Origin: Halogeometricum limi
GTDB taxonomy: Archaea > Halobacteriota > Halobacteria > Halobacteriales > Haloferacaceae
DNA: 64,000 nucleotides
Assembly (NCBI RefSeq): GCF_900115785.1
Contig: NZ_FOYS01000002.1
Location: 496,001 to 560,000, forward strand
Direction: 5' to 3'
Shown: positions 1-64,000 of the stretch, one piece after another
Numbering within the stretch: the first letter of the stretch is position 1
Layout: the number at the start of each line of letters is the position of its first letter
The notes under the pieces: generated by a model
The model's database searches: none
The model's input: the letters and a program-made list of their open reading frames with translations, nothing else
Told to the model about the DNA's origin: nothing
Made by a program: the position numbers and the translations under genes

Positions 1-951
1 GTCGGCCGTCCGCGCGGAATCGACGCGGACGCCCCACCCGCGACTGTCGCGGCCGCCGGTTCCCGAGGGCTTCCAGTTCTCCGTGAGCACCACCGCGCTG
101 TCGTCCGCGACGGCGTACTTCGCGTGGTGATAGGAGAACCGCGCCCGCGGCCCGGCGACGACGGCGACGGGGATTCCCTCGTCGACGAGGCGGTCCAGCA
201 TCTCGGCCTGCCGCGTCGACGCGCCGCCGACCGGACTCCCCTCCACGAGGACGCGCACGCGGACGCCGCGGCGGTGCGCGGCCACGAGGGCGTCGGCGAC
301 GCGGTCCGAGGAGAACGTGTAGCCCGCGAGGAGGAGTCTGTCGTCCGCGGAGCGAAGCGTCTCGACGGGAACGCCGGGCGCGTCGGGGAGGACGAACGCC
401 GTCGCGTCGGCGGGACCGGTGGCGACGGCCTCGCGGAGTCGGAGTCCGAGCGGCGTCCACCGTCCCGTCGAGACGTTCAGGCGTTCGCCCTCCGGTGCGT
501 CCTCGTACCGGACGTCGTGGACGACGGTGCCGTTTCGGGCGAGGACCAACCGCTCACCCGCGTTCGAAAGCGAGAGGTCGGCGCGGAAGACGGGGAGCGT
601 CGTCGCGTTCCGGGTCGCCGCGGGGTCCGACGAGAGGACGACTCGACCGGAGGCGGTCGGCAGAGAGAACGTGTCTTCGCCGTCCGAGAGCGTGAGGTTC
701 GCCGCGCCGTCGACGCGGACGACGACGAACTCGCCGACGTCCTCGCGCGCGACGGGGTTCGGATAGACGCCGACGATTCGCGCGGACGACGTCGTCGACG
801 CCTCGTTCGCGGGCGGCGTCGCCGCGGGGGCGTTCGCCGCGCCGACGGCACCGGCGGCATCGACGACACCGGCAGCACCGACGGCACTACACGCCTGAAC
901 GAGGAGGACACAGACGAAGAGGGCGCGGAGCGCACCCGAGACTGTCGGCAC
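1..951 (-). CDS. Secreted phospholipase D-like protein with lamin-tail-like domain (C-terminus outside window)
   Basis: Only the first 317 codons are inside the window; the gene runs off the left edge. Reading from a GTG at 951, the protein opens with a hydrophobic signal-like segment (LRALFVCVLLVQ). A beta-rich region follows, with VGVYPNPVAREDVGEFVVV, which resembles a lamin-tail domain. From about residue 190 comes a PLD-type region (LLLAGYTFSSDRVADALVAA) with an HKD-like HHAKYAVADD near residue 280. PLD-family enzymes cleave phosphodiester bonds using two HKD motifs; a second motif would lie beyond the edge. A TATA-like TTTATGTA about 25 nt upstream fits a leaderless GTG start. Export is inferred. 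Exact substrate is unknown; it could be a nuclease or a phospholipase. Confidence 0.75.
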   Translation of the reverse strand, partial: MPTVSGALRALFVCVLLVQACSAVGAAGVVDAAGAVGAANAPAATPPANEASTTSSARIVGVYPNPVAREDVGEFVVVRVDGAANLTLSDGEDTFSLPTASGRVVLSSDPAATRNATTLPVFRADLSLSNAGERLVLARNGTVVHDVRYEDAPEGERLNVSTGRWTPLGLRLREAVATGPADATAFVLPDAPGVPVETLRSADDRLLLAGYTFSSDRVADALVAAHRRGVRVRVLVEGSPVGGASTRQAEMLDRLVDEGIPVAVVAGPRARFSYHHAKYAVADDSAVVLTENWKPSGTGGRDSRGWGVRVDSARTAD

Positions 952-1044
952 GACGACGTTGGCCGCGCGTCAGTACATAAACCTCCGGACGGCGACACCG
1001 CTCTCGGCGTCGTGACCGCGAGAAGGGAACCGCTGGTCGCCCGT

Positions 1045-2352
1045 TCAGGCGCGCGGGGCGTCCGCGTCGAGACTGTCGCGCGCGTGTTCGGCCTCGTTCT
1101 GCACGAGGAACGAGCGCTCGTCGGCGTACTCGGCGGCCGCTTCGAGCGCGTCCTTCGTTCCGATCTGACGGAGTGCCCACGCGGCGGCGGCGCGGGTGGT
1201 GTCGCTCTCGTCCTCGGCGAGCGTGTCCGTGAGCGGTTTCACGGCGCGCGTGTCACCCAGCAGACCCAGCGAGCGCGCGGCGTACGGGCGCACGTTGTCG
1301 TTGTCCATCTCCAGTTTGTCGGCGATGGCCTGCGTCGCCTCCGGCGAGCCAATCTCGCCGAGCGCTTTGAACGTCACCTTCTGGAGCGCCGGGTCCGAGT
1401 CGGTGTCGACGTACTCCACGAGCGTCTCGACCGCCTCTTCGGCACCCGAACCCATCTTGCCGAGCGCCTTGATGGCCGTCTTGTCGCGACGCTGGGCGAG
1501 TTGGTGCATCTCGTCGAACACCGCGGGGTCCGCCATGCGGACGAACGCCTCCATGCAGTAGTCCTGCATGAACTCGGACTGGAGGTTGTCCTTCGCGAGG
1601 AGGATCATGTCCGTACGGCCGCGTTTCTCCCACTCTTTGAGCGCGGAGAGTTCCGGCGGGTAGTCTTTGTAGTGGCCGAGCACGTCGTAGAAGCCCTCGG
1701 CTTGGAGCTTCTCGTTCGTCTCCAGGTCGTCCCACTCCTGGGCGTCTTCGAGACCGGATTCGAGCGCGTCGGTCGCTTCGAGCAGCGACGCGATGGTCTC
1801 TTCGTCCTCGTCGGCGTCGAGTCCGGCCGATTCGACGGCCGCGATGGCTTCGTCGAGGGCGTCGGTCAGGTCGTCTTCGGACGCGCCGTCCACCGAGACG
1901 GAGGCGTCGAGAGTCTCGTTCACGTCGGCCGCGAACGACTCGACGACGTCGACGATTTCGCCCTCGCCGCGGTCCGTCCAGCGAGTGTCCGAAATCTTCG
2001 ACTTCGCCGACTCCACGTCGTCGACGACGTCCTCGGCGTACGGGCCGCGCTTCGCTTCGAGGTCGTCTCGCAGACCCGACAGACGGGATTCGAGGTCCGC
2101 GCGCGGGTCCTCGGCGTCGTCGTCGTCCTCGTCCGGTTCCGGCAGGTCGGCCGCCTCGAGGTCGGACTCGACGTCGTCGAGCGTCGACTCCACCTCGTCG
2201 AGGTCAGACTCGGTCTCGGCGGCTTCGAGTTCCGCTTCCGCGGCGTCGAGGCGTTCGTCCAGGCTTTCGGCCGTGATATCGTCCGACTCGGACGCCGTCG
2301 TCTCCTCCGGTTCGGGAGTTTCGTCCGGCGTCTCGTCGTCCCCGTCACTCAT
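1045..2352 (-). CDS. HEAT-repeat protein with acidic N-terminal region
   Basis: A 435-residue soluble protein starting at ATG 2352. Residues 1 to about 200 are very rich in Asp/Glu with heptad-like spacing (ESLDERLDAAEAELEAAET), probably helical or coiled coil. The C-terminal half has several HEAT/PBS-lyase-type repeats, for example IKALGKMGSGAEEAVETLVE, FKALGEIGSPEATQAIADKL and ARSLGLLGDTRAVKPLTDTL. HEAT repeats make alpha-solenoid scaffolds for protein-protein contact; no catalytic motif is visible. It is divergent from the nitrilase-family gene, with about 310 bp between the starts. Its partner cannot be named from sequence. Confidence 0.9.
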   Translation of the reverse strand: MSDGDDETPDETPEPEETTASESDDITAESLDERLDAAEAELEAAETESDLDEVESTLDDVESDLEAADLPEPDEDDDDAEDPRADLESRLSGLRDDLEAKRGPYAEDVVDDVESAKSKISDTRWTDRGEGEIVDVVESFAADVNETLDASVSVDGASEDDLTDALDEAIAAVESAGLDADEDEETIASLLEATDALESGLEDAQEWDDLETNEKLQAEGFYDVLGHYKDYPPELSALKEWEKRGRTDMILLAKDNLQSEFMQDYCMEAFVRMADPAVFDEMHQLAQRRDKTAIKALGKMGSGAEEAVETLVEYVDTDSDPALQKVTFKALGEIGSPEATQAIADKLEMDNDNVRPYAARSLGLLGDTRAVKPLTDTLAEDESDTTRAAAAWALRQIGTKDALEAAAEYADERSFLVQNEAEHARDSLDADAPRA

Positions 2353-2530
2353 ATGCGGAGAGTCGGTGCGTGTCCGAAAAGAGCGTTTCCCTTCCGGTCT
2401 CTCGACCAGTTCGGGTGGCGCTCGAAAAACTGCACGGCCGATTTCCTACCCACACCGGAGACCATGACACGAACCTCCGGCGGTACATCGGCCGAGCGCT
2501 GGTCGCCGCGTACGACGTGTGACTGACGAC

Positions 2531-2556
2531 CAGTACACTGTATTGACACCGTACTG
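2531..2556. promoter_or_regulatory. Inverted repeat CAGTAC-N14-GTACTG between divergent genes
   Basis: A perfect 6-bp inverted repeat with arms at 2531-2536 and 2551-2556 lies in the 312-bp gap between the HEAT-repeat gene (minus) and the nitrilase-family gene (plus). Arm starts are 20 bp apart, about two helical turns, as expected for a dimeric regulator. No protein is known to bind it here; function is inferred. The rest of this gap shows no convincing gene, only TATA-like elements near 2558 (TTTACC) and 2633 (TACTTTTG). Confidence 0.3.
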
Positions 2557-2664
2557 TCTTTACCTTGTCGCGCGTTCGCATGGTCCGCCGGCGTGGGTCA
2601 GTCCGCGCGACTGTCACTCCGAGCGACCCGAGTACTTTTGCTCGCGGGCGCCCCGCCGTCGGAC

Positions 2665-3429
2665 GTGACTGCCCCACTCGTCGCCGTCCCGCAACGCTCT
2701 GTCGCGGACCTCAGACCCGACAGAAACGTCGCGTCGATTCGGCAACGGACCGCCGCGCTCGCGGACGACGTCGACGTGGCGCTGTTCTCGGAGTACGCGC
2801 TGACGGGCTTCGTCGCCGACGACCGACTCGCGGACGCGGCACTCACGCGCGGAGGGGCCGTCGACCGACTCGCACCCATCGCCGCGGAGAACGGCCTCGA
2901 CGTGCTCGCGGGGTACGTCGAACGCGACGGCGACAGTCTGTTCAACGCGGCGGCGTACGTCCGTTCGGACGGCTCACACCGCGTCTATCGGAAGCGGCAC
3001 CTGTGGGACGGCGAGGCGTCGCTGCTGACGCCCGGGACGGAACGCGTCGTCCTAGAGACGCCCGCGGGGAAGACCGGACTGCTGACCTGTTACGACCTCA
3101 ACTTCGTCGGAGAGAGCGCCGCGTTCACCGACGAACGCGTCGACGCGCTGTTCGTCCCCGGAGCGTGGCCGGCCGCCTACTCGGAGAACTGGCGACTCCT
3201 CTGTCGTGCCCGCGCGTTGGACGGCGTGCGCTGGGTCGTCGGCGCGGGTCGAACCGGAACGAGAGAGGTGCCCGGGTCTCGGCCGACCGAGTACGCCGGC
3301 CGGTCGGTCGTCGTCCGCCCCGACGGAACCGTCGCGGCGGCACTCGGCCGCGACGAACGGGACCTGGTGTGGCGACTCGACCGAGAGGTTCTCGACGAAC
3401 AGCGGGCGTTCGTCGGGTCCGTGGAGTGA
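2665..3429 (+). CDS. Carbon-nitrogen hydrolase (nitrilase superfamily)
   Basis: A 254-residue cytoplasmic amidase/nitrilase-fold enzyme that would hydrolyse a non-peptide C-N bond. The catalytic Glu-Lys-Cys triad is visible: Glu in LFSEYALTG, Lys in YRKRHLW and Cys in LLTCYDLNF. I chose GTG 2665 because the family core begins right after it (TAPLVAVPQ) and a TATA-like TACTTTTG lies about 25 nt upstream. The frame is open back to a GTG at 2593, which would add 24 residues not typical of the family; a TTTACC box near 2559 could serve that start. Substrate unknown. Confidence 0.85.
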   Translation: MTAPLVAVPQRSVADLRPDRNVASIRQRTAALADDVDVALFSEYALTGFVADDRLADAALTRGGAVDRLAPIAAENGLDVLAGYVERDGDSLFNAAAYVRSDGSHRVYRKRHLWDGEASLLTPGTERVVLETPAGKTGLLTCYDLNFVGESAAFTDERVDALFVPGAWPAAYSENWRLLCRARALDGVRWVVGAGRTGTREVPGSRPTEYAGRSVVVRPDGTVAAALGRDERDLVWRLDREVLDEQRAFVGSVE

Positions 3430-3494
3430 GGTGCACGGAGGACGAGGTACGCGTCGAACCCACCCCGAGAGCGCCGCGACAGTTTGTCTTTCGA

Positions 3495-3506
3495 GAAGAT
3501 ATCTTC
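3495..3506. promoter_or_regulatory. 12-bp palindrome upstream of dpsA (candidate operator)
   Basis: The perfect palindrome GAAGATATCTTC sits just upstream of the probable dpsA TATA element (ATTAAG, 3521-3526), and dpsA begins at 3554. Dps genes in many prokaryotes are controlled by metal or redox regulators, so a dimer-binding operator is plausible. The identity of the regulator is unknown. Confidence 0.4.
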
Positions 3507-3553
3507 GTGCGGCGAGAACGATTAAGTCCGTTGCACCACAATACAGAGACGCA

Positions 3554-4108
3554 ATGAGCACCCAGAAGAACGTCCGCGAAAAGGCGGGCGAAGTGGACGG
3601 GAGCGAGGCGCTGCGAATCGACGCCGACCGTGCAGAGCAGATTGTCGACGCGCTCAACACGGACCTCGCGTCGTCGTACGTGCTGTACCACCAGCTGAAG
3701 AAACACCACTGGAACGTCGAGGGTGCCGAGTTCCGCGACCTGCACCTGTTCTTCGAGGAGGCGTACGAGCACGCCGAGGTGTTCGCCGACGAACTCGCAG
3801 AGCGCGTCCAAGCGCTCGGCGGCGTCCCCATCTCCGGCGGTAAGGCGCTCGAAGAGCACGCGCCGGTCTCTCACGAGGGACAGGACGTCTACGACGTCCG
3901 CACGTCGCTACGAAACGACATGGAGATGTACGGCGACATCATCGAGGACCTGCGCGACCACGTCGAACTCGCCGAGGACCTCGGCGACCACGCGACGGCG
4001 CACATGATTCGGGAGAACTTAGAACACGTCGAAGAGGATGCCCACCACGTCGAGCACTACCTCGAAGACGACACGCTCGTCACCGAGCAGTCGATCCACC
4101 ACGAGTGA
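3554..4108 (+). CDS. dpsA: DNA-protecting ferritin-like protein DpsA
   Basis: A 184-residue Dps/ferritin-like protein. Dps proteins oxidise Fe(II) with peroxide and store iron in a 12-subunit cage, limiting Fenton damage. The sequence has the helical core LASSYVLYHQLKKHHWNVEG, with the HHWN motif at residues 51-54, and the acidic stretch EEAYEHAEVFADELAER from about residue 68, matching the inter-subunit ferroxidase region. The His/Glu-rich C-terminus (EEDAHHVEHYLEDD) is as in halobacterial DpsA. The frame is open far upstream, but ATG 3554 has a TATA-like ATTAAG about 28 nt before it and begins a normal-length protein. A palindrome at 3495 may mediate regulation. A T-tract follows the gene. 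Confidence 0.93.
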   Translation: MSTQKNVREKAGEVDGSEALRIDADRAEQIVDALNTDLASSYVLYHQLKKHHWNVEGAEFRDLHLFFEEAYEHAEVFADELAERVQALGGVPISGGKALEEHAPVSHEGQDVYDVRTSLRNDMEMYGDIIEDLRDHVELAEDLGDHATAHMIRENLEHVEEDAHHVEHYLEDDTLVTEQSIHHE

Positions 4109-4134
4109 GGACGGCGGGGAGTCCGCTCCCGACG

Positions 4135-4146
4135 CGAATCTTTTTT
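4135..4146 (+). terminator. T-tract downstream of dpsA
   Basis: A run of six T (4141-4146) lies 33 nt after the dpsA stop. Archaeal RNA polymerase commonly terminates at oligo-T without a hairpin. It also marks the end of the minus-strand microprotein transcript region. Supported only by base composition. Confidence 0.35.
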
Positions 4147-4192
4147 CCGAGCCGTCAGTAGACGAGACGGGAGCGACGCGGCCGCGGTGCGG

Positions 4193-4354
4193 CTATCGCG
4201 AGAGGTCGACCGTCGACTCGGTGTCGAGCGATATCCAGGCGTCGCGGTTGCCTTTCTCGGTGAAGACGGTCCGTTCGCGGGAGGACTGGTGGGCGGCAAC
4301 GGTCGTTTCGGGTTCGTCGGGTCCGTTCAGTTGCTCGTCGTCGAGACGCTCCAT
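4193..4354 (-). CDS. 53-residue acidic haloarchaeal microprotein
   Basis: Reads from ATG 4354 to TAG 4193: begins MERLDDEQLNGPDEPETTVA and ends ISLDTESTVDLSR. Third-position GC bias and acidic composition match real haloarchaeal genes. The layout (acidic head, a short VFTEKGNRDAWISLDT segment, short tail) resembles the small family I recall as DUF7331, from memory and unverified. TATA-like CTTATCC lies about 20-25 nt upstream of the ATG on the minus strand. No function is assigned. It converges on dpsA and is divergent from the OYE-like gene. Confidence 0.6.
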   Translation of the reverse strand: MERLDDEQLNGPDEPETTVAAHQSSRERTVFTEKGNRDAWISLDTESTVDLSR

Positions 4355-4469
4355 GTTCCTCTGTGACGGGGCGGTGGATAAGTCAGTTTTGGTCTGCCTA
4401 AAACGAGGTACCCCCCGTCGCGTTCCGGGGTCGATAGGCGTTTTTCCGTCCCGCGCGAACGCGGAGTCG

Positions 4470-5558
4470 ATGACGGCTTCGCTGTTTACTCCGTTGACGC
4501 TTCGGGAGACGGAACTCCCGAATCGAGTGATGCTCTCGCCGATGTGTCAGTACTCCGCCGAGGACGGACTCGCCACGGACTGGCACCTCGTCCACCTCGG
4601 CAGTCGCGCCGTCGGCGGCGCGGGTGTCGTCATGACCGAAGCGACGGCGGTCAGTCCGGAGGGACGCATCTCCCCCGGCGACCTGGGTATCTGGTCGGAC
4701 GACCACGCCGACGCGCTTCGCGATATCGCCGCGTTCGTTCGCGAACGGGGGAGCGTCCCGGCTATCCAACTCGCCCACGCCGGCCGGAAGGCCAGCAAGT
4801 CTCGTCCGTGGGAGGGGTCGGCCCCCATCTCCGAGGACGACGGCGGATGGGAGACGCTCGCGCCGAGTCCGGAACCGTACCCCTACGACGGCGGCGAGAC
4901 GGCGGCGACGCGCGAGATGTCGGCGGACGACGTCGACCAGTTCGTCGAGGACTTCCGCGCGGCCGCCGAACGCGCACTCGACGCCGGATTCGAGATAGCC
5001 GAGGTGCACGCCGCGCACGGCTACCTCCTGCACGAGTTCCTCTCGCCGGTGACGAACCGCCGCGAGGACGACTACGGCGGGTCGTTCGAGAACCGGACGC
5101 GCCTCGTCCGCGAGGTCACGGCCGCCGTCCGCGAGGTGTGGCCCGACGACAAGCCCGTCTTCGTCCGCATCTCGGCGACCGATTGGCTCGACGACCGGGA
5201 GTCGTGGGACCTCGACCAGTCGGCCCGTCTCGCGCCCCTCCTCGCCGAGGCCGGCGCAGACCTGATAGACGTGAGCGCGGGCGGCATCCATCCCGACCAG
5301 GAGGTCCCCGAGGCCGGACCCGGCTATCAGGTCCCCTACGCCGAACGCGTGAACGAAGCGACGGACGCCGCCGTCGGTGCCGTCGGCGGCATCACCGAGG
5401 CCGAACAGGCCGACCAGATAGTCAGAAACGGGTCGGCGGACGTCGCCGTCGTCGGACGGGAGTTCCTCCGGAACCCCTACTTCGGGTTGGAGGCGGCCCA
5501 CGAACTCGGCGAAGACGTGGAGTGGCCCGCTCAGTACCGACGCGGGACGTTCGACTGA
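4470..5558 (+). CDS. NADH:flavin oxidoreductase, Old Yellow Enzyme family (YqjM-like)
   Basis: A 362-residue FMN-dependent TIM-barrel ene-reductase using NAD(P)H to reduce activated C=C bonds. The start (TASLFTPLTLRETELPNRV) is the usual OYE N-terminus. MCQYSA places Cys26 and Tyr28 at the positions known for the YqjM subclass. HAGRK (103-107) and the His pair in EVHAAHGYLLHEFLSP are the flavin/substrate contacts. The C-terminal DVAVVGREFLRNPYF is the phosphate-binding end of the barrel. ATG 4470 is chosen over upstream in-frame sequence because the family begins there; a T-rich box (TTTTTCC) lies about 25 nt before it. Physiological substrate unknown. Confidence 0.92.
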   Translation: MTASLFTPLTLRETELPNRVMLSPMCQYSAEDGLATDWHLVHLGSRAVGGAGVVMTEATAVSPEGRISPGDLGIWSDDHADALRDIAAFVRERGSVPAIQLAHAGRKASKSRPWEGSAPISEDDGGWETLAPSPEPYPYDGGETAATREMSADDVDQFVEDFRAAAERALDAGFEIAEVHAAHGYLLHEFLSPVTNRREDDYGGSFENRTRLVREVTAAVREVWPDDKPVFVRISATDWLDDRESWDLDQSARLAPLLAEAGADLIDVSAGGIHPDQEVPEAGPGYQVPYAERVNEATDAAVGAVGGITEAEQADQIVRNGSADVAVVGREFLRNPYFGLEAAHELGEDVEWPAQYRRGTFD

Positions 5559-5653
5559 CTGCGGCCGGGCGGAATCGACGGCGCGGCACCCACCGACGAC
5601 GCCGCACCCACCGACGGCGACAGCTTTTCTCTCCGGGCCTCGAATGAGGGTGT

Positions 5654-6523
5654 ATGAGCGAGCGACGTGACCCCGACGACGACCTCGCGGACCTCCTCTC
5701 CGAACTCGACCGGACGCTCGGAGACCTCAGACACGAACTCCGAGAGCGGGAGCGAGAGCGGAGCGGAGAGCGCGGAGACGGACGACGGGACGATACGGCC
5801 GGGCGTGACCGAGACGGGGACGGCTACCGACGCGACGACGGACCGCGCGACGACCGCTCGCGCCGCCGCGACCCGGCGATTCCGCGGCCGCCGTCGCTCT
5901 CGGAACTGCTCCGGTTCACCGACGAGTACACCATCCCGACCGTCGTCTCGATGCTGGAGACGACGATTCGGTCGCTCGAACTCCTCCAGCGAGTCCTCCG
6001 ATTGGCGGACCCCGACCGGTCGGCGTTCGACCGGGACGGCCGACGACGCTCGGCCGCCGAGCGACTGGCGACGACGAACGTTGGCCGCGAAGCGCTCTCC
6101 GGCGTCGACCGGGCGCTCGACGACCTCAGAGACGCCCTCGCGGACCTCCCGCAGGAAGCCGAGTCCAGAAGCATCGTCACCGACGCGCGCGACCTGATGG
6201 CCGAGATAGAGGCGCGCATCGACGAGGCCGAACAGACCAGAGAACGGTCGCGATACGGCTACCGCGACCGGCGGGACGAGACCGACGACGACCGGCGTGG
6301 TGGCGGTCGGAACGACGAGGACCGACGGACGAACACGTCCCCCGTGACCATCGACGTGGCCGACGAGGACGAAGGCGGAGCGGAAGACGACCCGGAAGAA
6401 CCGCAGGTGGATGTCGAGGGCGAGTTGGCGTCGATACGAAAGGAAGTCCGCGGTGACGACGGGGACGACGATTCCGGTGAGAACGCGGACAGCGGCGAGG
6501 AGTCCGACGACGACCGAGACTGA
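5654..6523 (+). CDS. Uncharacterised acidic haloarchaeal protein
   Basis: A 289-residue protein of unknown function. Residues 1-75 are charged, with Arg/Glu/Asp repeats (HELREREREREN-like composition). A more conserved core follows from about 75 to 190 (PPSLSELLRFTDEYTIPTVV, then helices with LELLQRVLRLADPDR). The tail from about 200 is highly acidic and probably disordered. No membrane span or signal peptide is visible. It resembles a Halobacteria-only family I recall as DUF7547 (memory, unverified). ATG 5654 follows a T-rich promoter-like AGCTTTTCTC about 30 nt upstream. It stands alone, with the next gene convergent. Confidence 0.8.
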   Translation: MSERRDPDDDLADLLSELDRTLGDLRHELRERERERSGERGDGRRDDTAGRDRDGDGYRRDDGPRDDRSRRRDPAIPRPPSLSELLRFTDEYTIPTVVSMLETTIRSLELLQRVLRLADPDRSAFDRDGRRRSAAERLATTNVGREALSGVDRALDDLRDALADLPQEAESRSIVTDARDLMAEIEARIDEAEQTRERSRYGYRDRRDETDDDRRGGGRNDEDRRTNTSPVTIDVADEDEGGAEDDPEEPQVDVEGELASIRKEVRGDDGDDDSGENADSGEESDDDRD

Positions 6524-6571
6524 CCGTTTCGACCGACAGGGGACGCTCGGCGTCGAGTCGGGGCTGCTTGC

Positions 6572-7522
6572 CTAACTCCGTTCGAACAGGTTGTGACGGG
6601 GGCGCGATACCGACTCGGCGGGTGCGCCCTGGCAGTACATACTCAGTTCGAGTCCGTATCGCTCCCCCTCGTACTCGATATACCAGCGATCAGCCTCGGG
6701 CAACAACGCTCCCTCCTTCCCGAGGGTGTCCCAGAGACTGTCGAACTCGGGAAGGCGAGTCGGACTCCGCCGACGGTACTTATCCGCGATGGCTCGCCTG
6801 ACGATTGTTTCCTGTTCGGAACTGAGGCTGTTCAGTCGGACGAGGCATCGTTCGGCCATGAGCGCTCGAAAGCCCTCGGCGTCGGAAGCGACCTGACGTG
6901 CCTCGTACTCGTAGACGGATTGCTCCGTCGAGGACTCACCGTGAACCGTGACCTCGTAGGCCCGGTCGTTCCACCGAATCCAACACGAATCGAGCGTCGC
7001 CAAGAGCGAGGACGCCGTCCCGTGAGGATACAGGACCGGCGATGCCGAGTGGAGAAGCGCGTTCTCGGGGTGAGTCCACGTCCGATAGACTCCACCGTAC
7101 ACGACCGAACGGAGAGCCTGACGATCCACCGGTGGAAGCTCGCCGAACGAGTAGTTGGGAGTGTCTTCAGACGCCTCCTGCTCGGGCCTCCACTCGACGC
7201 GCAGGAGGAGTGCGGGAAGCGTTTTTGCGGTGCTTTTTGCGAGTGAAACCTCGTAGTACGCGCCGTCGAAGACGACGTAGGAGTCGTTCTTCAGCGGACG
7301 CGGTCCGTAGAACGCGGTCGCCGTTCCCCCACGAATCGCGCGCACCGCCAAGCGTCTCTGAGCGGGTGCGTACGCCGGTGGGACCGCTTCGACGGGGTCG
7401 ATTGGGCGAGCAATCGCTTCGTACTCACAGTAGTCGTCCGTGTCTCGCGGAGGAAGTACCGACGAGGCGCACCCGGTCAGGATGGAGAGGCTCGACGCGA
7501 CCATCGCTCGGCGCGAAATCAT
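6572..7522 (-). CDS. Tat-type lipoprotein of unknown function
   Basis: A 316-residue protein beginning ISRRAMVASSLSILTGCASS: twin arginines, short hydrophobic stretch and a Cys lipobox, so probably Tat-exported and lipid-anchored. The mature part has no domain I recognise; it has SYVVFDGAYYEVSLAKSTA and two later segments with the same YE(V/Y) pattern (DRAYEVTVHGESS, RWYIEYEGERYGLELS), suggesting repeated beta units. ATG 7522 overlaps the stop of the upstream lipoprotein gene by ATGA, so the two are almost certainly cotranslated. The frame is open 188 codons further upstream, but that extension overlies the neighbouring gene and is rejected. Confidence 0.75.
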   Translation of the reverse strand: MISRRAMVASSLSILTGCASSVLPPRDTDDYCEYEAIARPIDPVEAVPPAYAPAQRRLAVRAIRGGTATAFYGPRPLKNDSYVVFDGAYYEVSLAKSTAKTLPALLLRVEWRPEQEASEDTPNYSFGELPPVDRQALRSVVYGGVYRTWTHPENALLHSASPVLYPHGTASSLLATLDSCWIRWNDRAYEVTVHGESSTEQSVYEYEARQVASDAEGFRALMAERCLVRLNSLSSEQETIVRRAIADKYRRRSPTRLPEFDSLWDTLGKEGALLPEADRWYIEYEGERYGLELSMYCQGAPAESVSRPRHNLFERS

Positions 7523-8019
7523 ATGCACCCGTAGGAACCGCTCGGGCCGTAGTTGGCGACGACGACATCGAACCCTAGTTTCACGCCGCCCGCGCAACTG
7601 GTCTCGACCCATCCGATGACGTGGTCGTCGGCGTAGACGACGACGACGAACACGGTGTCGTAGTACGGTTCCTGCATGGCCCATTGCTGACTCTCTCCGG
7701 GGTTCAACGTGTACCGTCCGTACAGGGTGGCTCGTTCCGGAAACTGGAGCGACGACGTGGTTTGAGACACCCCAGTATCGTAGACGCCGACTCCGGCATT
7801 CCCCATCTGCGTGGTATAGTCGCTCCCGTTCGTCTGGATGACTCGAACGTCCAGCGGCGACTCGGCGGTCCACAGTTCGAGGGTGTAGGTCTCGTTCGCC
7901 TCGTTCGAGAGATTCATCATCACCGGGCGTTCCTGCGGCCCCGGATTCAACAACGGGCTTCCCACACACCCCGCGAGGACGAACACGAAGATCAGACCAC
8001 AGAGCGGTAGCCGTCGCAT
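7519..8019 (-). CDS. Small lipoprotein, first gene of a two-gene operon
   Basis: A 166-residue predicted lipoprotein. The N-terminus RRLPLCGLIFVFVLAGCVGS is a signal peptide with lipobox LAGC at 15-18. The mature domain looks like a small beta-sandwich (NETYTLELWTAESPLDVRV, then LYGRYTLNPGESQQW), similar in style to haloarchaeal extracellular beta-sandwich proteins. Two Cys near the C-terminus (SCAGG and the penultimate YGC) could form a disulphide. TATA-like CGTTATTG is about 30 nt upstream. It overlaps the next gene by ATGA. Function unknown; an envelope-associated complex with its partner is inferred. Confidence 0.75.
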   Translation of the reverse strand: MRRLPLCGLIFVFVLAGCVGSPLLNPGPQERPVMMNLSNEANETYTLELWTAESPLDVRVIQTNGSDYTTQMGNAGVGVYDTGVSQTTSSLQFPERATLYGRYTLNPGESQQWAMQEPYYDTVFVVVVYADDHVIGWVETSCAGGVKLGFDVVVANYGPSGSYGCI

Positions 8020-8147
8020 TCAGAATGGTATCACCGAGAATGCAATAACGTTTGTCAGTATCTGACGCGGCGTCTGTCGTCGACACGTGTCCGATACCCG
8101 GCGCGGGCGATTCCAGTGCTCGTGCCGAGAGCGGAAGTCAGGGTGTC

Positions 8148-8218
8148 CGACTCAGACCGGCTCGAACCTCCGCTCCGACCCGAAAGACTCGGCCGACACC
8201 GACTCAGACCGGTTCGAA
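8148..8218. repeat. 19-bp direct repeat at and beyond the end of the DUF35 gene
   Basis: CGACTCAGACCGGYTCGAA occurs at 8148-8166 and 8200-8218 (one C/T difference, 52-bp offset). The second copy contains the 3' end of the DUF35 gene including its stop; the first is in the noncoding gap. This looks like a short local duplication. Confidence 0.5.
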
Positions 8219-8575
8219 GCGGAACCCGTCCCACTCCTGGCTCTCTCGCTCCCGGATGCCCGCGTCGGGGTCGCGCAGTTCCTCGACGTAGACCGGTCTG
8301 ACCTCGTCGCCGATAGCCACGTCGCCCGTCGTGAGTTGCCCGATGGCGCGGACGGGTTCGCCGTCGACGTCGAACTCGACGATGGCGAGGTGGTTCGGTT
8401 CGTCGACGCCCGGCGGCGGGGCCGTCGAGGTGGTCCACGTCACTATCTCCGCGGTGTACTCGCTCAGGTCGACCGTTCCGACGGCCTCCTCGCCGCCGGG
8501 GCCGAGGAGGTGGCCGGGGTAGGTGATACTGCCGTCGGGGTAGCGGTGCGCCTCCATCGTGCGTTCGTCGGTCAT
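8204..8575 (-). CDS. OB-fold (DUF35-type) thiolase partner protein
   Basis: A 123-residue protein with the OB-fold pattern of DUF35 proteins: GTVDLSEYTAEIVTWTTSTA, then PNHLAIVEFDVDGEPVRAIG and GDEVRPVYVEELRDPDAG. No N-terminal four-Cys zinc ribbon is seen, so this is the OB part only. In archaea DUF35 proteins bind thiolases (for example the thiolase/HMG-CoA synthase complex) and help channel CoA intermediates. It overlaps the preceding thiolase gene by ATGA, confirming partnership. Confidence 0.88.
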   Translation of the reverse strand: MTDERTMEAHRYPDGSITYPGHLLGPGGEEAVGTVDLSEYTAEIVTWTTSTAPPPGVDEPNHLAIVEFDVDGEPVRAIGQLTTGDVAIGDEVRPVYVEELRDPDAGIRERESQEWDGFRFEPV

Positions 8576-9726
8576 CGTCGTGCCTCCATGATGGTCGTCG
8601 TCACGCAGTTACCGAACCCGCCGACGTTGCAGGCCAGACCCGTCTCCGCGTCGACCTGTCTGTCTCCGGCCTCGCCCATCAACTGCGCGTATATCTCGTA
8701 CGCCTGTGCGACGCCGGACGCGCCGAGGGGGTGTCCCTTCGACTTCAACCCGCCCGAGGTGTTTATCGGGAGGTCGCCGTCGCGGTCGGTGACGCCGTCC
8801 TCGACGGCCTTCCAGCCCTCGCCCTTCTCGAAGAATCCGAGGTCTTCGGACTGGAGAAATTCGAGGATGGTGAACATATCGTGGAGTTCGGCCACGTCGA
8901 TATCGTCCGGTTCGAGGTCCGCCATCTCGTAGGCTATCTCCGAGGAGTTGACCACGCCGCCCATCGTCGTCGGGTCGGCGCGTTCGTGGACGACGTGGGT
9001 GTCCGTCGCGCCGCCGATACCCGAGACGACGACGTACTCGTCGGTGTACTCGCGCGCGACTGACTCGGGGCAGAACATGAGCGCCGCGGAGCCGTCGGTG
9101 ATGGGGCAGAAGTCGTACAGGCGGAGGGGGTCCGCGACGATGGGGGAGTCGAGAACGGTGTCCAAGTCAACCTCCTTGCGGAACTGCGCGTGGGGGTTGT
9201 CGACGCCGTTCTTGTGGTTCTTGACGGCGACTTTGCCGAGCGATTCGCGCGGGGCGTCGTACGTGTCGAGGTAGAGTCGCGCCGTGAGTCCCGCAAACGA
9301 GGGGAGCGTGACGCCGTGTTTGTACTCGACGGGGTGCGTGAGCGACGCGATGACGTCCGTCGCCTCCGCGGTGGTGCGGTGGGTCATCTTCTCGCCGCCG
9401 ACGAGGAGCGTCATGTCCGACGCGCCGGACGCGACGGACTGCCACGCCGCGTAGATGCCGGCGCCGCCGGACGACGACGTCTGGTCGATTCGCGCGGTGT
9501 ACGCCGGGAGCGCCGACAGGTCGTGCGCGAGGGCGTTCGGTACCCCGGTCTGCCCCTCGAACTCGCCGCTGGCCATGTTCGAGACGTAGAGGTGTTCGAT
9601 GGCGTCGGGTGAGACGCCCGCGTCGTCGAGACAGGCCTGTCCGGCCTCTGCGAGCAACTCGCGTATCCACGCGTCGCGTTGCCCGAACTGGGTCATCGAC
9701 GCGCCGATAACTGCTACGCTGTCCAT
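8572..9726 (-). CDS. Thiolase-family protein (acetyl-CoA acetyltransferase-like) with Ser at the nucleophile position
   Basis: A 384-residue SCP-x/archaeal-type thiolase. Family signs are the start DSVAVIGASMTQFG, ELHDMFTILEF with the His of the third motif, GGLKSKGHPLGASG with the catalytic His, and CNVGGFGNCV with the C-terminal Cys. The N-terminal nucleophile motif, normally with Cys, reads ARIDQTSSSGGAGIY, putting Ser84 where Cys is expected. Thiolases condense or cleave acyl-CoAs through a Cys thioester; Ser suggests altered chemistry or a noncatalytic role. It is followed by its DUF35 partner (ATGA overlap). It could still act in fatty acid or isoprenoid CoA metabolism. Confidence 0.88.
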   Translation of the reverse strand: MDSVAVIGASMTQFGQRDAWIRELLAEAGQACLDDAGVSPDAIEHLYVSNMASGEFEGQTGVPNALAHDLSALPAYTARIDQTSSSGGAGIYAAWQSVASGASDMTLLVGGEKMTHRTTAEATDVIASLTHPVEYKHGVTLPSFAGLTARLYLDTYDAPRESLGKVAVKNHKNGVDNPHAQFRKEVDLDTVLDSPIVADPLRLYDFCPITDGSAALMFCPESVAREYTDEYVVVSGIGGATDTHVVHERADPTTMGGVVNSSEIAYEMADLEPDDIDVAELHDMFTILEFLQSEDLGFFEKGEGWKAVEDGVTDRDGDLPINTSGGLKSKGHPLGASGVAQAYEIYAQLMGEAGDRQVDAETGLACNVGGFGNCVTTTIMEARR

Positions 9727-9817
9727 GCGTATCGACTCGGGGCCGGCGGTTTACTCGTTTCCCTTCCCCGCGCCGCGTCTCGAATGTTTTACCACCGGGG
9801 CGAACCTCCCGACGACA

Positions 9818-10234
9818 ATGGCAAACGACACCGTCGCACCGTCCGTCGGGGCCGTCGCGTCGTTACTCCTCGCGGTCGTGGTCTTCGCACCCGCGCTCCT
9901 CATCTCGACGCCCGACGTCGGCGTCGCCGACTACTACGCGTCCGGACCCATCGGCGTCTCCGTCGTCGGTTTCCTCGCACTCCTCGGAATCGTCGTCTTC
10001 CTCGCCGGGAAACAGGAACGGACCGAACCGGCGACCGTCGCCGGACTGACGCTGGTCCTCGGCGTGTCGATGTTCGCGTTCTCGCTGACGTGGGCGTTCG
10101 GCATCGACGAGACGCTCCTGTTCAGTTTCCCGGCGGAGTACTCCTGGATAGCGACGCACCGCTGGGCCGTCATCATCCTCGCGGCCATCGTCCCCGTCGC
10201 CGCGGCGGGATACGCCCGCGACACGCTCTCGTAA
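9818..10234 (+). CDS. Four-helix membrane protein, haloarchaeal
   Basis: A 138-residue integral membrane protein with four hydrophobic segments at about 10-30, 43-64, 72-93 and 113-132. No enzymatic motif. It looks like a small Halobacteria-restricted family (recalled as DUF7548, unverified). ATG 9818 is chosen because TATA-like GTTTTACC lies about 30 nt upstream and the open frame before it overlaps the divergent thiolase promoter. Upstream of SRP RNA on the same strand. Confidence 0.8.
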   Translation: MANDTVAPSVGAVASLLLAVVVFAPALLISTPDVGVADYYASGPIGVSVVGFLALLGIVVFLAGKQERTEPATVAGLTLVLGVSMFAFSLTWAFGIDETLLFSFPAEYSWIATHRWAVIILAAIVPVAAAGYARDTLS

Positions 10235-10357
10235 CGCGTCCTTCGCTTCTTCTCTCGGTTCTCCGTCGCGCCGACGGTCGCGCCACCCGCACGTCGTCTG
10301 TCGATTTCGCGGACCGGCGAGTCGAAAGTCCCTTAAGCGACGGCGGGCATATAGTGA

Positions 10358-10667
10358 GATGGACTAGGTCGGGCAGCTAGGCCCTGCTCTTCACCCGTAA
10401 CTTCGGCCTTTAGCGGGGACCGAACCCGGGCGCGTCCGGTCAGACCGGTGCGGGCCCCGGGAGCCAACGTAGAAACCTCGTCCGTCGGGGACAGCGGTCC
10501 GTGGAAACCGGCCGCAGGGTCGGTTGAACGCGGTTCGTCGGTGATACTCCGCCAGGCGCGGAAGCGAGCAGCGGATCACTGAACGTATGTCGCTCGCCGG
10601 ATCGCGGGGTGGAGGAGGCAACCGGGATTCCCCGCACCGGAACGCCGGGCAACCCCGTCGTCCACCA
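10358..10667 (+). ncRNA. ffs: Signal recognition particle 7S RNA
   Basis: Sequence of the archaeal SRP RNA, about 310 nt. The 5' domain contains TAGGTCGGGCAGCTAGGCCC and the following CTTCACCCGTAACTTCGGCC. Helix 8 is seen as GCCAGGCGCGGAAGCGAGCA with the GGAAG loop near 10555, the SRP54 site. The 3' strand near 10651-10666 (CCCGTCGTCC) pairs with the 5' end (GGAC...CGGG), forming archaeal helix 1. TATA-like TTAAG at 10333 lies about 25 nt upstream of the assigned 5' end. Ends are uncertain by several nucleotides. The RNA scaffolds SRP19 and SRP54 for cotranslational targeting. Confidence 0.93.
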
Positions 10668-10704
10668 TTCATACCGTATTCGCGTTCGAGAGCGACGCCG
10701 CCGC

Positions 10705-10739
10705 CTCGCGTCGCAGTCACCGTCTCGCGTCGCAGCCAC
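10705..10739. repeat. Two tandem copies of CTCGCGTCGCAGYCAC
   Basis: 16-nt copies at 10705-10720 and 10724-10739 (one C/T difference, 19-bp period), in the gap between SRP RNA and the MFS gene. No function seen; the same gap carries a TATA-like TTTAAC near 10802 for the MFS gene. Confidence 0.4.
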
Positions 10740-10837
10740 ATCGCACGCCTGCCGTTCACCCCGCGAGAGACTACCCCCCACAGGCTTCCCAGATGATGTG
10801 ATTTAACCCGGTTCACACCGTCCCGCTTCGAACACCG

Positions 10838-12133
10838 ATGTCGTCTGGGCTCGGAGGCTCACTCGGCCTCCTCCGTGACCGAGAGTTCACCGCCCTCGCG
10901 GGCACCGCCTTCGCGCGCAGCCAAGCCTACTCGACGATTCTCATCGCCCTCGCGCTGTACGCCGAGCAGTTCGGGACGACCGGGTTCATCGAAGGGATGT
11001 TCGGCACCGCGTTCGCCGTCGTCCAACTTCTCATCGTCTTACCGCTCGGTCGGAAAGTGGACACCGGCAACGCCAAGAAGTACCTCCTCGCCGGACTCGC
11101 CATCAACGTCGCCGTCTTCGTCGGGTTCGCGTTCGTGCAGAACTCCGTCCACGTCATCCTCATGCGGATGATACAGGGACTCGGCGCGAGCCTCCTCTGG
11201 ATTACGGGCTCCACCGTCGTCGGCGAGATAAGCCCGGAGGACGCCAGCGGACGCTGGTTGGGCGCGTACAACCAGGTCGCCGCCTTCTCCAGTCTCGCCG
11301 GCGACGTCGTCGGCGGCTACCTCCTCTACGCCTACCAGACGCACGTCGTCTACACGGTTCTCAGCGCCGTCACCGTCGCCGCGTTCCTCCTCGTCTGGCA
11401 CTACCTTCGCGAGAACCCCGGCGGCCGGAAAGACCCCGAGGAGGCGACGGGCACCGAGACGCTCCGCGCCCTCCTCGACCGGCCGATGATTCGCTCTCTG
11501 GTCCTCTTTCGACTCGCGTTCAGCGTCGGCAAGATGGCCGTCATCATCTTCCTGCCCATCTTCGCGAGAAAGGAGTTCGGCATCAACGCGTTCGCCATCG
11601 GCTGGATTCTCGCCGGCGGAAAGTTGACGAAGACCATCGCGCAGGGCTACATGGGCGACCTGACCGACAGAATCGGTGCGAAACACTGGTTCGTCGCGGT
11701 CGGTGCCATCCTCTACGGTCTCGGCACCGCGCTCATCCCCCTTGCGCTCTACTTCGAGGGCGTCGTCACGCCCATCGAGTTCGGCATGTTCGGCGAGTCA
11801 CAGGTGCTCGGCGGCGCGTTCTTCGCACTGTTCGCCGCCTACGGGATACTCGGCATCGCCGACAGCATCCGCCTCCCCGCGAGCATGGCGCTGTTCGTCG
11901 AAGAGGGCGAGCGCTTCGACTCCGTGGCCTCCAGCATGTCGCTTCGCTCCATCTCTTGGAAGGTCGGACAGGTGGCGGGGCCGGCGCTCGTCGGAAGCAT
12001 CAAGGACTTCGTGTCGACGACGGCGGCGTTTCTCACCGCCGCGGCGTTCATCGTCGTCGCGACGGGCGTCTTCGTCGTCACCTACTACCGAACGTCGCAC
12101 GAGGACCTGACGACGCCGGTCGGCGGCGACTGA
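10838..12133 (+). CDS. Major facilitator superfamily transporter
   Basis: A 431-residue, about 12-helix membrane transporter. N-terminal helices begin at FTALAGTAFARSQAYSTILIA; loop 2-3 has LPLGRKVDTGNAKKYLLAG, the MFS motif A pattern G-x3-D-x4-R/K; the second half repeats it as YMGDLTDRIGAKHW. Secondary transporters of this family use ion gradients. Substrate unpredictable; the fold class with HVILMRMIQGLGASLLWI is like multidrug/sugar MFS. TATA-like ATTTAACC is about 30 nt upstream. Monocistronic. Confidence 0.9.
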   Translation: MSSGLGGSLGLLRDREFTALAGTAFARSQAYSTILIALALYAEQFGTTGFIEGMFGTAFAVVQLLIVLPLGRKVDTGNAKKYLLAGLAINVAVFVGFAFVQNSVHVILMRMIQGLGASLLWITGSTVVGEISPEDASGRWLGAYNQVAAFSSLAGDVVGGYLLYAYQTHVVYTVLSAVTVAAFLLVWHYLRENPGGRKDPEEATGTETLRALLDRPMIRSLVLFRLAFSVGKMAVIIFLPIFARKEFGINAFAIGWILAGGKLTKTIAQGYMGDLTDRIGAKHWFVAVGAILYGLGTALIPLALYFEGVVTPIEFGMFGESQVLGGAFFALFAAYGILGIADSIRLPASMALFVEEGERFDSVASSMSLRSISWKVGQVAGPALVGSIKDFVSTTAAFLTAAAFIVVATGVFVVTYYRTSHEDLTTPVGGD

Positions 12134-12167
12134 TTCGGCCGGCGAGAGAGGCGGACGGTACAGTCGG

Positions 12168-12491
12168 TCAGGCGGCCGTCGTTCGGTCGTCGTCGGTCTC
12201 CTCTTCGAGCGCCTCCGTCTCGACCGCGGCATCGGTCTCCGTCGTCTCTGTGTCGCCCGCGTCGTCGACGCCGTCGGCGTCGGTGTCGTCGGACGGTCCC
12301 GCGGCCGCTTCCTGCAGTTCGCGTTCGATGTCCTCTCGGCCGCGGCGGAACTCGCCCATCGCCTGTCCGGTCGAACGGGCGAGTTGGGGGAGTTTGTTCG
12401 CGCCGAACAGGAGGACGACGATGAGGAGGACGATGAGAAGTTCTGGACCGCCCGGAATTCCGGGGAACAGGGGGACGAGTGTGAGCGTCAT
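12168..12491 (-). CDS. tatA: Sec-independent protein translocase TatA
   Basis: A 107-residue TatA/E: short periplasmic head, one membrane helix (PELLIVLLIVVLLFG, about 16-30), the FG-x2-K-LP hinge (FGANKLPQLAR) and an amphipathic helix (TGQAMGEFRRGREDIEREL), then an acidic tail. TatA oligomerises with TatC to export folded proteins; haloarchaea rely heavily on Tat, and several exported proteins in this window carry RR signals. ATG 12491 gives the usual TatA N-terminus. An inverted repeat lies directly upstream. tatC is not in the window. Confidence 0.92.
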   Translation of the reverse strand: MTLTLVPLFPGIPGGPELLIVLLIVVLLFGANKLPQLARSTGQAMGEFRRGREDIERELQEAAAGPSDDTDADGVDDAGDTETTETDAAVETEALEEETDDDRTTAA

Positions 12492-12494
12492 CGT

Positions 12495-12510
12495 CCGAGA
12501 TACGTCTCGG
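12495..12510. promoter_or_regulatory. Inverted repeat CCGAGA-TACG-TCTCGG at tatA start
   Basis: A perfect 6-bp stem with a 4-nt loop, immediately upstream of the tatA ATG (12491) and just downstream of the TATA-like GATATTC (near 12513). It could be an operator over the start site or an RNA hairpin next to the start codon. No experimental basis. Confidence 0.3.
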
Positions 12511-12576
12511 GAGAATATCAACTTGTCACCGGTGTGAAGACCGACGCGAAGGCGAGTGGTTCCGGAGGTACGAGGA

Positions 12577-13197
12577 CTACCCTTCGTACGGCGGTCCTTC
12601 CGCGCGCCGGTAGGTCTCCAGGCGGCGGTAGCCGTGGATGGACCCGTCTTCGGCGAGCGTCACCTCGTACTGCCCGAGGATGTCCTGCGTGTCGGGGACC
12701 GAGTGCCGTTCGACCAGTTCGACGGTCGCGAGCCATCCGTCCTCTTCTCGCATCAGACTCGTGACGCCGTCTAAGTCGTGGCCGATGAGGGCGGGTACCT
12801 GTTCTCGAACCGTGTCGCGAACGGCGACGATACCGGTCGCGCCACCGTCGTCGCTCGGGTCAGCGTCACCCGCCTCGTCTTCGGTCTCGTCGGCCGCTGA
12901 GTCGTCGTCCACTGTCTCCTCGTCGCCGGTACTCTCGTCGTCGGTGGTCTCGTCTTCGTCCATCGTGTCGTCGTCTCCGTCTGCCGACTCCTCGTCTGCA
13001 CCATCGCTCTCCGCCGACGCCGTGTCCGGACCGTCGTCGCTCGCCGCGCCCTGTCGGTCTTCGTCGGTCGTCTCCGACGAGTCGGCGTCGTCTACGGTCT
13101 CGTCTTCGGGGCCGTGTTGGTGACAGAACCCGTCCGCTTGCGCGGGGCGCGAACAGCGGTCACCGTCCGACGTCACGGCCTGACACTGGTCGGTCAC
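12577..13197 (-). CDS. gvpO: Gas vesicle protein GvpO with N-terminal Cys/His motif and acidic linker
   Basis: A 206-residue protein. The C-terminal part from about residue 118 (IVAVRDTVREQVPALIGHDL, DGWLATVELVERHSVPDTQD, ILGQYEVTLAEDGSIHGYRR) is the GvpO domain, an accessory factor of haloarchaeal gas vesicle formation. Most GvpO proteins I know are about 110-140 residues. Here residues 1-28 carry C5, C15, C25 and H28 (C-x9-C-x9-C-x2-H), a candidate small zinc site, followed by a long Asp/Glu/Ser/Thr linker (about 30-117). It lies 8 nt after gvpA on the same strand, so is cotranscribed. gvpN and gvpC, usually between gvpA and gvpO, are absent. Confidence 0.87.
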   Translation of the reverse strand: MTDQCQAVTSDGDRCSRPAQADGFCHQHGPEDETVDDADSSETTDEDRQGAASDDGPDTASAESDGADEESADGDDDTMDEDETTDDESTGDEETVDDDSAADETEDEAGDADPSDDGGATGIVAVRDTVREQVPALIGHDLDGVTSLMREEDGWLATVELVERHSVPDTQDILGQYEVTLAEDGSIHGYRRLETYRRAEGPPYEG

Positions 13198-13205
13198 GAG
13201 TTACC

Positions 13206-13478
13206 CTACGACGTGTCCGCTCGCTGTGGGTTCGCGCGTCCGATCTCTATCTCTTGGAGGTCTTCTAAGTCCCCCTGACTCGCCTTCTCAATTTTCGCCA
13301 TCTCTGAGGCGTAGGTCAGGAAGGTGTCGACGGAGGCGGCGACGATACGCGCCTCGACGGTCAGTATCTCGATACCGACCACGGACACCCGCGCCCAGAT
13401 GTCGATGACGATACCCTTGTCGAGGATGCGGTCTAGCACGTCCGCCAAACTGGAGCCGTCCGGACTGTCTGCTGGCAT
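13206..13478 (-). CDS. gvpA: Major gas vesicle structural protein GvpA
   Basis: A 90-residue GvpA. The core [20 protein letters not shown], then [19 protein letters not shown] and [15 protein letters not shown], matches the highly conserved coil-helix-beta-beta-helix of the rib-forming subunit. The polymer makes the gas-permeable shell wall. Haloarchaeal GvpA is usually about 76-79 residues; this one has a longer tail ([18 protein letters not shown]). ATG 13478 is preceded at about 25 nt by a clear TATA box on the minus strand (ATTAAATAA, 13501-13509). First gene of the gvpA-gvpO unit, divergent from gvpF. Confidence 0.96.
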
Positions 13479-13627
13479 GTGTCGGAGTCGTCGGGAGACG
13501 TTATTTAATCATTCGGCCGACGTGAACAAAATTCGGACTGTCTGAACGAAAACTATCTCTCCATACTTGTTATCAGGGCCGCAAGCTATACAGTAATGTC
13601 CGCGTAATCGCGCATCATCCCCGAGCC
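13479..13627. promoter_or_regulatory. Divergent gvpA/gvpF promoter region with 20-bp-spaced TGAAC repeats
   Basis: This 149-bp gap carries the gvpA TATA box (13501-13509, minus strand) and a gvpF TATA-like CTATACAG near 13586 (plus strand). Between them are direct repeats TGAACAAAA (13523) and TGAACGAAAA (13543), exactly 20 bp apart, two helical turns. In Halobacterium and Haloferax the activator GvpE acts on paired TGAAC-like half sites upstream of gvp promoters; the spacing here differs and no gvpE is in the window, so the regulator is unknown. Confidence 0.55.
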
Positions 13628-14251
13628 ATGAGTTCTCATCTGTACGCGTACGGCGTTGTGGAAGCCGAAGACTTCGAGTTGGAGATGGAGGGTGTCGAGG
13701 GAGAGGGGCCGGCCGAGACGGTGACGTACCGTTCTCTCTCCGCCGTCGTGACACCCATCGACGAGATGGACGTCGAACGCACCGACGAGAACACGCGAGC
13801 ACACGACGAGGTGCTCAGAGCGGTGATGACAGAGGGCGCGGGCCGAACCGTCGTCCCGATGCAGTTCGGGATGACGTTCAAGAGCGCTCGTCCGCTGAAG
13901 AGCGTGATGCGCGGCGGCCGACGCGCGTTCCGGAAAGCGCTCATGGACGTCGACGGCGCGGTGGAGTTGGGCGTGAAAGTCGTCGCGGACGAGGATTCGA
14001 CGCTCGACCGCGAGACGGTGGGCGCGGACGTCTCCGAGCGACTCGTCGCCCTGAGCGACGGCGAAGCGGAGAACGACCTCTACTCGGACCGACTCGTGTT
14101 CAACCGCTCGTACCTTGTCGACACCGACGAACAGGACGCCTTCGGCGACGCCGTGTCCGACCTCGAAGCGGAGTACCCGGACGCTATCGTGCAGTACACC
14201 GGTCCGTGGGCACCCTACAACTTCGTCGACGTCGAGATCGGAGCGAAGTGA
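13628..14251 (+). CDS. gvpF: Gas vesicle protein GvpF
   Basis: A 207-residue GvpF/GvpL-family protein. It opens with HLYAYGVVEAEDF, the typical first strand, has GRTVVPMQFGMTFKSARPLK in the middle and ends VQYTGPWAPYNFVDVEIG, the conserved C-terminus. GvpF contacts GvpA and is thought to help initiate shell assembly. First gene of the plus-strand gvp operon; gvpG starts 1 nt after its stop. Its homologue gvpL is the sixth gene of this operon. Confidence 0.93.
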   Translation: MSSHLYAYGVVEAEDFELEMEGVEGEGPAETVTYRSLSAVVTPIDEMDVERTDENTRAHDEVLRAVMTEGAGRTVVPMQFGMTFKSARPLKSVMRGGRRAFRKALMDVDGAVELGVKVVADEDSTLDRETVGADVSERLVALSDGEAENDLYSDRLVFNRSYLVDTDEQDAFGDAVSDLEAEYPDAIVQYTGPWAPYNFVDVEIGAK

Positions 14252-14252
14252 G

Positions 14253-14504
14253 ATGTTCCTCCTCGACGACATCCTGCTGTGGCCGATTCGGAACGTCGTG
14301 GACGTCCTCCACTCGCTTGCGGTCCAGGAGATGTACGACCCCGAGTCGATTCAGAGCGACATCAAAGAGACCCAGTTGCTGTACGAGTTGGGCGAACTCG
14401 ACGACGCCGAGTACGAGGAGCGACGCGCCCGACTGGAGGCCGAACTCGACGCGGCCGAACGGGCCCGAGAGCGCCTCAGCGACAAGGTGGTCGTGCAACG
14501 ATGA
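14253..14504 (+). CDS. gvpG: Gas vesicle protein GvpG
   Basis: An 83-residue GvpG. The start FLLDDILLWPIRNVVDVLHS and the helical remainder (LLYELGELDDAEYEERRARL) match this small, coiled-coil-like accessory family. ATG 14253 lies 1 nt after the gvpF stop; its TGA overlaps the next start by ATGA. Cotranslated with both neighbours. Confidence 0.92.
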   Translation: MFLLDDILLWPIRNVVDVLHSLAVQEMYDPESIQSDIKETQLLYELGELDDAEYEERRARLEAELDAAERARERLSDKVVVQR

Positions 14505-15355
14505 CCGACGGAGAGGGAGACGAGGACGTGTCGTCGCTCGTCGCCCGCGCGGTCGAACTGAGCACGCAGGTCCTCGACAGTCTGGAGGCGGACGACGCCG
14601 ACGGCGGCGACACCGCCGACCTGTTGGACGAGTTGGAGGCTATCGCCGCCGAGGCGACGGAGTTGCTCGACGCGATGGACCTCTCGGAACTACCGTCCGC
14701 GATAGACCCCGAGGGGGTCGACGAAGTCGTCGACGAGGAGCAGTTGCCCGAGGCCGTCGCGAACCTCGACCCCGGAGAGGCGATTCGTCTCCGAAAGCTC
14801 CTCGCCGTCGTCGACATCGGCGAACTCTGGAGTTCGGTCGACGTGCGCGACGTGTGGCAGAACAAACGCGAGTTCGAAGACGCCGTCGACGAGTTCACCG
14901 ACGACGAGGGCGACGACGACGTGTCGGCGCTGGTCTCGGAGTTCACCGACGACGAAGGCGACGGAGACGACGAAGACGACGACTTCGACGTGGACGTCGA
15001 CGTCGGCGAGACGCTCTCGACGGACGACGACGTCGTCGACCTGCCGGACGCCGCCTACCAGACCGCGATACAACAGCAACTCTCCGAGACCGTGGGCGAG
15101 TTCCGGCAGAAACTCGTCGACCTCCACCGTGACCTCGCGCGTCTGCGCGAAGAGAACCGCCAGCGAACCGACCGCGTCGGCCAACCGGACTCGCGGAACC
15201 CCACCGCGCACTCGACGCTCGCGTCGACGCGGACGGCCGGCCGCGGAGACACGACGTACTCGACGGTGCCCGCCGAGACGAAGTACTCGAACGCGCCGAA
15301 CAGACGGCGCGTCTACGGCGACCGGTTCGAGGAGTACGGAGGCGACGATGCCTGA
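14501..15355 (+). CDS. Unrecognised gas-vesicle-cluster protein at the gvpH/gvpI position
   Basis: A 284-residue very acidic protein between gvpG (ATGA overlap) and gvpJ (8-bp overlap), where gvpH and gvpI normally stand. It lacks an Hsp20 domain, so it is not a typical GvpH. Visible parts are an N-terminal helical region (SSLVARAVELSTQVLDSLEA), a distinctive block at about 60-130 (LDPGEAIRLRKLLAVVDIGE then LWSSVDVRDVWQNKREFED), an Asp-rich stretch at about 130-180, a helix at about 190-225 (SETVGEFRQKLVDLHRDLAR) and a basic, Thr/Tyr-rich tail (YSTVPAETKYSNAPNRRRVY). The basic tail recalls GvpI in composition, but I cannot confirm homology. Operon position strongly implies a role in vesicle assembly. 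Confidence 0.8.
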   Translation: MTDGEGDEDVSSLVARAVELSTQVLDSLEADDADGGDTADLLDELEAIAAEATELLDAMDLSELPSAIDPEGVDEVVDEEQLPEAVANLDPGEAIRLRKLLAVVDIGELWSSVDVRDVWQNKREFEDAVDEFTDDEGDDDVSALVSEFTDDEGDGDDEDDDFDVDVDVGETLSTDDDVVDLPDAAYQTAIQQQLSETVGEFRQKLVDLHRDLARLREENRQRTDRVGQPDSRNPTAHSTLASTRTAGRGDTTYSTVPAETKYSNAPNRRRVYGDRFEEYGGDDA

Positions 15356-15818
15356 CCCCGTCCGACCCGGACGCGACTCCGACAGTCTCGCCGACGTCGT
15401 CGAACTCCTCCTCGACAAAGGCGTCGTTATCAACGCCGACATCGTCGTCTCCGTCGGCGAGACGGAACTCCTGGGAATCAAACTCCGCGCGGCCATCGCG
15501 TCGTTCGAGACGGCCTCGGAGTACGGACTGGAGTTCCCTTCGGGAACCGACATGGAGGCCGTCGAGGCCGCGAGCGACCGGCGACGCGAACGGAGCGTCA
15601 CGCCGGCGGCGAATCCGGAACTGTCGCCGTCGGGCGACTTCGCCGAACGAGACGAGGCGTCGGCCGTGAGCGACGGAGACGGCGGTGACGGAACGAACGA
15701 CGGAGGCGACGGAGACCAACGAAGCGACCGAGAGAGCGCGAACGGCGACGGAGACGTGTCGGAGACGTCGAAAGAGGGCGAGGCGACCGAAGCCGAGACG
15801 GACGGAGGCGGCGAATGA
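15348..15818 (+). CDS. gvpJ: Gas vesicle protein GvpJ with long acidic tail
   Basis: A 156-residue GvpA-like minor protein. Residues 10-70 (LADVVELLLDKGVVINADIV, VSVGETELLGIKLRAAIASF) form the GvpA/J/M core. The tail from about 75 to 156 is Asp/Glu/Gly/Ser-rich and probably disordered; it is longer than usual for GvpJ as I know it. ATG 15348 overlaps the upstream gene by 8 bp, and the stop overlaps gvpK by ATGA. Confidence 0.92.
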   Translation: MPDPVRPGRDSDSLADVVELLLDKGVVINADIVVSVGETELLGIKLRAAIASFETASEYGLEFPSGTDMEAVEAASDRRRERSVTPAANPELSPSGDFAERDEASAVSDGDGGDGTNDGGDGDQRSDRESANGDGDVSETSKEGEATEAETDGGGE

Positions 15819-16162
15819 CGACCGTCGAAGTCGGCGACGAGGGTGCGAGCGGTCTCACCGCCGTCGTCGTCGCCGTCGTCGAGATTCTCCTCGACGCCCT
15901 CGAACGCGAGGCGATACGGCGGATGGAGTCGGGGACCCTCACGGACGAGGAGATAGACCGCCTCGGGCGTCACCTCGCCACGCTCGAAGCGGACCTCGAA
16001 CGCATGAAAGAAGAGCAGGAGGTCGACGAGGAAGTCGACCGACTGCGCGGCGACCTGGATTCGCTCGTCACCGACGCACTCCATCAGGTCGACACCGACG
16101 GGCGACCCCGGACGACCGGTCGCACCGGCCCCTCGGCGAACGCGGGGGGAACCGATGAGTAG
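15815..16162 (+). CDS. gvpK: Gas vesicle protein GvpK
   Basis: A 115-residue GvpK: GLTAVVVAVVEILLDALERE and the helical RMESGTLTDEEIDRLGRHLA then LEADLERMKEEQEVDEEVDR match the family, a small alpha-helical accessory protein needed for vesicle formation. ATG 15815 overlaps the gvpJ stop (ATGA), and its end overlaps gvpL by 8 bp. Confidence 0.93.
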   Translation: MTTVEVGDEGASGLTAVVVAVVEILLDALEREAIRRMESGTLTDEEIDRLGRHLATLEADLERMKEEQEVDEEVDRLRGDLDSLVTDALHQVDTDGRPRTTGRTGPSANAGGTDE

Positions 16163-17012
16163 CGACGACTCCGGCGGCGGCGACGAATCCGCGTCGTCGA
16201 CTCGAAACGGGCGGTATCTCTACTGCGTCGTCCGACGCGACGACGACGCCGCGGCGTCGTTCGACGTGAGCGGCGTCGACGGCGCACCGCTCACGCTCGT
16301 CTCTGCGGGGGGCCTCTCGGCCGTCGTCCACGACAGGGACGAACCGTACGAATCCGACGAGACGACGCAGGTGAGAGACTGGCTGTACGACCACCAGTCG
16401 GCCGTCGAACGCGTCGGCGAGACGTTCGGGACGCCCGTCCCCTTCCGCTTCGACACCATCGTCCGCGGCGGCGACGAGGCGGTTCGCGCGTGGCTCGACG
16501 CGAACGCCGAGACGCTGAACGAGGCGTTGACGGCACTTGACGGCCGGTGGGAGTACCGCGTCGAAGTCGAGTGGGACCGCGAGGCCCTCGTCGACCGACT
16601 CACCGAAGACGACGAGCGACTCGCCGAACTCGACGACCGACTCGCCGACGCCTCGGAGGGGACGGCGTTCCTCGTAGAGAAGCAGTACGACCGACGGGTC
16701 TCCGAACTCGTCACCGAACGTCGCCGCACTCGGTCGGCGTCGCTCGACGAGGAACTCCGGCGACGGACGGCAGAGGTGGTCGAACTCGGCGACGCGCCGC
16801 AGACGCCGCTGACCGAGACGCCGTCCGGACCGACCGCTCGGTTCGCCGTCCTCGCGGACGACGACGAACGCGACGCCGTCGGGTCGTACTTGGACACCAT
16901 CGCCGACGAGGACGGCGCGTCGGTCCGGTACACCGGGCCGTGGCCGCCGTACACGTTCGCGCCCGACGCCTGCGCGCCGACGGGGGAGGATGGACCCGGA
17001 CCCGCCGAGTGA
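16155..17012 (+). CDS. gvpL: Gas vesicle protein GvpL
   Basis: A 285-residue GvpF/L-family protein. After a flexible head, GRYLYCVVRRDDDA begins the domain; the middle has GTPVPFRFDTIVRGGDEAVR, and the C-terminus VRYTGPWPPYTFAPDACAPT is the family ending. GvpL interacts with several accessory Gvps in published work on Halobacterium. ATG 16155 overlaps gvpK by 8 bp, and its 3' end overlaps gvpM by 23 bp. Confidence 0.93.
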   Translation: MSSDDSGGGDESASSTRNGRYLYCVVRRDDDAAASFDVSGVDGAPLTLVSAGGLSAVVHDRDEPYESDETTQVRDWLYDHQSAVERVGETFGTPVPFRFDTIVRGGDEAVRAWLDANAETLNEALTALDGRWEYRVEVEWDREALVDRLTEDDERLAELDDRLADASEGTAFLVEKQYDRRVSELVTERRRTRSASLDEELRRRTAEVVELGDAPQTPLTETPSGPTARFAVLADDDERDAVGSYLDTIADEDGASVRYTGPWPPYTFAPDACAPTGEDGPGPAE

Positions 17013-17250
17013 CGACGACGCCGTCGTCGACTTGGTCGACGTGCTCCTGCGAGAGGGGGCCGTCCTCGACGCCGACGTGGTCGTCACCGTCGCCGACGTC
17101 CCACTCGTCGGCATCAAACTCCGCGCGGCCATCGCCGGGATGACGACGATGACGGAGTACGGACTGTTCGCGGAGTGGGACGAACGGATGCGGGCGGAGC
17201 GTCACGAAGGTGGGCACCGGTCCGTCGAGAGCGCGGGGAATGAGATATAG
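16990..17250 (+). CDS. gvpM: Gas vesicle protein GvpM
   Basis: An 86-residue GvpA-like minor protein, last gene of the operon. Core LVDVLLREGAVLDADVVVTV and ADVPLVGIKLRAAIAGMTTM is very close to the GvpJ core. J and M are thought to help nucleate or cap the shell. ATG 16990 is inside the end of gvpL. A TATA box for the next gene (CTAAATAAG) starts directly after the stop. Confidence 0.92.
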   Translation: MDPDPPSDDDAVVDLVDVLLREGAVLDADVVVTVADVPLVGIKLRAAIAGMTTMTEYGLFAEWDERMRAERHEGGHRSVESAGNEI

Positions 17251-17280
17251 CTAAATAAGCACGGGAAAGAACGACGACTC

Positions 17281-18252
17281 GTGGTACGAACAGACGTGAA
17301 AAACTGGCTCTCCGCGAGCGTCGACGCCGTTCGTCGAGACCCGAAACGAGGGGCGTTGAACGTCGCCTACGACCTGTATCTCTCGTGTTGGCTCTTCGGT
17401 ACCTCGCGGTTCCCGCTGGGTACGAACGTCTTCTCGCAGGACTGGGACCTCCTCGTCGTTCTCGACGCGTGTCGGACGGACGTGCTCAGGGAAGTCGCAC
17501 ACGAGTACGACTTTCTCGAACCCATCGACACCCGGTGGTCGCTCGGGAGTGCCTCGATGGAGTGGATGACCAAAACGTTCACGAAGAAGTACGAGTCCGA
17601 CATCGAACGGACCGCGTACGTCTCGGCGAACCCGTACACGACGGGAGTGTTCAGCCATCGGACCGTGCCCCCGTCGAACCGTCGAATTCCCATCGCACCG
17701 ACGAACTACGGATCGGTCGACGTGGATACGTTCGCTCTGTTGGACGAGGTGTTTCGTTACGGGGTCGACGACGAACTCGGTGTCACGCCCCCGCGGACGA
17801 TGACCGACCGGACGATAGCGGCGTCACGTGAGGGTGACTACGACCGCATCGTCGCGCACTATATGCAACCGCACGAACCGTACATCGACGACGAAGTCGG
17901 TCTCGGCCCGCACGTCTTCGAGCGTCTTAGCAACGGTGAACTCGACCGAGACGAGGCGTGGGAATCGTACCGCGGGACGCTCCGGGTCGTCCTGGACGAG
18001 GTAGAACTCCTGTTGGAGAACGTGGACGCCGACCGCGTCGCCATCACGGCAGACCACGGGGAGGCGTTCGGCGAGTTGGGCTTCTACGGTCACACGACCG
18101 GGTTCCCGCATCCCGCCGTCAGACGCGTTCCGTGGGTGGAGACCACTGCCACCGACGAAGGGACGTACGATCCGATCGTCGACCCGCAGACCGACGCCGA
18201 CGACGGCGAGTTCGACGTCGGACAGCACCTACGCGACCTGGGGTACCTCTGA
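17281..18252 (+). CDS. Sulfatase/alkaline-phosphatase-fold protein
   Basis: A 323-residue alkaline-phosphatase-superfamily protein. LLVVLDACRTDVL near residue 60 gives the first metal Asp and the nucleophile region; HYMQPHEPYIDDE and ITADHGEAFGELGFYGH supply the other metal ligands. Many haloarchaeal members are thought to act on sulfated or phosphorylated glycans; no signal peptide is seen. Start GTG 17281 is preceded at about 25 nt by TATA box CTAAATAAG (17251-17259), so the message is leaderless and separate from the gvp operon. A GTG 15 nt later is the alternative start. Substrate unknown. Confidence 0.82.
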   Translation: MVRTDVKNWLSASVDAVRRDPKRGALNVAYDLYLSCWLFGTSRFPLGTNVFSQDWDLLVVLDACRTDVLREVAHEYDFLEPIDTRWSLGSASMEWMTKTFTKKYESDIERTAYVSANPYTTGVFSHRTVPPSNRRIPIAPTNYGSVDVDTFALLDEVFRYGVDDELGVTPPRTMTDRTIAASREGDYDRIVAHYMQPHEPYIDDEVGLGPHVFERLSNGELDRDEAWESYRGTLRVVLDEVELLLENVDADRVAITADHGEAFGELGFYGHTTGFPHPAVRRVPWVETTATDEGTYDPIVDPQTDADDGEFDVGQHLRDLGYL

Positions 18253-18324
18253 GCGACACGAGACGGCTCTGTTCTCTGCCCGAGTGAGCAACTCTCCCCT
18301 GTTCGAGGCGAAGGCGCGAGTGCG

Positions 18325-19710
18325 TCACTCCGCCGGACGAACGTTCTGGTTCACCCGGAAGAAGTTGTCCGGGTCGTACGTCGCTTTCACCTCGCGGAGT
18401 CGGTCGTAGTTGTCGCCGTACGTCGCGCGGATGCGTTCGTCTCCCTCCTCCATCATGAAGTTCACGTAGGACCCGCCGACCGTGTGCGGGTGAAGCGCCT
18501 CCCAGTAGTCGCGCGCCCACGCCGTCATCGCATCGACGTTCGCGGGGTCCGGGTCGACGCCGACGAGTACCATCGACCACGTGGCGTCGCGGTGGCGCCA
18601 CGCCGTCTCGTCGGCGTCGACGTCGTGGACTGCGCCGTCGATGGGGTACAGATGCATCGTCGACTGCGCCGTGGGCACCTCGGCGAACCGTCGGTGTTCC
18701 GCGACGGCCTCGTCGGTCAGTTCGCGGACGAAGTCGCCCTTCCAGTACCAGTGGTGTCCCTTCGGGTAGAACGGGTCGAACATCGACTGCAACGCCGGAT
18801 ACGGCATCGAGTCGACGTGCTCGAAGATCGGTTCGGCGACGTCGCGGGCGTCGCCGAGGAACGGTTCGATTCCGTCGGCGTCGTCGCCGAGGTAACACCA
18901 CATCAGTCCGCACATCTTCTCGCCCTGAATCGCCGCCGGGAACGGGTCGCCCGGCACCTCGCCGACCACGTAGAAGGCGTACACGTCTCTCGGCGCCTCA
19001 GCCTGCCACTCCCGGTACCACTCCATCGTCGCCTCCAGGTCGTCCAGCGACCAGAACATCGGCCCGGCGACGACGGCGTCCACCGGGTGGAGTCGGTACT
19101 CGAACGACGTGACGACGCCGAAGTTGCCGCCGCCGCCGCGAAGCGCCCAGAACAGGTCCGGGTTCTCGTCCTCGCTCGCGTGGACGAGTCGGCCGTCGGC
19201 CAACACCACGTCGGCGCTCAGCAGGTTGTCGATGGTCAGTCCGTACTTCCGCGTCAGGTAGCCGTGCCCCCCGCCGAGCGTCAGTCCGCCGACGCCGGTC
19301 GTCGAGATGATACCGCTCACCGTCGCGAGTCCGAACGCGTGCGTCGCGTGGTCGACGTCGCCCCACGTACATCCCGGTTCGACACGGACCGTCCGCGCGT
19401 CCGGGTCGACGCGGATGCCCGTCATCCCCGAGAGGTCGATGACGAGTCCGTCCTCGACCAGCGAGAGTCCGGGTCCGCTGTGCCCCCCGCTCCGAATCGC
19501 CGTCGTCAGGTTCTGCTGACGGGCGAAGTTGACCGCCGCCATCACGTCGCCGACGTCCGCGCACTGCGCGATGAGACGCGGTTGCTTGTCTATCGACGCG
19601 TTGTATATCGACCGTACCTCCTCGAACTCGGGGTCCTCCGGCCGGACCACCGCCCCCCTGAGTGATTGCTGTAGCTGCGCTATCGCGGCGTCGTCTGTTG
19701 CGGTTGCCAT
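18325..19710 (-). CDS. FAD-linked oxidase, berberine-bridge-enzyme type
   Basis: A 461-residue flavoprotein of the PCMH/BBE family. IRSGGHSGPGLSLVE places His77 where the covalent 8-alpha-histidyl FAD bond forms. GVGGLTLGGGHGYLTRKYGL is the dinucleotide contact, and RGGGGNFGVVTSFEYRLHPV follows. The C-terminal BBE segment (YWEALHPHTVGGSYVNFM, ATYGDNYDRLREVKATYDPD, NFFRVNQNV) completes it. The second covalent Cys of bicovalent oxidases is not present at the expected TVSGIISTTG. It would oxidise sugars or similar alcohols with O2; substrate unknown. No signal peptide. Confidence 0.9.
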   Translation of the reverse strand: MATATDDAAIAQLQQSLRGAVVRPEDPEFEEVRSIYNASIDKQPRLIAQCADVGDVMAAVNFARQQNLTTAIRSGGHSGPGLSLVEDGLVIDLSGMTGIRVDPDARTVRVEPGCTWGDVDHATHAFGLATVSGIISTTGVGGLTLGGGHGYLTRKYGLTIDNLLSADVVLADGRLVHASEDENPDLFWALRGGGGNFGVVTSFEYRLHPVDAVVAGPMFWSLDDLEATMEWYREWQAEAPRDVYAFYVVGEVPGDPFPAAIQGEKMCGLMWCYLGDDADGIEPFLGDARDVAEPIFEHVDSMPYPALQSMFDPFYPKGHHWYWKGDFVRELTDEAVAEHRRFAEVPTAQSTMHLYPIDGAVHDVDADETAWRHRDATWSMVLVGVDPDPANVDAMTAWARDYWEALHPHTVGGSYVNFMMEEGDERIRATYGDNYDRLREVKATYDPDNFFRVNQNVRPAE

Positions 19711-19898
19711 CGTGTGTCCCCTCTCGCGCTGTCGCCGTGGTTCGGCCCTCGGAGGCGTCGCTCGTGGCTGGCGCTAGTGATAGTACACCGTGCGGCGTGT
19801 TAGCTTCTATTGTGCATCTCGAGATGTTCTCGGAGAACAGAAAACCGGCGCGCAGTCCTCGCCGCGTCGTCGCCGCGAGCGAACTTCGTCGACCGAGA

Positions 19899-20519
19899 CT
19901 ACACGTAGCGCTGCCAGACGCCCTGCCGCTGGACGGTATAGTTATAGATTCCAAACACGTCCGACTGCGGTTCGTAACTCAACAGTTGGATGACCTCCCA
20001 CTGGAACTCCGTCGCAACCCGATTCGCGTTCAGTAGGACGTAGAGTATCCAGTGTGTCGTACCCTGTTCGTCTTGGTAGGGTACGAGCGCCCACTGGTGG
20101 CTCGTGACGAGTCCGTCGTCGGCGGAGAAGGAGAACCCTCCCGGTTGGTCGAGAATCGTATCACGATGTCCGATTCCGTGCCACGGGGCCGGAACCGACC
20201 CGAGACCGAACTTGTAGAACGCGTGTGTCCGCGTCGCTGGCACCCAGTCGACGTATTGGATGGGTTCGAAGTAATCCTGCTGGAACCACAACCCCTGCCC
20301 CGCGGTGAGCGTCCCGAGCAACTGCTGGAGCAACTCGTCGTTCGAACTCACCTGTGCGTTCGACACCGACCCTTCGAGCGTCGTATCCCCCGACTCGCGG
20401 GCACCCACCGGTGTTGCAACCGTACCGGACCCCAAGAGAAGGGGAGTCAGCGCTCCAACCGATTTCAGGAACGTTCGACGGTTCTGAGTGACTCGCCCCC
20501 GCTCCGTGCCACTTGACAT
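19899..20519 (-). CDS. Tat-exported orphan protein
   Basis: A 206-residue secreted protein of unknown function. The signal NRRTFLKSVGALTPLLLGSG is a textbook Tat peptide, with VGA-R at the likely cleavage. The mature domain is rich in Trp/Tyr/Gln (GQGLWFQQDYFEPIQYVDWV, FQWEVIQLLSYEPQSDVFGI), no Cys, no known motif. I chose ATG 20519 over an in-frame ATG at 20531 because the Tat motif then sits nearer the N-terminus; both are possible. Codon use is less GC-extreme than neighbours and the gene stands alone next to tRNA-Gly, hinting at acquisition. Confidence 0.7.
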   Translation of the reverse strand: MSSGTERGRVTQNRRTFLKSVGALTPLLLGSGTVATPVGARESGDTTLEGSVSNAQVSSNDELLQQLLGTLTAGQGLWFQQDYFEPIQYVDWVPATRTHAFYKFGLGSVPAPWHGIGHRDTILDQPGGFSFSADDGLVTSHQWALVPYQDEQGTTHWILYVLLNANRVATEFQWEVIQLLSYEPQSDVFGIYNYTVQRQGVWQRYV

Positions 20520-20701
20520 TACACCACACAATACGTCACCAGACCGATTGAAAGCGTATTGTGACTCTCCGAGAAATACTCGGGTTCAGAATTCTCAGCG
20601 AACGGAGGCGGACGCACGAGTAGTGCAGGCAGCAGAGACAGTGGCCGGAGTCGCCGAACGAGAACTGCAGCGGTCTCTCACGGGTGTGGGTGGTCAGAAG
20701 A

Positions 20702-20772
20702 TGCACCGGCTGGGAATCGAACCCAGATTATTGGCTTGGAAGGCCAAAGTCTTGCCATTAGACCACCGGTGC
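20702..20772 (-). tRNA. tRNA-Gly (anticodon TCC)
   Basis: The minus strand folds into a cloverleaf: acceptor GCACCGG/CCGGTGC with discriminator A, D-arm GTCTAATGGCAAGAC, anticodon loop CTTCCAA (TCC) on stem TTGGC/GCCAA, and T-arm CTGGG-TTCGATT-CCCAG. CCA is not encoded. The first 8 nt are part of a sequence duplicated 120 bp upstream (to the right). Confidence 0.96.
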
Positions 20773-20936
20773 TTGCTTCGCTCGCACCGTGCATCGACGG
20801 GCTGCGTCCATCTCAACACCGGTGCGCTCACTCACGTCGTTCGTTCGCGCACCGGGCCACCACCTCACCTCGTTCGGTGGTGACACCGGTACTCGCTTCG
20901 CTCGCACCGCGCATCGACGGACTGCGTCCGACTCGA
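20765..20936. repeat. Imperfect direct repeat flanking the 5' end of tRNA-Gly, with two hairpins between copies
   Basis: Segments 20765-20816 and 20885-20936 align without gaps at a 120-bp offset with about 6-8 differences (shared core TCGCTCGCACC then GCATCGACGG). Between them are a perfect 9-bp inverted repeat CCGGTGCGC/GCGCACCGG (20819-20827, 20847-20855) and a second stem CACCACC/GGTGGTG (20858-20864, 20876-20882). No open frame with convincing coding bias covers 20773-21029. It could be a decayed repeat element or local duplication next to the tRNA. Confidence 0.5.
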
Positions 20937-21029
20937 CAACGATGCTCGCACGTGCGCGCCCCAGCGGCGCGAACGACGCTCACTCCCCTCTTTTCGACGC
21001 CGGAATAAGGGTGTTACTCTTTCGTCTCG

Positions 21030-22094
21030 CTAGTCGTCGTCCGCGGGTTCGGCCTGCGGCGACTCGATGGGCGGCGCGCGCGCCTCCTCGAACTCCTCTG
21101 CGGCGGCGTGGATTCTGTCGCCGAGGCCGGGTACCTCGTCGAGGGAGACGTCGCCGTTCTCGCGGATATCCTCTAAACTGCGGGGGAACTCGCGCAGTTC
21201 GTAGTGGATGGCGAGGCCGGCCTGTGCGCCCTTGCCCATCGCGACGGGAATCTGGTTGTGGCCCGGCGTGAGGTCACCGACGGCGTAGACGCCGTCCGCG
21301 GACGTCTCCCCGTCGTCGTCGACGTCGACGGTGCCGTCGTCGTTGAGGTCACAGCCGAGTTGCTCCGCGAGGTCCGTGTTGTAGTTCGACCCGTACATCG
21401 GGAACCCGCCGCGGTACTGACGGACGGTTCCGTCCTCGAACTCGAACGACTCCAACCACCCGTTGTCGGACTTGTTCATCGACGTTATCTCCGCTTCGAC
21501 GACGTCGATGGGGTGCGCGCGGAGTCGCTCGTCCGTCTCGTCGCTCCACTCGGGGTCTTCGCCGCGGAGGAGGACGTCGACTTCGTCGGTGAAGTTGAGC
21601 ATGATCATCGCCACGTGGGCGGCGGACTCGCCGGTGCCCATCACGAACACCGGGCGGTCGACGAACATGTACGCGTCGCAGTGCAGGCAGTAGTGGAGTC
21701 CCTTGCCCGTCCGCGGAACCGGCGGTTCCGGGCGTTCGTCGTTGAAGCCCATCCCGAGGACGACGCGGTCCGCGACGAACTCGTTACCGTTGCCGACGAG
21801 GTGGAACCGGCCGTCGTCGAGACGCGTCGCATCGGTGATCAGGTCCTGCACGTAGTCCGCGCCGTAGGACTGAATCTGCTCGCGGGCGGTCTGCAGGAAC
21901 TCGTTCCCCGAGACGTCCTCGGTGACGCCGATGACGTTGTGCGTGTCGAGCATCATCGCGGCGCGGCCGCCGCCGCGGTCCACGACGGCGGTGTCGTGTC
22001 CGAGTCGCGCCGTGTACAGCGCCGTCTGAAGACCCGCCGGACCGCCGCCGACCACTACCACTTCGTACTCCTCGGCGTCGTCGATATCGCTCAT
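21030..22094 (-). CDS. Thioredoxin-reductase-like FAD/NAD(P) oxidoreductase
   Basis: A 354-residue flavoprotein. VVVVGGGPAGLQTALYTARL (GGGPAG at 16-21) binds FAD; YCLHCDAY gives the redox CxxC (C136, C139); VFVMGTGESAAHVAMIML is the NAD(P) motif; GVYAVGDLTPGHNQIPVAMG is the C-terminal FAD motif. Such enzymes pass electrons from NAD(P)H via the disulphide to thioredoxin-like partners or disulphide-containing proteins. The acidic C-terminal tail is typical of halophiles. Convergent with nothing close; no thioredoxin gene adjacent. Confidence 0.9.
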   Translation of the reverse strand: MSDIDDAEEYEVVVVGGGPAGLQTALYTARLGHDTAVVDRGGGRAAMMLDTHNVIGVTEDVSGNEFLQTAREQIQSYGADYVQDLITDATRLDDGRFHLVGNGNEFVADRVVLGMGFNDERPEPPVPRTGKGLHYCLHCDAYMFVDRPVFVMGTGESAAHVAMIMLNFTDEVDVLLRGEDPEWSDETDERLRAHPIDVVEAEITSMNKSDNGWLESFEFEDGTVRQYRGGFPMYGSNYNTDLAEQLGCDLNDDGTVDVDDDGETSADGVYAVGDLTPGHNQIPVAMGKGAQAGLAIHYELREFPRSLEDIRENGDVSLDEVPGLGDRIHAAAEEFEEARAPPIESPQAEPADDD

Positions 22095-22185
22095 TCTACC
22101 TCCCGATTACCGCCGTATCTTCTTAAACGCAAAGCACCATTGCAGGCGGTCCGACCAGCCGTCGGGTGCTACCACGCCACGAGGT

Positions 22186-22896
22186 TCACGAGGGGTCCGG
22201 CCGGTCGGCGTCCGCGGGCGCGACGACGGCGTAGCAGTTTCCGCTGGAGACGAACGACTCGACCACGGAGAGCGTCGACTCGTCGAGGTCGGCCGCGAAC
22301 TCCTCTGCGTCGTAGATGTGGTAGTAGCGCGGGACGCGTTCGCCGCCGGGGAGCGTCCAGTCCACCGTCGTGTCGAACCCCGCGTCGGCGTCGAAGCGGT
22401 CGTGTTCGACGGACCACGCGCTGACGAGGGCGCGACCCCCGGGGGCGAGGACGCGCGCGAGTTCCGAGAGACTCGCGACGCGCGACGCACGGGGCCGGAG
22501 GTGGTGCAACGTGGCGACGTAGACGGCCAGCGAGACGCTGTCGTCTCGGAGGGGGAGCGAGGCGGCGTCGCCGTGGACCAAGTCGGCGTCGAACCCGCGT
22601 TCGCTCGCGCGCTCGCGGGCCTGTTCGAGGAGTCCCCGACTCGCGTCGAGGGCGACGACCCGGTCCACGCGGTCGGCCATCTCCTGTGCGTGCCGGCCGT
22701 TGCCGCACCCGAGGTCCAGTCCGACCGACGGGCCGACGGTGCCGTCGGCGACGGCACGCGACGCGTAGTCGTCGAGGAACGACCGGACCTCGGGCCACGG
22801 ATACTCGCGCGTCGAGGAGAAGTGTTCGGCGATTCGGTCGTACGTCTCGTGCGGCGTCTCGGCGTCCGACGGACCCGACCGGTCGTCGCGGGACAT
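22186..22896 (-). CDS. SAM-dependent methyltransferase, Trm9-like
   Basis: A 236-residue class I methyltransferase. Motif I VGLDLGCGNGRHAQEMADRV and DADLVHGDAASLPLRDDSVS give SAM binding; YVATLHHLRPRASRVASLSE is the post-motif. The N-terminus TYDRIAEHFSSTREYPWPEV matches Trm9/ALKBH8-type tRNA wobble-uridine methyltransferases, so a tRNA role is an inference. A generic small-molecule methyltransferase is the alternative. ATG 22896 gives the expected N-terminus. Confidence 0.82.
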   Translation of the reverse strand: MSRDDRSGPSDAETPHETYDRIAEHFSSTREYPWPEVRSFLDDYASRAVADGTVGPSVGLDLGCGNGRHAQEMADRVDRVVALDASRGLLEQARERASERGFDADLVHGDAASLPLRDDSVSLAVYVATLHHLRPRASRVASLSELARVLAPGGRALVSAWSVEHDRFDADAGFDTTVDWTLPGGERVPRYYHIYDAEEFAADLDESTLSVVESFVSSGNCYAVVAPADADRPDPS

Positions 22897-22958
22897 AGCC
22901 GTCAGGAGACGGGCCGGCTACTAAGCGTCCACGGCTCGGGGACGTGGTCTTCGGTGAA

Positions 22959-23483
22959 TCAGTCGTCCGCGTCGAGGATTCTGAGAGTGACACTCCACTC
23001 GTCGATACCGAACAGTCCGAACGTGTCACAGACCCACAACGCGGACTCGTCCGAGGGAAACACTCGGCCGAGACGAACTCGAGAGAGTTCCCAGTCGGCG
23101 ACCTCGAACAGGCCGTCGTAGAGGTAGTTCCCCTCGAGGAACTCGACGGGGTGGATGTGACGAACGTGGTCGGTTCGGTGCGCGCTCGGGTTGTTCGGAT
23201 ACGGACACCGAATCTCGACCGTTCCGCCGGGTTCGACGATTCGAGCCACTTCCCGGACGGCGTCGGTCGCGTTCGGGAGATGTTCCAGGACGTTGTCCAT
23301 GAGTGCGTGGTCGAACGCGTCGTCCTCGAAAGGCCACGGCGTCTCGGTGAGGTCTTGGTTCACGTCAGGTTCGACGTCGTCACCACCGACGCCGGTCTCG
23401 CCAGGGCGGTAGTCGACATTGACCCATCCGTCTCGAACATCGTCTCCACATCCGAGGTTGACACGCCGTTCGGCCGCGCTCAT
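22959..23483 (-). CDS. Class I SAM-dependent methyltransferase
   Basis: A 174-residue short methyltransferase: RVNLGCGDDVRDGWVNVDYR (motif I), HALMDNVLEHLPNATDAVRE and ARIVEPGGTVEIRCPYPNNP. The NLGCG...GWVNVD pattern is frequent in proteins near glycan and cell-surface genes. TATA-like GATAATATAA (near 23541, minus strand) lies about 60 nt upstream of ATG 23483, leaving a short leader that carries an inverted repeat. Target unknown. Confidence 0.83.
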   Translation of the reverse strand: MSAAERRVNLGCGDDVRDGWVNVDYRPGETGVGGDDVEPDVNQDLTETPWPFEDDAFDHALMDNVLEHLPNATDAVREVARIVEPGGTVEIRCPYPNNPSAHRTDHVRHIHPVEFLEGNYLYDGLFEVADWELSRVRLGRVFPSDESALWVCDTFGLFGIDEWSVTLRILDADD

Positions 23484-23518
23484 CGGCCGTGCACCCGACC
23501 GTCGAAGTCGTCTCTGCG

Positions 23519-23539
23519 CACTCGTTTCATGAGCGAGTG
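23519..23539. promoter_or_regulatory. Inverted repeat CACTCG-N9-CGAGTG upstream of a methyltransferase gene
   Basis: Perfect 6-bp arms at 23519-23524 and 23534-23539, directly downstream of the AT-rich TATA element TTATATTATC (23541-23550 as read on plus) and near the expected transcription start of the minus-strand gene. Position suits an operator or a leader hairpin. Confidence 0.3.
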
Positions 23540-23632
23540 GTTATATTATCCGTGGTTAAATCTTCCCAATCCGTCGACATAGTCGAAACGGTACTTAGTA
23601 GGCGAACCGAGCAGCGTTCGACAATCGAAGAC

Positions 23633-25801
23633 TTACAGGAACGCGAACAGCGCGTACGAGACGGCGAGGAGGAAGACGGCGTGTTTGAGGCCGTCGAGGA
23701 CGCGCCCCTCGCCGAGTTGCCCGGCGATGAGTCCGGAGCAGACGGCCTGAATCGACGCCGTGTGGAAGAACAGCAGTTCGTACGCGCCGGTGTCGACGTT
23801 GCTGAGTCCCGAGAACACGCCCGTCGAGACACCCTGAACCTGCCCGTCTCCGACCGCGGCCGACTGACTCGCCGCCTCGACGGCGGGGATGAACGCGAGC
23901 GTCAGCGCCACGACGATGCCGAGGAAGACGAAAAAGGAGATGTAGATGACCGCGAGGTAGATGACCATCTCCTGTTTTCGCTCGCGGAGGAGGCGACGAC
24001 TGTTCTGCGCCTCGCTCGCGGCGATTCGGAGCACCGGCGAAATCTCGCCGCTGGCGGCGACGGCGTTCGTGATGAGCGTCACCGCACGCGACACCATCGG
24101 CGCGCGGACTCGCCGCTCGAACCCGCGGAACGACTCGCGAACCGACGCGCCCCACCGGATGTCGCGCCACGTTCGGCCGAGTTCGACGCTCAGCGGCCCG
24201 AGGTCGCTCCGCGCGAGTCGTTCGAGGCTCTTGACGACGGTGACGCCCGCCTCGTTGACGCTCGCCATCCGGTCGAGGAAGTCGGGAATCTCTCGTTCTA
24301 TCGCGTCTATCTGCCGTTTCTGCACCTCGTAGGCGACGGTGACGCCGAGCATCGCGACGAGCGAGAGTTCGACCAGTGGCCCGTCGACGACGGCGGCGAC
24401 TCCCGACCACCCGCCGTCGGCGCGAGGAGACGCGGCCGCCCGAACGGCCTCCGTCGCGGCCGCGACGTCGAGCGTGAGCGCCACCCACAGCAGGCCCGCC
24501 GGAACCGTCACGGCCAGCGTGTACGACGGTCGGTCGAGCATCGTCCGAACGGGCCGTGCGAGAAGTGCCGTGACCGAGGAGACGCGGTCGTACACCGCCA
24601 GTCGCTCTCTGTTGGCCTGCCACCCGTCGTCCGCGACGACGCCGCCGTCCGTCGCGGCCGACGCAGTCGGTGCCACGTCGGCGACGTCTCCGGCGACGTC
24701 CGGCGTGGACAGGGTGTCCCCCTCGGCGTCGTCCGCCGGTTCGGTGTCGTCGACCGGCCCGCGGAGCGACTCGGTGACGCTGTCGACGTAGACGACGAAC
24801 GCGGCGCTCGCGAGGGGGAGACCGACGTAACTGACGAGACGGAGGAGCGGAATCGTGTCCTGCATCACCAACCCGATGACGACGAGGATGGTGATGAAAA
24901 AGAGCGGGCCCGCCACGAGGACGGTGACGTAGATTTCGGCGAACGTCGCCAGCAGTTCGAGATACTGCTCCTGTTGGGCCTCGGACTCGGACTGCAGGCG
25001 GTCGTACTGGTCGCGGAGGAACGCCGAGACGCTCTGTCCGCTGGCGAGGACGCTCGTGAGGTTCTCGGTGAAATCTTCGAGCCGTTGGCTCGGCGTTCGC
25101 TCCGCCATCCGTTGGAGCGCCGTCGGCAGGTCGGCGCCGAACCCGCGCACGTCGCGAACGGCGACGCCGAACTCGCGGGCCGCCTCGCCGTACACGCGCT
25201 GGTTCTCCGCCAGCGTCGCCAGCACGACCTGAAACGGCATCCCGGAGCGGGACAGCGCGTAGACGAACGCGATGGTCTGCGGGAGCGTCGCGTCTATCTC
25301 GACGCGTCGGGCGCGTGCCCGTTGGTCGAGATACTGCCACCGGACGGCGTACGTCCCGACGGCCGACGCCGTCCCGAACGTCGCACCGGAGACGAGGAGG
25401 AGTCCGAACAACTCGAACACCGAGAGGTCGGGGACGGCGGTGACGGTGGAGAGAAACCCGAGTGCGCCCGGAAGCGTCTCCCGCAGCGTCGACGCCGGAA
25501 TGGCGAACGTCTGCACGACGAGCGCGGCGACGTAGACGCCGAAGATGCTCCCCGAGACGCCGACGAGGGCGGCCATCAACAGCGTCTTCGAGGCGTACAG
25601 GCGATGGCTCTGACCGACGAACGCCGCGCGGAGCGCTTCCTCCTGTCGTCTGCGACGCGAGCTTTGGACCGTCACGTAGCGACCGAACAGCGACAGCGAC
25701 ACCCGGTCGAGGAGGACGCTCGCAGTCGAACTCACCGGCGAGAGGAGGACCGGTAGACAGACGACTGTCGCGAGGACCGCCGGGAGGTAGCCGACGACCA
25801 C
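23633..25801 (-). CDS. pilC: Type IV pilus-like assembly membrane protein PilC (T2SS F family)
   Basis: A 722-residue polytopic protein with two GspF/TadC-type domains, about 200-330 (SRSGMPFQVVLATLAENQRV, FSENLTSVLASGQS-like) and about 520-650 (SVNEAGVTVVKSLERLARSD, GEISPVLRIAASEAQNSRRL), each followed by hydrophobic helices. It would be the inner platform on which PilB drives pilin assembly. GTG 25801 begins 1 nt after the pilB stop, so they are translationally coupled. About 722 residues is larger than bacterial GspF but normal for archaeal PilC. No prepilin (type III signal) or prepilin peptidase gene is nearby. Confidence 0.9.
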   Translation of the reverse strand: MVVGYLPAVLATVVCLPVLLSPVSSTASVLLDRVSLSLFGRYVTVQSSRRRRQEEALRAAFVGQSHRLYASKTLLMAALVGVSGSIFGVYVAALVVQTFAIPASTLRETLPGALGFLSTVTAVPDLSVFELFGLLLVSGATFGTASAVGTYAVRWQYLDQRARARRVEIDATLPQTIAFVYALSRSGMPFQVVLATLAENQRVYGEAAREFGVAVRDVRGFGADLPTALQRMAERTPSQRLEDFTENLTSVLASGQSVSAFLRDQYDRLQSESEAQQEQYLELLATFAEIYVTVLVAGPLFFITILVVIGLVMQDTIPLLRLVSYVGLPLASAAFVVYVDSVTESLRGPVDDTEPADDAEGDTLSTPDVAGDVADVAPTASAATDGGVVADDGWQANRERLAVYDRVSSVTALLARPVRTMLDRPSYTLAVTVPAGLLWVALTLDVAAATEAVRAAASPRADGGWSGVAAVVDGPLVELSLVAMLGVTVAYEVQKRQIDAIEREIPDFLDRMASVNEAGVTVVKSLERLARSDLGPLSVELGRTWRDIRWGASVRESFRGFERRVRAPMVSRAVTLITNAVAASGEISPVLRIAASEAQNSRRLLRERKQEMVIYLAVIYISFFVFLGIVVALTLAFIPAVEAASQSAAVGDGQVQGVSTGVFSGLSNVDTGAYELLFFHTASIQAVCSGLIAGQLGEGRVLDGLKHAVFLLAVSYALFAFL

Positions 25802-25802
25802 G

Positions 25803-27584
25803 CTACCGCTCCCCGCCCGTCGCTTCGACGGTCGCCGTCTCGAACGGGTCCGCGTCGTCGTCGGAGACGTCGGCGTCGACCTCGGCGTCGAGGCGGGCCA
25901 TCACGCGTTCGGGGTCGGCGTAGTACTCGTTGACGAGGGCGGTGAACTGCCGGTAGTCGTCGATACCCAACTCCAGAAGCGACCGGAGGAAGCGTTCTCG
26001 GCGCGCGACCTCTCTGGTCAGTTCCGCGCGCGTCCACCCTCGTTCGGACTGAATCTCCGAGAGGAGCGTCGAGTTTCGCTGGTCGAACGTGTCCTCCTCG
26101 GCGTCCCACGAGAACGCGCGCGAGTAGTCGAGTTCGCCCGTCCGCTGGTCGATGCCGCCGATTTCGCCGATGGAGCGAGAGCGTCGGACGCGTTCGTTTC
26201 CGAACCGCGTGAGCGTCTGGACGCAGAGCAGATCCAGCGACTGGACCATCGCACGGGGGACGTTGATGGGTTCGTTCTCCAGTCGGTTGATGACCGTCTC
26301 GATGCTGTCTGCGTGCATCGTCGAGAACGTCGTGTGTCCCGTGTTCATCGCCTGAAACAGCGTCACGGCCTCCTCACCGCGCACCTCGCCGACGATGATG
26401 AACTCCGGCCGGTGTCGGAGCGCGGAGCGAAGCAGGTCGTACATGTCGATGTCCGCCCCCTCGTGCATCCGACTCCGCGTCACCGAGGAGAGCCAGTTGT
26501 CGTGGTGCAAGGAGAGTTCGCGCGTGTCTTCGATGGTGAGCACCTTCGAACGCGGCGGGACGAACATCGAGACGGCGTTCATCGAGGTGGTCTTTCCGGA
26601 CGCCGTCCCGCCCGCGAAGATGAGGCTCTTGTTGTGCTCGATACAGAGCCACAGGTACGCCATCTGCTCGATGGAGAACGTCCCGAACTCCACGAGGTCG
26701 ATGGGCGTGAACGGGTCGTCGGCGTACCGACGGATGGTGAACGCCGACCCGTGCGGCGTCACTTCTTCACCGAGTGCGAGTTCGACGCGGGACCCGTCGG
26801 GGAGCGTCGTCCCCACCACCGGGTCGCCGACGCTGATGTGCCGTCCGGACTGCTGGGCGAGGCGGACGACGAACCGGTCCAGTTGGGACTCCGCGAACGA
26901 GACGTTCGTCTCGATGTCGGTGTAGTCGTCGTGGTAGGCGAAGATGGGCAGGTCGTAGCCGTCGCAGGAGATGTCCTCGATGTGCGGGTCGTGCATCAAC
27001 GGGTCGATGCGGCCGTATCCGCGGAAGTCTCGGAGGAGGTAGTACAGAAGCGAGTGGAACGTCGCCATCCCCACCTCGACGCCGTACTGTTCGAGGAGCG
27101 TCCGTAACTCGCGGCGGAGCGTCGTCTCGTCCGCGAGGTCGGTTTCGGACCCGTACAGAAGCGGGTCGCGGATGTCCTCGCGAACTCTGTCGAGGACGTC
27201 GCGTTCGAAGTCGTCCAAGTCGGGTTCGACCGTGTAGTAGCGGTGTTTGCTCTCGCCGTCGTCGTACGTGAGGACGACGTACGCGTACGGCGCGTTCACC
27301 CAGTAGCGGTCCACCTCCTCCTCGGTGGCCGGCGCTTCGAACGTCCCGAGAACCCCGTCCGACGGTCGAAACGGTCGGACGTCGATGTTCGACCCGCGGA
27401 GGACCTCCACGGTCCGCCTGAGTCGCCGTCGAACGTCGTCGAACACCGTCTCGAACCGCGAGAACGACGCTTCCGTCTCCGAACCGCCGGTCTCCGAACC
27501 GTCGGTCGTCGCCGCGTCCCCGTCCGTCGCGGCGTCTCTCTGTTCCCCCTCCGTCTCCCCCGAGTCGAATTCCGTCTGTGACAT
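25803..27584 (-). CDS. pilB: Type IV pilus-like assembly ATPase PilB
   Basis: A 593-residue GspE/VirB11-family ATPase. Walker A is GGTASGKTTSMNAVS near residue 325, the Asp box VLTIEDTRELSLHHDNW follows, and Walker B-like EFIIVGEVRGEEAVTLFQAM with the His box TGHTTFSTMHADS near 400. It powers assembly of pili or pilus-like structures. The N-terminal about 60 residues are low-complexity and Ser/Thr/Glu-rich. First gene of the pilB-pilC pair. Archaeal flagellar FlaI is the main alternative family, but the fused N-terminal domain and PilC partner favour PilB. Confidence 0.92.
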   Translation of the reverse strand: MSQTEFDSGETEGEQRDAATDGDAATTDGSETGGSETEASFSRFETVFDDVRRRLRRTVEVLRGSNIDVRPFRPSDGVLGTFEAPATEEEVDRYWVNAPYAYVVLTYDDGESKHRYYTVEPDLDDFERDVLDRVREDIRDPLLYGSETDLADETTLRRELRTLLEQYGVEVGMATFHSLLYYLLRDFRGYGRIDPLMHDPHIEDISCDGYDLPIFAYHDDYTDIETNVSFAESQLDRFVVRLAQQSGRHISVGDPVVGTTLPDGSRVELALGEEVTPHGSAFTIRRYADDPFTPIDLVEFGTFSIEQMAYLWLCIEHNKSLIFAGGTASGKTTSMNAVSMFVPPRSKVLTIEDTRELSLHHDNWLSSVTRSRMHEGADIDMYDLLRSALRHRPEFIIVGEVRGEEAVTLFQAMNTGHTTFSTMHADSIETVINRLENEPINVPRAMVQSLDLLCVQTLTRFGNERVRRSRSIGEIGGIDQRTGELDYSRAFSWDAEEDTFDQRNSTLLSEIQSERGWTRAELTREVARRERFLRSLLELGIDDYRQFTALVNEYYADPERVMARLDAEVDADVSDDDADPFETATVEATGGER

Positions 27585-27658
27585 CTTCGTCCCCCTGCCG
27601 ATACGTTACCGGGTGTTTCGTTTCGAGTGACTTAACATACGGGGTGTATGTCAGTCGG

Positions 27659-28162
27659 TTACGTACGTTCGACCGTCGCCAACAGACCGGCGAAGACGAA
27701 GAGGAAGACGACGCCGACGGGGAGGGGAACGCCGGGAAATCCGCGCGTCCAGAGGAGGTACGTCGCCACCGCGAGGACGACGCCCGCGACGCCGAGGAGG
27801 GCACCCAGGGCGCGCACCGGGTCGACGGGACCGGATTCGAGGCGTTTCTCGCGGGCGTAGTAGGCGACGGAGACGGCGAGGGCGACGAGAAGCACCGCCG
27901 CGCCGACAACCCACACCTCGTAGGCGAGTTGGATGGAGTTGCCAGCCTGAAACGCGACGGCCGACAGTGGGTCCGAGAGGCGGACGGCGTCGGCGAACGG
28001 CACGCCGAACGCGTACCGTATCTGAAAGAACGGGAAGCGGACGAACAACACCGACCCGCCGGAGACGTCCGGCGAGTACGTCACGTTCCACGGGAGCAAC
28101 ACCGAGAGCCACGTCAGGACGACGGCGAGCGGTCCTGCGTACTCCGAGCGGACCCAGACCAT
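27659..28162 (-). CDS. Four-helix haloarchaeal membrane protein
   Basis: A 167-residue membrane protein: first helix PLAVVLTWLSVLLPWNVTYS, a loop region with RFPFFQIRYAFGV, then helices near 80-100, 118-138 and 145-163. Halobacteria-only family (recalled as DUF7549, unverified). No catalytic motif. Located upstream of pilBC on the same strand with a 74-bp gap, so cotranscription is possible but not shown. Confidence 0.8.
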   Translation of the reverse strand: MVWVRSEYAGPLAVVLTWLSVLLPWNVTYSPDVSGGSVLFVRFPFFQIRYAFGVPFADAVRLSDPLSAVAFQAGNSIQLAYEVWVVGAAVLLVALAVSVAYYAREKRLESGPVDPVRALGALLGVAGVVLAVATYLLWTRGFPGVPLPVGVVFLFVFAGLLATVERT

Positions 28163-28322
28163 GCGAGATGACTGAAATCGACTCGGTAAAAGCTACCGAC
28201 TGGTGGGCGTCTCGACACCGTTCGCCGACGCAGACGAACTCTCGTCGGAGGCGACAGCGACCGACGAACGGTGTGTCAAGGCGTTACGTTCATACACGGT
28301 GGCGTCTAAATCGGGTCACGGA

Positions 28323-28799
28323 ATGAGGCGCGACTACTTCGAGTTGGACGTCGAACATATCGACTGGGTCGAGACGGACGAACCTCCCGAGAAGCCGTCG
28401 GTCCGAATCGACTTTCACGGTCCCGAGGGGATGCTCACGGACCGTCTCACAGACGCCGAGGGGAAACCACTCGACGACGGAGAGACGGACGTGGCGTACC
28501 GGTTACAGGGCGACGTCACCGACCCGGACGCGACGGGGGTGGTGAGCGTGACCAACCGCATCACCGGCGACTTCGTTCTCGAACTGAACGAAGACGCGGA
28601 CGACGTACTCCGATTCATCCGCGCGGCGCGAGAGTACGGCGAGTCCGCCGCGGACGGCGAAGACGGGCAGTATCGCGTCGAGATACGAACGGACGACGGC
28701 GACACCGTCGTCTACGAGAAGCGGACCTTCCTCGTCTACGACGCCGACGGGAACCTCCTGCGGGGACACAGTCTCATCCCGTCCGGCGTCGAACTCTAA
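28323..28799 (+). CDS. Haloarchaeal DUF5793-like protein
   Basis: A 158-residue cytoplasmic protein beginning RRDYFELDVEHIDWVETDEP. Beta-rich: RIDFHGPEGMLTDRLTDAEG, VAYRLQGDVTDPDATGVVSV, VVYEKRTFLVYDADGNLLRG. Family name recalled as DUF5793 (not verified); no known function. ATG 28323 is chosen because TATA-like TCTAAATC is about 25 nt upstream; the open frame extends to 28203 with no coding-like sequence. Confidence 0.8.
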   Translation: MRRDYFELDVEHIDWVETDEPPEKPSVRIDFHGPEGMLTDRLTDAEGKPLDDGETDVAYRLQGDVTDPDATGVVSVTNRITGDFVLELNEDADDVLRFIRAAREYGESAADGEDGQYRVEIRTDDGDTVVYEKRTFLVYDADGNLLRGHSLIPSGVEL

Positions 28800-28859
28800 C
28801 CTGTTCTCTCGACGAGCGAAACCGCACGGCATATAACCTTCTCATCGTTACGTGTCGCC

Positions 28860-29486
28860 GTGGAGAACGTAACCGACCGGACGAGTAACCCCTTCGGCAT
28901 GCGACCATCGTGCGAACGGTTCGTCCCCGGATACGGCGACGCCAACGCCGAGTTTCACGTCATCGGCGACTACCCCGGCCTCCACGGCGGGGAAGTCACC
29001 GGCGTACCGTTCACCAACGAACCGAGTATCCGTCTCCAAGCGGCCCTCGCCGATGCGGGGTTGCTGACGACGACCGGTGACCAACCGGCCGTCGCGAAGA
29101 CGTTCCTCTCGTATCTACACATGTGCGTCTCGGAGGGGACGCCCACGCAGGCCGAGTACGACGACATGGAGCGATTCTTCGACGCCGAACTACGCGCCAT
29201 CGCCGCCCACGTCCTCCTCCCGGTCGGTGCCCGCGCCACCGAGTACGTCCTGCAGAACTACACCGCACAGGCTCGGAAGATAACCGTCGACATGGAGGAA
29301 CTCCACGGCCGCGAGATTCGCGGCAGTGGCTTCCTCGTCCTCCCCATCGCCAACCCGCACGACTGGGACCAGACCCACCACGACCGATTGGTGGACGCGT
29401 TGAAACTCCTCCAGTCCACCGACTTCAGACGCGAGACCGACCTCGGTCGGTTCACCGCCGGAGGCGACCCCTACCTCGTTCGGTAA
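28860..29486 (+). CDS. Uracil-DNA glycosylase superfamily-like protein
   Basis: A 208-residue protein resembling the UDG fold: VIGDYPGLHGGEVTGVPFTN corresponds to motif A (G-x-x-PG), LSYLHMCVSEGTPTQAEYDD and VLLPVGARATEYVLQ follow, and VLPIANPHDWDQTHHDRLVD is the C-terminal His motif region. Family-4 UDGs coordinate an Fe-S cluster by four Cys; here only two Cys are present (SCERF, HMCVS), so a cluster is unlikely and activity uncertain. GTG 28860 is 23 nt after TATA box ATATAAC (28831), fitting a leaderless start. Confidence 0.75.
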   Translation: MENVTDRTSNPFGMRPSCERFVPGYGDANAEFHVIGDYPGLHGGEVTGVPFTNEPSIRLQAALADAGLLTTTGDQPAVAKTFLSYLHMCVSEGTPTQAEYDDMERFFDAELRAIAAHVLLPVGARATEYVLQNYTAQARKITVDMEELHGREIRGSGFLVLPIANPHDWDQTHHDRLVDALKLLQSTDFRRETDLGRFTAGGDPYLVR

Positions 29487-29656
29487 CGCCTCTTGCGCCG
29501 AGTTCTCACACGGTAAAACGTGTCATAGTTTCAGAATGCGGCGGTTCGCCTCCGAAACGTCGTTCAATCGCGTAGTAAAGACCATTACAATTAAACAAAT
29601 TTTTACTTTGGGAGAGTAATACGGGACGTATACCCACCGTTTGAACGGTACTCGCG

Positions 29657-29758
29657 ATGGAGTTAGAAGGAATTGGCACCAACGGTGGATTTTTTACTAC
29701 AACCGTCAAACAAGGTATCGACGCCCGTGGTGGACGACTCCACCGCCGCGTCAGGTAA
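29657..29758 (+). CDS. Possible 33-residue peptide in an AT-rich island
   Basis: The only notable content of the 365-bp gap 29487-29851. An ATG at 29657 opens a 33-residue frame (ELEGIGTNGGFFTTTVKQGI and a basic tail ending HRRVR) ending TAA 29758. Upstream, 29570-29625 is unusually AT-rich for this genome (TACAATTAAACAAATTTTTA) and includes TATA-like sequence; GATTTTTTAC at 29688 is inside the frame. It may be a small gene, or the remnant of inserted DNA. No homologue recognised. Confidence 0.25.
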   Translation: MELEGIGTNGGFFTTTVKQGIDARGGRLHRRVR

Positions 29759-29851
29759 GGAACTGCGAGACTGGTGCTCTTCGCAGTGGCTTGGTCAGTC
29801 CGGGGTCCGCGCTTGCCGCGGTCCCTGCTTCCTTCTCAGGACTCACGTTCG

Positions 29852-30682
29852 TCAGTCGAGACGCCGCACGTCGATACCGCCGTTGCCCGCCCAGAGCGTC
29901 AGCGACGGGCCGCCGTCACCGAGCGTTCCGGCGACGCGCGACGGCGAGACGGTCGCGTTCGTGAGTTCCAACCCGGAGACGTCGACGCCGCCGTTCGTCA
30001 CGCGCGCCTCGAACGCCGCGTCGATATCGGGAGAGACGGCCGCGTCGATGCCGCCGTTCGACGCGCTCACCTCGGTATCACCCCGTATCGCCGGAATCTC
30101 GACGTCGATACCGCCGTTACCCGCACGAACGCCGTCGATACCGCCCACGTCTCGCGCCTCGATGCCGCCGTTTCCGGCTTCGAGCGTGAGGAACCCGGGA
30201 ACCGACTCCGCGGTGACGCCGCCGTTGCCCGCCCGAAGCGTCGCGTCGCCCGCGACGCCGCGGACGTCGACGCCTCCGTTCGCCGTCTCCGCGAGTGAGA
30301 GCGCGAGCGACTCCGGCAGTTCGACGGTGAGGTCGCTAGCGACGCGAACGGCGTTCTCCGGGTAGTCCACGTCGAGCGTCAACACGCCGTCGGAGACCGA
30401 ATCGCTGACCGATATCCGTTCGAGGACGCTCTCGTCGACGCCGAACCCCCGCTTGACGACGCGGACGTGGACCGCGTCCCCGTCGCCGGGGCGAACCGTC
30501 ACGCCGCCGTTCCGGTTCGTCACGCGGACGTCGGTGGCCCCGTCCGGCGAGACGTCGAACTCCGTTTCGAGACGCGTCTCCAACCCGGGCGCGTTGCATC
30601 CGGCGAGGGCGGCCACCGCCCCGGTACCCGTCGCCGCGAAGAATCGTCTCCGAGTCAGTCGGGTGGAAGGCTTCGAGTCCAT
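29852..30682 (-). CDS. DUF4097-like Tat lipoprotein with NGG repeats
   Basis: A 276-residue lipoprotein. TRRRFFAATGTGAVAALAGC is a Tat signal with Cys lipobox near residue 29. The mature part holds eight copies of an NGG(I/V)-x-(V/A/T) motif (RNGGVTV, ANGGVDV, AGNGGVTA, AGNGGIEA, AGNGGIDV, SNGGIDA, TNGGVDV, AGNGGIDV) spaced about 17-25 residues, the pattern of a right-handed beta-helix as in DUF4097 adhesin-like proteins. It is predicted to be anchored outside the cell. Function unknown; a binding or stress-related role is inferred. Confidence 0.88.
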   Translation of the reverse strand: MDSKPSTRLTRRRFFAATGTGAVAALAGCNAPGLETRLETEFDVSPDGATDVRVTNRNGGVTVRPGDGDAVHVRVVKRGFGVDESVLERISVSDSVSDGVLTLDVDYPENAVRVASDLTVELPESLALSLAETANGGVDVRGVAGDATLRAGNGGVTAESVPGFLTLEAGNGGIEARDVGGIDGVRAGNGGIDVEIPAIRGDTEVSASNGGIDAAVSPDIDAAFEARVTNGGVDVSGLELTNATVSPSRVAGTLGDGGPSLTLWAGNGGIDVRRLD

Positions 30683-30723
30683 GCCGAGAACTGTTCGTCA
30701 GAGTACAAGAAACCTGTCTCTTC

Positions 30724-31398
30724 TCAGACCCTCGCCGCGGCGTAGCGAAGCGCACGATACCCGTCAGAGCGGATTGGGTCGCCGTGGCCCACGCACGCCG
30801 CCTCGAACGGGTCGATTCGCTCGACTAGTTCGACGAGACTCCGCGCGTTTCGCTCGACGTCGTAGTAGACGACCCACGGCAACGGCGACAGTTCGCCGTC
30901 GGATTCGCGGACCAGGTCGCCGAGAAAGACCGTCTCGTGGGCCGCGTGGTGGTAGACGACGTGTCCCGGCGTGTGACCGGGCGTCCGATGCGCCTCGAAT
31001 CCGCCGATGGCGTCGCCGTCCGTGACGCGTCGAATCTCGTTCTCCGGCGGGGTGAGAAACGGTCGAGAGAGCCGTTGAATCAGTCCTTTGTGGTTCGTCG
31101 CCGGCGGGTCCGCGTCGCCGAGGAGGAACGAGGCGTCGGGGTCGGCCACGTAGACGGGGACGTCGGCGTCGAGTCCGAGCGTCGCGAGCGTCCCGACGTG
31201 GTCCATATCGTAGTGAGTGAGGAGGACGCGGTCGATGGCCTCGGGGTCGAGACCCGCGTTCGAGAGCATCCGGCGCATCCGGTCGCCGTCCCAGGGCGTC
31301 CCCGCGTCGACGAGGGTGAGCGTCCCGTCGTCGTCGACGAGGTAGGCGTTCACACCGCGACACCGGAATCGGCGGACTGCACCGGGTTCGAGTGACAT
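30724..31398 (-). CDS. Metallo-beta-lactamase-fold hydrolase
   Basis: A 224-residue MBL-fold protein. TLVDAGTPWDGDRMRRML is the first strand region; LLTHYDMDHVGT (61-70) is the metal motif; FEAHRTPGHTPGHVVYHH, VFLGDLV and CVGHGDPI complete the ligands. The motif is H-x-D-x-D-H, with Asp64 replacing the usual second His; similar variants occur in archaeal relatives. Likely substrates are thioesters or phosphodiesters. ATG 31398 is well supported by the fold start. Confidence 0.85.
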   Translation of the reverse strand: MSLEPGAVRRFRCRGVNAYLVDDDGTLTLVDAGTPWDGDRMRRMLSNAGLDPEAIDRVLLTHYDMDHVGTLATLGLDADVPVYVADPDASFLLGDADPPATNHKGLIQRLSRPFLTPPENEIRRVTDGDAIGGFEAHRTPGHTPGHVVYHHAAHETVFLGDLVRESDGELSPLPWVVYYDVERNARSLVELVERIDPFEAACVGHGDPIRSDGYRALRYAAARV

Positions 31399-31439
31399 AC
31401 CCTGTCTTCACGGCGCGATGACAAAAGTCGGTCCCCAGT

Positions 31440-32585
31440 TTACCGGGTCGACGCGAGGAACCGCCCCACGTCCGCGAGGAACAGCGTCGTCGCGAGGAAC
31501 GGCAGGACGAGGACGAGTGCGAGGGTGCCGGCGGTGGAGAGCGGTGGAACCACCGGACCGACGGCCATCGCCGCCGCGGGCGCGAGTGCGCCGAGGAGGT
31601 AGAGGTAGGCCGTCCCGTGGCCGAACTTCGCGACGACGCCGGTGAAGACGACGGTGAGGAGGGCGACGCCGACGGGGAACGCGAGTGCGACGCCCGGCGT
31701 CGCCGCGACGGCGTCGAGGACGAACGTCCCCGGAGCGGTCATGCCGCCGGCGCCGAGGAGCGCCGCCTGCGGGTTCGCGAGGAGTGCGGCGGCGAACGAC
31801 GAGAGTGCGCCCGCGTTGGCGGCGAGGTAGACGCCGAGGCTCCCGACGTACGCGACGCCGACGAGGAAGGTCACGACCCACCCGTACCAGAGCGGATGTC
31901 GCGGCGACGATTCGGTGTCCGTCGCCGCCGTCGTCCCCGCCTCGGCGGTTCCGGTCGTCGACGCGTTCGACCCCGCGGAAGCGGTGGACGACGTCCCGTT
32001 CGCGTTCGCGTTCGACCGACGCCCGGACGAACCGCGCCGCCGAGACGACTCCGACCGTCCGGACCGTCCGCCGGTGGTTCGGGCGGACGTCGAACCGCGC
32101 GAGGTCGAACCGGTGGACCGGGACGACCCCGACGACCGAGACCGTCCCGACGACGTACTCGACCGATTCGTCCGAGCGGACGACGACGCCGAGGACGTGG
32201 ACGACGACGCGTTCGAGCCACCGCGGCCGGTGTTCGAAGACGTCGTTGTCGACCCACCGGCGGACGACGCGCGACTGTTCGCCGTCCCCGTGTCCCAGCG
32301 GTTCCCGCCCGAGGCGGCCCCGTTCGGGCGCGTCATCCCCGACGTCGGCAACCCGTCGAGGCGCTTGTTCACGTAGTTCCGGTGTCCGAGTCGGTCGTAC
32401 GCCGCGCGTTCTGTCTCGTCCGAGAGCACCTCGTAGGCCTTGCGGAGCGTCTTGAACTGCGCGTTCGCTCGGTCGTCGTCGTTCACGTCCGGGTGGTACT
32501 CACCCGCCTTCCCCCGCCAGGCCCGCTTGATGTCGGCGGGCGAAGCGTCCTCGGAGACCTCCAAGAGGTCGTAGAAGTCGTCCAT
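31440..32585 (-). CDS. Membrane-anchored DnaJ-domain protein
   Basis: A 381-residue protein. Residues 1-70 form a J domain (DDFYDLLEVSEDASPADIKR) with the HPD motif at 31-33, required to stimulate Hsp70 ATPase. Residues about 75-220 are a Ser/Arg/Thr/Gly low-complexity linker. The C-terminal about 160 residues contain four to five membrane helices (LWYGWVVTFLVGVAYVGSLG and later). It could recruit DnaK to the membrane; no Gly/Phe or zinc-finger DnaJ regions are present. Divergent from the neighbouring MBL gene. Confidence 0.9.
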   Translation of the reverse strand: MDDFYDLLEVSEDASPADIKRAWRGKAGEYHPDVNDDDRANAQFKTLRKAYEVLSDETERAAYDRLGHRNYVNKRLDGLPTSGMTRPNGAASGGNRWDTGTANSRASSAGGSTTTSSNTGRGGSNASSSTSSASSSARTNRSSTSSGRSRSSGSSRSTGSTSRGSTSARTTGGRSGRSESSRRRGSSGRRSNANANGTSSTASAGSNASTTGTAEAGTTAATDTESSPRHPLWYGWVVTFLVGVAYVGSLGVYLAANAGALSSFAAALLANPQAALLGAGGMTAPGTFVLDAVAATPGVALAFPVGVALLTVVFTGVVAKFGHGTAYLYLLGALAPAAAMAVGPVVPPLSTAGTLALVLVLPFLATTLFLADVGRFLASTR

Positions 32586-32768
32586 TCAGGTCGAACGCTG
32601 GTACGAAATCCCCCTGTTTGAATGTACCGGGTCGGACGGGTCAGTTAGCGGACACGAACAGATTCGCGGCGAAGAGGAGGGCCGCGCCGCCGTCGACCGT
32701 CCCGTGCGCTCCCCGTCACCGGTTCCGGGATAGCAACCCTCATCATCGTTCACGGCATCGCGCGGTGT

Positions 32769-33770
32769 ATGGATCTCCATCGAATCCGACTCAACAACAC
32801 GGTCTTCGAGGGTCGGAACAACGCGTACCTCCTCACCGGCGAGACGACGACGCTCGTAGACGTCGGCGCTTCGCTCGACGAGATTCGAGCGGACCTGGAC
32901 GCCGGACTGGGCGAGGCGGGCGTCGAACTGAGCGATATCGACCAGATTCTCCTCACGCACTGGCACGCCGACCACGCGGGTCTCGCGGGCGAACTGCAGG
33001 CGGAGAGCGGTGCTGTCGTCCGGGCACACGAGGCCGATGCGCCGCTCATCGCCAAGGAGACGGACGCCGTCGAAGCCGAACGGGACGTCCGCCACCGTCG
33101 ATTCGACGAGTGGGGCATCCCCGAGGAGAAACGCGACGAACTGGTCGACTTCATGGGTCTGCACGACGAGATTTCGGGTGACCCGGCCGACGTGATTCCG
33201 TTGACCGACGGCGACACCGTGGACGCCGGCGACGACGAACTCGAAGTCGTCCACCTGCCCGGCCACGCGGCCGGACTCGCCGCGTTCGCGTTCGCCGGCG
33301 AGACGTCGGCGGGAGCGACGACCGACGAGGCGTTCGTCGGCGACGCCATCCTCCCGAAGTACACGCCGAACGTCGGCGGGGCGGACCTCCGCGTCGACCG
33401 ACCGCTCCAGACGTACGTCGAGAGCCTCCAGTGGCTTCTGGACCGCGACTTCGACCGGGCGCTTCCGGGCCACCGCGACCCCATCGGCGACCCGACGGCG
33501 CGGACGGCGACCATCCTCCAACACCACCGCGAGCGAACCGAGAACGTCGTCGACGTGCTCTCGGAACACGGCCCCGCCGACGCGTGGACGGTGAGCGCGC
33601 ACCTGTTCGGCGAACTGGAGAACATCCACATCCTGCACGGTCCCGGCGAGGCGTGGGCGCACCTCGACCACCTCGTCCACGCCGACGTCGTCGCCGCGGA
33701 CGGCCGCGAATATCGTCTGGTCGACGATGACCCTGACGTGTCGTCGCTGTTCCCCAAGACGAAATACTGA
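32769..33770 (+). CDS. Metallo-beta-lactamase-fold hydrolase
   Basis: A 333-residue MBL-fold protein. LLTHWHADHAGLAGEL (61-76) has the canonical HxHxDH (H64, H66, D68, H69); VVHLPGHAAGLAAFAFAG, VFVGDAILP and ALPGHRDPIGDPTARTA supply the other ligands; the C-terminal AWTVSAHLFGELENIHILHG is the LACTB2/glyoxalase-II-like winged region. It probably hydrolyses a thioester or phosphodiester. ATG 32769. Followed at 26 nt by rpoL on the same strand. Confidence 0.9.
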   Translation: MDLHRIRLNNTVFEGRNNAYLLTGETTTLVDVGASLDEIRADLDAGLGEAGVELSDIDQILLTHWHADHAGLAGELQAESGAVVRAHEADAPLIAKETDAVEAERDVRHRRFDEWGIPEEKRDELVDFMGLHDEISGDPADVIPLTDGDTVDAGDDELEVVHLPGHAAGLAAFAFAGETSAGATTDEAFVGDAILPKYTPNVGGADLRVDRPLQTYVESLQWLLDRDFDRALPGHRDPIGDPTARTATILQHHRERTENVVDVLSEHGPADAWTVSAHLFGELENIHILHGPGEAWAHLDHLVHADVVAADGREYRLVDDDPDVSSLFPKTKY

Positions 33771-33796
33771 AACGCCGCGACCGGAAAGAGGAGTGC

Positions 33797-34081
33797 ATGG
33801 AACTGCGGGTCATCGACAAGACGGACGAAGAACTTCGCCTCGAAATCGCGGGCGAGGACCACACCTTCATGAACGTCATCAAGGGCGCACTGCTGGAGAC
33901 GTCGGGCGTCGCCGCCGCGACGTACGACGTGAACCCCGAGCAGTCCGGTGGGCAGACCGACCCCATCCTCTCGGTCAAGACCGAACCGGGGACGGACCCG
34001 CTCGACGCTCTCGCGGACGCGTCCCGACGCGTGCAGGACCTCTCGACCAACTTCACGTCAGCGTTCGAAGCCGCGCTGTAA
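33797..34081 (+). CDS. rpoL: DNA-directed RNA polymerase subunit L (Rpo11)
   Basis: A 94-residue Rpo11/RPB11/AC19-type subunit. LRLEIAGEDHTFMNVIKGAL is the family signature (GExHTxxN), followed by TSGVAAATYDVNPEQSGGQT. It dimerises with Rpo3 to start polymerase assembly, like bacterial alpha. Starts 26 nt after the MBL gene, so may be cotranscribed. Full length. Confidence 0.96.
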   Translation: MELRVIDKTDEELRLEIAGEDHTFMNVIKGALLETSGVAAATYDVNPEQSGGQTDPILSVKTEPGTDPLDALADASRRVQDLSTNFTSAFEAAL

Positions 34082-34087
34082 CGCCGA

Positions 34088-34636
34088 CTACTCGACGTCT
34101 TTCTCGCCGGCGCGAATCGACACGGAGAGCCAGTTCTCCATCGGGACGAGCGGACACTCGTAGCGGTCGTTGTAGGCGCAGAACGGGCTGTACGCGTAGT
34201 TGAAGTCGAGTACCCACGCCTCGCCCGCTCTGTCGTCGGGGTCCTCCAAGTCGAGGTAGCGCCCGGCACCGTACGTCTCGTCGCCGTTGGTCTCGTCGCG
34301 GAACGGCACCCACAGTCGGTGTTCGTCGGGGGCCGACCGGTAGGCGTCGAGAGCGACCGTCTCCCCACCGACTTCGAACGTGAACGACCCCCAGACGAGG
34401 TAGTCGCGTTCGCCGTCCGTCGTCGTCTCGACGGTTATCTCCTCTTTCCCGTCGTACTCGTCCAACTCGGCGACGACGCGGTAGGAGGGGTCCGGGTCGA
34501 AGTAGTCGAGTCCCGTGAACGACTCCCGTCGGTCGGCCGGAATCGGCGAATGCGGGTCGCGTGCGAAGTACTCGTCTTTGTCGGCGCGGTGGCGCAGCAA
34601 CGCTTCGCGCCACGCGTCGGTGTCGAGCGAACTCAT
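34088..34636 (-). CDS. DUF1684 family protein
   Basis: A 182-residue protein with the DUF1684 pattern: TDAWREALLRHRADKDEYFA, PIPADRRESFTGLDYFDP, DEHRLWVPFRDETNGDETYG, then GRYLDLEDPDDR and LDFNYAYSPFCAYNDRYECP. The fold is a small beta-sandwich with conserved Tyr/Asn/Cys; its biochemical role is not established. Cytoplasmic. Convergent with rpoL, with 6 bp between stops. Confidence 0.9.
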   Translation of the reverse strand: MSSLDTDAWREALLRHRADKDEYFARDPHSPIPADRRESFTGLDYFDPDPSYRVVAELDEYDGKEEITVETTTDGERDYLVWGSFTFEVGGETVALDAYRSAPDEHRLWVPFRDETNGDETYGAGRYLDLEDPDDRAGEAWVLDFNYAYSPFCAYNDRYECPLVPMENWLSVSIRAGEKDVE

Positions 34637-34737
34637 GAGACTCTCGGTACGTCGTCAGACGACTTGAACGCAGTCTCGGCCTGCGCGGACCCCGCACGAC
34701 CGGTGGCGCGCACGAGACGCCGCAGAAGAGCGCCGGG

Positions 34738-35550
34738 TCAGAGCCGGACGGGGACGCCGCGTTCGTCGAGGTACGACTTCACGTCCTGAATCGAGTACTC
34801 GTCGAAGTGGAAGATGGAGGCCGCGAGGCCGGCGTCCGCGCCCGCCTCGGTGAACACCTCGTACATGTCCTCTGGACCGCCACAGCCCGAGGAGGCGATG
34901 ACCGGCGTCGACACCTCGTCGCAGACGGCTTTCGTCAGCGGGATGTCGTAGCCGTCTTTCGTCCCGTCGGAGTCGATGGAGTTGACGAACAACTCGCCCG
35001 CGCCGCGGGATTCGGCCTCGCCCGCCCACTCGACCACGTCGATTCCGGTGCCCTCGCGGCCGCCCTTGACGGTGCACTCGAACCAACAGGACTCGCCGTC
35101 GACTTCGGCGTAGTACTCGCCTTCCTCGTCGAACCGGCGGCGGGCGTCCACGGAGATGACGATGCACTGCGACCCGAACGCGCGGGCACCCTCGTTCACC
35201 AAGTCGGGGTTCTGCAGTGCGGCGGTGTTGATAGACACCTTGTCCGCGCCGGCGCGGAGCGTCTCTTTGATGTCGTCGCGGGTTCGGATGCCGCCGCCGA
35301 CGGTCAGCGGGATGAACACCTCGTCGGCGACGCGCGAGACGGTGTCGAGCATCGTCTCGCGCCCGTCGGCGGAGGCGGTGATGTCGAGGAAGACGAACTC
35401 GTCGGCACCGGCCTGATTGTACAGTTTGGCCATCTCGACGGGGTCGCCGGTGTACTTCAGGTCCTCGAAGTTGACGCCGGTGTAGACGGCGGGTTCGCCG
35501 TCCTCGTCCAAGTCGACGTCGATGCAGGGGATGATTCGCTTCGTGAGCAT
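34738..35550 (-). CDS. hisF: Imidazole glycerol phosphate synthase subunit HisF
   Basis: A 270-residue TIM barrel. [17 protein letters not shown] has the catalytic Asp11, and [18 protein letters not shown] the second catalytic Asp (near 134). The phosphate sites [11 protein letters not shown] and [15 protein letters not shown] are present. With HisH it turns PRFAR plus glutamine-derived ammonia into IGP and AICAR in histidine synthesis. Slightly longer than the usual about 252 residues because of an insert ([11 protein letters not shown]). hisH is not adjacent, as commonly in haloarchaea. Confidence 0.96.
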
Positions 35551-35768
35551 TCGTTACTCGAAGCTTCGCGGATGGGCCGTTTGACGGTTTCGACTGTCGC
35601 GGTCTTTGCACCGACCCGCGCCGTCGGACGAACGTTCAAATAGGAGTGCGCGGCCAGCGACGCCGTGACCTGAGACCGACCGCGGCGCGGCCTGCGGGTG
35701 TGCGGCACACCGCGTCGCGAGCGACATCGCCGCCTGTTCGCCCCTCGAATCGACTCGTCCCGACCGCT

Positions 35769-37517
35769 CTAGGCGAGTCGGTAGACGCGCGCTTCCCACG
35801 GCCGAAGCGAGAGCGTCGCCGCCACGCCGTCCTCGGCGTCGTAGTTCGAGAGTTCGAGCGACGCGTCGCCGACGAACTCCGCCGACACGTCGTACGTCGT
35901 CTCGTCGTCGGAGAAGTTGAGGACGACGAACAACTGGTCGTCGTCGAGCGTCCGCGTGTACGCCCACACGTCCTCGTGGTTCGGCGTCTGAAGGTCGTAG
36001 TCGCCGTAGACGACGACGTCGTTCTCGTCTCGGAACGCGAGCAGTCGCCGGTAGTAGTGGAACACCGAGTCGGGGTCCGAACGCTCCGCCGCGGCGTTCA
36101 CCTCGGTGTAGTTCGGATTGACCGGCATCCACGGCGTCGACTCCGAGAACCCGGCGTGCTCCTCGTCCGCCCACTGCATCGGCGTCCGCGCGTTGTCGCG
36201 AGAGCGATAGCGAACCAGGTCGAGCATCTCCGACTCGGAGGCGAACCGGCCCTCTCTCCGCGCCGCTTCGACGTTTTTCAGCGTGTCCACGTCGCGTACC
36301 TCGGTCAGCGACTCGAACGGGTAGTTCGTCATCCCCAACTCTTCGCCCTGGTACATGTACGGCGTCCCGCGGAGCGTGTGGAGCAACGTCCCGAGCAGTT
36401 TCGCCGACTCGCGGCGGTACTCTTCGTCGCCGAACCGCGATACCATCCGCGGTTCGTCGTGGTTGTTGAGATGCAGGGAGTTCCAGCCGTCGTCTTCGAG
36501 TCCGTCCTGCCAGTGCGTGATGGTCTCTCTGAGGTCGGCCATCGACCACTCGCCCTTCGACCACCGTCCGCCTTCGGGACCGAAGTCCAGTCGGAGGTGG
36601 TCGAAGTTGAACACCATGCTCATGCCGTCGCCGTCGCGGCCGGTGTACCGCTTCGCCTGTTCGACGGTCACCTCGGCCATCTCCCCGACGGACATCACGT
36701 CGTAGTCGGCCAACACGTCGTGGATGGCGGAGACGTACTCGTGAATCCGCGGCCCGTTGACGAACTGGTCCGCACCGCGGACGATGGCGTCCGGGTCTTC
36801 GCCGTCGGGCAACCCCTCGGGTTTGGAGATGAGGTTGATGACGTCCATCCGGAAGCCGTCGATTCCCTTCTCTAACCACCACTCCATCATGTCGAGAATC
36901 TCCCGTCGAACGGCGGGGTTCTCCCAGTTCAGGTCCGGTTGTCGCTCGTCGAAGATGTGGAGATACCACTCGCCCGTCGCCTCGTGGTACGACCACGCCG
37001 GACCGCCGAAGAACGACTCCCAGTCGTTCGGTGGCAGTTCGCGGACGCCCGCCGGCAGGCCGTAGACGGCGGGGTCGAACGCGGCGTCGGAGACGCCCGC
37101 TTCCTCCAGACTTCGTCCCTCGCGCCAGACGTAGTAGTCGCGGTACTCGGCGTCTCGCGACTCGCAGGCGTTCTGGAACCAGTCGTGTTCGTCGGAGGTG
37201 TGGTTCACCACGAGGTCCATGATGAGACGCATCTCTCGGTCGTGGAGGCCCGCCAAGAGGTCCTCCCAGTCGTCCATCGTCCCGAACTGGTCGTCGATAG
37301 CCCGGTAGTCCGCGATGTCGTAGCCGTTGTCGACGCCCGGCGACTCGTAGACGGGGTTGAGCCACACCACGTCGACGCCGAGTTCGTCGAGGTAGTCGAG
37401 ACGGTCCAGGACACCCGGGATGTCGCCGACGCCGTCGCCGTCGGAGTCGGCGAAGCTTCGGGGGTACACCTGATAGACGACCGCTTCCTTCCACCACTTG
37501 CGGTCGGTGTCGGTCAT
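35769..37517 (-). CDS. GH13 alpha-glucosidase (first of a tandem pair)
   Basis: A 582-residue glycoside hydrolase family 13 enzyme. AVVYQVYPRSFADSDGDGVG and DLVVNHTSDEHDWFQNA are regions I and V. KGIDGFRMDVINLISKPEGL contains the catalytic nucleophile Asp with Val directly after it; SVGEMAEVTVEQAKRY has the acid/base Glu; LNNHDEPRMVSRFG has the transition-state Asp. Val after the nucleophile is known in oligo-1,6-glucosidases, so alpha-1,6 preference is inferred. No signal peptide, so cytoplasmic. About 45 bp after its homologue on the same strand. Confidence 0.93.
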   Translation of the reverse strand: MTDTDRKWWKEAVVYQVYPRSFADSDGDGVGDIPGVLDRLDYLDELGVDVVWLNPVYESPGVDNGYDIADYRAIDDQFGTMDDWEDLLAGLHDREMRLIMDLVVNHTSDEHDWFQNACESRDAEYRDYYVWREGRSLEEAGVSDAAFDPAVYGLPAGVRELPPNDWESFFGGPAWSYHEATGEWYLHIFDERQPDLNWENPAVRREILDMMEWWLEKGIDGFRMDVINLISKPEGLPDGEDPDAIVRGADQFVNGPRIHEYVSAIHDVLADYDVMSVGEMAEVTVEQAKRYTGRDGDGMSMVFNFDHLRLDFGPEGGRWSKGEWSMADLRETITHWQDGLEDDGWNSLHLNNHDEPRMVSRFGDEEYRRESAKLLGTLLHTLRGTPYMYQGEELGMTNYPFESLTEVRDVDTLKNVEAARREGRFASESEMLDLVRYRSRDNARTPMQWADEEHAGFSESTPWMPVNPNYTEVNAAAERSDPDSVFHYYRRLLAFRDENDVVVYGDYDLQTPNHEDVWAYTRTLDDDQLFVVLNFSDDETTYDVSAEFVGDASLELSNYDAEDGVAATLSLRPWEARVYRLA

Positions 37518-37571
37518 ATCTCTCGTAGGAGAGACAGTCTGTTTTACTCCGTCGGTTCGCTCGCGGACCCG

Positions 37572-39341
37572 TCAGCAGCGATACACGCGGACCTCCCACG
37601 GCCGAAGCGAGAGCGACCCGTCACGGAGTTCTTGGACCGCGTCGTCGGCATCGTAGTTCGAGAGTTCGAGCGTCACACCGGACGCTTCGACGGGACTCGC
37701 GACAGTCGTCGTCTCACTCGCGAAGTTGAGGACGACGAACAGACGCTCCTCCCCGAGCGTTCGCGTGTACGCCCACACGTCCTCGTGGTCCTGGAAGAAC
37801 GGGTCGTAGTCGCCGTAGACGACGACGTCGTTCTCGTCTCGGAACGCGAGCAGTCGCTGGTAGTAGCGAAACACCGAGTCGGCGTCGTCTCGCTCCGCCG
37901 TGGCGTTCACCTCGGGGTAGTTCGGGTTGACCGCTATCCACGGCCGGGATTCCGAGAACCCCGCGTACTCATCGTCCGTCCACTGCACCGGCGTCCGCGC
38001 GTTGTCTCGACTGTTCGCGCGGAGTCCGTCCCGGACCGCGTCGAACGAGTCCACTTCGCCGGCGTCTATCGCCTCTCGAACGTTGTTCAGCGTCTCCACG
38101 TCCCGGAAGTCGTCAAACGACTCGAACGGGTAGTTCGTCATCCCCAACTCTTCGCCTTGGTAGACGTACGGCGTCCCGCGGAGCGTGTGGAGGAGCGTCC
38201 CGAGCAGTTTCGCCGACTCCCGGCGGAACTCTCCGTCGTCGCCGAACCGTGACACCATCCGCGGTTGGTCGTGGTTGTTGAGATACAGCGAGTTCCACCC
38301 CTCGTCGGCGAACGCCTCCTGCCAGCGGTCGAAGACGGCCTTCAGGTCCGTCAGATTCCAGTCTTCTGTCTCCCACACCTCTTCTCCCCTATCGAGGAGG
38401 ACGTGCTCGAAGTGAAACAGCATCGAGAGGCCGTCGCCGTCCTCGTCGTCGGAGACGTACCGTCGCGCGTGGTCCACCGGAAGCGGATTACCGACCATCT
38501 CGCCGACAGTCAGGAGTGCCCGGTCGAGGACCGCCTCGCGCATCTCCCCGAGGAACTCGTGAACGCGGGGTCCGTTGGCGACTCGGTCGATGGTCCGGAC
38601 GCCCGCGTCGGGGTCGGTTCCCGGCAGTCCCTCCGGTTTGGAGACGAGGTTGATGACGTCCATCCGGAAGCCGTCGATTCCCTTCTGGACCCACCAGTTC
38701 ATCATGTCGAACACGTCCTCTCGGACGTCGGGGTTCTCCCAGTTCAGGTCCGGTTGCTTGCGGTCGAACAGGTGGAGATACCACTGCTCGGTCCCCTCGT
38801 GGTACGCCCACGCCGGGCCGCCGAAGAACGACCTCCAGTCGTTCGGCGGTGCCTCGCCGTCGGGGCCGACGTCGTACTCCGCGTCCGCGTCGGCGGCGTC
38901 GCGGCCGTCGCGCCAGACGTAGTAGTCGCGGTACTCGGTGTCTCGCGACTCGCAGGCGTTCTGAAACCAGTCGTGTTCGTCGGAGGTGTGGTTCACCACG
39001 AGGTCCATGACGAGTTTGATGTCTCTCTCGTGGAGTGCGTCGCGGAGTGCCTCCCAGTCGGCCATCGTCCCGAACTGGTCGTCGATGGCCCGGTAGTCCG
39101 CGATGTCGTAGCCGTTGTCGGCCTGCGGCGACTCGTAGACGGGGGTGAGCCACACCACGTCGACGCCGAGTTCGTCGAGGTAGTCGACCTTCTCGACGAT
39201 ACCCGGGATGTCGCCGACGCCGTCGCCGTCGGAGTCGGCGAAACTTCGGGGATACACCTGGTAGACGACCGCTTCCTTCCACCACCGCCGCGTCTCACCG
39301 TTCGGGAGCGTCTCGCCGCCGGTCCGCGCCGTCTCGTCCAT
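37572..39341 (-). CDS. GH13 alpha-glucosidase (second of a tandem pair)
   Basis: A 589-residue homologue of the following gene, clearly a tandem duplicate by inspection. It keeps GFRMDVINLVSKPEGLPGTD, LTVGEMVGNPLPVDHARRYV and LNNHDQPRMVSRFG, so all three catalytic carboxylates and the Val after the nucleophile. The N-terminus has about 18 extra residues (ETARTGGETLPNGETRR). Cys at the very C-terminus (VYRC). Probably cotranscribed with the downstream copy; no sugar transporter or regulator is adjacent. Divergent acid/base surroundings (VGNPL against AEVTV) suggest a different substrate range. Confidence 0.93.
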   Translation of the reverse strand: MDETARTGGETLPNGETRRWWKEAVVYQVYPRSFADSDGDGVGDIPGIVEKVDYLDELGVDVVWLTPVYESPQADNGYDIADYRAIDDQFGTMADWEALRDALHERDIKLVMDLVVNHTSDEHDWFQNACESRDTEYRDYYVWRDGRDAADADAEYDVGPDGEAPPNDWRSFFGGPAWAYHEGTEQWYLHLFDRKQPDLNWENPDVREDVFDMMNWWVQKGIDGFRMDVINLVSKPEGLPGTDPDAGVRTIDRVANGPRVHEFLGEMREAVLDRALLTVGEMVGNPLPVDHARRYVSDDEDGDGLSMLFHFEHVLLDRGEEVWETEDWNLTDLKAVFDRWQEAFADEGWNSLYLNNHDQPRMVSRFGDDGEFRRESAKLLGTLLHTLRGTPYVYQGEELGMTNYPFESFDDFRDVETLNNVREAIDAGEVDSFDAVRDGLRANSRDNARTPVQWTDDEYAGFSESRPWIAVNPNYPEVNATAERDDADSVFRYYQRLLAFRDENDVVVYGDYDPFFQDHEDVWAYTRTLGEERLFVVLNFASETTTVASPVEASGVTLELSNYDADDAVQELRDGSLSLRPWEVRVYRC

Positions 39342-39428
39342 ACACCGTCGTCGGGCGAGACGTACTTAGGCCTCGGTGGCCGCCGGTGATTCGGATGTTC
39401 TTTTATCCCCGGGGCCGAACCGTCGGCT

Positions 39429-39656
39429 ATGAGCGACGAGACGTACGAAAACCCGAGCGACCAGTACGAGAGCGACCACACGGTGGAGGGCCACGCCGCG
39501 AACGAACACGACGAGTACGAGGGCGCGCACCACTCCTCGGACCCCGGGCGCGTCACCTCGCCGATGCAGGAGTTCTCGACGGGGAAGGCGATGACCGGAC
39601 TCGTGGTTCTCGCCGTCGGCCTCGCGGTCATCTTCGGTCTCCCACTCGTCCTCTGA
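39429..39656 (+). CDS. Small haloarchaeal protein with C-terminal membrane anchor
   Basis: A 75-residue protein: acidic/His-rich N-terminus (HTVEGHAANEHDEYEGAHHS), linker SPMQEFSTG, then one membrane helix AMTGLVVLAVGLAVIFGLPL ending at the C-terminus. Halobacteria-only family (recalled as DUF7550, unverified). ATG 39429 is about 25 nt after TATA-like TCTTTTATCC. Function unknown. Confidence 0.82.
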   Translation: MSDETYENPSDQYESDHTVEGHAANEHDEYEGAHHSSDPGRVTSPMQEFSTGKAMTGLVVLAVGLAVIFGLPLVL

Positions 39657-39747
39657 GGGCGGCCCCGGACGCCGCCGCAGAGAACCGGCAACTCGTACGA
39701 GGTTCCCCTTTCCCGCCGCCTTTTAGCGTTCGCGACGTACGACGACC

Positions 39748-40716
39748 GTGAAGTCCATCGTCGTCACCGAGTACGGAAGTAGCGACGCCCTCGAACTGCG
39801 GGAGACAGCGGTTCCGGAACCGGGGCCGGGCGAGGTCAGAATCGACGTCGCCGCCGCGGGACTGAACTTCGCGGACGTGATGCAACGCCGCGGACACTAC
39901 CGAGACGGCCCGGAACCGCCGTTCGTGCCGGGGTTCGAGGCCGCAGGAACTATCGACGCCGTCGGCGAGGGCGTCGACCGAGAGGTGGGAGAGCGCGTGG
40001 TCGCACTCACCGACGAGGCGTACGCCGAGTACGCGACGGCGTTCGAGCAGTCGCTGTTCGACGTGCCCGAGTCGATGTCGTTCGCGGAGGCCGCCGGATT
40101 TCCCGTCCAGTTCCTCACCGCGTACAACTGCCTGCACAACTGGGGCAACCTGACCGCGCACGACCGCGTCCTGATACACGCCGCGGCGGGCGGCGTCGGC
40201 ACGGCGGCCGTCCAGTTGGCCGACCACGCCGGTGCGGAGTCGTTCGGAACCGCGAGCACCGAGGAGAAGTTGGACCTCGCCGTCGACCTCGGGTTGGACC
40301 ACCCGATAAACTACGAAGAGACCGACTTCCGAGACGTCGTCGAAGAGGAGACGGACGGCGAGGGCGTGAACCTCGTCTTGGACGGGGTGAACGGCGAGAC
40401 GTTCGAGCGGAGTCTGGACGCGCTCGCGGCGTTCGGACGCGTCGTCGTCTACGGCGCGGCCTCCGGCGAGGTGGCGAAACCGGACACCTCGCGTCTCCTG
40501 TTCGAGAACAAGTCCGTCCTCGGGTTCCACCTCGGGAACGCCATCCAGACGGAACCGTCGCGCGTCCTCGGCGCGACGGCCGAACTCCAGCGACTCCTCG
40601 CGGCGGGCGAACTCGACGTCGTCGTCGGGGAGACGTTCGCGCTCGAAGATGCGAGAGACGCACAGGAGTATCTGGAGAGTAGACAGAGCGTCGGAAAGGT
40701 CGTCCTCGAACCCTGA
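39748..40716 (+). CDS. Zinc-independent quinone oxidoreductase (MDR family)
   Basis: A 322-residue medium-chain dehydrogenase/reductase. PGPGEVRIDVAAAGLNFADV and PFVPGFEAAGTIDAVGEGVD are the GroES-like N-terminal domain; IHAAAGGVGTAAVQLADHAG is the NADPH Rossmann motif. Structural and catalytic zinc ligands are missing, as in the quinone-reductase branch. It reduces quinones or enones with NADPH. GTG 39748 is chosen; TATA-like CTTTTAGCG is about 25 nt upstream. The C-terminus AQEYLESRQSVGKVVLEP is normal. Confidence 0.92.
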   Translation: MKSIVVTEYGSSDALELRETAVPEPGPGEVRIDVAAAGLNFADVMQRRGHYRDGPEPPFVPGFEAAGTIDAVGEGVDREVGERVVALTDEAYAEYATAFEQSLFDVPESMSFAEAAGFPVQFLTAYNCLHNWGNLTAHDRVLIHAAAGGVGTAAVQLADHAGAESFGTASTEEKLDLAVDLGLDHPINYEETDFRDVVEEETDGEGVNLVLDGVNGETFERSLDALAAFGRVVVYGAASGEVAKPDTSRLLFENKSVLGFHLGNAIQTEPSRVLGATAELQRLLAAGELDVVVGETFALEDARDAQEYLESRQSVGKVVLEP

Positions 40717-40789
40717 CGAACGCGCGACGGTGAGAGACGTTCCGTCGAACGGCTAACAGACTTTTCAGCGACCCTCTCGTAGCCGGAGT

Positions 40790-41260
40790 GTGCCAACTGC
40801 CAAGTTCGAGGTTTCGGACTACGAAGTCGCCGTCGAACCGTGGAGTCCCATCGAGCGACGAATCGTTCTCCGCTCCGCCGACGGAGGCGACGAAGCGACG
40901 CTGCTGTTTACGTCGAACCGGACGGAGACCGGTGTCGTCTCCAACGTCGACGACCCCGACACTGGTGCCGCCGTCTGGGCGTACTTCGACCGCGAGGAGT
41001 TCGACAGCGTCCTCCGTCTCGTCGAATCCGACGCCACCCTCTACTTCCACTACGGACACGTGAGCGGGTCGAAGAGCGCTCGCTCGCTGTACTTCGTCTC
41101 CGTCGAGACGTCGGCGGCCACGCCCGGACGCGGTGACGACGGGATTGCGGAGTCGCTCCCGTTCGGTGCGTACGACGGCGAGGAATCGCTCGAGATACCG
41201 ACCGAATCGGAGGGCGAAGCGGCCGAGAGAATCCGCGACCGGACGGCCGAGCGGAACTGA
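40790..41260 (+). CDS. Uncharacterised haloarchaeal protein
   Basis: A 156-residue soluble acidic protein that I do not recognise. Beta-rich: KFEVSDYEVAVEPWSPIERR, RIVLRSADGGDEATLLFTSN, VWAYFDREEFDSVLRLVESD, RSLYFVSVETSAATP; the tail is Glu-rich and helical. GTG 40790 is supported by TATA-like CTTTTCAGC at about 25 nt upstream. It follows the quinone reductase after 73 bp and converges on purL. Confidence 0.7.
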   Translation: MPTAKFEVSDYEVAVEPWSPIERRIVLRSADGGDEATLLFTSNRTETGVVSNVDDPDTGAAVWAYFDREEFDSVLRLVESDATLYFHYGHVSGSKSARSLYFVSVETSAATPGRGDDGIAESLPFGAYDGEESLEIPTESEGEAAERIRDRTAERN

Positions 41261-41279
41261 GCTTCGACCCGCGCGGCGG

Positions 41280-43424
41280 TCAGTCCAGTTCGCGCGCCAA
41301 CACGCCGCGGAGGTCGGCTATCTCCTCGGCGTCGTAGACGAGTGTTTCGTCACCGACCGAGAGCGACAGCGTTCCGTCCGTCGTCGCGGACCCGAGCGTC
41401 GTCACCGAGGCGACGCCGTCGAACGCCTCGCGAACCGACTCGGGGGCCGTCGTCTCGACGACGGCGCGGCCCGGCGTCTCGTCGAACAGGTCGAGGGCGT
41501 TCTCGACGGACACCTCGGCCCCGGCGTCCGCGGTGACCATCTCGGCGAGCGAAACCGCCGGTCCGCCGTGACTCACGTCGTGGACGGCGAGCGTCGTCTC
41601 CGCGTTCGCGACGGTAGCGAGCGTCGAGAGCGTCTCGGAGGCGTTCTCCGGCAGCGTCGGGAACCCGTCCGACCCGCCGACCTGCGCGAGGTACTCCGAC
41701 CCGCCGAATGCGCCGCCCGCGTCGCCGACGAGGAGTATCTCGCCCGCGCCGTCGAACGCGGCGGGCGGGGCGTCGTATCCCGCCTTCGTCCCCACCACGG
41801 CCAGCGTCGGCGTCGGCGGGATGGGACCCGAGACGGAGTCGTTGTACAGCGAGACGTTGCCGCCGACGACGGGCACCGAGAGGTCTCGGCACATATCCGC
41901 GAGGCCGTCGACGATGCCCCTGAAGCCGCCGTACACGTCCGGTTTCTCCGGGTTGCCGCCGTTGAGACAGTCGACGGCCGCGAGCGGTGTCGCCCCCTTC
42001 GCCGCGAGGTTCGCCGCGTTCTCAAGCGCGACTGCGCGAGCGCCGTCGTACGGGGCGCAAGTCGTCCAGTTGGGGTTCGCGCCCGAGGAGATAGCCAGGC
42101 CGGCGTTCGCTTCTCTGATGGCCATCACCGCGGCGTCGTCGCCGGGACGGACCGCCGTTCGGAGACCGACTTCGTGGTCGTACTGTCGGTAGACCCACCG
42201 TTTCGAGGCGGTGTTCGGCGACCCGACGACGGCCTCGAACGCCGCCGGCAGGTCGGCGTCGGGCAGGTCCCGAGTCGGTTGCTCGGGGGCGACCGAGTCG
42301 AGGTCGTTCATCGGCGCGCCGTCGGCGATGAACTCCGGCGGGACGTCGACGACCGTCTCGCCGTCTTTGGTGCAGACGTAGTTGCCCTCGGCCACCTCGC
42401 CGATGACCGAACAGCCGAGGTCGTACTTCGCGGCTATCTCGGCCACGCGGTCGACGTGCTCCTCGCGGACTTCGTAGCACATGCGCTCTTGGGACTCCGC
42501 CAAGAGGATTTCGAGCGCGCTCATGTTCGGTTCGCGCTGGTGGACGCGGTCCAGTTCGATGCGCGCGCCGAACCCGCCCTTCGCGACGAGTTCGGAGGAC
42601 GCGCCGCCGAGTCCCGCCGCACCGAGGTCGCGCGCGGACGCCACGAGGCGTTCGTCGACGAGTTCCTCGTTCGCCTCTATCAGGAGTTTCTCGGAGTAGG
42701 GGTCGCCGACCTGGACGGCGGGGCGGTCCTCCGTCTCGGCGTCTTCGGCGAGGTCCTCGCTGGCGAACGACGCGCCGCCGAGGCCGTCGCGGCCCGTCGC
42801 GTTGCCGACGAGGACGAGTTTGTTCCCCGCTTCCTGCGCTTCGGCAGTGACGAGTCGGTCCGCCGAGAGGAGGCCGACGCAGGCGACGTTGACGAGGGGG
42901 TTGCCCTCGTAGTTCTCGTGGAAGTCGACGCTCCCCGTCACCGTCGGGACGCCGATGGCGTTGCCGTAGTCTGCGATGCCCTCCACGACGCCTTCGAGGA
43001 GGTACCGCGAGTGCTCGCGGTCGAAGCCTCCGAAGTAGAGGCTGTCCGCGAGGGCGATGGGGTACGCACCCATCGAGAGCGTGTCGCGGACGATACCGCC
43101 GACGCCCGTCGCCGCGCCGTCGTACGGGTCGACGTACGACGGGTGGTTGTGGCTCTCGATACCCATCGTGATGTACATCTCGCCCTCCTCGTCGGTTTCC
43201 GTGCCGTCCTCGTCGTACGTCGGCAGGCGGACGACGGCGGCGTCGTCGCCGGGGCCGACGACGACCTGTTCGCCCTCCGAGGAGAACGCCGAGAGGAGGG
43301 GCCGGGACGACCGGTAGGCGCAGTGTTCACTCCAGAGGTTCTCGAAGAGAACCGTCTCCGCAGGTGTCGGGTCGCGTCCGAGTTCGGCCACGACGAGTTC
43401 GCGGTCCGCGTCGGAAAGGCTCAT
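41280..43424 (-). CDS. purL: Phosphoribosylformylglycinamidine synthase subunit PurL
   Basis: A 714-residue small-type PurL (synthetase domain). [20 protein letters not shown] opens the domain; [20 protein letters not shown] holds the conserved ATP/Mg site; [20 protein letters not shown] and [20 protein letters not shown] follow; the second half repeats ([20 protein letters not shown]). It acts with PurS and PurQ to convert FGAR to FGAM. Full length. Two GAACGTG repeats lie upstream (43472, 43484). purS/purQ not in the window. Confidence 0.96.
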
Positions 43425-43471
43425 TCATTGATGTGGTCAGAACGCAGGATGTAAGCTCTTTCTATGTACAC

Positions 43472-43490
43472 GAACGTGTGCATGAACGTG
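43472..43490. promoter_or_regulatory. Direct repeat GAACGTG x2 upstream of purL
   Basis: Copies at 43472-43478 and 43484-43490, a 12-bp period, upstream of the AT-rich promoter-like segment of purL (minus strand, around 43450-43470). Could be a site for a purine regulator; no known consensus was matched. Confidence 0.25.
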
Positions 43491-43609
43491 CGTCTCGGTC
43501 GTCGGAGAAGTCGGTCGCTCGGTGACGGCTCCGCTCTCGACGGTTCGGTATCGGCGGCCCTCGGATTCGGACCGCTCGGTTTTTCTAACCCCAGCGACAA
43601 CGTTCGGAC

Positions 43610-44293
43610 GTGTTATCGGTCGAGTTGCACGCGCATTCGTCGCTCTCGTACGACGGTCGCGACCCGATAGAGCTCCTCCTCGAACAGGCGCAAGCGGTGG
43701 GGCTGGACGCGCTCGCGGTCACCGACCACGACGAGATAGACGCGAGTCTCGAGGCGGCCGACGTCGCCGACGAGTACGGACTGGTCGGCATCCCGGGCAT
43801 GGAGGTCACGTCGGCGGCGGGACACGTGCTCGCACTCGGTATCGAGAAACTGATTCCGGCGGGTCTCTCGTACGACGAGACGCTGGAGGCGATACGCGAA
43901 CAGGGCGGAATCGCGGTCGTTCCGCACCCGTTCCAGTCGTCGCGGCACGGCGTCGCCCCGCACATCACTCGAACGCAACTCGCCAGCGCGGACGCCATCG
44001 AGGTGTACAACTCCCGACTGTTCACCGGACGGTCGAACCGACAGGCCGAGAAGTTCGCGACGGCCCGCGGCCTGCCGAAGACGGCCGGAAGCGACGCGCA
44101 CATCAGCGAGATGGTCGGCCAAGCGGTCACGGAAGTCGCCACGGACGACCGCTCCGTCGACGGCATCCTCGACGCCGTCGAGGCCGGTGAGACGAGCGTC
44201 GTCGGGAGTAAGACGCCGTGGCGCATCTCGTTCAGACAGTTCGGCGGCGGCGTCACTCGCCGCGTGAGACGCGGCGTCACCGACTTGCTCTGA
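43610..44293 (+). CDS. PHP-domain metal-dependent phosphoesterase
   Basis: A 227-residue PHP protein. LHAHSSLSYDGRDP (H7, H9), ALAVTDHDEIDAS, GIPGMEVTSAAGHVLALG, AVVPHPFQSSRHG and KTAGSDAHISEMVG give the four PHP metal motifs. Family members hydrolyse phosphate esters (as in histidinol phosphatase and bacterial RNase AM). GTG 43610 is about 25 nt after TATA-like TTTTTCTAACC. Its TGA overlaps the ATG of the next gene (TGATG), so the two are translationally coupled. Substrate unknown. Confidence 0.9.
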   Translation: MLSVELHAHSSLSYDGRDPIELLLEQAQAVGLDALAVTDHDEIDASLEAADVADEYGLVGIPGMEVTSAAGHVLALGIEKLIPAGLSYDETLEAIREQGGIAVVPHPFQSSRHGVAPHITRTQLASADAIEVYNSRLFTGRSNRQAEKFATARGLPKTAGSDAHISEMVGQAVTEVATDDRSVDGILDAVEAGETSVVGSKTPWRISFRQFGGGVTRRVRRGVTDLL

Positions 44294-45375
44294 TGCTCCG
44301 CGGTGCCGACGCGGAGACGGTTCGCACCGCCCTCCGGACGGCCGACCCACTGCCCGGTACCGCCGGGTTCGCGGGCGAGATTGACGGGGGCTTGGTCCGC
44401 GACGTCCTCGGTCGACAACCCCTCTTCTCCGAACGCGACGACCCGTCGACGTGGTCGTTCGACCGCCGCGCCCTCTCGCACCCCGTCCGCGTGCCGCCGG
44501 GGACGCGGCGCACCACCGACGGCGACGAACGGGTGTGGACGCTCCCGGAACCGCGGGTGGAGACGGACCGCGAATCGGCGCTGTCTGCGGTCGACTCGGC
44601 CGTCGCCGACGCCGTCTTCGACGTTGACGAGGCGGGCCTCGCGGTGGCGTTCTCCGGCGGCGTCGACTCCGCCGTCGTCGCCGCGGGCGTCCCCGACGCG
44701 CCCTGTTACGTCGCCGGGTTCGAGGGGAGTCACGACGTCGCCGCCGCGCGGAACGCCGCCGCCGAGATGGACCGCGACCTGCGCGTCGTCGAACTGACAC
44801 ACGACGCACTCCGCGAGTCGGTGCCCGAACTCGTCTCGGTGCTGGGCCGGACGAACCCGATGGACGTCCAAATCGTCCTGCCTCTCTACCTCGTCGCGAA
44901 GCGTGTGGCCGCCGACGGCTACGACCGCCTCGTCGTCGGACAGGGCGCGGACGAACTGTTCGGCGGGTACGCGAAGGTGGAGAAAGCGCCCGACGACCCG
45001 CGGGTCGACGCGGAGACGGTGCGCGGCGCGGCCACCGAGATGATTCGGACGCTCCCCGACCAGTTGGAACGGGACGTCCTCGCCCTCCGCGCGGCGGGCG
45101 TCGAACCCGTGGCACCCCTCCTGCACGACGCGGTGGTCCGGGCGGCGCTTCCGCTTCCCGGCGAGTTGCTCGTCAGCGACGGCCGCCGGAAAGTCGCGTT
45201 GCGCGAGGTGGCGCGGACGCTCGTGCCCGAGTCCGTCGCCGAGGCGGACAAGAAAGCGGTTCAGTACGGGACGTACGCGTCGAGGGAACTCGACCGTCTG
45301 GCGCGGCAAGCCGGATTCAAGCGCCGGATGGACGACCACGTCGAGAAGTACGTCCGGTCGCTCGTCGAGGAGTGA
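44293..45375 (+). CDS. Asparagine-synthase-like ATP pyrophosphatase without glutaminase domain
   Basis: A 360-residue protein with the C-terminal domain of AsnB. AVAFSGGVDSAVVAAGV (SGGVDS at 121-126) is the PP-loop; RTNPMDVQIVLPLYLVAKRV, LVVGQGADELFGGYAKVEKA and RKVALREVARTLVPESVAEA match the synthase side. The N-terminal about 110 residues look like a degenerate remnant, and Cys at position 2 (needed for glutamine hydrolysis) is absent, so it would need free ammonia or another amine. Coupled to the PHP gene. Product unknown; it may adenylate a different carboxylate. Confidence 0.85.
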   Translation: MLRGADAETVRTALRTADPLPGTAGFAGEIDGGLVRDVLGRQPLFSERDDPSTWSFDRRALSHPVRVPPGTRRTTDGDERVWTLPEPRVETDRESALSAVDSAVADAVFDVDEAGLAVAFSGGVDSAVVAAGVPDAPCYVAGFEGSHDVAAARNAAAEMDRDLRVVELTHDALRESVPELVSVLGRTNPMDVQIVLPLYLVAKRVAADGYDRLVVGQGADELFGGYAKVEKAPDDPRVDAETVRGAATEMIRTLPDQLERDVLALRAAGVEPVAPLLHDAVVRAALPLPGELLVSDGRRKVALREVARTLVPESVAEADKKAVQYGTYASRELDRLARQAGFKRRMDDHVEKYVRSLVEE

Positions 45376-45395
45376 CCGTCTCGGACTCGGCGCGA

Positions 45396-45872
45396 CTACT
45401 CGGCCGCCGCCGCGGCGTCGATGGCTTCGAAGGCGAACTGGACGGTGTCGCCGTCGAGGTCACTGTCGCGCAAGTCGTCGGCGTCGTACCACTCCCACAT
45501 CGCCGGGGCCGCTTCGTCGTCGCCGTCGGGGTCCACGTCGCGCGAGTCGACCGTCGCGTAGTAGACGTGGTCGATGTGTTGGTGACCCGCCCGTCCGTTC
45601 TCGTAGACGTCGATATCGTAGAGCATCTGGTGTCGCGGTTGCGGGAGAACCTCACCGTCGGGAGCGTCGACCTGTTCGGTGTCGTCCAGCAACTCGGCGA
45701 CGAGTCCGGTCTCTTCGCGCACCTCTCTGAGACCCGCTTCGTGCGGTAGTTCGTCCCTGTCGACGTGTCCGCCGGGTGGGACGCGGATGCCGAGTCGTTC
45801 GTGGCGGTGCAGGGCGACGGCGCCGTCTTCGACGATGTACACCGTCGCGGTAAAGTGTCGCGTCGTCTCCAT
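45396..45872 (-). CDS. Nudix hydrolase
   Basis: A 158-residue Nudix protein. The box GHVDRDELPHEAGLREVREE then TGL (35-57) matches GX5EX7REUXEEXGU. An N-terminal HFTATVYIVEDGAVALHRHE and H-rich HQMLYDIDVYENGRAGHQHI are typical of the family. It would hydrolyse a nucleoside diphosphate linked compound. ATG 45872 is the family-consistent start. Convergent with the asparagine-synthase-like gene, 20 bp apart. Confidence 0.9.
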   Translation of the reverse strand: METTRHFTATVYIVEDGAVALHRHERLGIRVPPGGHVDRDELPHEAGLREVREETGLVAELLDDTEQVDAPDGEVLPQPRHQMLYDIDVYENGRAGHQHIDHVYYATVDSRDVDPDGDDEAAPAMWEWYDADDLRDSDLDGDTVQFAFEAIDAAAAAE

Positions 45873-46027
45873 GGACGCCGGTTTCGGGGCGGAGGTTTGG
45901 CTGTTGCGTTCTCTGTCGGAGGCGACGCGCGAAAGAACGTGGAGAGAAGAGAACGGCGCGAAGAATGCGCGAAGAAGACGGCACGAAGAGAAAGCGGCGC
46001 GAAGAGCGGAGCGGAGAACCGGAGCGA

Positions 46028-47014
46028 CTACGCGGTCAGGTGGTCTTCGGCTTCCAGCAGTTCGTGATAGCGGTTGCGGATGGTGACCTCGGAGATGTTG
46101 GCCACCTCGCTCACCTGACTCTGCGTCACCTTCTCGTTGGCGAGCAACGAGGCGGCGTAGATGGCGGCGGCGGCGAGTCCGACGGGCGACTTGCCCGAGT
46201 GGATTCCCTGCTGTTTCGCCGTCTGCAGCAACTGCCGGGCGCGACGCTCGGACTCGTCGCTCAGGTCGAGTTCGGAGGCGAACCGCGGGACGTACTGTTC
46301 GGGGTCTGCGGGTTCTATCTCCAACTTCAGTTCGCGGACGACGTAGCGGTACGTCCGCGATATCTCGTCTTTTCCGACCCGCGAGACGCTCGTAATCTCG
46401 TCTAACGACCGCGGCGTGCCGGCCATCCGCGCGGACGCGTACAGCGCCGAGGTTGCGACGCCCTCGATGGAACGACCCGGCAACAGGTCGTCGTCGAGTG
46501 CGCGGCGGTAGATGACGGAGGCCGTCTCGCGGACGTTGTCCGGGAGGCCGAGCGCGGAGGCCATCCGGTCTATCTCGCCGAGCGCTTGCTTCAGATTGCG
46601 CTCTTTGGAGTCGCGGGTGCGGAACCGCTCGTTCCACGTCCGCAGCCGTTCCATCTTCTGGCGCTGGGTCGACGACAGCGAGTTGCCGTAGGCGTCCTTG
46701 TTCTGCCAGCCGATGTTCGTCGACAGTCCCTTGTCGTGCATCATGTTCGTCGTCGGCGCGCCGACGCGGGACTTCTGGTCTTTCTCGGCGGAGTCGAACG
46801 CGCGCCACTCCGGGCCGTGGTCGACGGCGTCCTCCTCGACGACGAGGCCACAGTCCTCGCACACCGTCTCTCCGTGTTCGGCGTCGGTTACGAGACTCGT
46901 CGACCCGCACTCCGGACAGCGAAGCGTCTCGTTCGTCTCTTCGGTCTGGTCCTCTCGGTCGTCCTCGCGCGCGCGTGCGCTACGGGCTCGAAAACTTCGT
47001 ACGCTTTCAGTCAT
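46028..47014 (-). CDS. tfb: Transcription initiation factor IIB (TFB)
   Basis: A 328-residue TFB. Zinc ribbon C33-x2-C36 and C52-x2-C55 (RCPECGSTS, VCEDCGLVV), B-finger linker EWRAFDSAEKDQKSRVGAPT, then two cyclin repeats (LKQALGEIDRMASALGLPDN, ARQLLQTAKQQGIHSGKSPV) and the C-terminal HTH (VTQSQVSEVANISEVTIRNR). It binds TBP-TATA and BRE and recruits RNA polymerase. Haloarchaea have several TFBs; which one cannot be told. ATG 47014 gives a normal N-terminus. Divergent from gatC. Confidence 0.95.
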   Translation of the reverse strand: MTESVRSFRARSARAREDDREDQTEETNETLRCPECGSTSLVTDAEHGETVCEDCGLVVEEDAVDHGPEWRAFDSAEKDQKSRVGAPTTNMMHDKGLSTNIGWQNKDAYGNSLSSTQRQKMERLRTWNERFRTRDSKERNLKQALGEIDRMASALGLPDNVRETASVIYRRALDDDLLPGRSIEGVATSALYASARMAGTPRSLDEITSVSRVGKDEISRTYRYVVRELKLEIEPADPEQYVPRFASELDLSDESERRARQLLQTAKQQGIHSGKSPVGLAAAAIYAASLLANEKVTQSQVSEVANISEVTIRNRYHELLEAEDHLTA

Positions 47015-47192
47015 TTTGTTGGATGCAGAGAATGGGACCGGAGTGTTCTCCGTACGCGTTACAAGGGAAGCACGAGCATATATCTGATGGCTAGCGAACG
47101 ACGGAATCGAGTTCTGGTCGCCTTCGGTCCGCAAGGGGCCGCCGTCCACCGACACCGAAACCCTTACTCCCGACCCCCGGTACCTCTCGAAC

Positions 47193-47471
47193 ATGAGCGA
47201 TACGCCCGTCGACGCCGAGGAAGTGCGTCACGTCGCGGAGTTGGCGCGGGTGAACCTCGACGAGGACGAAGTCGAGGAGTTTGCCACCCAGTTCGCCGAC
47301 ATTCTCGACTACTTCGACGCCTTGGACGAGGTTCCCGAAGTGGACGCGGAACCGGACCTCGTGAACGTGATGCGAAGCGACGAGGTACGCGACTGCCTCG
47401 ACCAGTCCGAAGCCTTGGAGAACGCGTCGGACGCAGAAGACGGCTTCTTCAAAGGACCGCGGGTGTCGTAG
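47193..47471 (+). CDS. gatC: Asp-tRNA(Asn)/Glu-tRNA(Gln) amidotransferase subunit C
   Basis: A 92-residue GatC: VDAEEVRHVAELARVNLDED then VEEFATQFADILDYFDALDE, the family pattern. It stabilises the GatA-GatB interface for transamidation. TATA-like CCTTACTCC is about 25 nt upstream. The gatA start is 1 nt after the stop; gatB is not in the window. Confidence 0.94.
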   Translation: MSDTPVDAEEVRHVAELARVNLDEDEVEEFATQFADILDYFDALDEVPEVDAEPDLVNVMRSDEVRDCLDQSEALENASDAEDGFFKGPRVS

Positions 47472-48770
47472 ATGAGCCTGAACATCTTCGTCACCGAAGA
47501 GACCGTCGCGGGCGACGACGACGGCCCCCTCGCGGGGAAGACCGTCGCCGTCAAGGACAACATCAGCACCGAGGGCGTCCGCACGACCTGCGGGTCGGCG
47601 ATGCTGGAGGAGTACGTCCCGCCGTACGACGCCACGGTGGTCGAACGACTCAAAGCGTCCGGTGCGACCATCGTCGGGAAGACGAACATGGACGAGTTCG
47701 GGATGGGCGGCACGACCGAAACCTCCGCGTTCGGCCCGACGAAGAACCCCGTCGACGAGTCGCGCGTCCCCGGCGGGTCATCCGGCGGGTCCGCCGCCGC
47801 CGTCGCCGCCGGTGAGGCCGACCTTGCACTCGGGACGGACACCGGCGGGTCGGTCCGCAACCCCGCCGCGTTCTGCGGCGTCGTCGGCATCAAACCGACG
47901 TACGGTCTCGTCTCTCGCTACGGTCTCGTCGCCTACGCGAACTCCTTGGAACAGGTCGGCCCCATCGGGTCGACCGTCGAGGACGCCGCCGCCCTCTTAG
48001 ACGTCATCTCGGGTGCGGACGAACGCGACGCGACGACCCGGTTCGACCAGTCGGCGGAGATGGACGCCCACCCCGCCGAAGGCTCGGACTACGCCGCCGC
48101 CGCCGACGGCGACGTGGACGGACTGACCGTCGGCGTCATCACGGACCTCCTCGAAGGCGCGGACGACCGCGTCGTCGAGACGTTCGAGGCCGCCGTCTCG
48201 GACCTCCGAGCGCAGGGTGCGGACGTCGTCGACGTGAGCCTCGAATCGCTTGAGCACGCCGTGCAGGCGTACTACGTCATCGCGATGTCAGAGGCCTCCT
48301 CGAACCTCGCGCGCTACGACGGCGTGCGCTACGGCCTCTCAACCGGGAAGGAGGGGAACTGGAACGACGTCTACGCCGACACCCGCGAGGAGGGCTTCGG
48401 CGCGGAGGTCAAGCGCCGCATCCTCCTCGGAACGTACGCGCTCTCTGCGGGCTACCACGACAAGTACTACAAGAAGGCCCAGGACGCCCGCGCGTGGATA
48501 AAGCAGGACTTCGACGAGGCGTTCGCCGAGGCGGACGTCCTCGCGACGCCGACGATGCCCGTCCTCCCGCCGGAACTCGGCGAGAGTCTGTCTGACCCCT
48601 TGCAACTCTACCTGATGGACGCGAACACCGTCCCGGTGAACCTCGCGAACCTCCCCGCCATCTCCGTGCCGGCGGGCGAAGCGGACGGCCTCCCGGTCGG
48701 CCTCCAGCTAATCGGGCCGAAGTTCGGCGAAGAAACGATGATTCGAGCGGCGTCTGCGGTCGAGAACTAG
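47472..48770 (+). CDS. gatA: Asp-tRNA(Asn)/Glu-tRNA(Gln) amidotransferase subunit A
   Basis: A 432-residue amidase-signature enzyme. Lys28 in TVAVKDNIST, the Gly/Ser block VPGGSSGGSAAAVAAGEADL and DTGGSVRNPAAFCGVVGIKP give the Ser-cisSer-Lys triad. It releases ammonia from glutamine for GatB. Shorter than bacterial GatA (about 480) at the N-terminus, as usual in haloarchaea. ATG directly after the gatC stop. Terminator-like T-tract at 48781. Confidence 0.95.
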   Translation: MSLNIFVTEETVAGDDDGPLAGKTVAVKDNISTEGVRTTCGSAMLEEYVPPYDATVVERLKASGATIVGKTNMDEFGMGGTTETSAFGPTKNPVDESRVPGGSSGGSAAAVAAGEADLALGTDTGGSVRNPAAFCGVVGIKPTYGLVSRYGLVAYANSLEQVGPIGSTVEDAAALLDVISGADERDATTRFDQSAEMDAHPAEGSDYAAAADGDVDGLTVGVITDLLEGADDRVVETFEAAVSDLRAQGADVVDVSLESLEHAVQAYYVIAMSEASSNLARYDGVRYGLSTGKEGNWNDVYADTREEGFGAEVKRRILLGTYALSAGYHDKYYKKAQDARAWIKQDFDEAFAEADVLATPTMPVLPPELGESLSDPLQLYLMDANTVPVNLANLPAISVPAGEADGLPVGLQLIGPKFGEETMIRAASAVEN

Positions 48771-48780
48771 GGTTCGGCGG

Positions 48781-48834
48781 TTTTTCCCTCCAGGTTTTGC
48801 GGGGCGAGCGAAGCGAGTCCCGGAAAAAGTGGCG
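48781..48834. terminator. Probable bidirectional terminator between gatA and a convergent small gene
   Basis: Plus-strand T5 at 48781-48785 and TTTT at 48794, minus-strand T5 (AAAAA at 48824-48828), and a CGGGGCGAGC/GCGAGTCCCG inverted repeat between them. Lies in the 64-bp gap between convergent stops. Confidence 0.4.
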
Positions 48835-48966
48835 CTACGTGTCCGCGAACGACCGCAGTGCGACGCCCGCTAGTATCGTCACGAGACCGATTATCGTAGC
48901 GATGGGCGGAATCGGGATGAACAGGAACACGACGCCGACGAGTATCACGATGGTCGAGAGCTTCAT
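48835..48966 (-). CDS. 43-residue small membrane protein
   Basis: Starts ATG 48966 (KLSTIVILVGVVFLFIPIPP) with a second hydrophobic stretch ATIIGLVTILAGVALRSFAD. Two short helices with a Pro-rich turn, a common haloarchaeal microprotein type (possibly DUF7470, from memory). Function unknown. Longer in-frame starts exist upstream but overlap the amidase promoter; the codon use supports only the short form. Confidence 0.65.
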   Translation of the reverse strand: MKLSTIVILVGVVFLFIPIPPIATIIGLVTILAGVALRSFADT

Positions 48967-49059
48967 GTTTTCTTCGACGCACCAGAGGTGGAAAAATCTG
49001 TTCGCCGAACGCGGCGAAACGTTCAGGTCGGTCCTCTGAGAGTAGTGCGCACACCACTC

Positions 49060-50574
49060 ATGTCGAACACACCCGCGGACGCGTTCGAGGTGGTCGAGGC
49101 CACTGTCTCCGAGGTTCACGCGGCCATGACCGAGGAACGACTCACCGCCGAATCGCTCGTCGACCGCTACCTCGCTCGTATCGACGCGTTCGACGACGAA
49201 CTGAACGCGGTTCTCACGGTGAACGAGGACGCTCGTGACCGCGCCCGCCGTCTCGACGAGCGATTCGAGGCGGACGGGTTGGTGGGGCCGTTTCACGGCA
49301 TCCCGGTCGTCCTCAAAGACAATCACGACACCCACGACCTGCCGACGACGGCCGGTGCCGTCGCACTATCCGCGTCCGTCCCGCCGCGGGACGCGTTCGT
49401 CGTCGAACGACTCCGCGAGGCGGGTGCGGTCGTCCTCGCGAAGACGAACCTGCAAGAACTCTCGTTCGGCGTCGACACCGTCAGTTCGCTCGGCGGCGCG
49501 ACGCGAAACGCGTACGACACCGACTACCGGCCCTCGGGGTCGAGTGGCGGCACCGCGGTGGCCGTCGCCGCGAACTTCGCGACGGTCGGCACGGGTTCGG
49601 ACACCTGTTCGTCCGTCCGGTCGCCACCGGCGTTCAACAATCTCGTCGGCCTCCGTCCGACGCGCGGACTGGTCAGTCGCCGCGGCGTCGTCCCCCTGAG
49701 CGAGACGCAGGACACCGTCGGCCCCGTCACGCGGACCGTCGGGGACGCCGCCCGGATGCTCGACGTGGTGGCCGGCCACGACCCGGAGGACCCGGTCACG
49801 GCGCGGGGAGCGGACGCGATACCGCCGGACGGGTACGTCTCGCATCTCGACCCGGACGGTCTCGACGGCGCGAGAATCGGCGTCGCACGGCAGTTCTTCG
49901 GCGTGCACGACGACGACGCGGCCACGGAGGCGGACGCGACGGCGGTCACGGCCGTCGTCGACCGCGCCGTCGAGGCGATGGCCGCGGCCGGCGCGACTGT
50001 CGTCGACCCCGTCGACGTCGTCGACCTCGACCGTCTCGCGAGCGCTCGCGTCATCACGCACGAGTTCGCCCGGGACTTCGAGCGCTACCTCTCCACGCTC
50101 GGGGACGCCGCGCCGTACGACTCGCTGGAGGAGGTGCACGCCACCGGACCCGTCACCCCGTCGGTCGCCTCGCGACTCGACTCGGGCGGTATCCTCGACG
50201 TCGATACGGCGTCGGTCGAGTCGAACGTCGGCTACCTCCGGCGACTCAGGCGGCGAGAGCGGCTCAGAGAGTCGGTGCTCTCGCGGATGGTCGAAGACGA
50301 CCTCGACGCTCTGCTCTACCCGCCGTCGAGAGTGCCGCCCGTCGCCATTCCCGACCACCAACCGTTCTCCGAGATGAACTGCGAACTCGCCGCACACACG
50401 GGACTCCCGGCCATCGTCCTCCCGGCCGGGGTCACCGACGACGGCCTGCCGGTCGGCGTCGAACTCCTCGGCCGAGCGTTCGGCGAACCGCGACTGTTCG
50501 AGTTGGGGTACGCCTTCGAGCGAGCGACGGACCACCGTCGGCCGCCGGAACGGTTCGGTGCGTTAGCGGAGTGA
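49060..50574 (+). CDS. Amidase (amidase signature family)
   Basis: A 504-residue amidase-signature hydrolase. Lys in PVVLKDNHDTHDLPTTAGAV, the Gly/Ser block RPSGSSGGTAVAVAANFATV and TGSDTCSSVRSPPAFNNLVG carry the catalytic triad. Residue layout is close to GatA but the N- and C-terminal parts are unlike it, so it is probably a general amidase. ATG 49060 is used; an upstream in-frame ATG at 48988 adds 24 residues that are not typical. Cytoplasmic. Substrate unknown. Confidence 0.9.
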   Translation: MSNTPADAFEVVEATVSEVHAAMTEERLTAESLVDRYLARIDAFDDELNAVLTVNEDARDRARRLDERFEADGLVGPFHGIPVVLKDNHDTHDLPTTAGAVALSASVPPRDAFVVERLREAGAVVLAKTNLQELSFGVDTVSSLGGATRNAYDTDYRPSGSSGGTAVAVAANFATVGTGSDTCSSVRSPPAFNNLVGLRPTRGLVSRRGVVPLSETQDTVGPVTRTVGDAARMLDVVAGHDPEDPVTARGADAIPPDGYVSHLDPDGLDGARIGVARQFFGVHDDDAATEADATAVTAVVDRAVEAMAAAGATVVDPVDVVDLDRLASARVITHEFARDFERYLSTLGDAAPYDSLEEVHATGPVTPSVASRLDSGGILDVDTASVESNVGYLRRLRRRERLRESVLSRMVEDDLDALLYPPSRVPPVAIPDHQPFSEMNCELAAHTGLPAIVLPAGVTDDGLPVGVELLGRAFGEPRLFELGYAFERATDHRRPPERFGALAE

Positions 50575-50581
50575 CCGGCAC

Positions 50582-51250
50582 TCACCCCCGCATGAGGTTG
50601 ACCACCTCGTCCATCACGTCGGACTCGACGGCGAGGAGGTAGCTGTTGCCCGCCTCCAGAACGGTGTCGGGGCCGCCGATTCGCTCGCCGTTCGCGTCCA
50701 CGATGATGAGGCTCCCGCGGGGGAGTCGGACCTCGTCGAGTCGACGGCCCGCGACGGGCGCCCCCGCCGCGACTTCGACCTCCATGATTTCGACGGGGCC
50801 GGCGACGTCCTCGATGGTCCTGACGCCGCCGCCCTCTATCTGGTTGGTCGCGGCGCGGGCCCCCAGTCGCTCGGGGAAGACGAGGGCGTCGACGTACTCC
50901 TCGTACAGTTCGTCGGGCGTCTCGGTCACCCGCATCACCGTCCGCACGTCGGCCATCCGCTGGGCCGCCGTACAGATGGCGAAGTTGGTCGTCTCGTCGT
51001 CGGTGAGCGCGGCGACCACGTCGCTCCGTTCGGGTTGCGCCTGTCGGAGCGTCGCCGGCCGGGCGGCGTCGCCCTCGATGACGGTGGCGACGTAGCGTTC
51101 GCTGATGAGCCGACAGCGGTCGGGGTCGGTCTCGACGACGACGACGTCGTGACCGCGGTCGGTGAGCAGTTCGGTCGTTCTGAGCCCCATCTCGCCGCCG
51201 CCGGCGACGACGACGCGGAGCGACTGTCGGTCGGTCTCTCGTTGTGACAT
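50582..51250 (-). CDS. RCK (TrkA-N/TrkA-C) protein linked to an APC permease
   Basis: A 222-residue protein: Rossmann-type TrkA-N domain (LRVVVAGGGEMGLRTTELLT, GDAARPATLRQAQPERSDVV) and TrkA-C domain from about 145 (VEIMEVEVAAGAPVAGRRLD). RCK proteins bind NAD(H) or nucleotides to gate K+ or other transporters. It starts 14 nt after the stop of the APC permease gene, so the two are cotranscribed and likely form a complex. One RCK unit, half of full-length TrkA. Confidence 0.9.
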   Translation of the reverse strand: MSQRETDRQSLRVVVAGGGEMGLRTTELLTDRGHDVVVVETDPDRCRLISERYVATVIEGDAARPATLRQAQPERSDVVAALTDDETTNFAICTAAQRMADVRTVMRVTETPDELYEEYVDALVFPERLGARAATNQIEGGGVRTIEDVAGPVEIMEVEVAAGAPVAGRRLDEVRLPRGSLIIVDANGERIGGPDTVLEAGNSYLLAVESDVMDEVVNLMRG

Positions 51251-51264
51251 GGTGTACTGCGGAG

Positions 51265-52650
51265 TCAGTCCTCCGTCTCTTTCGGTGTGTCGAGCGGTTC
51301 TGCTGGCTGTATCTCCACGTCCGTGGGCGTCGCGGGACCCGCCCGACGCGACAGGAGGAGATAGACGCCGCCGCCGAACGCCAGCCAGCCGAGCGCGAGC
51401 GCCCACGTGAACGGGTCGATGAACAGGCCGAGAAGCAAGTTGCAGACGATACCGAGAATCGGCGTCACCGGGTAGAACGGCACCTCGAACGGTCGTCTGA
51501 GGTCGGGTTGGCGGCGACGGAGACGAATCAGGGCGACGTTGACGATGACGAAGCCGAGAAGCGAGAACAGGCTGGCGAGGTTGCCCACGATGCGGATGGG
51601 GACGACGACGACGGCGACGAGCATCACCACCGCGGAGGCGAGGATGGCGACCAGCGGCGTCCCGTAGCGGTGGTGAAACCGGCCGAGGGCCGCCGGGAGT
51701 TGTCGCTCGCGCCCCATCGCGAACGCGACGCGCGAGGAGCCGATGACGACGGCGTTGAGCGCCGAGATGGTCGAGAAGACGGCACCGAACGCGATGAGCG
51801 CCGCACCAGTCCCAATCACGGGGAACGCGGGCATGAACCCCTCCGCGGCCTGCGCGATGGCCGTCTCGCCCGCCCCGGCGAGTTGCTCCGCGCCGAGCGT
51901 TCCGATGGCGACGAAGACGACGAGGAGGTAGACGACGACGGTGACGAGGACAGAGAGGAGAATGGCTCTCGGGATGTTCTTCTGGGGGTTCTCCACCTCT
52001 TCGGTCACCGTCGCGATGAGGTCGTACCCCTGAAAGGCGATGAACGTCAACCCCATCGCCGGGAGGACGGCCAGCGCGCCCTCGGTGAAGAGCGGGTCGA
52101 ACTCGCCGACTTCGGCGGCGGTCAGGCCGAAGGCGACGAACACGCCGAGGATGGCTATCTTCACGAGCGTGATGGCCGTCTCGCCGCGTCCCGACGCCTC
52201 CGTCGACAGCGCGTTCAACGCGACGAGGACGACGACGGCACCGAGTGCGTACGCGACCGGTGGTCCGGGGAGGCCGACGCCGTAGATGTGGCCGAACTCC
52301 ACGAAGTTCGAGGCGAACCCGAGCGCGTACAGCGACCCCGCTATCATGTAGGTGAACCAGCGCGTCCACCCCATCACGAACGCGACGGGCGCGGAGAACA
52401 CCTCGCGCACGTAGGCGTAGCCGCCCCCGTTCCGGGGGATGGCGGCCGCCAACTCGGCGTACGACAGCGCCGTGAACGCCGTCACGCCGCCGTTGAGCGC
52501 GAACGCGACGAGGGCGGCGGGACCGGAGATGTCGACGGCCAGTCCGGTCAGGACGAATATCCCCGCACCGATCATCGCGCCGATGCCGACCATCGTCGCG
52601 TCGAGTAGCGTCAGGCTCGTGACGGGCGCTCGCTCACCGGCTTTGCTCAC
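51265..52650 (-). CDS. APC-superfamily amino acid (or cation) permease
   Basis: A 461-residue, about 12-helix permease. MVGIGAMIGAGIFVLTGLAV is the APC helix-1 GxGxIxGxG motif; ALSYAELAAAIPRNGGGYAY and AFQGYDLIATVTEEVENPQK are the next signatures. Substrate probably amino acids; a K+ function cannot be excluded because the following gene encodes an RCK regulator. GTG 52650 is the start; a palindrome CACCATGGTG lies about 75 nt upstream. C-terminal tail has a short charged extension. Confidence 0.92.
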   Translation of the reverse strand: MSKAGERAPVTSLTLLDATMVGIGAMIGAGIFVLTGLAVDISGPAALVAFALNGGVTAFTALSYAELAAAIPRNGGGYAYVREVFSAPVAFVMGWTRWFTYMIAGSLYALGFASNFVEFGHIYGVGLPGPPVAYALGAVVVLVALNALSTEASGRGETAITLVKIAILGVFVAFGLTAAEVGEFDPLFTEGALAVLPAMGLTFIAFQGYDLIATVTEEVENPQKNIPRAILLSVLVTVVVYLLVVFVAIGTLGAEQLAGAGETAIAQAAEGFMPAFPVIGTGAALIAFGAVFSTISALNAVVIGSSRVAFAMGRERQLPAALGRFHHRYGTPLVAILASAVVMLVAVVVVPIRIVGNLASLFSLLGFVIVNVALIRLRRRQPDLRRPFEVPFYPVTPILGIVCNLLLGLFIDPFTWALALGWLAFGGGVYLLLSRRAGPATPTDVEIQPAEPLDTPKETED

Positions 52651-52723
52651 CCTCGCACCTCCGGTTGGTGGTCCGGTTCAACGACCACGAGATGCGACGA
52701 CGCCGAGAGACGTGGCTGGCGAC

Positions 52724-52733
52724 CACCATGGTG
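52724..52733. promoter_or_regulatory. Palindrome CACCATGGTG upstream of the APC permease
   Basis: A 10-bp perfect palindrome in the 230-bp gap 52651-52880 between the divergent-looking permease and the sulfurtransferase gene, near promoter-like sequence. Candidate operator only. Nothing else convincing was seen in this gap. Confidence 0.2.
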
Positions 52734-52880
52734 TACGATAACGTAGCGCTCGGACGTAAACGGTCGGGTCGCCGGGACATCCGGTCTTCGGTGTTTCGTC
52801 GTTTCGACCCCCGCGACGTCAGACGACGCAGAACGTGACAGCGACGGCTTCCGAGCGAGTCGGAACGCTCCAGCGAGTCA

Positions 52881-53855
52881 CTACTCTTTCGCGTCGGCGG
52901 ACGCCGGGTCCTCGACGTCGACGGCGACCGGTTGGCGGACGAGGTTGCCCCACTCGGTCCACGACCCGTCGTAGTTCGTGACGTCCCAGCCGAGCAGTTC
53001 GTGCAGCGTGAACCACGTCAGCGAGGACCGCTCCCCGATGCGACAGTACGTGACCACCTCGGACTCACCCTCGATACCGCTCTCGGCGTACACCGACCGA
53101 AGTTCGTCTCCGCTCTTGAACCGGCCGTCGTCGTCGAGGTTCTCCTTCCAAGAGACGTTCGTCGCCCCCGGGATATGTCCCGCCCGACGCGCCGTCTCCG
53201 TGCTCCCCTCGGGTGCGACTATCTCGCCGCAGTACTCGGCCTCCGAACGGACGTCGACGAGCGGTATCTCGGGGTCGTCGCCGACGGCGGCGCGGCCCTC
53301 GGCGGAGGACTCGCCCTCGATGGCGGCGACGTCCTCGACGCGCCCCAGATACGCCCGGAGGCCCTCGTTCGGTCCCGCGGAGTCGTACTCTCGCCGGGAG
53401 AACGAGGGTTCGTCGTCGGTCGTCGGATAGCCTTCGTCGACCCAGTAGGCCCGTCCGCCGTCGAGTAAGCGGACGTCCTCGTGGCCGTAGTATTTGAACT
53501 GCCAGTAGGTGTACGCGGCCCACTGGTTGGACTCGTCGCCGTAGAGGACGACAGTCGTGTCCTCCGTGATTCCCGCGTTCTCGACGACGTCCTCGAACGC
53601 CGCCCGCTTCAGGACGTCGCGTTCGACGGAGTCCTGGAGGTGCGTCCCCCACCGGAACCCGACGGCACCCGGGATGTGGCGCTCGGCGTAGGACTCCTCG
53701 TACTCGATGTCGGCCTCGACGAGTCGGTAGTCCGGGTCGTCGGATGCGAACTCGTCGAGGTGGTCGGAGAGCCACTCCGGCGAGACGAGAGCGTCGTCGT
53801 TCCCGCCGTGCGTCTCGGCTATCTCGGGGTCGGAGCGTTCTGCGTCGCTCATCAT
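52881..53855 (-). CDS. Thiosulfate/3-mercaptopyruvate sulfurtransferase (two rhodanese domains)
   Basis: A 324-residue tandem-rhodanese protein. N-terminal inactive domain (LVEADIEYEESYAERHIPGA, VVLYGDESNQWAAYTYWQFK) and C-terminal active domain (HIPGATNVSWKENLDDDGRF, VTYCRIGERSSLTWF) with catalytic Cys in CRIGERS. CRIGERS is typical of thiosulfate sulfurtransferases. It transfers sulfane sulfur to cyanide or a protein acceptor. Either of two adjacent start Met can be used. Cytoplasmic. Confidence 0.93.
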   Translation of the reverse strand: MMSDAERSDPEIAETHGGNDDALVSPEWLSDHLDEFASDDPDYRLVEADIEYEESYAERHIPGAVGFRWGTHLQDSVERDVLKRAAFEDVVENAGITEDTTVVLYGDESNQWAAYTYWQFKYYGHEDVRLLDGGRAYWVDEGYPTTDDEPSFSRREYDSAGPNEGLRAYLGRVEDVAAIEGESSAEGRAAVGDDPEIPLVDVRSEAEYCGEIVAPEGSTETARRAGHIPGATNVSWKENLDDDGRFKSGDELRSVYAESGIEGESEVVTYCRIGERSSLTWFTLHELLGWDVTNYDGSWTEWGNLVRQPVAVDVEDPASADAKE

Positions 53856-54071
53856 CTCGTGCGAAGTCCGCTCTCGGGGTAACGGCTGTGCCTGTATATG
53901 TCGGCGTCGCGGGTGGGGACGAGGATGGACGCGAGAGCGAGTCTGCGGACGGACGTGAGAACAACGGTGAACCCGGAACCGGACCGTGCGGTGTGGTGAC
54001 GTCCATCTGACTAATCGAGCCGATACCTACAGAGTGATATGCCTGCTACCGGTGTGTCTTTCCTGAGATCA

Positions 54072-55616
54072 ATGAGCGCTACTTTCGACGTCTACGTCGA
54101 CTACCGGACGAGCGTCGGGTTTCTCGGGTCCGTCATCAAGTACATGGCGATACCCCCCATCTTTCCGGCGGCGGTCGCCCTCTACTACGGCGAGAGTCCG
54201 CTTCCGTTTCTCGTCACCATCGCCGTGATGGTGGGTCTCGGGGCGGGTCTCGAACGGTTGCGGTCGACCCCGGACCTCGGCCACCGCGAGGCGTTCCTCC
54301 TCGTGAGTCTGACGTGGTTGGTGCTTCCGGTGCTCGGAACCGTCCCGTACCTCGTCGCCGGGCAGGGAACTGTCGCCCACCCCGTCAACGCGCTGTTCGA
54401 GAGCATGAGCGGATTCACGACGACGGGCGCGACCGTCCTGGGAGAGATATCCTTCGAGACGCACTCGCGGTCGATACTGATGTGGCGGCAGGTGACCCAG
54501 TGGCTCGGCGGGATGGGTATCATCGTTCTGATGGTCGCTATCCTGCCGGAACTGTCCGTCGGCGGCGCGCAGGTGATGGACCAGGAGTCACCCGGCCCCT
54601 CTCTCGACAAACTGACGCCGCGGATTCGTGACACCGCCAGCGCCCTCTGGCGCATCTACATCGGCTTCACCGTCGCGGCGGCCGTCGTCTACTACGGACT
54701 CCACCTCTCGGGACTCGCGCCGAACATGGACCTGTACAACGCCGTCGCGCACGCCCTCACGACGATGCCGACGGGGGGGTTCTCGCCCGAAGCGCGGAGC
54801 GCGGAGGCGTTCTCACCGGCGGTTCAGTGGGCGATTACGGCGTTCATGGTGGTCGCGGGGACGAACTTCGCGCTGTTCTGGTACGTCCTCTCAGGGGAAC
54901 CGAAGCGACTGACGAGAAACGCCGAGTTCCGCGCGTACCTCGCGATGATGGCCGCCGTCAGCGTCGTCCTCGGCGGTCTCCTGTTCACCGGCCTCGGCCT
55001 CGACGCGACGCCGTCGAACGTCCTCCCGATTCCGGGCAACCTCGAACACTCGCTTCGACACGCCGTCTTCCAGACGGCCGCCATCGTGACGACGACGGGC
55101 TATGCGAGCATGGACTTCAACACGTGGGACCAGTCGGCGCAACTCGTCCTCCTCTTGGCGATGTTCCTCGGTGGCTCGGCGGGGTCTGCGGCCGGGTCCG
55201 TGAAGATAATCCGCTGGTACGTCGTCCAGAAGACCATCCGACGGGAACTGTTCACGTCGGTCCATCCGGACGCCGTGCTCCCGGTTCGGTTATCTGACGA
55301 CGTGGTCGACGAGTCGACCATCCGCGGGTTGTTCGTCTTCGTGACGACGTTCCTCACCATCTTCGCCGTCTCGACCGTCGTCATCTACATCGACAGCCTG
55401 CGAATCGGGCTGGAACTGTCGGCCATCGAAGCCGTCGGCGCGGCCATCGCGACGCTCGGCAACATCGGACCGGGCGTCGGCGTCGCCGGACCGATGAACA
55501 ACTTCCTGCCGTTCTCGGCGTTCTCGAAGCTGTACATGGTGCTCTTGATGTGGATCGGCCGACTGGAGATTCTCTCGGTCCTCATCGTCTTCACGCCGGA
55601 GTACTGGCGGGCCTGA
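54072..55616 (+). CDS. trkH: TrkH-family potassium uptake protein
   Basis: A 514-residue channel-like K+ transporter. The four pore loops carry the selectivity filter: SGFTTTGATVLGEI, LTTMPTGGFSPEARS, VTTTGYASMDFNT and TLGNIGPGVGVAG. Membrane helices M1-M2 flank each. ATG 54072 is preferred because it aligns with the homologue at 57152-58756; an in-frame ATG at 54039 would add 11 residues. It probably works with a TrkA RCK partner. Convergent with the next trkA gene. Confidence 0.94.
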   Translation: MSATFDVYVDYRTSVGFLGSVIKYMAIPPIFPAAVALYYGESPLPFLVTIAVMVGLGAGLERLRSTPDLGHREAFLLVSLTWLVLPVLGTVPYLVAGQGTVAHPVNALFESMSGFTTTGATVLGEISFETHSRSILMWRQVTQWLGGMGIIVLMVAILPELSVGGAQVMDQESPGPSLDKLTPRIRDTASALWRIYIGFTVAAAVVYYGLHLSGLAPNMDLYNAVAHALTTMPTGGFSPEARSAEAFSPAVQWAITAFMVVAGTNFALFWYVLSGEPKRLTRNAEFRAYLAMMAAVSVVLGGLLFTGLGLDATPSNVLPIPGNLEHSLRHAVFQTAAIVTTTGYASMDFNTWDQSAQLVLLLAMFLGGSAGSAAGSVKIIRWYVVQKTIRRELFTSVHPDAVLPVRLSDDVVDESTIRGLFVFVTTFLTIFAVSTVVIYIDSLRIGLELSAIEAVGAAIATLGNIGPGVGVAGPMNNFLPFSAFSKLYMVLLMWIGRLEILSVLIVFTPEYWRA

Positions 55617-55634
55617 GCGCGGCCGAGCGGTCGT

Positions 55635-55679
55635 TCAGACGGAGCGCGTTCGGACGGGGCGCGTTCGGACGGGGCGCGT
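55635..55679. repeat. 15-bp tandem repeat, three copies
   Basis: TCGGACGGGGCGCGT at 55650-55664 and 55665-55679 exactly, with a 2-mismatch copy at 55635-55649. It occupies most of the 63-bp gap between the convergent stops of trkH and trkA. Likely replication slippage; no termination T-tract is in it. Confidence 0.7.
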
Positions 55680-57017
55680 TCAGATGGCCGCGGTGACGGC
55701 TTCTGCTCTCTCGGCGTCGACGAAGAGGACGACGTGGTCGCCGCTCTGGATGACCGTCTCGCCGCGCGGCGAGAGCAGTTCCCTCCCGCGCACTATCGCG
55801 CCGACGACCACGTCGCCCGGAAGGTCGGGGACCGACTCTCGGATGGGACGCCCGACGAGTCCGCTGTCGTCGTCGACTTCCACTTCGAGGACTTCGGCTC
55901 TGTCGTCCTCGATGAACGCGAGTTTCTCGGTCGTGTTCTCGCGGGTGAATCGGGTTATCTCCTCTGCGGTCACCGTACGGGGGTTCACCGCGACGTCGAC
56001 GCCGACCGTCTCGAACAGGTCGCGGTACTCGCCCGTCTCGACCACCGCGACGGTCTGACCCGCCCCGAGTCGCTTCGCGAGTAAGGAGACGAGGAGGTTC
56101 TTCTGGTCGTTGTCGAGGGCGGCGACGACGGCGTCGGCCTCGCCGAAGTTCTCCCGGTCCAGCGCGTTGGCGTCCGTCGCGTCGGTCTGCAAGACGACGG
56201 TGTCGGCGAGCGACTCCGCGAGTTCCCGGGCGCGCTCTGCGTCCTGTTCGACGAGTCGCGGAGAGATACCGCGCTCTTGCAGGAGTCTGGCGGTCTGGAA
56301 CCCGATTTCGCCGCCGCCAACGACGAACACCATCTCGGCCTCGCCCGCCGTCTCGTCGGGCGTCGCGGTCGACGCGAACTCGTGGACCGTCTCCGACGGC
56401 CCGATGACGACGACGCGGTCACCCGCCTGCAGTCGACTGTCGCCGCGTGGTAACTCCACCGTCTCCCCGCGGAGGATGGCCGCGAACGTGAGCATCTCGT
56501 ACCGGTCAGCCTCGCGGACCGTCTGGCCGACGAGGGGGCTGTCGTCGTCTACCTCGAACTCGGCCATCTCGACGAGACCGTTCGCGAACCGTTCGACGTC
56601 GACGGCCGTCGGAAGCCCGATTATCTTGACGATGTCCTCCGCGGTCAAGAGGTTCGAGCAGACCATGAAGTCCACGCCGAACGTACCCGGCGCGCGCTCC
56701 CACGTCCGGAGGTAGCCGTACTGTTTGACTCGCGCGATGGTGAAGGCGTCTCCGAGCGCCTTCGCCGTGCCGCAGGAGGCGAGATTCGTCTCGTCGTCGT
56801 CGGTGCTCGCCACGAGGAGGTCGGCCGCTCCGACGTCCGCGTCCTCCAGCGTCTCTATCGACGCGGCGTCGCCCGCGACGGCGAGGACGTCCAGCGAGTA
56901 GTTCAGTTCCTCGACCCGGTCTGGGTCGTGGTCGACGACGACCACCTCGTGCGAGTCACAGAGACTCGCCGCGATGTTCGAACCGACCTCTCCGGCACCG
57001 ACGATTACGACGCGCAC
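55680..57017 (-). CDS. trkA: TrkA potassium uptake regulatory subunit
   Basis: A 445-residue protein with two full RCK units: N1 (RVVIVGAGEVGSNIAASLCD), C1, N2 (AEMVFVVGGGEIGFQTARLL) and C2. Each N domain has a G-x-G-x-x-G dinucleotide motif. TrkA binds NAD(H)/ATP and gates TrkH. Same length as the second copy at 58815-60152. Downstream of trkH2 by about 130 bp in the opposite direction of trkH1. Confidence 0.94.
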   Translation of the reverse strand: MRVVIVGAGEVGSNIAASLCDSHEVVVVDHDPDRVEELNYSLDVLAVAGDAASIETLEDADVGAADLLVASTDDDETNLASCGTAKALGDAFTIARVKQYGYLRTWERAPGTFGVDFMVCSNLLTAEDIVKIIGLPTAVDVERFANGLVEMAEFEVDDDSPLVGQTVREADRYEMLTFAAILRGETVELPRGDSRLQAGDRVVVIGPSETVHEFASTATPDETAGEAEMVFVVGGGEIGFQTARLLQERGISPRLVEQDAERARELAESLADTVVLQTDATDANALDRENFGEADAVVAALDNDQKNLLVSLLAKRLGAGQTVAVVETGEYRDLFETVGVDVAVNPRTVTAEEITRFTRENTTEKLAFIEDDRAEVLEVEVDDDSGLVGRPIRESVPDLPGDVVVGAIVRGRELLSPRGETVIQSGDHVVLFVDAERAEAVTAAI

Positions 57018-57151
57018 GGTCTCCTCCCGCGGGGGTGCAGCATACTGCAGGAGTGACGCAGCACGTTCATCAACGTTGCTTCTCCGGCGGCGTCTCGCCC
57101 GCCGTCGTCACCACGGACGCCCGAAACGGAGTCGTCCGCGCCGACACGCGC

Positions 57152-58756
57152 TCAGCGCCGCCAGTACTCCGGCGTCAAGAGCACGAGGACGGGCAGAATC
57201 TCCAGTCGACCGAGCCACATCAGCCCGACCATGAACAGTTTGCTCGCGTCCGAGAACGCGAGGTAACTGCCCATCGGACCGACCGCACCGAACCCCGGTC
57301 CGACGTTACCGAGCGTCGAGGCGGCGGCGGACATCGTCTCTAACACCGAGAGGTCGAGTCCGGAGCGCGCGGCGTCCAAGAACAGGAGTCCGGCGGCGAC
57401 GAAGAAGATGACGACGTACAGCAGCGTGAACGCGTAGATACCGCGAATCGCGCGTTCGTCGAGGGCGCGGCCGCCGAGTCTGACGGGGCGAATCGCGTCG
57501 GGGTGAGCCGTCGTGAACAGTTCCCGACGGATGGATTTCAGGATGACGTACCAGCGGACTATCTTCACCGCGCCGCCGGTCGACCCCGCGGACCCGCCGA
57601 TGAACATCGCGAAGAGGAGGAGATACTGCGCGACCGGACTCCACGCGTTGAAGTCCATGCTCGCGTAGCCCGTCGTCGTCACGATGGAGACCACCTGGAA
57701 CATCGACTGCCGGACGGCGGGTTCGAGTTGGCCGACGACGCGGCCGGTGAACTCCGAGAGGTACGCGGCGTCGAACGTCGAGCCGGCGGGGACGGCGTTC
57801 GCGAATCCCGCGCCGGTGAAGAGAACGACCGAGAGGATGGCCGTGAGCGTGGCGATGACCCCGACGTAGAAGCGAAACTCCGTATCCTCGAAGACGCGCC
57901 GCGGGTCGCCGGTCAGCGCGTGCCAGAACAGCGCGAAGTTCGTTCCGGCGGCGACCATGAACGGGATGATAATCCACTGGGCGGCCGCCGAGAACTCCTC
58001 GATGCTCCGCGCTTCGGGCGAGAATCCCCCCGTCGGCATCGTCGTGAGGGCGTGCGCGACGGCGTTGTACAACGTCATGCCGTCGTCGACGCCGAGGAGG
58101 AACAGTCCGTACAGGAGGGCCGCTTCGAGGACGGTCAGCCCGAGGTACGCACCCCACAGCGCGCGGGCCGTCTCCGCGATTCGAGGGGTGAGTTTCTCGA
58201 TGCCCGGCCCGGGCGCTTCGGCGTCCATCAACTGCGCGCCGCCGACGGACAGTTCCGGCAGGATGGCGACGGCGAGGACGACGATTCCCATCCCGCCGAG
58301 CCACTGGGTCACCTGCCGCCACATCATGATACTGCGGGTGTGCGTCTCGAAGGAGATGTCCCCCAGAACTGTCGCGCCCGTCGTCGTGAACCCGCTCATC
58401 GCCTCGAACAGCGCGTTCGCGGGGTTACCGAGCGTCGAGGCCGGATGGGCCGGAGGTGCGACTCCGGGGATGCCGAGCGCTTCGACGAGGTACGGGACGG
58501 CCCCGACGGCGGTGACGGCGAACCACGTCAGCGCGACCATGAGAAATCCCTCGCGGGCGCGGATGTCCGGGTCGGGTTCGAGTCGCTCCATCGCCGTTCC
58601 GAGAGAGAACGTCAGAAGCATCGTGACGGCGAAGGGGACCACCGTCTCGCCGTAGTACAGCGCCACCAGGAGCGGTACGCACAGCGGGACTGCGAGATAC
58701 TTGAGGACGGTCCCGACGAGACTGACGCTCGCTCGATAGTCGACGCGTAACTTCAT
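57152..58756 (-). CDS. trkH: TrkH-family potassium uptake protein
   Basis: A 534-residue TrkH: KLRVDYRASVSLVGTVLKYL at the start, selectivity loops SGFTTTGATVLGDI, LTTMPTGGFSPEARS, VTTTGYASMDFNA and TLGNVGPGFGAVG. A longer extracellular loop after helix 3 (GIPGVAPPAHPASTLGN) distinguishes it from the first trkH. Lies after trkA2 in the same orientation (58 bp) and before trkA1, so trkA2-trkH2-trkA1 may form one unit. Confidence 0.94.
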   Translation of the reverse strand: MKLRVDYRASVSLVGTVLKYLAVPLCVPLLVALYYGETVVPFAVTMLLTFSLGTAMERLEPDPDIRAREGFLMVALTWFAVTAVGAVPYLVEALGIPGVAPPAHPASTLGNPANALFEAMSGFTTTGATVLGDISFETHTRSIMMWRQVTQWLGGMGIVVLAVAILPELSVGGAQLMDAEAPGPGIEKLTPRIAETARALWGAYLGLTVLEAALLYGLFLLGVDDGMTLYNAVAHALTTMPTGGFSPEARSIEEFSAAAQWIIIPFMVAAGTNFALFWHALTGDPRRVFEDTEFRFYVGVIATLTAILSVVLFTGAGFANAVPAGSTFDAAYLSEFTGRVVGQLEPAVRQSMFQVVSIVTTTGYASMDFNAWSPVAQYLLLFAMFIGGSAGSTGGAVKIVRWYVILKSIRRELFTTAHPDAIRPVRLGGRALDERAIRGIYAFTLLYVVIFFVAAGLLFLDAARSGLDLSVLETMSAAASTLGNVGPGFGAVGPMGSYLAFSDASKLFMVGLMWLGRLEILPVLVLLTPEYWRR

Positions 58757-58814
58757 CTGAGAGGCTGTCTCCGTCGTCTCGTGCCGGAGGGTATTATTTT
58801 ACGGAACGGTCGGG

Positions 58815-60152
58815 TCACAGCTGCGGCGTCACGTCGCCGACGACCGACGTGTCGACGAAGACGACGACGTGGTCGCCCGCCTCGATGACGGTGTCCCCGC
58901 GCGGCGTGATGAACTCGTGGTTGCGCGTTATCGCGCCGATGACGACGCCCTCCGGGAGGTCGCGGACGGACTCGCGAATCTCGCGTCCGGCGAGGACACT
59001 CGCGTCGTCGACCTCTATCTCCAGCACTTCGGCCTTGTCGGACTCGATGAGCGCGACGTTCTCGGCGTCTCCCTCGCGGGTGAAGCGGGTTATCTCCTCG
59101 GCGACGACTTCGCGCGGACTCACGCCCACGTCGACGCCGACGGCCTCGAACAGTTCGACGTACTCCGTGGTGTCGATGACGGCGACGGTGCGTTCGACGC
59201 CGAGGCGGGCGGCTAAGAGTGAGACGAGGAGGTTCTTCTCGTCCGATTCGAGGGCGGCGACCACGAGGTCCGCGTCGCCGATGTGCTCGCGTTCGAGGAA
59301 CTCCATGTCCGTCGCGTCGGACTCCATCACCACCGTCTCCGGCAGGTCCTCCGCGAGTTGCCGCGCCCGGTTGCCGTCCCGTTCGACGAGTCGAGGGTGG
59401 AACCCGCGCTCTTCGAGGAGTCTGGCGACTTGGTAGCCGACTTCGGACCCGCCGACGACGACGACCTCTTCTGTGGTCCCCGGCGACTCGTCGGGCGCGA
59501 CGGTGCGAGCGAACTCCTGAACGCTCTTCGGCGTCCCGATGACGACGACGCGGTCACCCGGTTGGATGACCGTCTCACCGCGCGGAATCTCCACGGTGCC
59601 GTTCTTGAGGACGGCGGCGAAGGTCAACGCGTCGAAGCGGTCCGCTTCGCGAACCGTGACGTTCGCGACGGGACTGTTCTCTGCCACCTCGAACTCCGCC
59701 ATCTGCACTTCCCCCCCGGCGAAGGGGTCGACGTCGCGGGCCGCCGGGAGGCCGATGATGCGGACGATGGACTCCGCGGCCAGCAGGTTCGTACAGACCA
59801 TGAAGTCGATGCCGAACGCCTTCTTCGAGCGTTGCCACGTGCGGAGGTACTCGGTGTTCTTCACCCGCGCGATGGTGAAGGCGTCGCTGATGGCCTTCAC
59901 GGTGGAGCAGACGACGATGTTCGTCTCGTCGTTGTCGGTGGAGGCGATGACCATCCCGGCGTCCTCGACGCCCGCCTGTTCGAGCGTCGAGACGGCGGTG
60001 CCGTCGCCCGCGATGCCGAGGACGTCGTACGAGTAGTTTATCTCCTCGATGCGTTCTTCGTCGCGGTCGACGACGACGACTTCGTGGGTGTCTTCGAGGT
60101 CGGACGCGATACTCGACCCGACCTGTCCGGCGCCGACGATGACGACACGCAT
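58815..60152 (-). CDS. trkA: TrkA potassium uptake regulatory subunit
   Basis: A 445-residue TrkA with two RCK units (RVVIVGAGQVGSSIASDLED and EEVVVVGGSEVGYQVARLLE). Closely similar in order and length to the copy at 55680-57017, implying duplication. Starts a minus-strand series trkA2-trkH2-trkA1. No other regulator nearby. Confidence 0.94.
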   Translation of the reverse strand: MRVVIVGAGQVGSSIASDLEDTHEVVVVDRDEERIEEINYSYDVLGIAGDGTAVSTLEQAGVEDAGMVIASTDNDETNIVVCSTVKAISDAFTIARVKNTEYLRTWQRSKKAFGIDFMVCTNLLAAESIVRIIGLPAARDVDPFAGGEVQMAEFEVAENSPVANVTVREADRFDALTFAAVLKNGTVEIPRGETVIQPGDRVVVIGTPKSVQEFARTVAPDESPGTTEEVVVVGGSEVGYQVARLLEERGFHPRLVERDGNRARQLAEDLPETVVMESDATDMEFLEREHIGDADLVVAALESDEKNLLVSLLAARLGVERTVAVIDTTEYVELFEAVGVDVGVSPREVVAEEITRFTREGDAENVALIESDKAEVLEIEVDDASVLAGREIRESVRDLPEGVVIGAITRNHEFITPRGDTVIEAGDHVVVFVDTSVVGDVTPQL

Positions 60153-60224
60153 CAGGAGTTCCCTCCGGCTAGCATTACTGTCACGGGTTGTTGGCGGAGT
60201 GGTATTCCTCTTTCGCCATCGCGG

Positions 60225-60758
60225 TCACCCCGTTCGTCGCTCGACGGACAACTCGACCGGGCGACGGCGACCCTCTAAGTCCTCGACGATGCGTTCGACG
60301 ACCCGTTCGGCCTCGTTCTCTAAGGCGGGTTTCAGCTTGTCGATGACCCACCCCAACGAGACGAACCGCGGGAGGTTCAGCGTGTCCTCGTCCGCGGAGT
60401 CGGCGTCGTACGACACCTCGAAGAACACTCGCGACGCCGTCTCTGCGTCCTCGGGGGCGTCCGCGGGCAGGTCCTCCAGTTCCTCGATACGCCACCGACC
60501 GCGGGCGCGCAGGTCTTTGACGAGACGCCACTCGACCCGTTCGGGCGGGTGCAGTTCCGTCACCTCCGACACCGTCGTGTAGTTCAGTTTCCACCACGAG
60601 AACCGCATCTCGTAGCGCGTACCGGTCTCACCGTCCCCGCGTCGCGTCACGTCTCGAAGGTGCTTCGAGTAGTTCGCGTACCGGGGAAAGTCGACGACGA
60701 AGTCGTACACCTCCTCGCGTGGCAGGTAGACGACGGTGCTGACGACGATTTCGTCCAC
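60225..60758 (-). CDS. SRPBCC (START-like) domain protein
   Basis: A 177-residue helix-grip protein: IVVSTVVYLPREEVYDFVVD, FPRYANYSKHLRDVTRRGDG and HPPERVEWRLVKDLRARGRW. The fold binds lipids or small hydrophobic ligands; similar to coenzyme Q binding (Coq10-like) proteins. Ligand unknown. Divergent from the next gene, 98 bp apart. Confidence 0.88.
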   Translation of the reverse strand: MDEIVVSTVVYLPREEVYDFVVDFPRYANYSKHLRDVTRRGDGETGTRYEMRFSWWKLNYTTVSEVTELHPPERVEWRLVKDLRARGRWRIEELEDLPADAPEDAETASRVFFEVSYDADSADEDTLNLPRFVSLGWVIDKLKPALENEAERVVERIVEDLEGRRRPVELSVERRTG

Positions 60759-60856
60759 GAGACGCGGGTTCGGCGGCGGCGAACAAAGCCTTGTGGGACT
60801 CCGTCCGAAACCTGTATCAGAAACTTCTTTTCTGTCACGTCGAGTTGTTCACGTAC

Positions 60857-61750
60857 ATGGTGGGTGGGACGCTCCGTGACATCCGTTCGCACGCTGACCG
60901 TCTCTCCGCGTCGGACGGCCCGTACGCCGTCGTCTGCGACCGACTGGGTCGCGAACCACTCCCGCTCGTCGGCCTTCGGTTCGGGACCGCTTCGGACGCC
61001 GAACGGGCCGCCGACGCCGCGAGCGACTACCGCTCGGCGCTCCGACGCTACGACCCGCAGGTGCCCCACCACGAACCGCTGGTCCGGCGCGTCGCCGACG
61101 GCACACTCGAACACGCCCCGCCCGCCGAGGCGGACGCGCGGACTCGGTACTTCTCGTTCTGTCACGACGTCACGGGCGCGGTGTTCGAGTCGCTCTCGAC
61201 GACGGGGCACCGAGGCGTGGAGTCGGCCGCGATGGAGACGTACCTCACCCTCGCGGAAGTCGTCGACGACCACGACGACTTCTGTCTCGCGATGCTGTGG
61301 AGCGTGCTGAGCGAACTCGACGTCCGACTCGACGACGACGGACAGCGAACCGTCGTCGCCGAAGCGGCGTCCTCGCTCGGCGACGCGACGACGGGTGCGA
61401 TAGAACCGGAACCGACGGTCGGGGACGCCCTCGGTGCGACGATGGCGCGACTCGAAGACGCGTCGTTCGTCCGCGGGTTCGACGTCTCCGGAGTGCCCGG
61501 GGGCGACGCGTGGGAGGTGACGTTCGGCGGCTACGCACTCGCCGAACGGACCGGGAGACTCCCGACGCTCCCCGTCGCCGTCGACGTCGTCCGCCGCCTC
61601 GACGAGCGTTCGGTGGCGTTCACCGAGGCGACGCCGTTGACCGAGGGCCGGTGGCGACTCCGCGTCGAGGACGGCCGCGACTCGGCCGGACTGGTCAGTC
61701 TGAACGTCACCGACGAGGGGCGGTTGAACGAGGCGGACTACTACCTCTGA
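60857..61750 (+). CDS. Uncharacterised haloarchaeal protein
   Basis: A 297-residue soluble protein I do not recognise by function. Mixed alpha/beta: GGTLRDIRSHADRLSASDGP, HEPLVRRVADGTLEHAPPAE, RYFSFCHDVTGAVFESLSTT. It resembles a Halobacteria-only family (recalled as DUF7551, unverified). ATG 60857 is chosen because upstream in-frame codons (from 60791) lie in the promoter region; the family begins VGGTLRDIRS. Possibly transcribed with the flavoprotein that follows after 105 bp. Confidence 0.8.
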   Translation: MVGGTLRDIRSHADRLSASDGPYAVVCDRLGREPLPLVGLRFGTASDAERAADAASDYRSALRRYDPQVPHHEPLVRRVADGTLEHAPPAEADARTRYFSFCHDVTGAVFESLSTTGHRGVESAAMETYLTLAEVVDDHDDFCLAMLWSVLSELDVRLDDDGQRTVVAEAASSLGDATTGAIEPEPTVGDALGATMARLEDASFVRGFDVSGVPGGDAWEVTFGGYALAERTGRLPTLPVAVDVVRRLDERSVAFTEATPLTEGRWRLRVEDGRDSAGLVSLNVTDEGRLNEADYYL

Positions 61751-61855
61751 GAGGCCGTCGCCGTCCTCGCCGCTGTCGCCGTCGCCGCCGCCGTTCTCGC
61801 CGCCACCCCCGTCGAAACCGACGGACTCATCCGCGAATCCGTGGTAGCGGACGGC

Positions 61856-62632
61856 ATGGAACGACAGTCGTCGACGGACGTACTCGTCGTCGGTGGCGGC
61901 GTCGCGGGCCTCACCGCGGCGACGTTCACCGCGCGGGCTGAACTCGACACGCTGGTCGTAGACGACCCGGAGAGCATCCTGAACCGAAACGCCCACCTGG
62001 AGAACGTCCCGGGGTTCCCCGCGGGCGTCAACGCTCGCCTGTTCTGTGACCTCCTCCGCGAGCAGGCGGACCGAAACGGCGTCGAGCGAACCGAGGGCCG
62101 CGTCCTCGACGTGGAACGGGTCGACGAGGCGGGCGCGCGGTTCGTCGCGTCCGTGGAGTTCGACGGGAGCGTCGAGACGGTTCGGACGGAGTACCTCGTC
62201 GCAACCTCCTGGAGCGACGCGGACTACCTCGACGGACTCGGCGTGACGATTCGCGACGCCGGGAGCAAGCGCTACGTCGACGTGGACGAACTCGGCCGAA
62301 CCTCGGTGGAGGGCGTCTACGCGGCCGGCCGACTCACCGAAGCGTACCACCAGGCCGTCGTCTCGGCGGGCAACGGTGCGGAGGCCGCCCTGACGCTGAT
62401 TCACGACAGCGACGTGCCGTACTACCACGACTGGGTGACGCCGGAGGGCTACTTCACCGACCGCGGGCGGGAGGTTCCGCCGGGATGCGAGGAGATAGAC
62501 GCCGAGGAACGCGCGCGGCGAGAGGCCGAGTCGCGCGAGGTGATGCAGTCGTTCTTCGCCGACTCGCACTCGGAACCGCAGCGGACGCACCCGAGTCTGG
62601 TCGAGGACGAGTTCGGGCGACTGGAGGAGTGA
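61856..62632 (+). CDS. FAD-dependent oxidoreductase, thioredoxin-reductase fold, no CxxC
   Basis: A 258-residue flavoprotein: DVLVVGGGVAGLTAATFTAR binds FAD, ILNRNAHLENVPGFPAGVNA follows, VYAAGRLTEAYHQAVVSAGN is the second FAD motif. The NAD(P) domain and redox CxxC of true thioredoxin reductases are lacking, so it is a shortened family member with unknown electron donor. ATG 61856 gives a compact N-terminus; a GTG at 61841 is in frame. Confidence 0.85.
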   Translation: MERQSSTDVLVVGGGVAGLTAATFTARAELDTLVVDDPESILNRNAHLENVPGFPAGVNARLFCDLLREQADRNGVERTEGRVLDVERVDEAGARFVASVEFDGSVETVRTEYLVATSWSDADYLDGLGVTIRDAGSKRYVDVDELGRTSVEGVYAAGRLTEAYHQAVVSAGNGAEAALTLIHDSDVPYYHDWVTPEGYFTDRGREVPPGCEEIDAEERARREAESREVMQSFFADSHSEPQRTHPSLVEDEFGRLEE

Positions 62633-62645
62633 ACGCGGGGTCGCG

Positions 62646-63884
62646 TCACTCGTAGGCCGCGACGACGCCCGCCCTCGTGACGACGTACACGCGGGTCCCG
62701 GCGACGACGACGCTCTCGGCGGTGCCCGCGTCCATCGAGAGCGTCCACTTCGTCTCGCCCGTCGCGGCGTCGAGCGCGTGGACGCGAGACGACCGGTCGT
62801 CCGTCGCCCCTGCGAACAGGCAGGTGGTCCCCGAGACGACGAGCGAGGTCCCCCAGTCGGCCACGGCCAGGTCATCGCGCGTCCACCGCGTCTCGCCGGA
62901 CGCGAGTTCGAGTGCGGTGACGGTTCCCTCGCCGTCGCCCCCGACGCCGGTTCCGTAGACGATAGCAGACTCGTCTGAGGTGAGCGCGAGGTGGGAGTGA
63001 CCGCCCTCCGTCGGCACCGACCGGACGCGCGTTCCGTCCCGGCGATAGACGTGGAGGTCCCCGCGGGTCCGCGCGCCGCCCGCCCTGTCAGTGTCCCCGA
63101 CGACGACGTACTCGTCGGTGACGACGGGCCACGTCGGGCGGCCGCGGGCATTCGTCACCCACTCGATGCCGGGTGACCGACCGAGGAGTGAGCCGAAGTC
63201 CGAGGGCGGCGACAGCGACTGGAGCGGTCCGGGCGCGGCGAGGAGGAGGTCAGTTCCGCTATCACCGTCGGCCGCGACACCGGGATACGTCGCGTCAGCG
63301 CCGTTCGTCCCGAACGTCCACCGGTGATTCCCGTTCGAATCGAACGCCATCAGCCTGCCGTGGTCACCGAGGAGAACGCCGTCGTCGGTCGGCAGGACGC
63401 CGTAGATGCGTGAGGTGCCGACCGTGTTCGGATACGCGATCTGCCAGCGTACCGTCCCGTCGCGGTCGAAGGCGCGGAGGTGTCGGCCGTCGGCCGTGTA
63501 GAGCGCGTCCGGTGCGAGCGTCGCCGCTCGGGGGAGGCCCCTGGCGGGCGTCTGGTCTCTCCCGTGCGTGTTCCACTTCCACCTCCCGTCGTCCCGGCTC
63601 AAGGCGTCCGTTCCGGTCTCGCGGACCGCGTACACGGAGTCGGACGAGACGAGGATCCCCACGGGTGTTTCCGTCTCGAACGACCGCGACCAGCGGCGTT
63701 CGGGTTCCGAGTCGGGCGGCGTCGCGTCGGGCGCACAGGCGGTGTTTCTCGTGTCTCGGCGGGCGGTCCACCACTCGTCGGTCGGCGTCTCGGGCGCGCC
63801 GAACTCGTCTTCGCCGAGACATCCGGCGAGTCCGGCGACGCCGGCGACGCCGACACCGCAGAGCACGTCTCGTCTGGAGGGCAT
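62646..63884 (-). CDS. PQQ-binding-like beta-propeller Tat lipoprotein
   Basis: A 412-residue exported protein. PSRRDVLCGVGVAGVAGLAG then C is a Tat signal and lipobox. The mature part is a beta-propeller with repeated blades containing W-x-(5-20)-A-x-G/D-G-x-(V/L)-x-A-x-(D/E) patterns (VSSDSVYAVRETGTDALSRD, LYTADGRHLRAFDRDGTVRW, GETRWTRDDLAVADWGTSLV). PQQ itself need not bind; such proteins often act as scaffolds (BamB-like). ATG 63884 is chosen since the frame upstream is noncoding. Divergent from the gene at the right edge. Confidence 0.9.
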   Translation of the reverse strand: MPSRRDVLCGVGVAGVAGLAGCLGEDEFGAPETPTDEWWTARRDTRNTACAPDATPPDSEPERRWSRSFETETPVGILVSSDSVYAVRETGTDALSRDDGRWKWNTHGRDQTPARGLPRAATLAPDALYTADGRHLRAFDRDGTVRWQIAYPNTVGTSRIYGVLPTDDGVLLGDHGRLMAFDSNGNHRWTFGTNGADATYPGVAADGDSGTDLLLAAPGPLQSLSPPSDFGSLLGRSPGIEWVTNARGRPTWPVVTDEYVVVGDTDRAGGARTRGDLHVYRRDGTRVRSVPTEGGHSHLALTSDESAIVYGTGVGGDGEGTVTALELASGETRWTRDDLAVADWGTSLVVSGTTCLFAGATDDRSSRVHALDAATGETKWTLSMDAGTAESVVVAGTRVYVVTRAGVVAAYE

Positions 63885-63972
63885 CGGTTCGAAGTTCTCG
63901 AACGCGGACGTGAATCTTCTCCTCACACCCGCACCGGACAGTTTTACCCCGCCCGTCTCGAATCGCACGACG

Positions 63973-64000
63973 ATGCTGGAAGGCGTGAACGTCGCGTTGG
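63973..64000 (+). CDS. coaBC: 5' end of probable coaBC (phosphopantothenoylcysteine synthase/decarboxylase)
   Basis: Only nine codons are in the window (LEGVNVAL after Met). This matches the start of haloarchaeal CoaBC, which usually continues GVTGSIAAVK. A TATA-like AGTTTTAC lies about 30 nt upstream of the ATG. CoaBC makes phosphopantetheine for CoA. The rest lies beyond the edge, so the call rests on the short N-terminus and is tentative. Confidence 0.45.

Follow-up and report, generated by a model that had tools for sequence, protein, structure and literature searches.

A gas vesicle operon protein of Halogeometricum limi, identified from its sequence as a long, two-domain form of GvpI

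The gas vesicle (gvp) cluster of Halogeometricum limi encodes, between gvpG and gvpJ, a protein for which Pfam and NCBIfam gave no credible match and no GvpI hit, raising the question of what this protein is and what it could contribute to vesicle assembly. The window, the whole stretch of 64,000 nucleotides that was analysed, contains the following genes around it:

12577-13197, minus strand: gvpO with a cysteine-rich N-terminal domain (PF05800, PF19067, NF045806)
13206-13478, minus strand: gvpA (NF046092)
13628-14251, plus strand: gvpF (PF06386)
14253-14504, plus strand: gvpG (PF05120, NF045779)
14501-15355, plus strand: long-form gvpI by sequence, 284 aa (operon slot and GvpI profile match)
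15348-15818, plus strand: gvpJ (NF046090)
15815-16162, plus strand: gvpK (PF05121)
16155-17012, plus strand: gvpL (NF045778)
16990-17250, plus strand: gvpM (NF046091)

The reading frame runs from ATG to TGA over 284 residues with no internal stop; its start (ATG, 14501-14503) shares an ATGA with the gvpG stop (TGA, 14502-14504), and its end overlaps gvpJ, whose ATG lies at 15348, by 8 bases. These two junctions bear out the original prediction that the gene is an integral member of the gvp operon. An upstream overlap of -4 or -8 was found in 102 of the 108 long relatives having gvpH as their nearest upstream gvp gene, where starts had been chosen close to the upstream stop, and since the overlap recurs so widely the coupling to the upstream gene is not attributable to chance. 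Among the close relatives L032, L033 and L034, dN/dS was 0.14-0.48 for the N-terminal part, 0.09-0.12 for the C-terminal part and 0.47-0.99 for the linker, and the low values within this genus indicate that both folded parts are held by purifying selection. A spurious reading frame is ruled out by this selection and by conservation across the family.

The identity of the protein became evident from its C-terminal third. Profile-profile comparison of 29 long proteins with 15 short GvpI sequences gave a match of 99.15% (P 4e-19, 86 columns), placing residues 197-281 on positions 23-113 of the GvpI profile, and a long profile of 102 sequences returned the same match (P 3.5e-19). A scan of genome contigs using the single window protein found no relative, and a profile scan of them yielded 71 loci. 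Matches were present in 45 of 170 genomes searched from the family, the long ones over nearly the whole length and the short ones over about residues 190-278 only, while tblastn hits (E 0.006-0.009) fell on annotated GvpI of 13 plasmid records from Halobacterium. A GvpI-type gene adjoins gvpJ in all 147 clusters surveyed, and in the window, too, the gene immediately precedes gvpJ within the gvpF-M operon. By sequence, then, the product of 14501-15355 is GvpI in a long, two-domain form, its core being homologous to the greater part of the short Halobacterium GvpI. That the protein would occupy the place of GvpI and consist of two parts had been anticipated, and both the profile match with the operon slot and the division into an acidic N-terminal domain and a GvpI core agree with this; the match to GvpI is clear for the C-terminal third and does not extend to the full length.

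The short GvpI of Halobacterium salinarum (WP_010904102.1) and its relatives share with the long form the slot before gvpJ and a core made of a helix followed by NPxAxST ... STVPxxPKYS ... RLYGLRL, aligned over residues 23-110 of 113. In the long form this core reads as one long helix and then SRNPTAxST ... STVPxETxYSxAPNRxRxYGxRF. The two forms differ in that short GvpI has 113-144 residues in 21 of 22 copies, is strongly basic, lacks a repeat domain and is nearly always found alongside gvpC. Taking short GvpI as proteins of about 110-145 residues with a strongly basic composition, the window protein lies outside the group with its 284 residues and pI of 4.05; median pI is 4.05 for long GvpI (n=131) and 10.56 for short (n=22). 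The basic tail that had been proposed did not hold overall, as residues 183-284 contain 16 K+R and 16 D+E. At E 0.01, NCBIfam also left GvpI of NRC-1 and one other short GvpI unmatched. Long relatives in seven plasmid records are labelled hypothetical protein, which the lack of a GvpI match in NCBIfam and Pfam would explain. Going by the names listed in the profile scan, relatives of the long type occur in Halogeometricum, Halegenticoccus, Halogranum, Haladaptatus, Haloarcula, Halococcus, Natrinema, Natrialba, Natronococcus and others.

Residues 1-182 constitute an acidic addition, which begins with a hairpin of predicted helices, continues with seven exact repeats of nine residues and ends in a linker that evolves almost neutrally. 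The parts of the protein can be laid out as follows:

14528-14674, plus strand: hairpin of two predicted helices in the N-terminal part, residues 10-58 (AlphaFold2, block pLDDT about 75-89)
14672-14860, plus strand: seven exact 9-residue repeats, residues 58-120 (lag-9 autocorrelation, run test, helix spacing in the model)
14921-15046, plus strand: acidic linker, residues 141-182 (low model confidence, dN/dS)
15047-15343, plus strand: GvpI core, residues 183-281 (profile match to short GvpI)

The repeat units are AMDLSELPS, AIDPEGVDE, VVDEEQLPE, AVANLDPGE, AIRLRKLLA, VVDIGELWS and SVDVRDVWQ, most of them predicted to form a short helix plus turn. The block LDPGEAIRLRKLLAVVDIGE, which had been picked out as looking conserved, belongs to this run of seven. 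Hydrophobic autocorrelation at lag 9 amounted to 0.54 in the window protein and 0.51 across 102 relatives, where shuffled sequences gave -0.015 (sd 0.015), and a run of at least 5 exact units was present in 74 of 131 long proteins as opposed to 0 of 655 shuffles. An AlphaFold2 model from 102 sequences (pLDDT 70.9, pTM 0.35) places helices at residues 10-29 and 35-58, then short ones at 61-67, 70-76, 79-88, 97-103 and 106-112, mostly at nine-residue spacing, followed by a longer helix at 115-134, a stretch of very low confidence at 150-178, the GvpI helix at 183-225 and a mostly extended tail; residues 8-140 modelled alone gave a broadly similar picture (pLDDT 75.5, pTM 0.48). Evolution of the linker was nearly neutral in two of three close pairs.

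Fold searches with the whole model and the N-terminal part returned no solved fold at E 0.001, and the VIA-align rows (top Z 7.9) told little, most of them being helical hairpins that covered residues 2-60. Pfam scans for the N-terminal domain, using a hand-picked set of 102 from the 131 long proteins and 80 of those 102, gave scattered weak hits only, the commonest in 4 of 80. A PDB profile hit to the LIM-domain protein 9e5c (E 1.9e-17) was discarded as a repetitive low-complexity match, being made up of 12 stretches with a best single i-Evalue of 0.021.

What could a protein of this design do? Split-GFP experiments described in the accessible part of PMC7688916 show short GvpI binding GvpH strongly and also GvpL and GvpF, and in its absence vesicles become extremely long, GvpI being dispensable. 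In split-GFP, short GvpI bound GvpC and GvpL to about the same extent according to the accessible part of PMC9501494, and the pull-downs covered by that of PMC9372576 found no binding of GvpI itself to GvpA. From these interactions and phenotypes of the short, strongly basic protein we infer those of the acidic long one, keeping in mind that the partners of the two forms need not coincide, since one is basic and the other acidic. Drawing on sequence, model and analogy, we consider it likely that the product of this long gvpI gene acts in the vesicle assembly complex as a two-sided adaptor. Its GvpI core would dock on the accessory complex of GvpL, GvpF and, where present, GvpH, and, judging from the loss of short GvpI, would keep vesicle growth in bounds. 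More tentatively, the repeat domain could be a flexibly tethered binding surface by which a second partner is kept at the complex; a stiff repeat region attached through a loose linker is how such an additional, tethered binding site would be expected to look. In the genus of the window, the adaptor would do this without a gvpH gene in the cluster.

How common the long form is was addressed in two samples. From 155 loci classed, 8 without a cluster were set aside, leaving 147 clusters with long GvpI in 124 and short GvpI in 23; two identical pairs (L084/L142 and L085/L145) reduce these to 145 distinct clusters, 123 long and 22 short. The ratio of 124 to 23 is not a random draw, because the loci were partly recruited by matches to the long GvpI of the window (L031-L079 and L085-L088), with 100 found via GvpG and hand-picked from the GvpG matches in a sample of 392 genomes. 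A fairer draw is the even sample of these 392 Halobacteriales genomes, in which GvpG was found in 163 and the long-form profile matched 163, of which, with classes read from the match list, 149 fell in the long class (E below 1e-37) and 10 in the short one (1e-14 to 1e-17), the other 4 being weak (1e-7 to 7e-4, counted as neither form). Among the salt-loving archaea sampled, long GvpI thus greatly outnumbers the short form on which laboratory work has been done, and the databases leave the long form unnamed; with 149 long-form and 10 short-form genomes, the laboratory models carry the minority form.

The survey also brought out several features of the clusters beyond this distribution. The tail of GvpJ, measured from the NAD motif to the stop, has a median of 144.5 residues in the 124 long-GvpI clusters versus 91 in the 23 short ones, the longer type being that of the window (15348-15818, plus strand). 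A C-C-C-H zinc-finger-like motif is present in GvpO of the window (12577-13197, minus strand) and its relatives, in 92 of the 120 long-GvpI clusters that show gvpO versus 0 of 21 short ones; a zinc-finger-like motif occurs in GvpC of 20 of 21 short clusters, and the module may have moved between GvpC and GvpO. At three loci (L047:4767-5582, L051:4515-5417 and L052:4343-5269, plus strand) an additional protein is encoded next to gvpO; it matches the N-terminal domain weakly, has an HSTVP motif near its end and is perhaps a diverged second GvpI. Orphan copies of the long GvpI gene, away from any gvp cluster, were seen in L039, L059, L061, L062, L066 and L087 (a Halalkalicoccus jeotgali plasmid), those of L059, L061, L062 and L066 having neighbours in common; given these six copies, the long-GvpI family may also act elsewhere.

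The two forms separate sharply with respect to gvpC. None of the 124 long clusters has gvpC, gvpD or gvpE in view (the gvpA side is out of view in 4 of them), as opposed to gvpC in 21 of the 23 short ones, the two without a visible gvpC being L119 (short clade, no gvpA side shown) and L088, where a long copy is also nearby; gvpN was seen in 50 of the 124. Among the 392 genomes, PF05465 (GvpC) matched 14: 11 strongly, comprising all 10 short-form genomes and G147, which has no GvpI match, and 3 with one weak repeat each, of which the hits in the long-form genomes G217 and G231 sit away from the gvp cluster. A strong GvpC repeat match was found in none of the 149 long-form genomes, and the window's genome showed no GvpC match and GvpN below the cut-off (best 29.6 of 266.8 bits). 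On the Halocatena marina plasmid L088, long GvpI lies beyond gvpO and a 69-aa GvpI-like reading frame between gvpG and gvpJ.

It could be argued from this separation, and from the published binding of short GvpI to GvpC, that the repeat domain stands in for GvpC and takes over part of its work on the shell, in cis or from the assembly complex. In a FastTree analysis of six concatenated Gvp proteins, however, all short clusters except L088 group in a single clade (support 99), and the fewest changes on the tree were 2 for the GvpI form, 1 for gvpC, 3 for gvpD, 9 for gvpN and 7 for gvpH. The mutual exclusion of gvpC and long GvpI thus rests on about one event, and it suggests, without showing, that the N-terminal domain does part of the work of GvpC. 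Trees of GvpF and GvpL rooted on each other as paralogs had weak deep support concerning the ancestral GvpI form. Although haloarchaeal GvpC is likewise a repeat protein of this system, not found together with long GvpI in the surveyed clusters, its repeats are about 32 residues long rather than 9 and it has a zinc-finger-like end; PF05465 did not match the window protein at E 1, and comparison of the N-terminal part with the GvpC profile gave 0.86%, leaving no support for a GvpC remnant. In Halobacterium, moreover, gvpI is on the weak F-M transcript and gvpC on that of gvpA (PMC4390858, accessible part). We therefore regard a stand-in for GvpC as unlikely, and hold equally doubtful the broader scenario that most Halobacteriales clusters build vesicles without GvpC, the 9-residue repeat domain of GvpI supplying control of shape or strength; if true, Halobacterium would be the exception, with this job placed on a separate shell protein.

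Clusters without gvpC have been noted before. As far as the accessible parts of two reviews go, that of 2015 describes five species whose vac regions lack gvpC and gvpDE, hold 11 genes and were not seen to make vesicles, subtraction placing gvpI among the 11 (PMC4390858), and that of 2022 contradicts it by assigning gvpC to the same five (PMC9501494). No mention of long GvpI or its repeat domain was found in the accessible parts of PMC4390858, PMC9501494, PMC7688916 and PMC9372576 or in a wider literature search, which mostly lay outside subscription papers, so that the association of gvpC with the GvpI forms and the 9-residue repeat may be new.

Another scenario is that the GvpI tail is shielded or regulated by the acidic N-terminal domain within one polypeptide, in place of an acidic partner that the basic short GvpI would need in trans. 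In its favour, GvpJ, GvpK and GvpM are reported to oligomerise through short basic GvpI (PMC7688916, accessible part). The difference in pI between the forms also fits, as does the net charge over the 45 residues that precede NPTA, with a median of 0 in long GvpI and +6 in short. Haloarchaeal proteins are, however, acidic in general, and an exact 9-residue repeat demands more than charge, making this scenario similarly improbable.

The adaptor reading leaves the relation to GvpH to be considered. The absence of an Hsp20 domain from the window protein was correctly foreseen, PF05455 (Hsp20-like GvpH) having no match at E 1, and GvpH, a neighbouring accessory gene of the same system whose product is a partner of short GvpI in Halobacterium (PMC7688916), shows no sequence relation to any part of long GvpI. 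In the long clusters gvpH was seen in 107 of 124 and is absent from 17, including all 5 genomes of the window's genus, where it is missing between gvpG and long gvpI. The original idea of one polypeptide combining GvpH and GvpI, for which this gap speaks, is very improbable and fails in its GvpH part, given profile values of 0.35%, 0.23% and 0.23% for GvpH against the whole protein or its N-terminal part, the 107 long clusters holding both genes, and the presence, on a different contig of the window's genome, of an Hsp20 gene of the GvpH family (163 aa). That gene need not serve vesicles, because stand-alone PF05455 matches are common: 243 of the 392 Halobacteriales genomes have one, more than have GvpG (163). 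As separate observations, L072 of the short-form clade (7280-7945, plus strand) joins GvpI to a stretch whose start resembles the start of GvpH in its relative L069, possibly a natural GvpH-GvpI fusion in which Pfam detects no remaining GvpH, and L100, L103, L112 and L129 have one to two extra unnamed reading frames between gvpH and gvpI, with a similar gap in L189.

A protein recorded as hypothetical thereby gains a name and a two-part anatomy, and existing knowledge of GvpI is seen to stem from its rarer form. This raises the testable question of how vesicle shape and strength are controlled, or whether vesicles are made at all, in clusters without GvpC, and such a compact GvpC-free cluster may be of interest for vesicle engineering.
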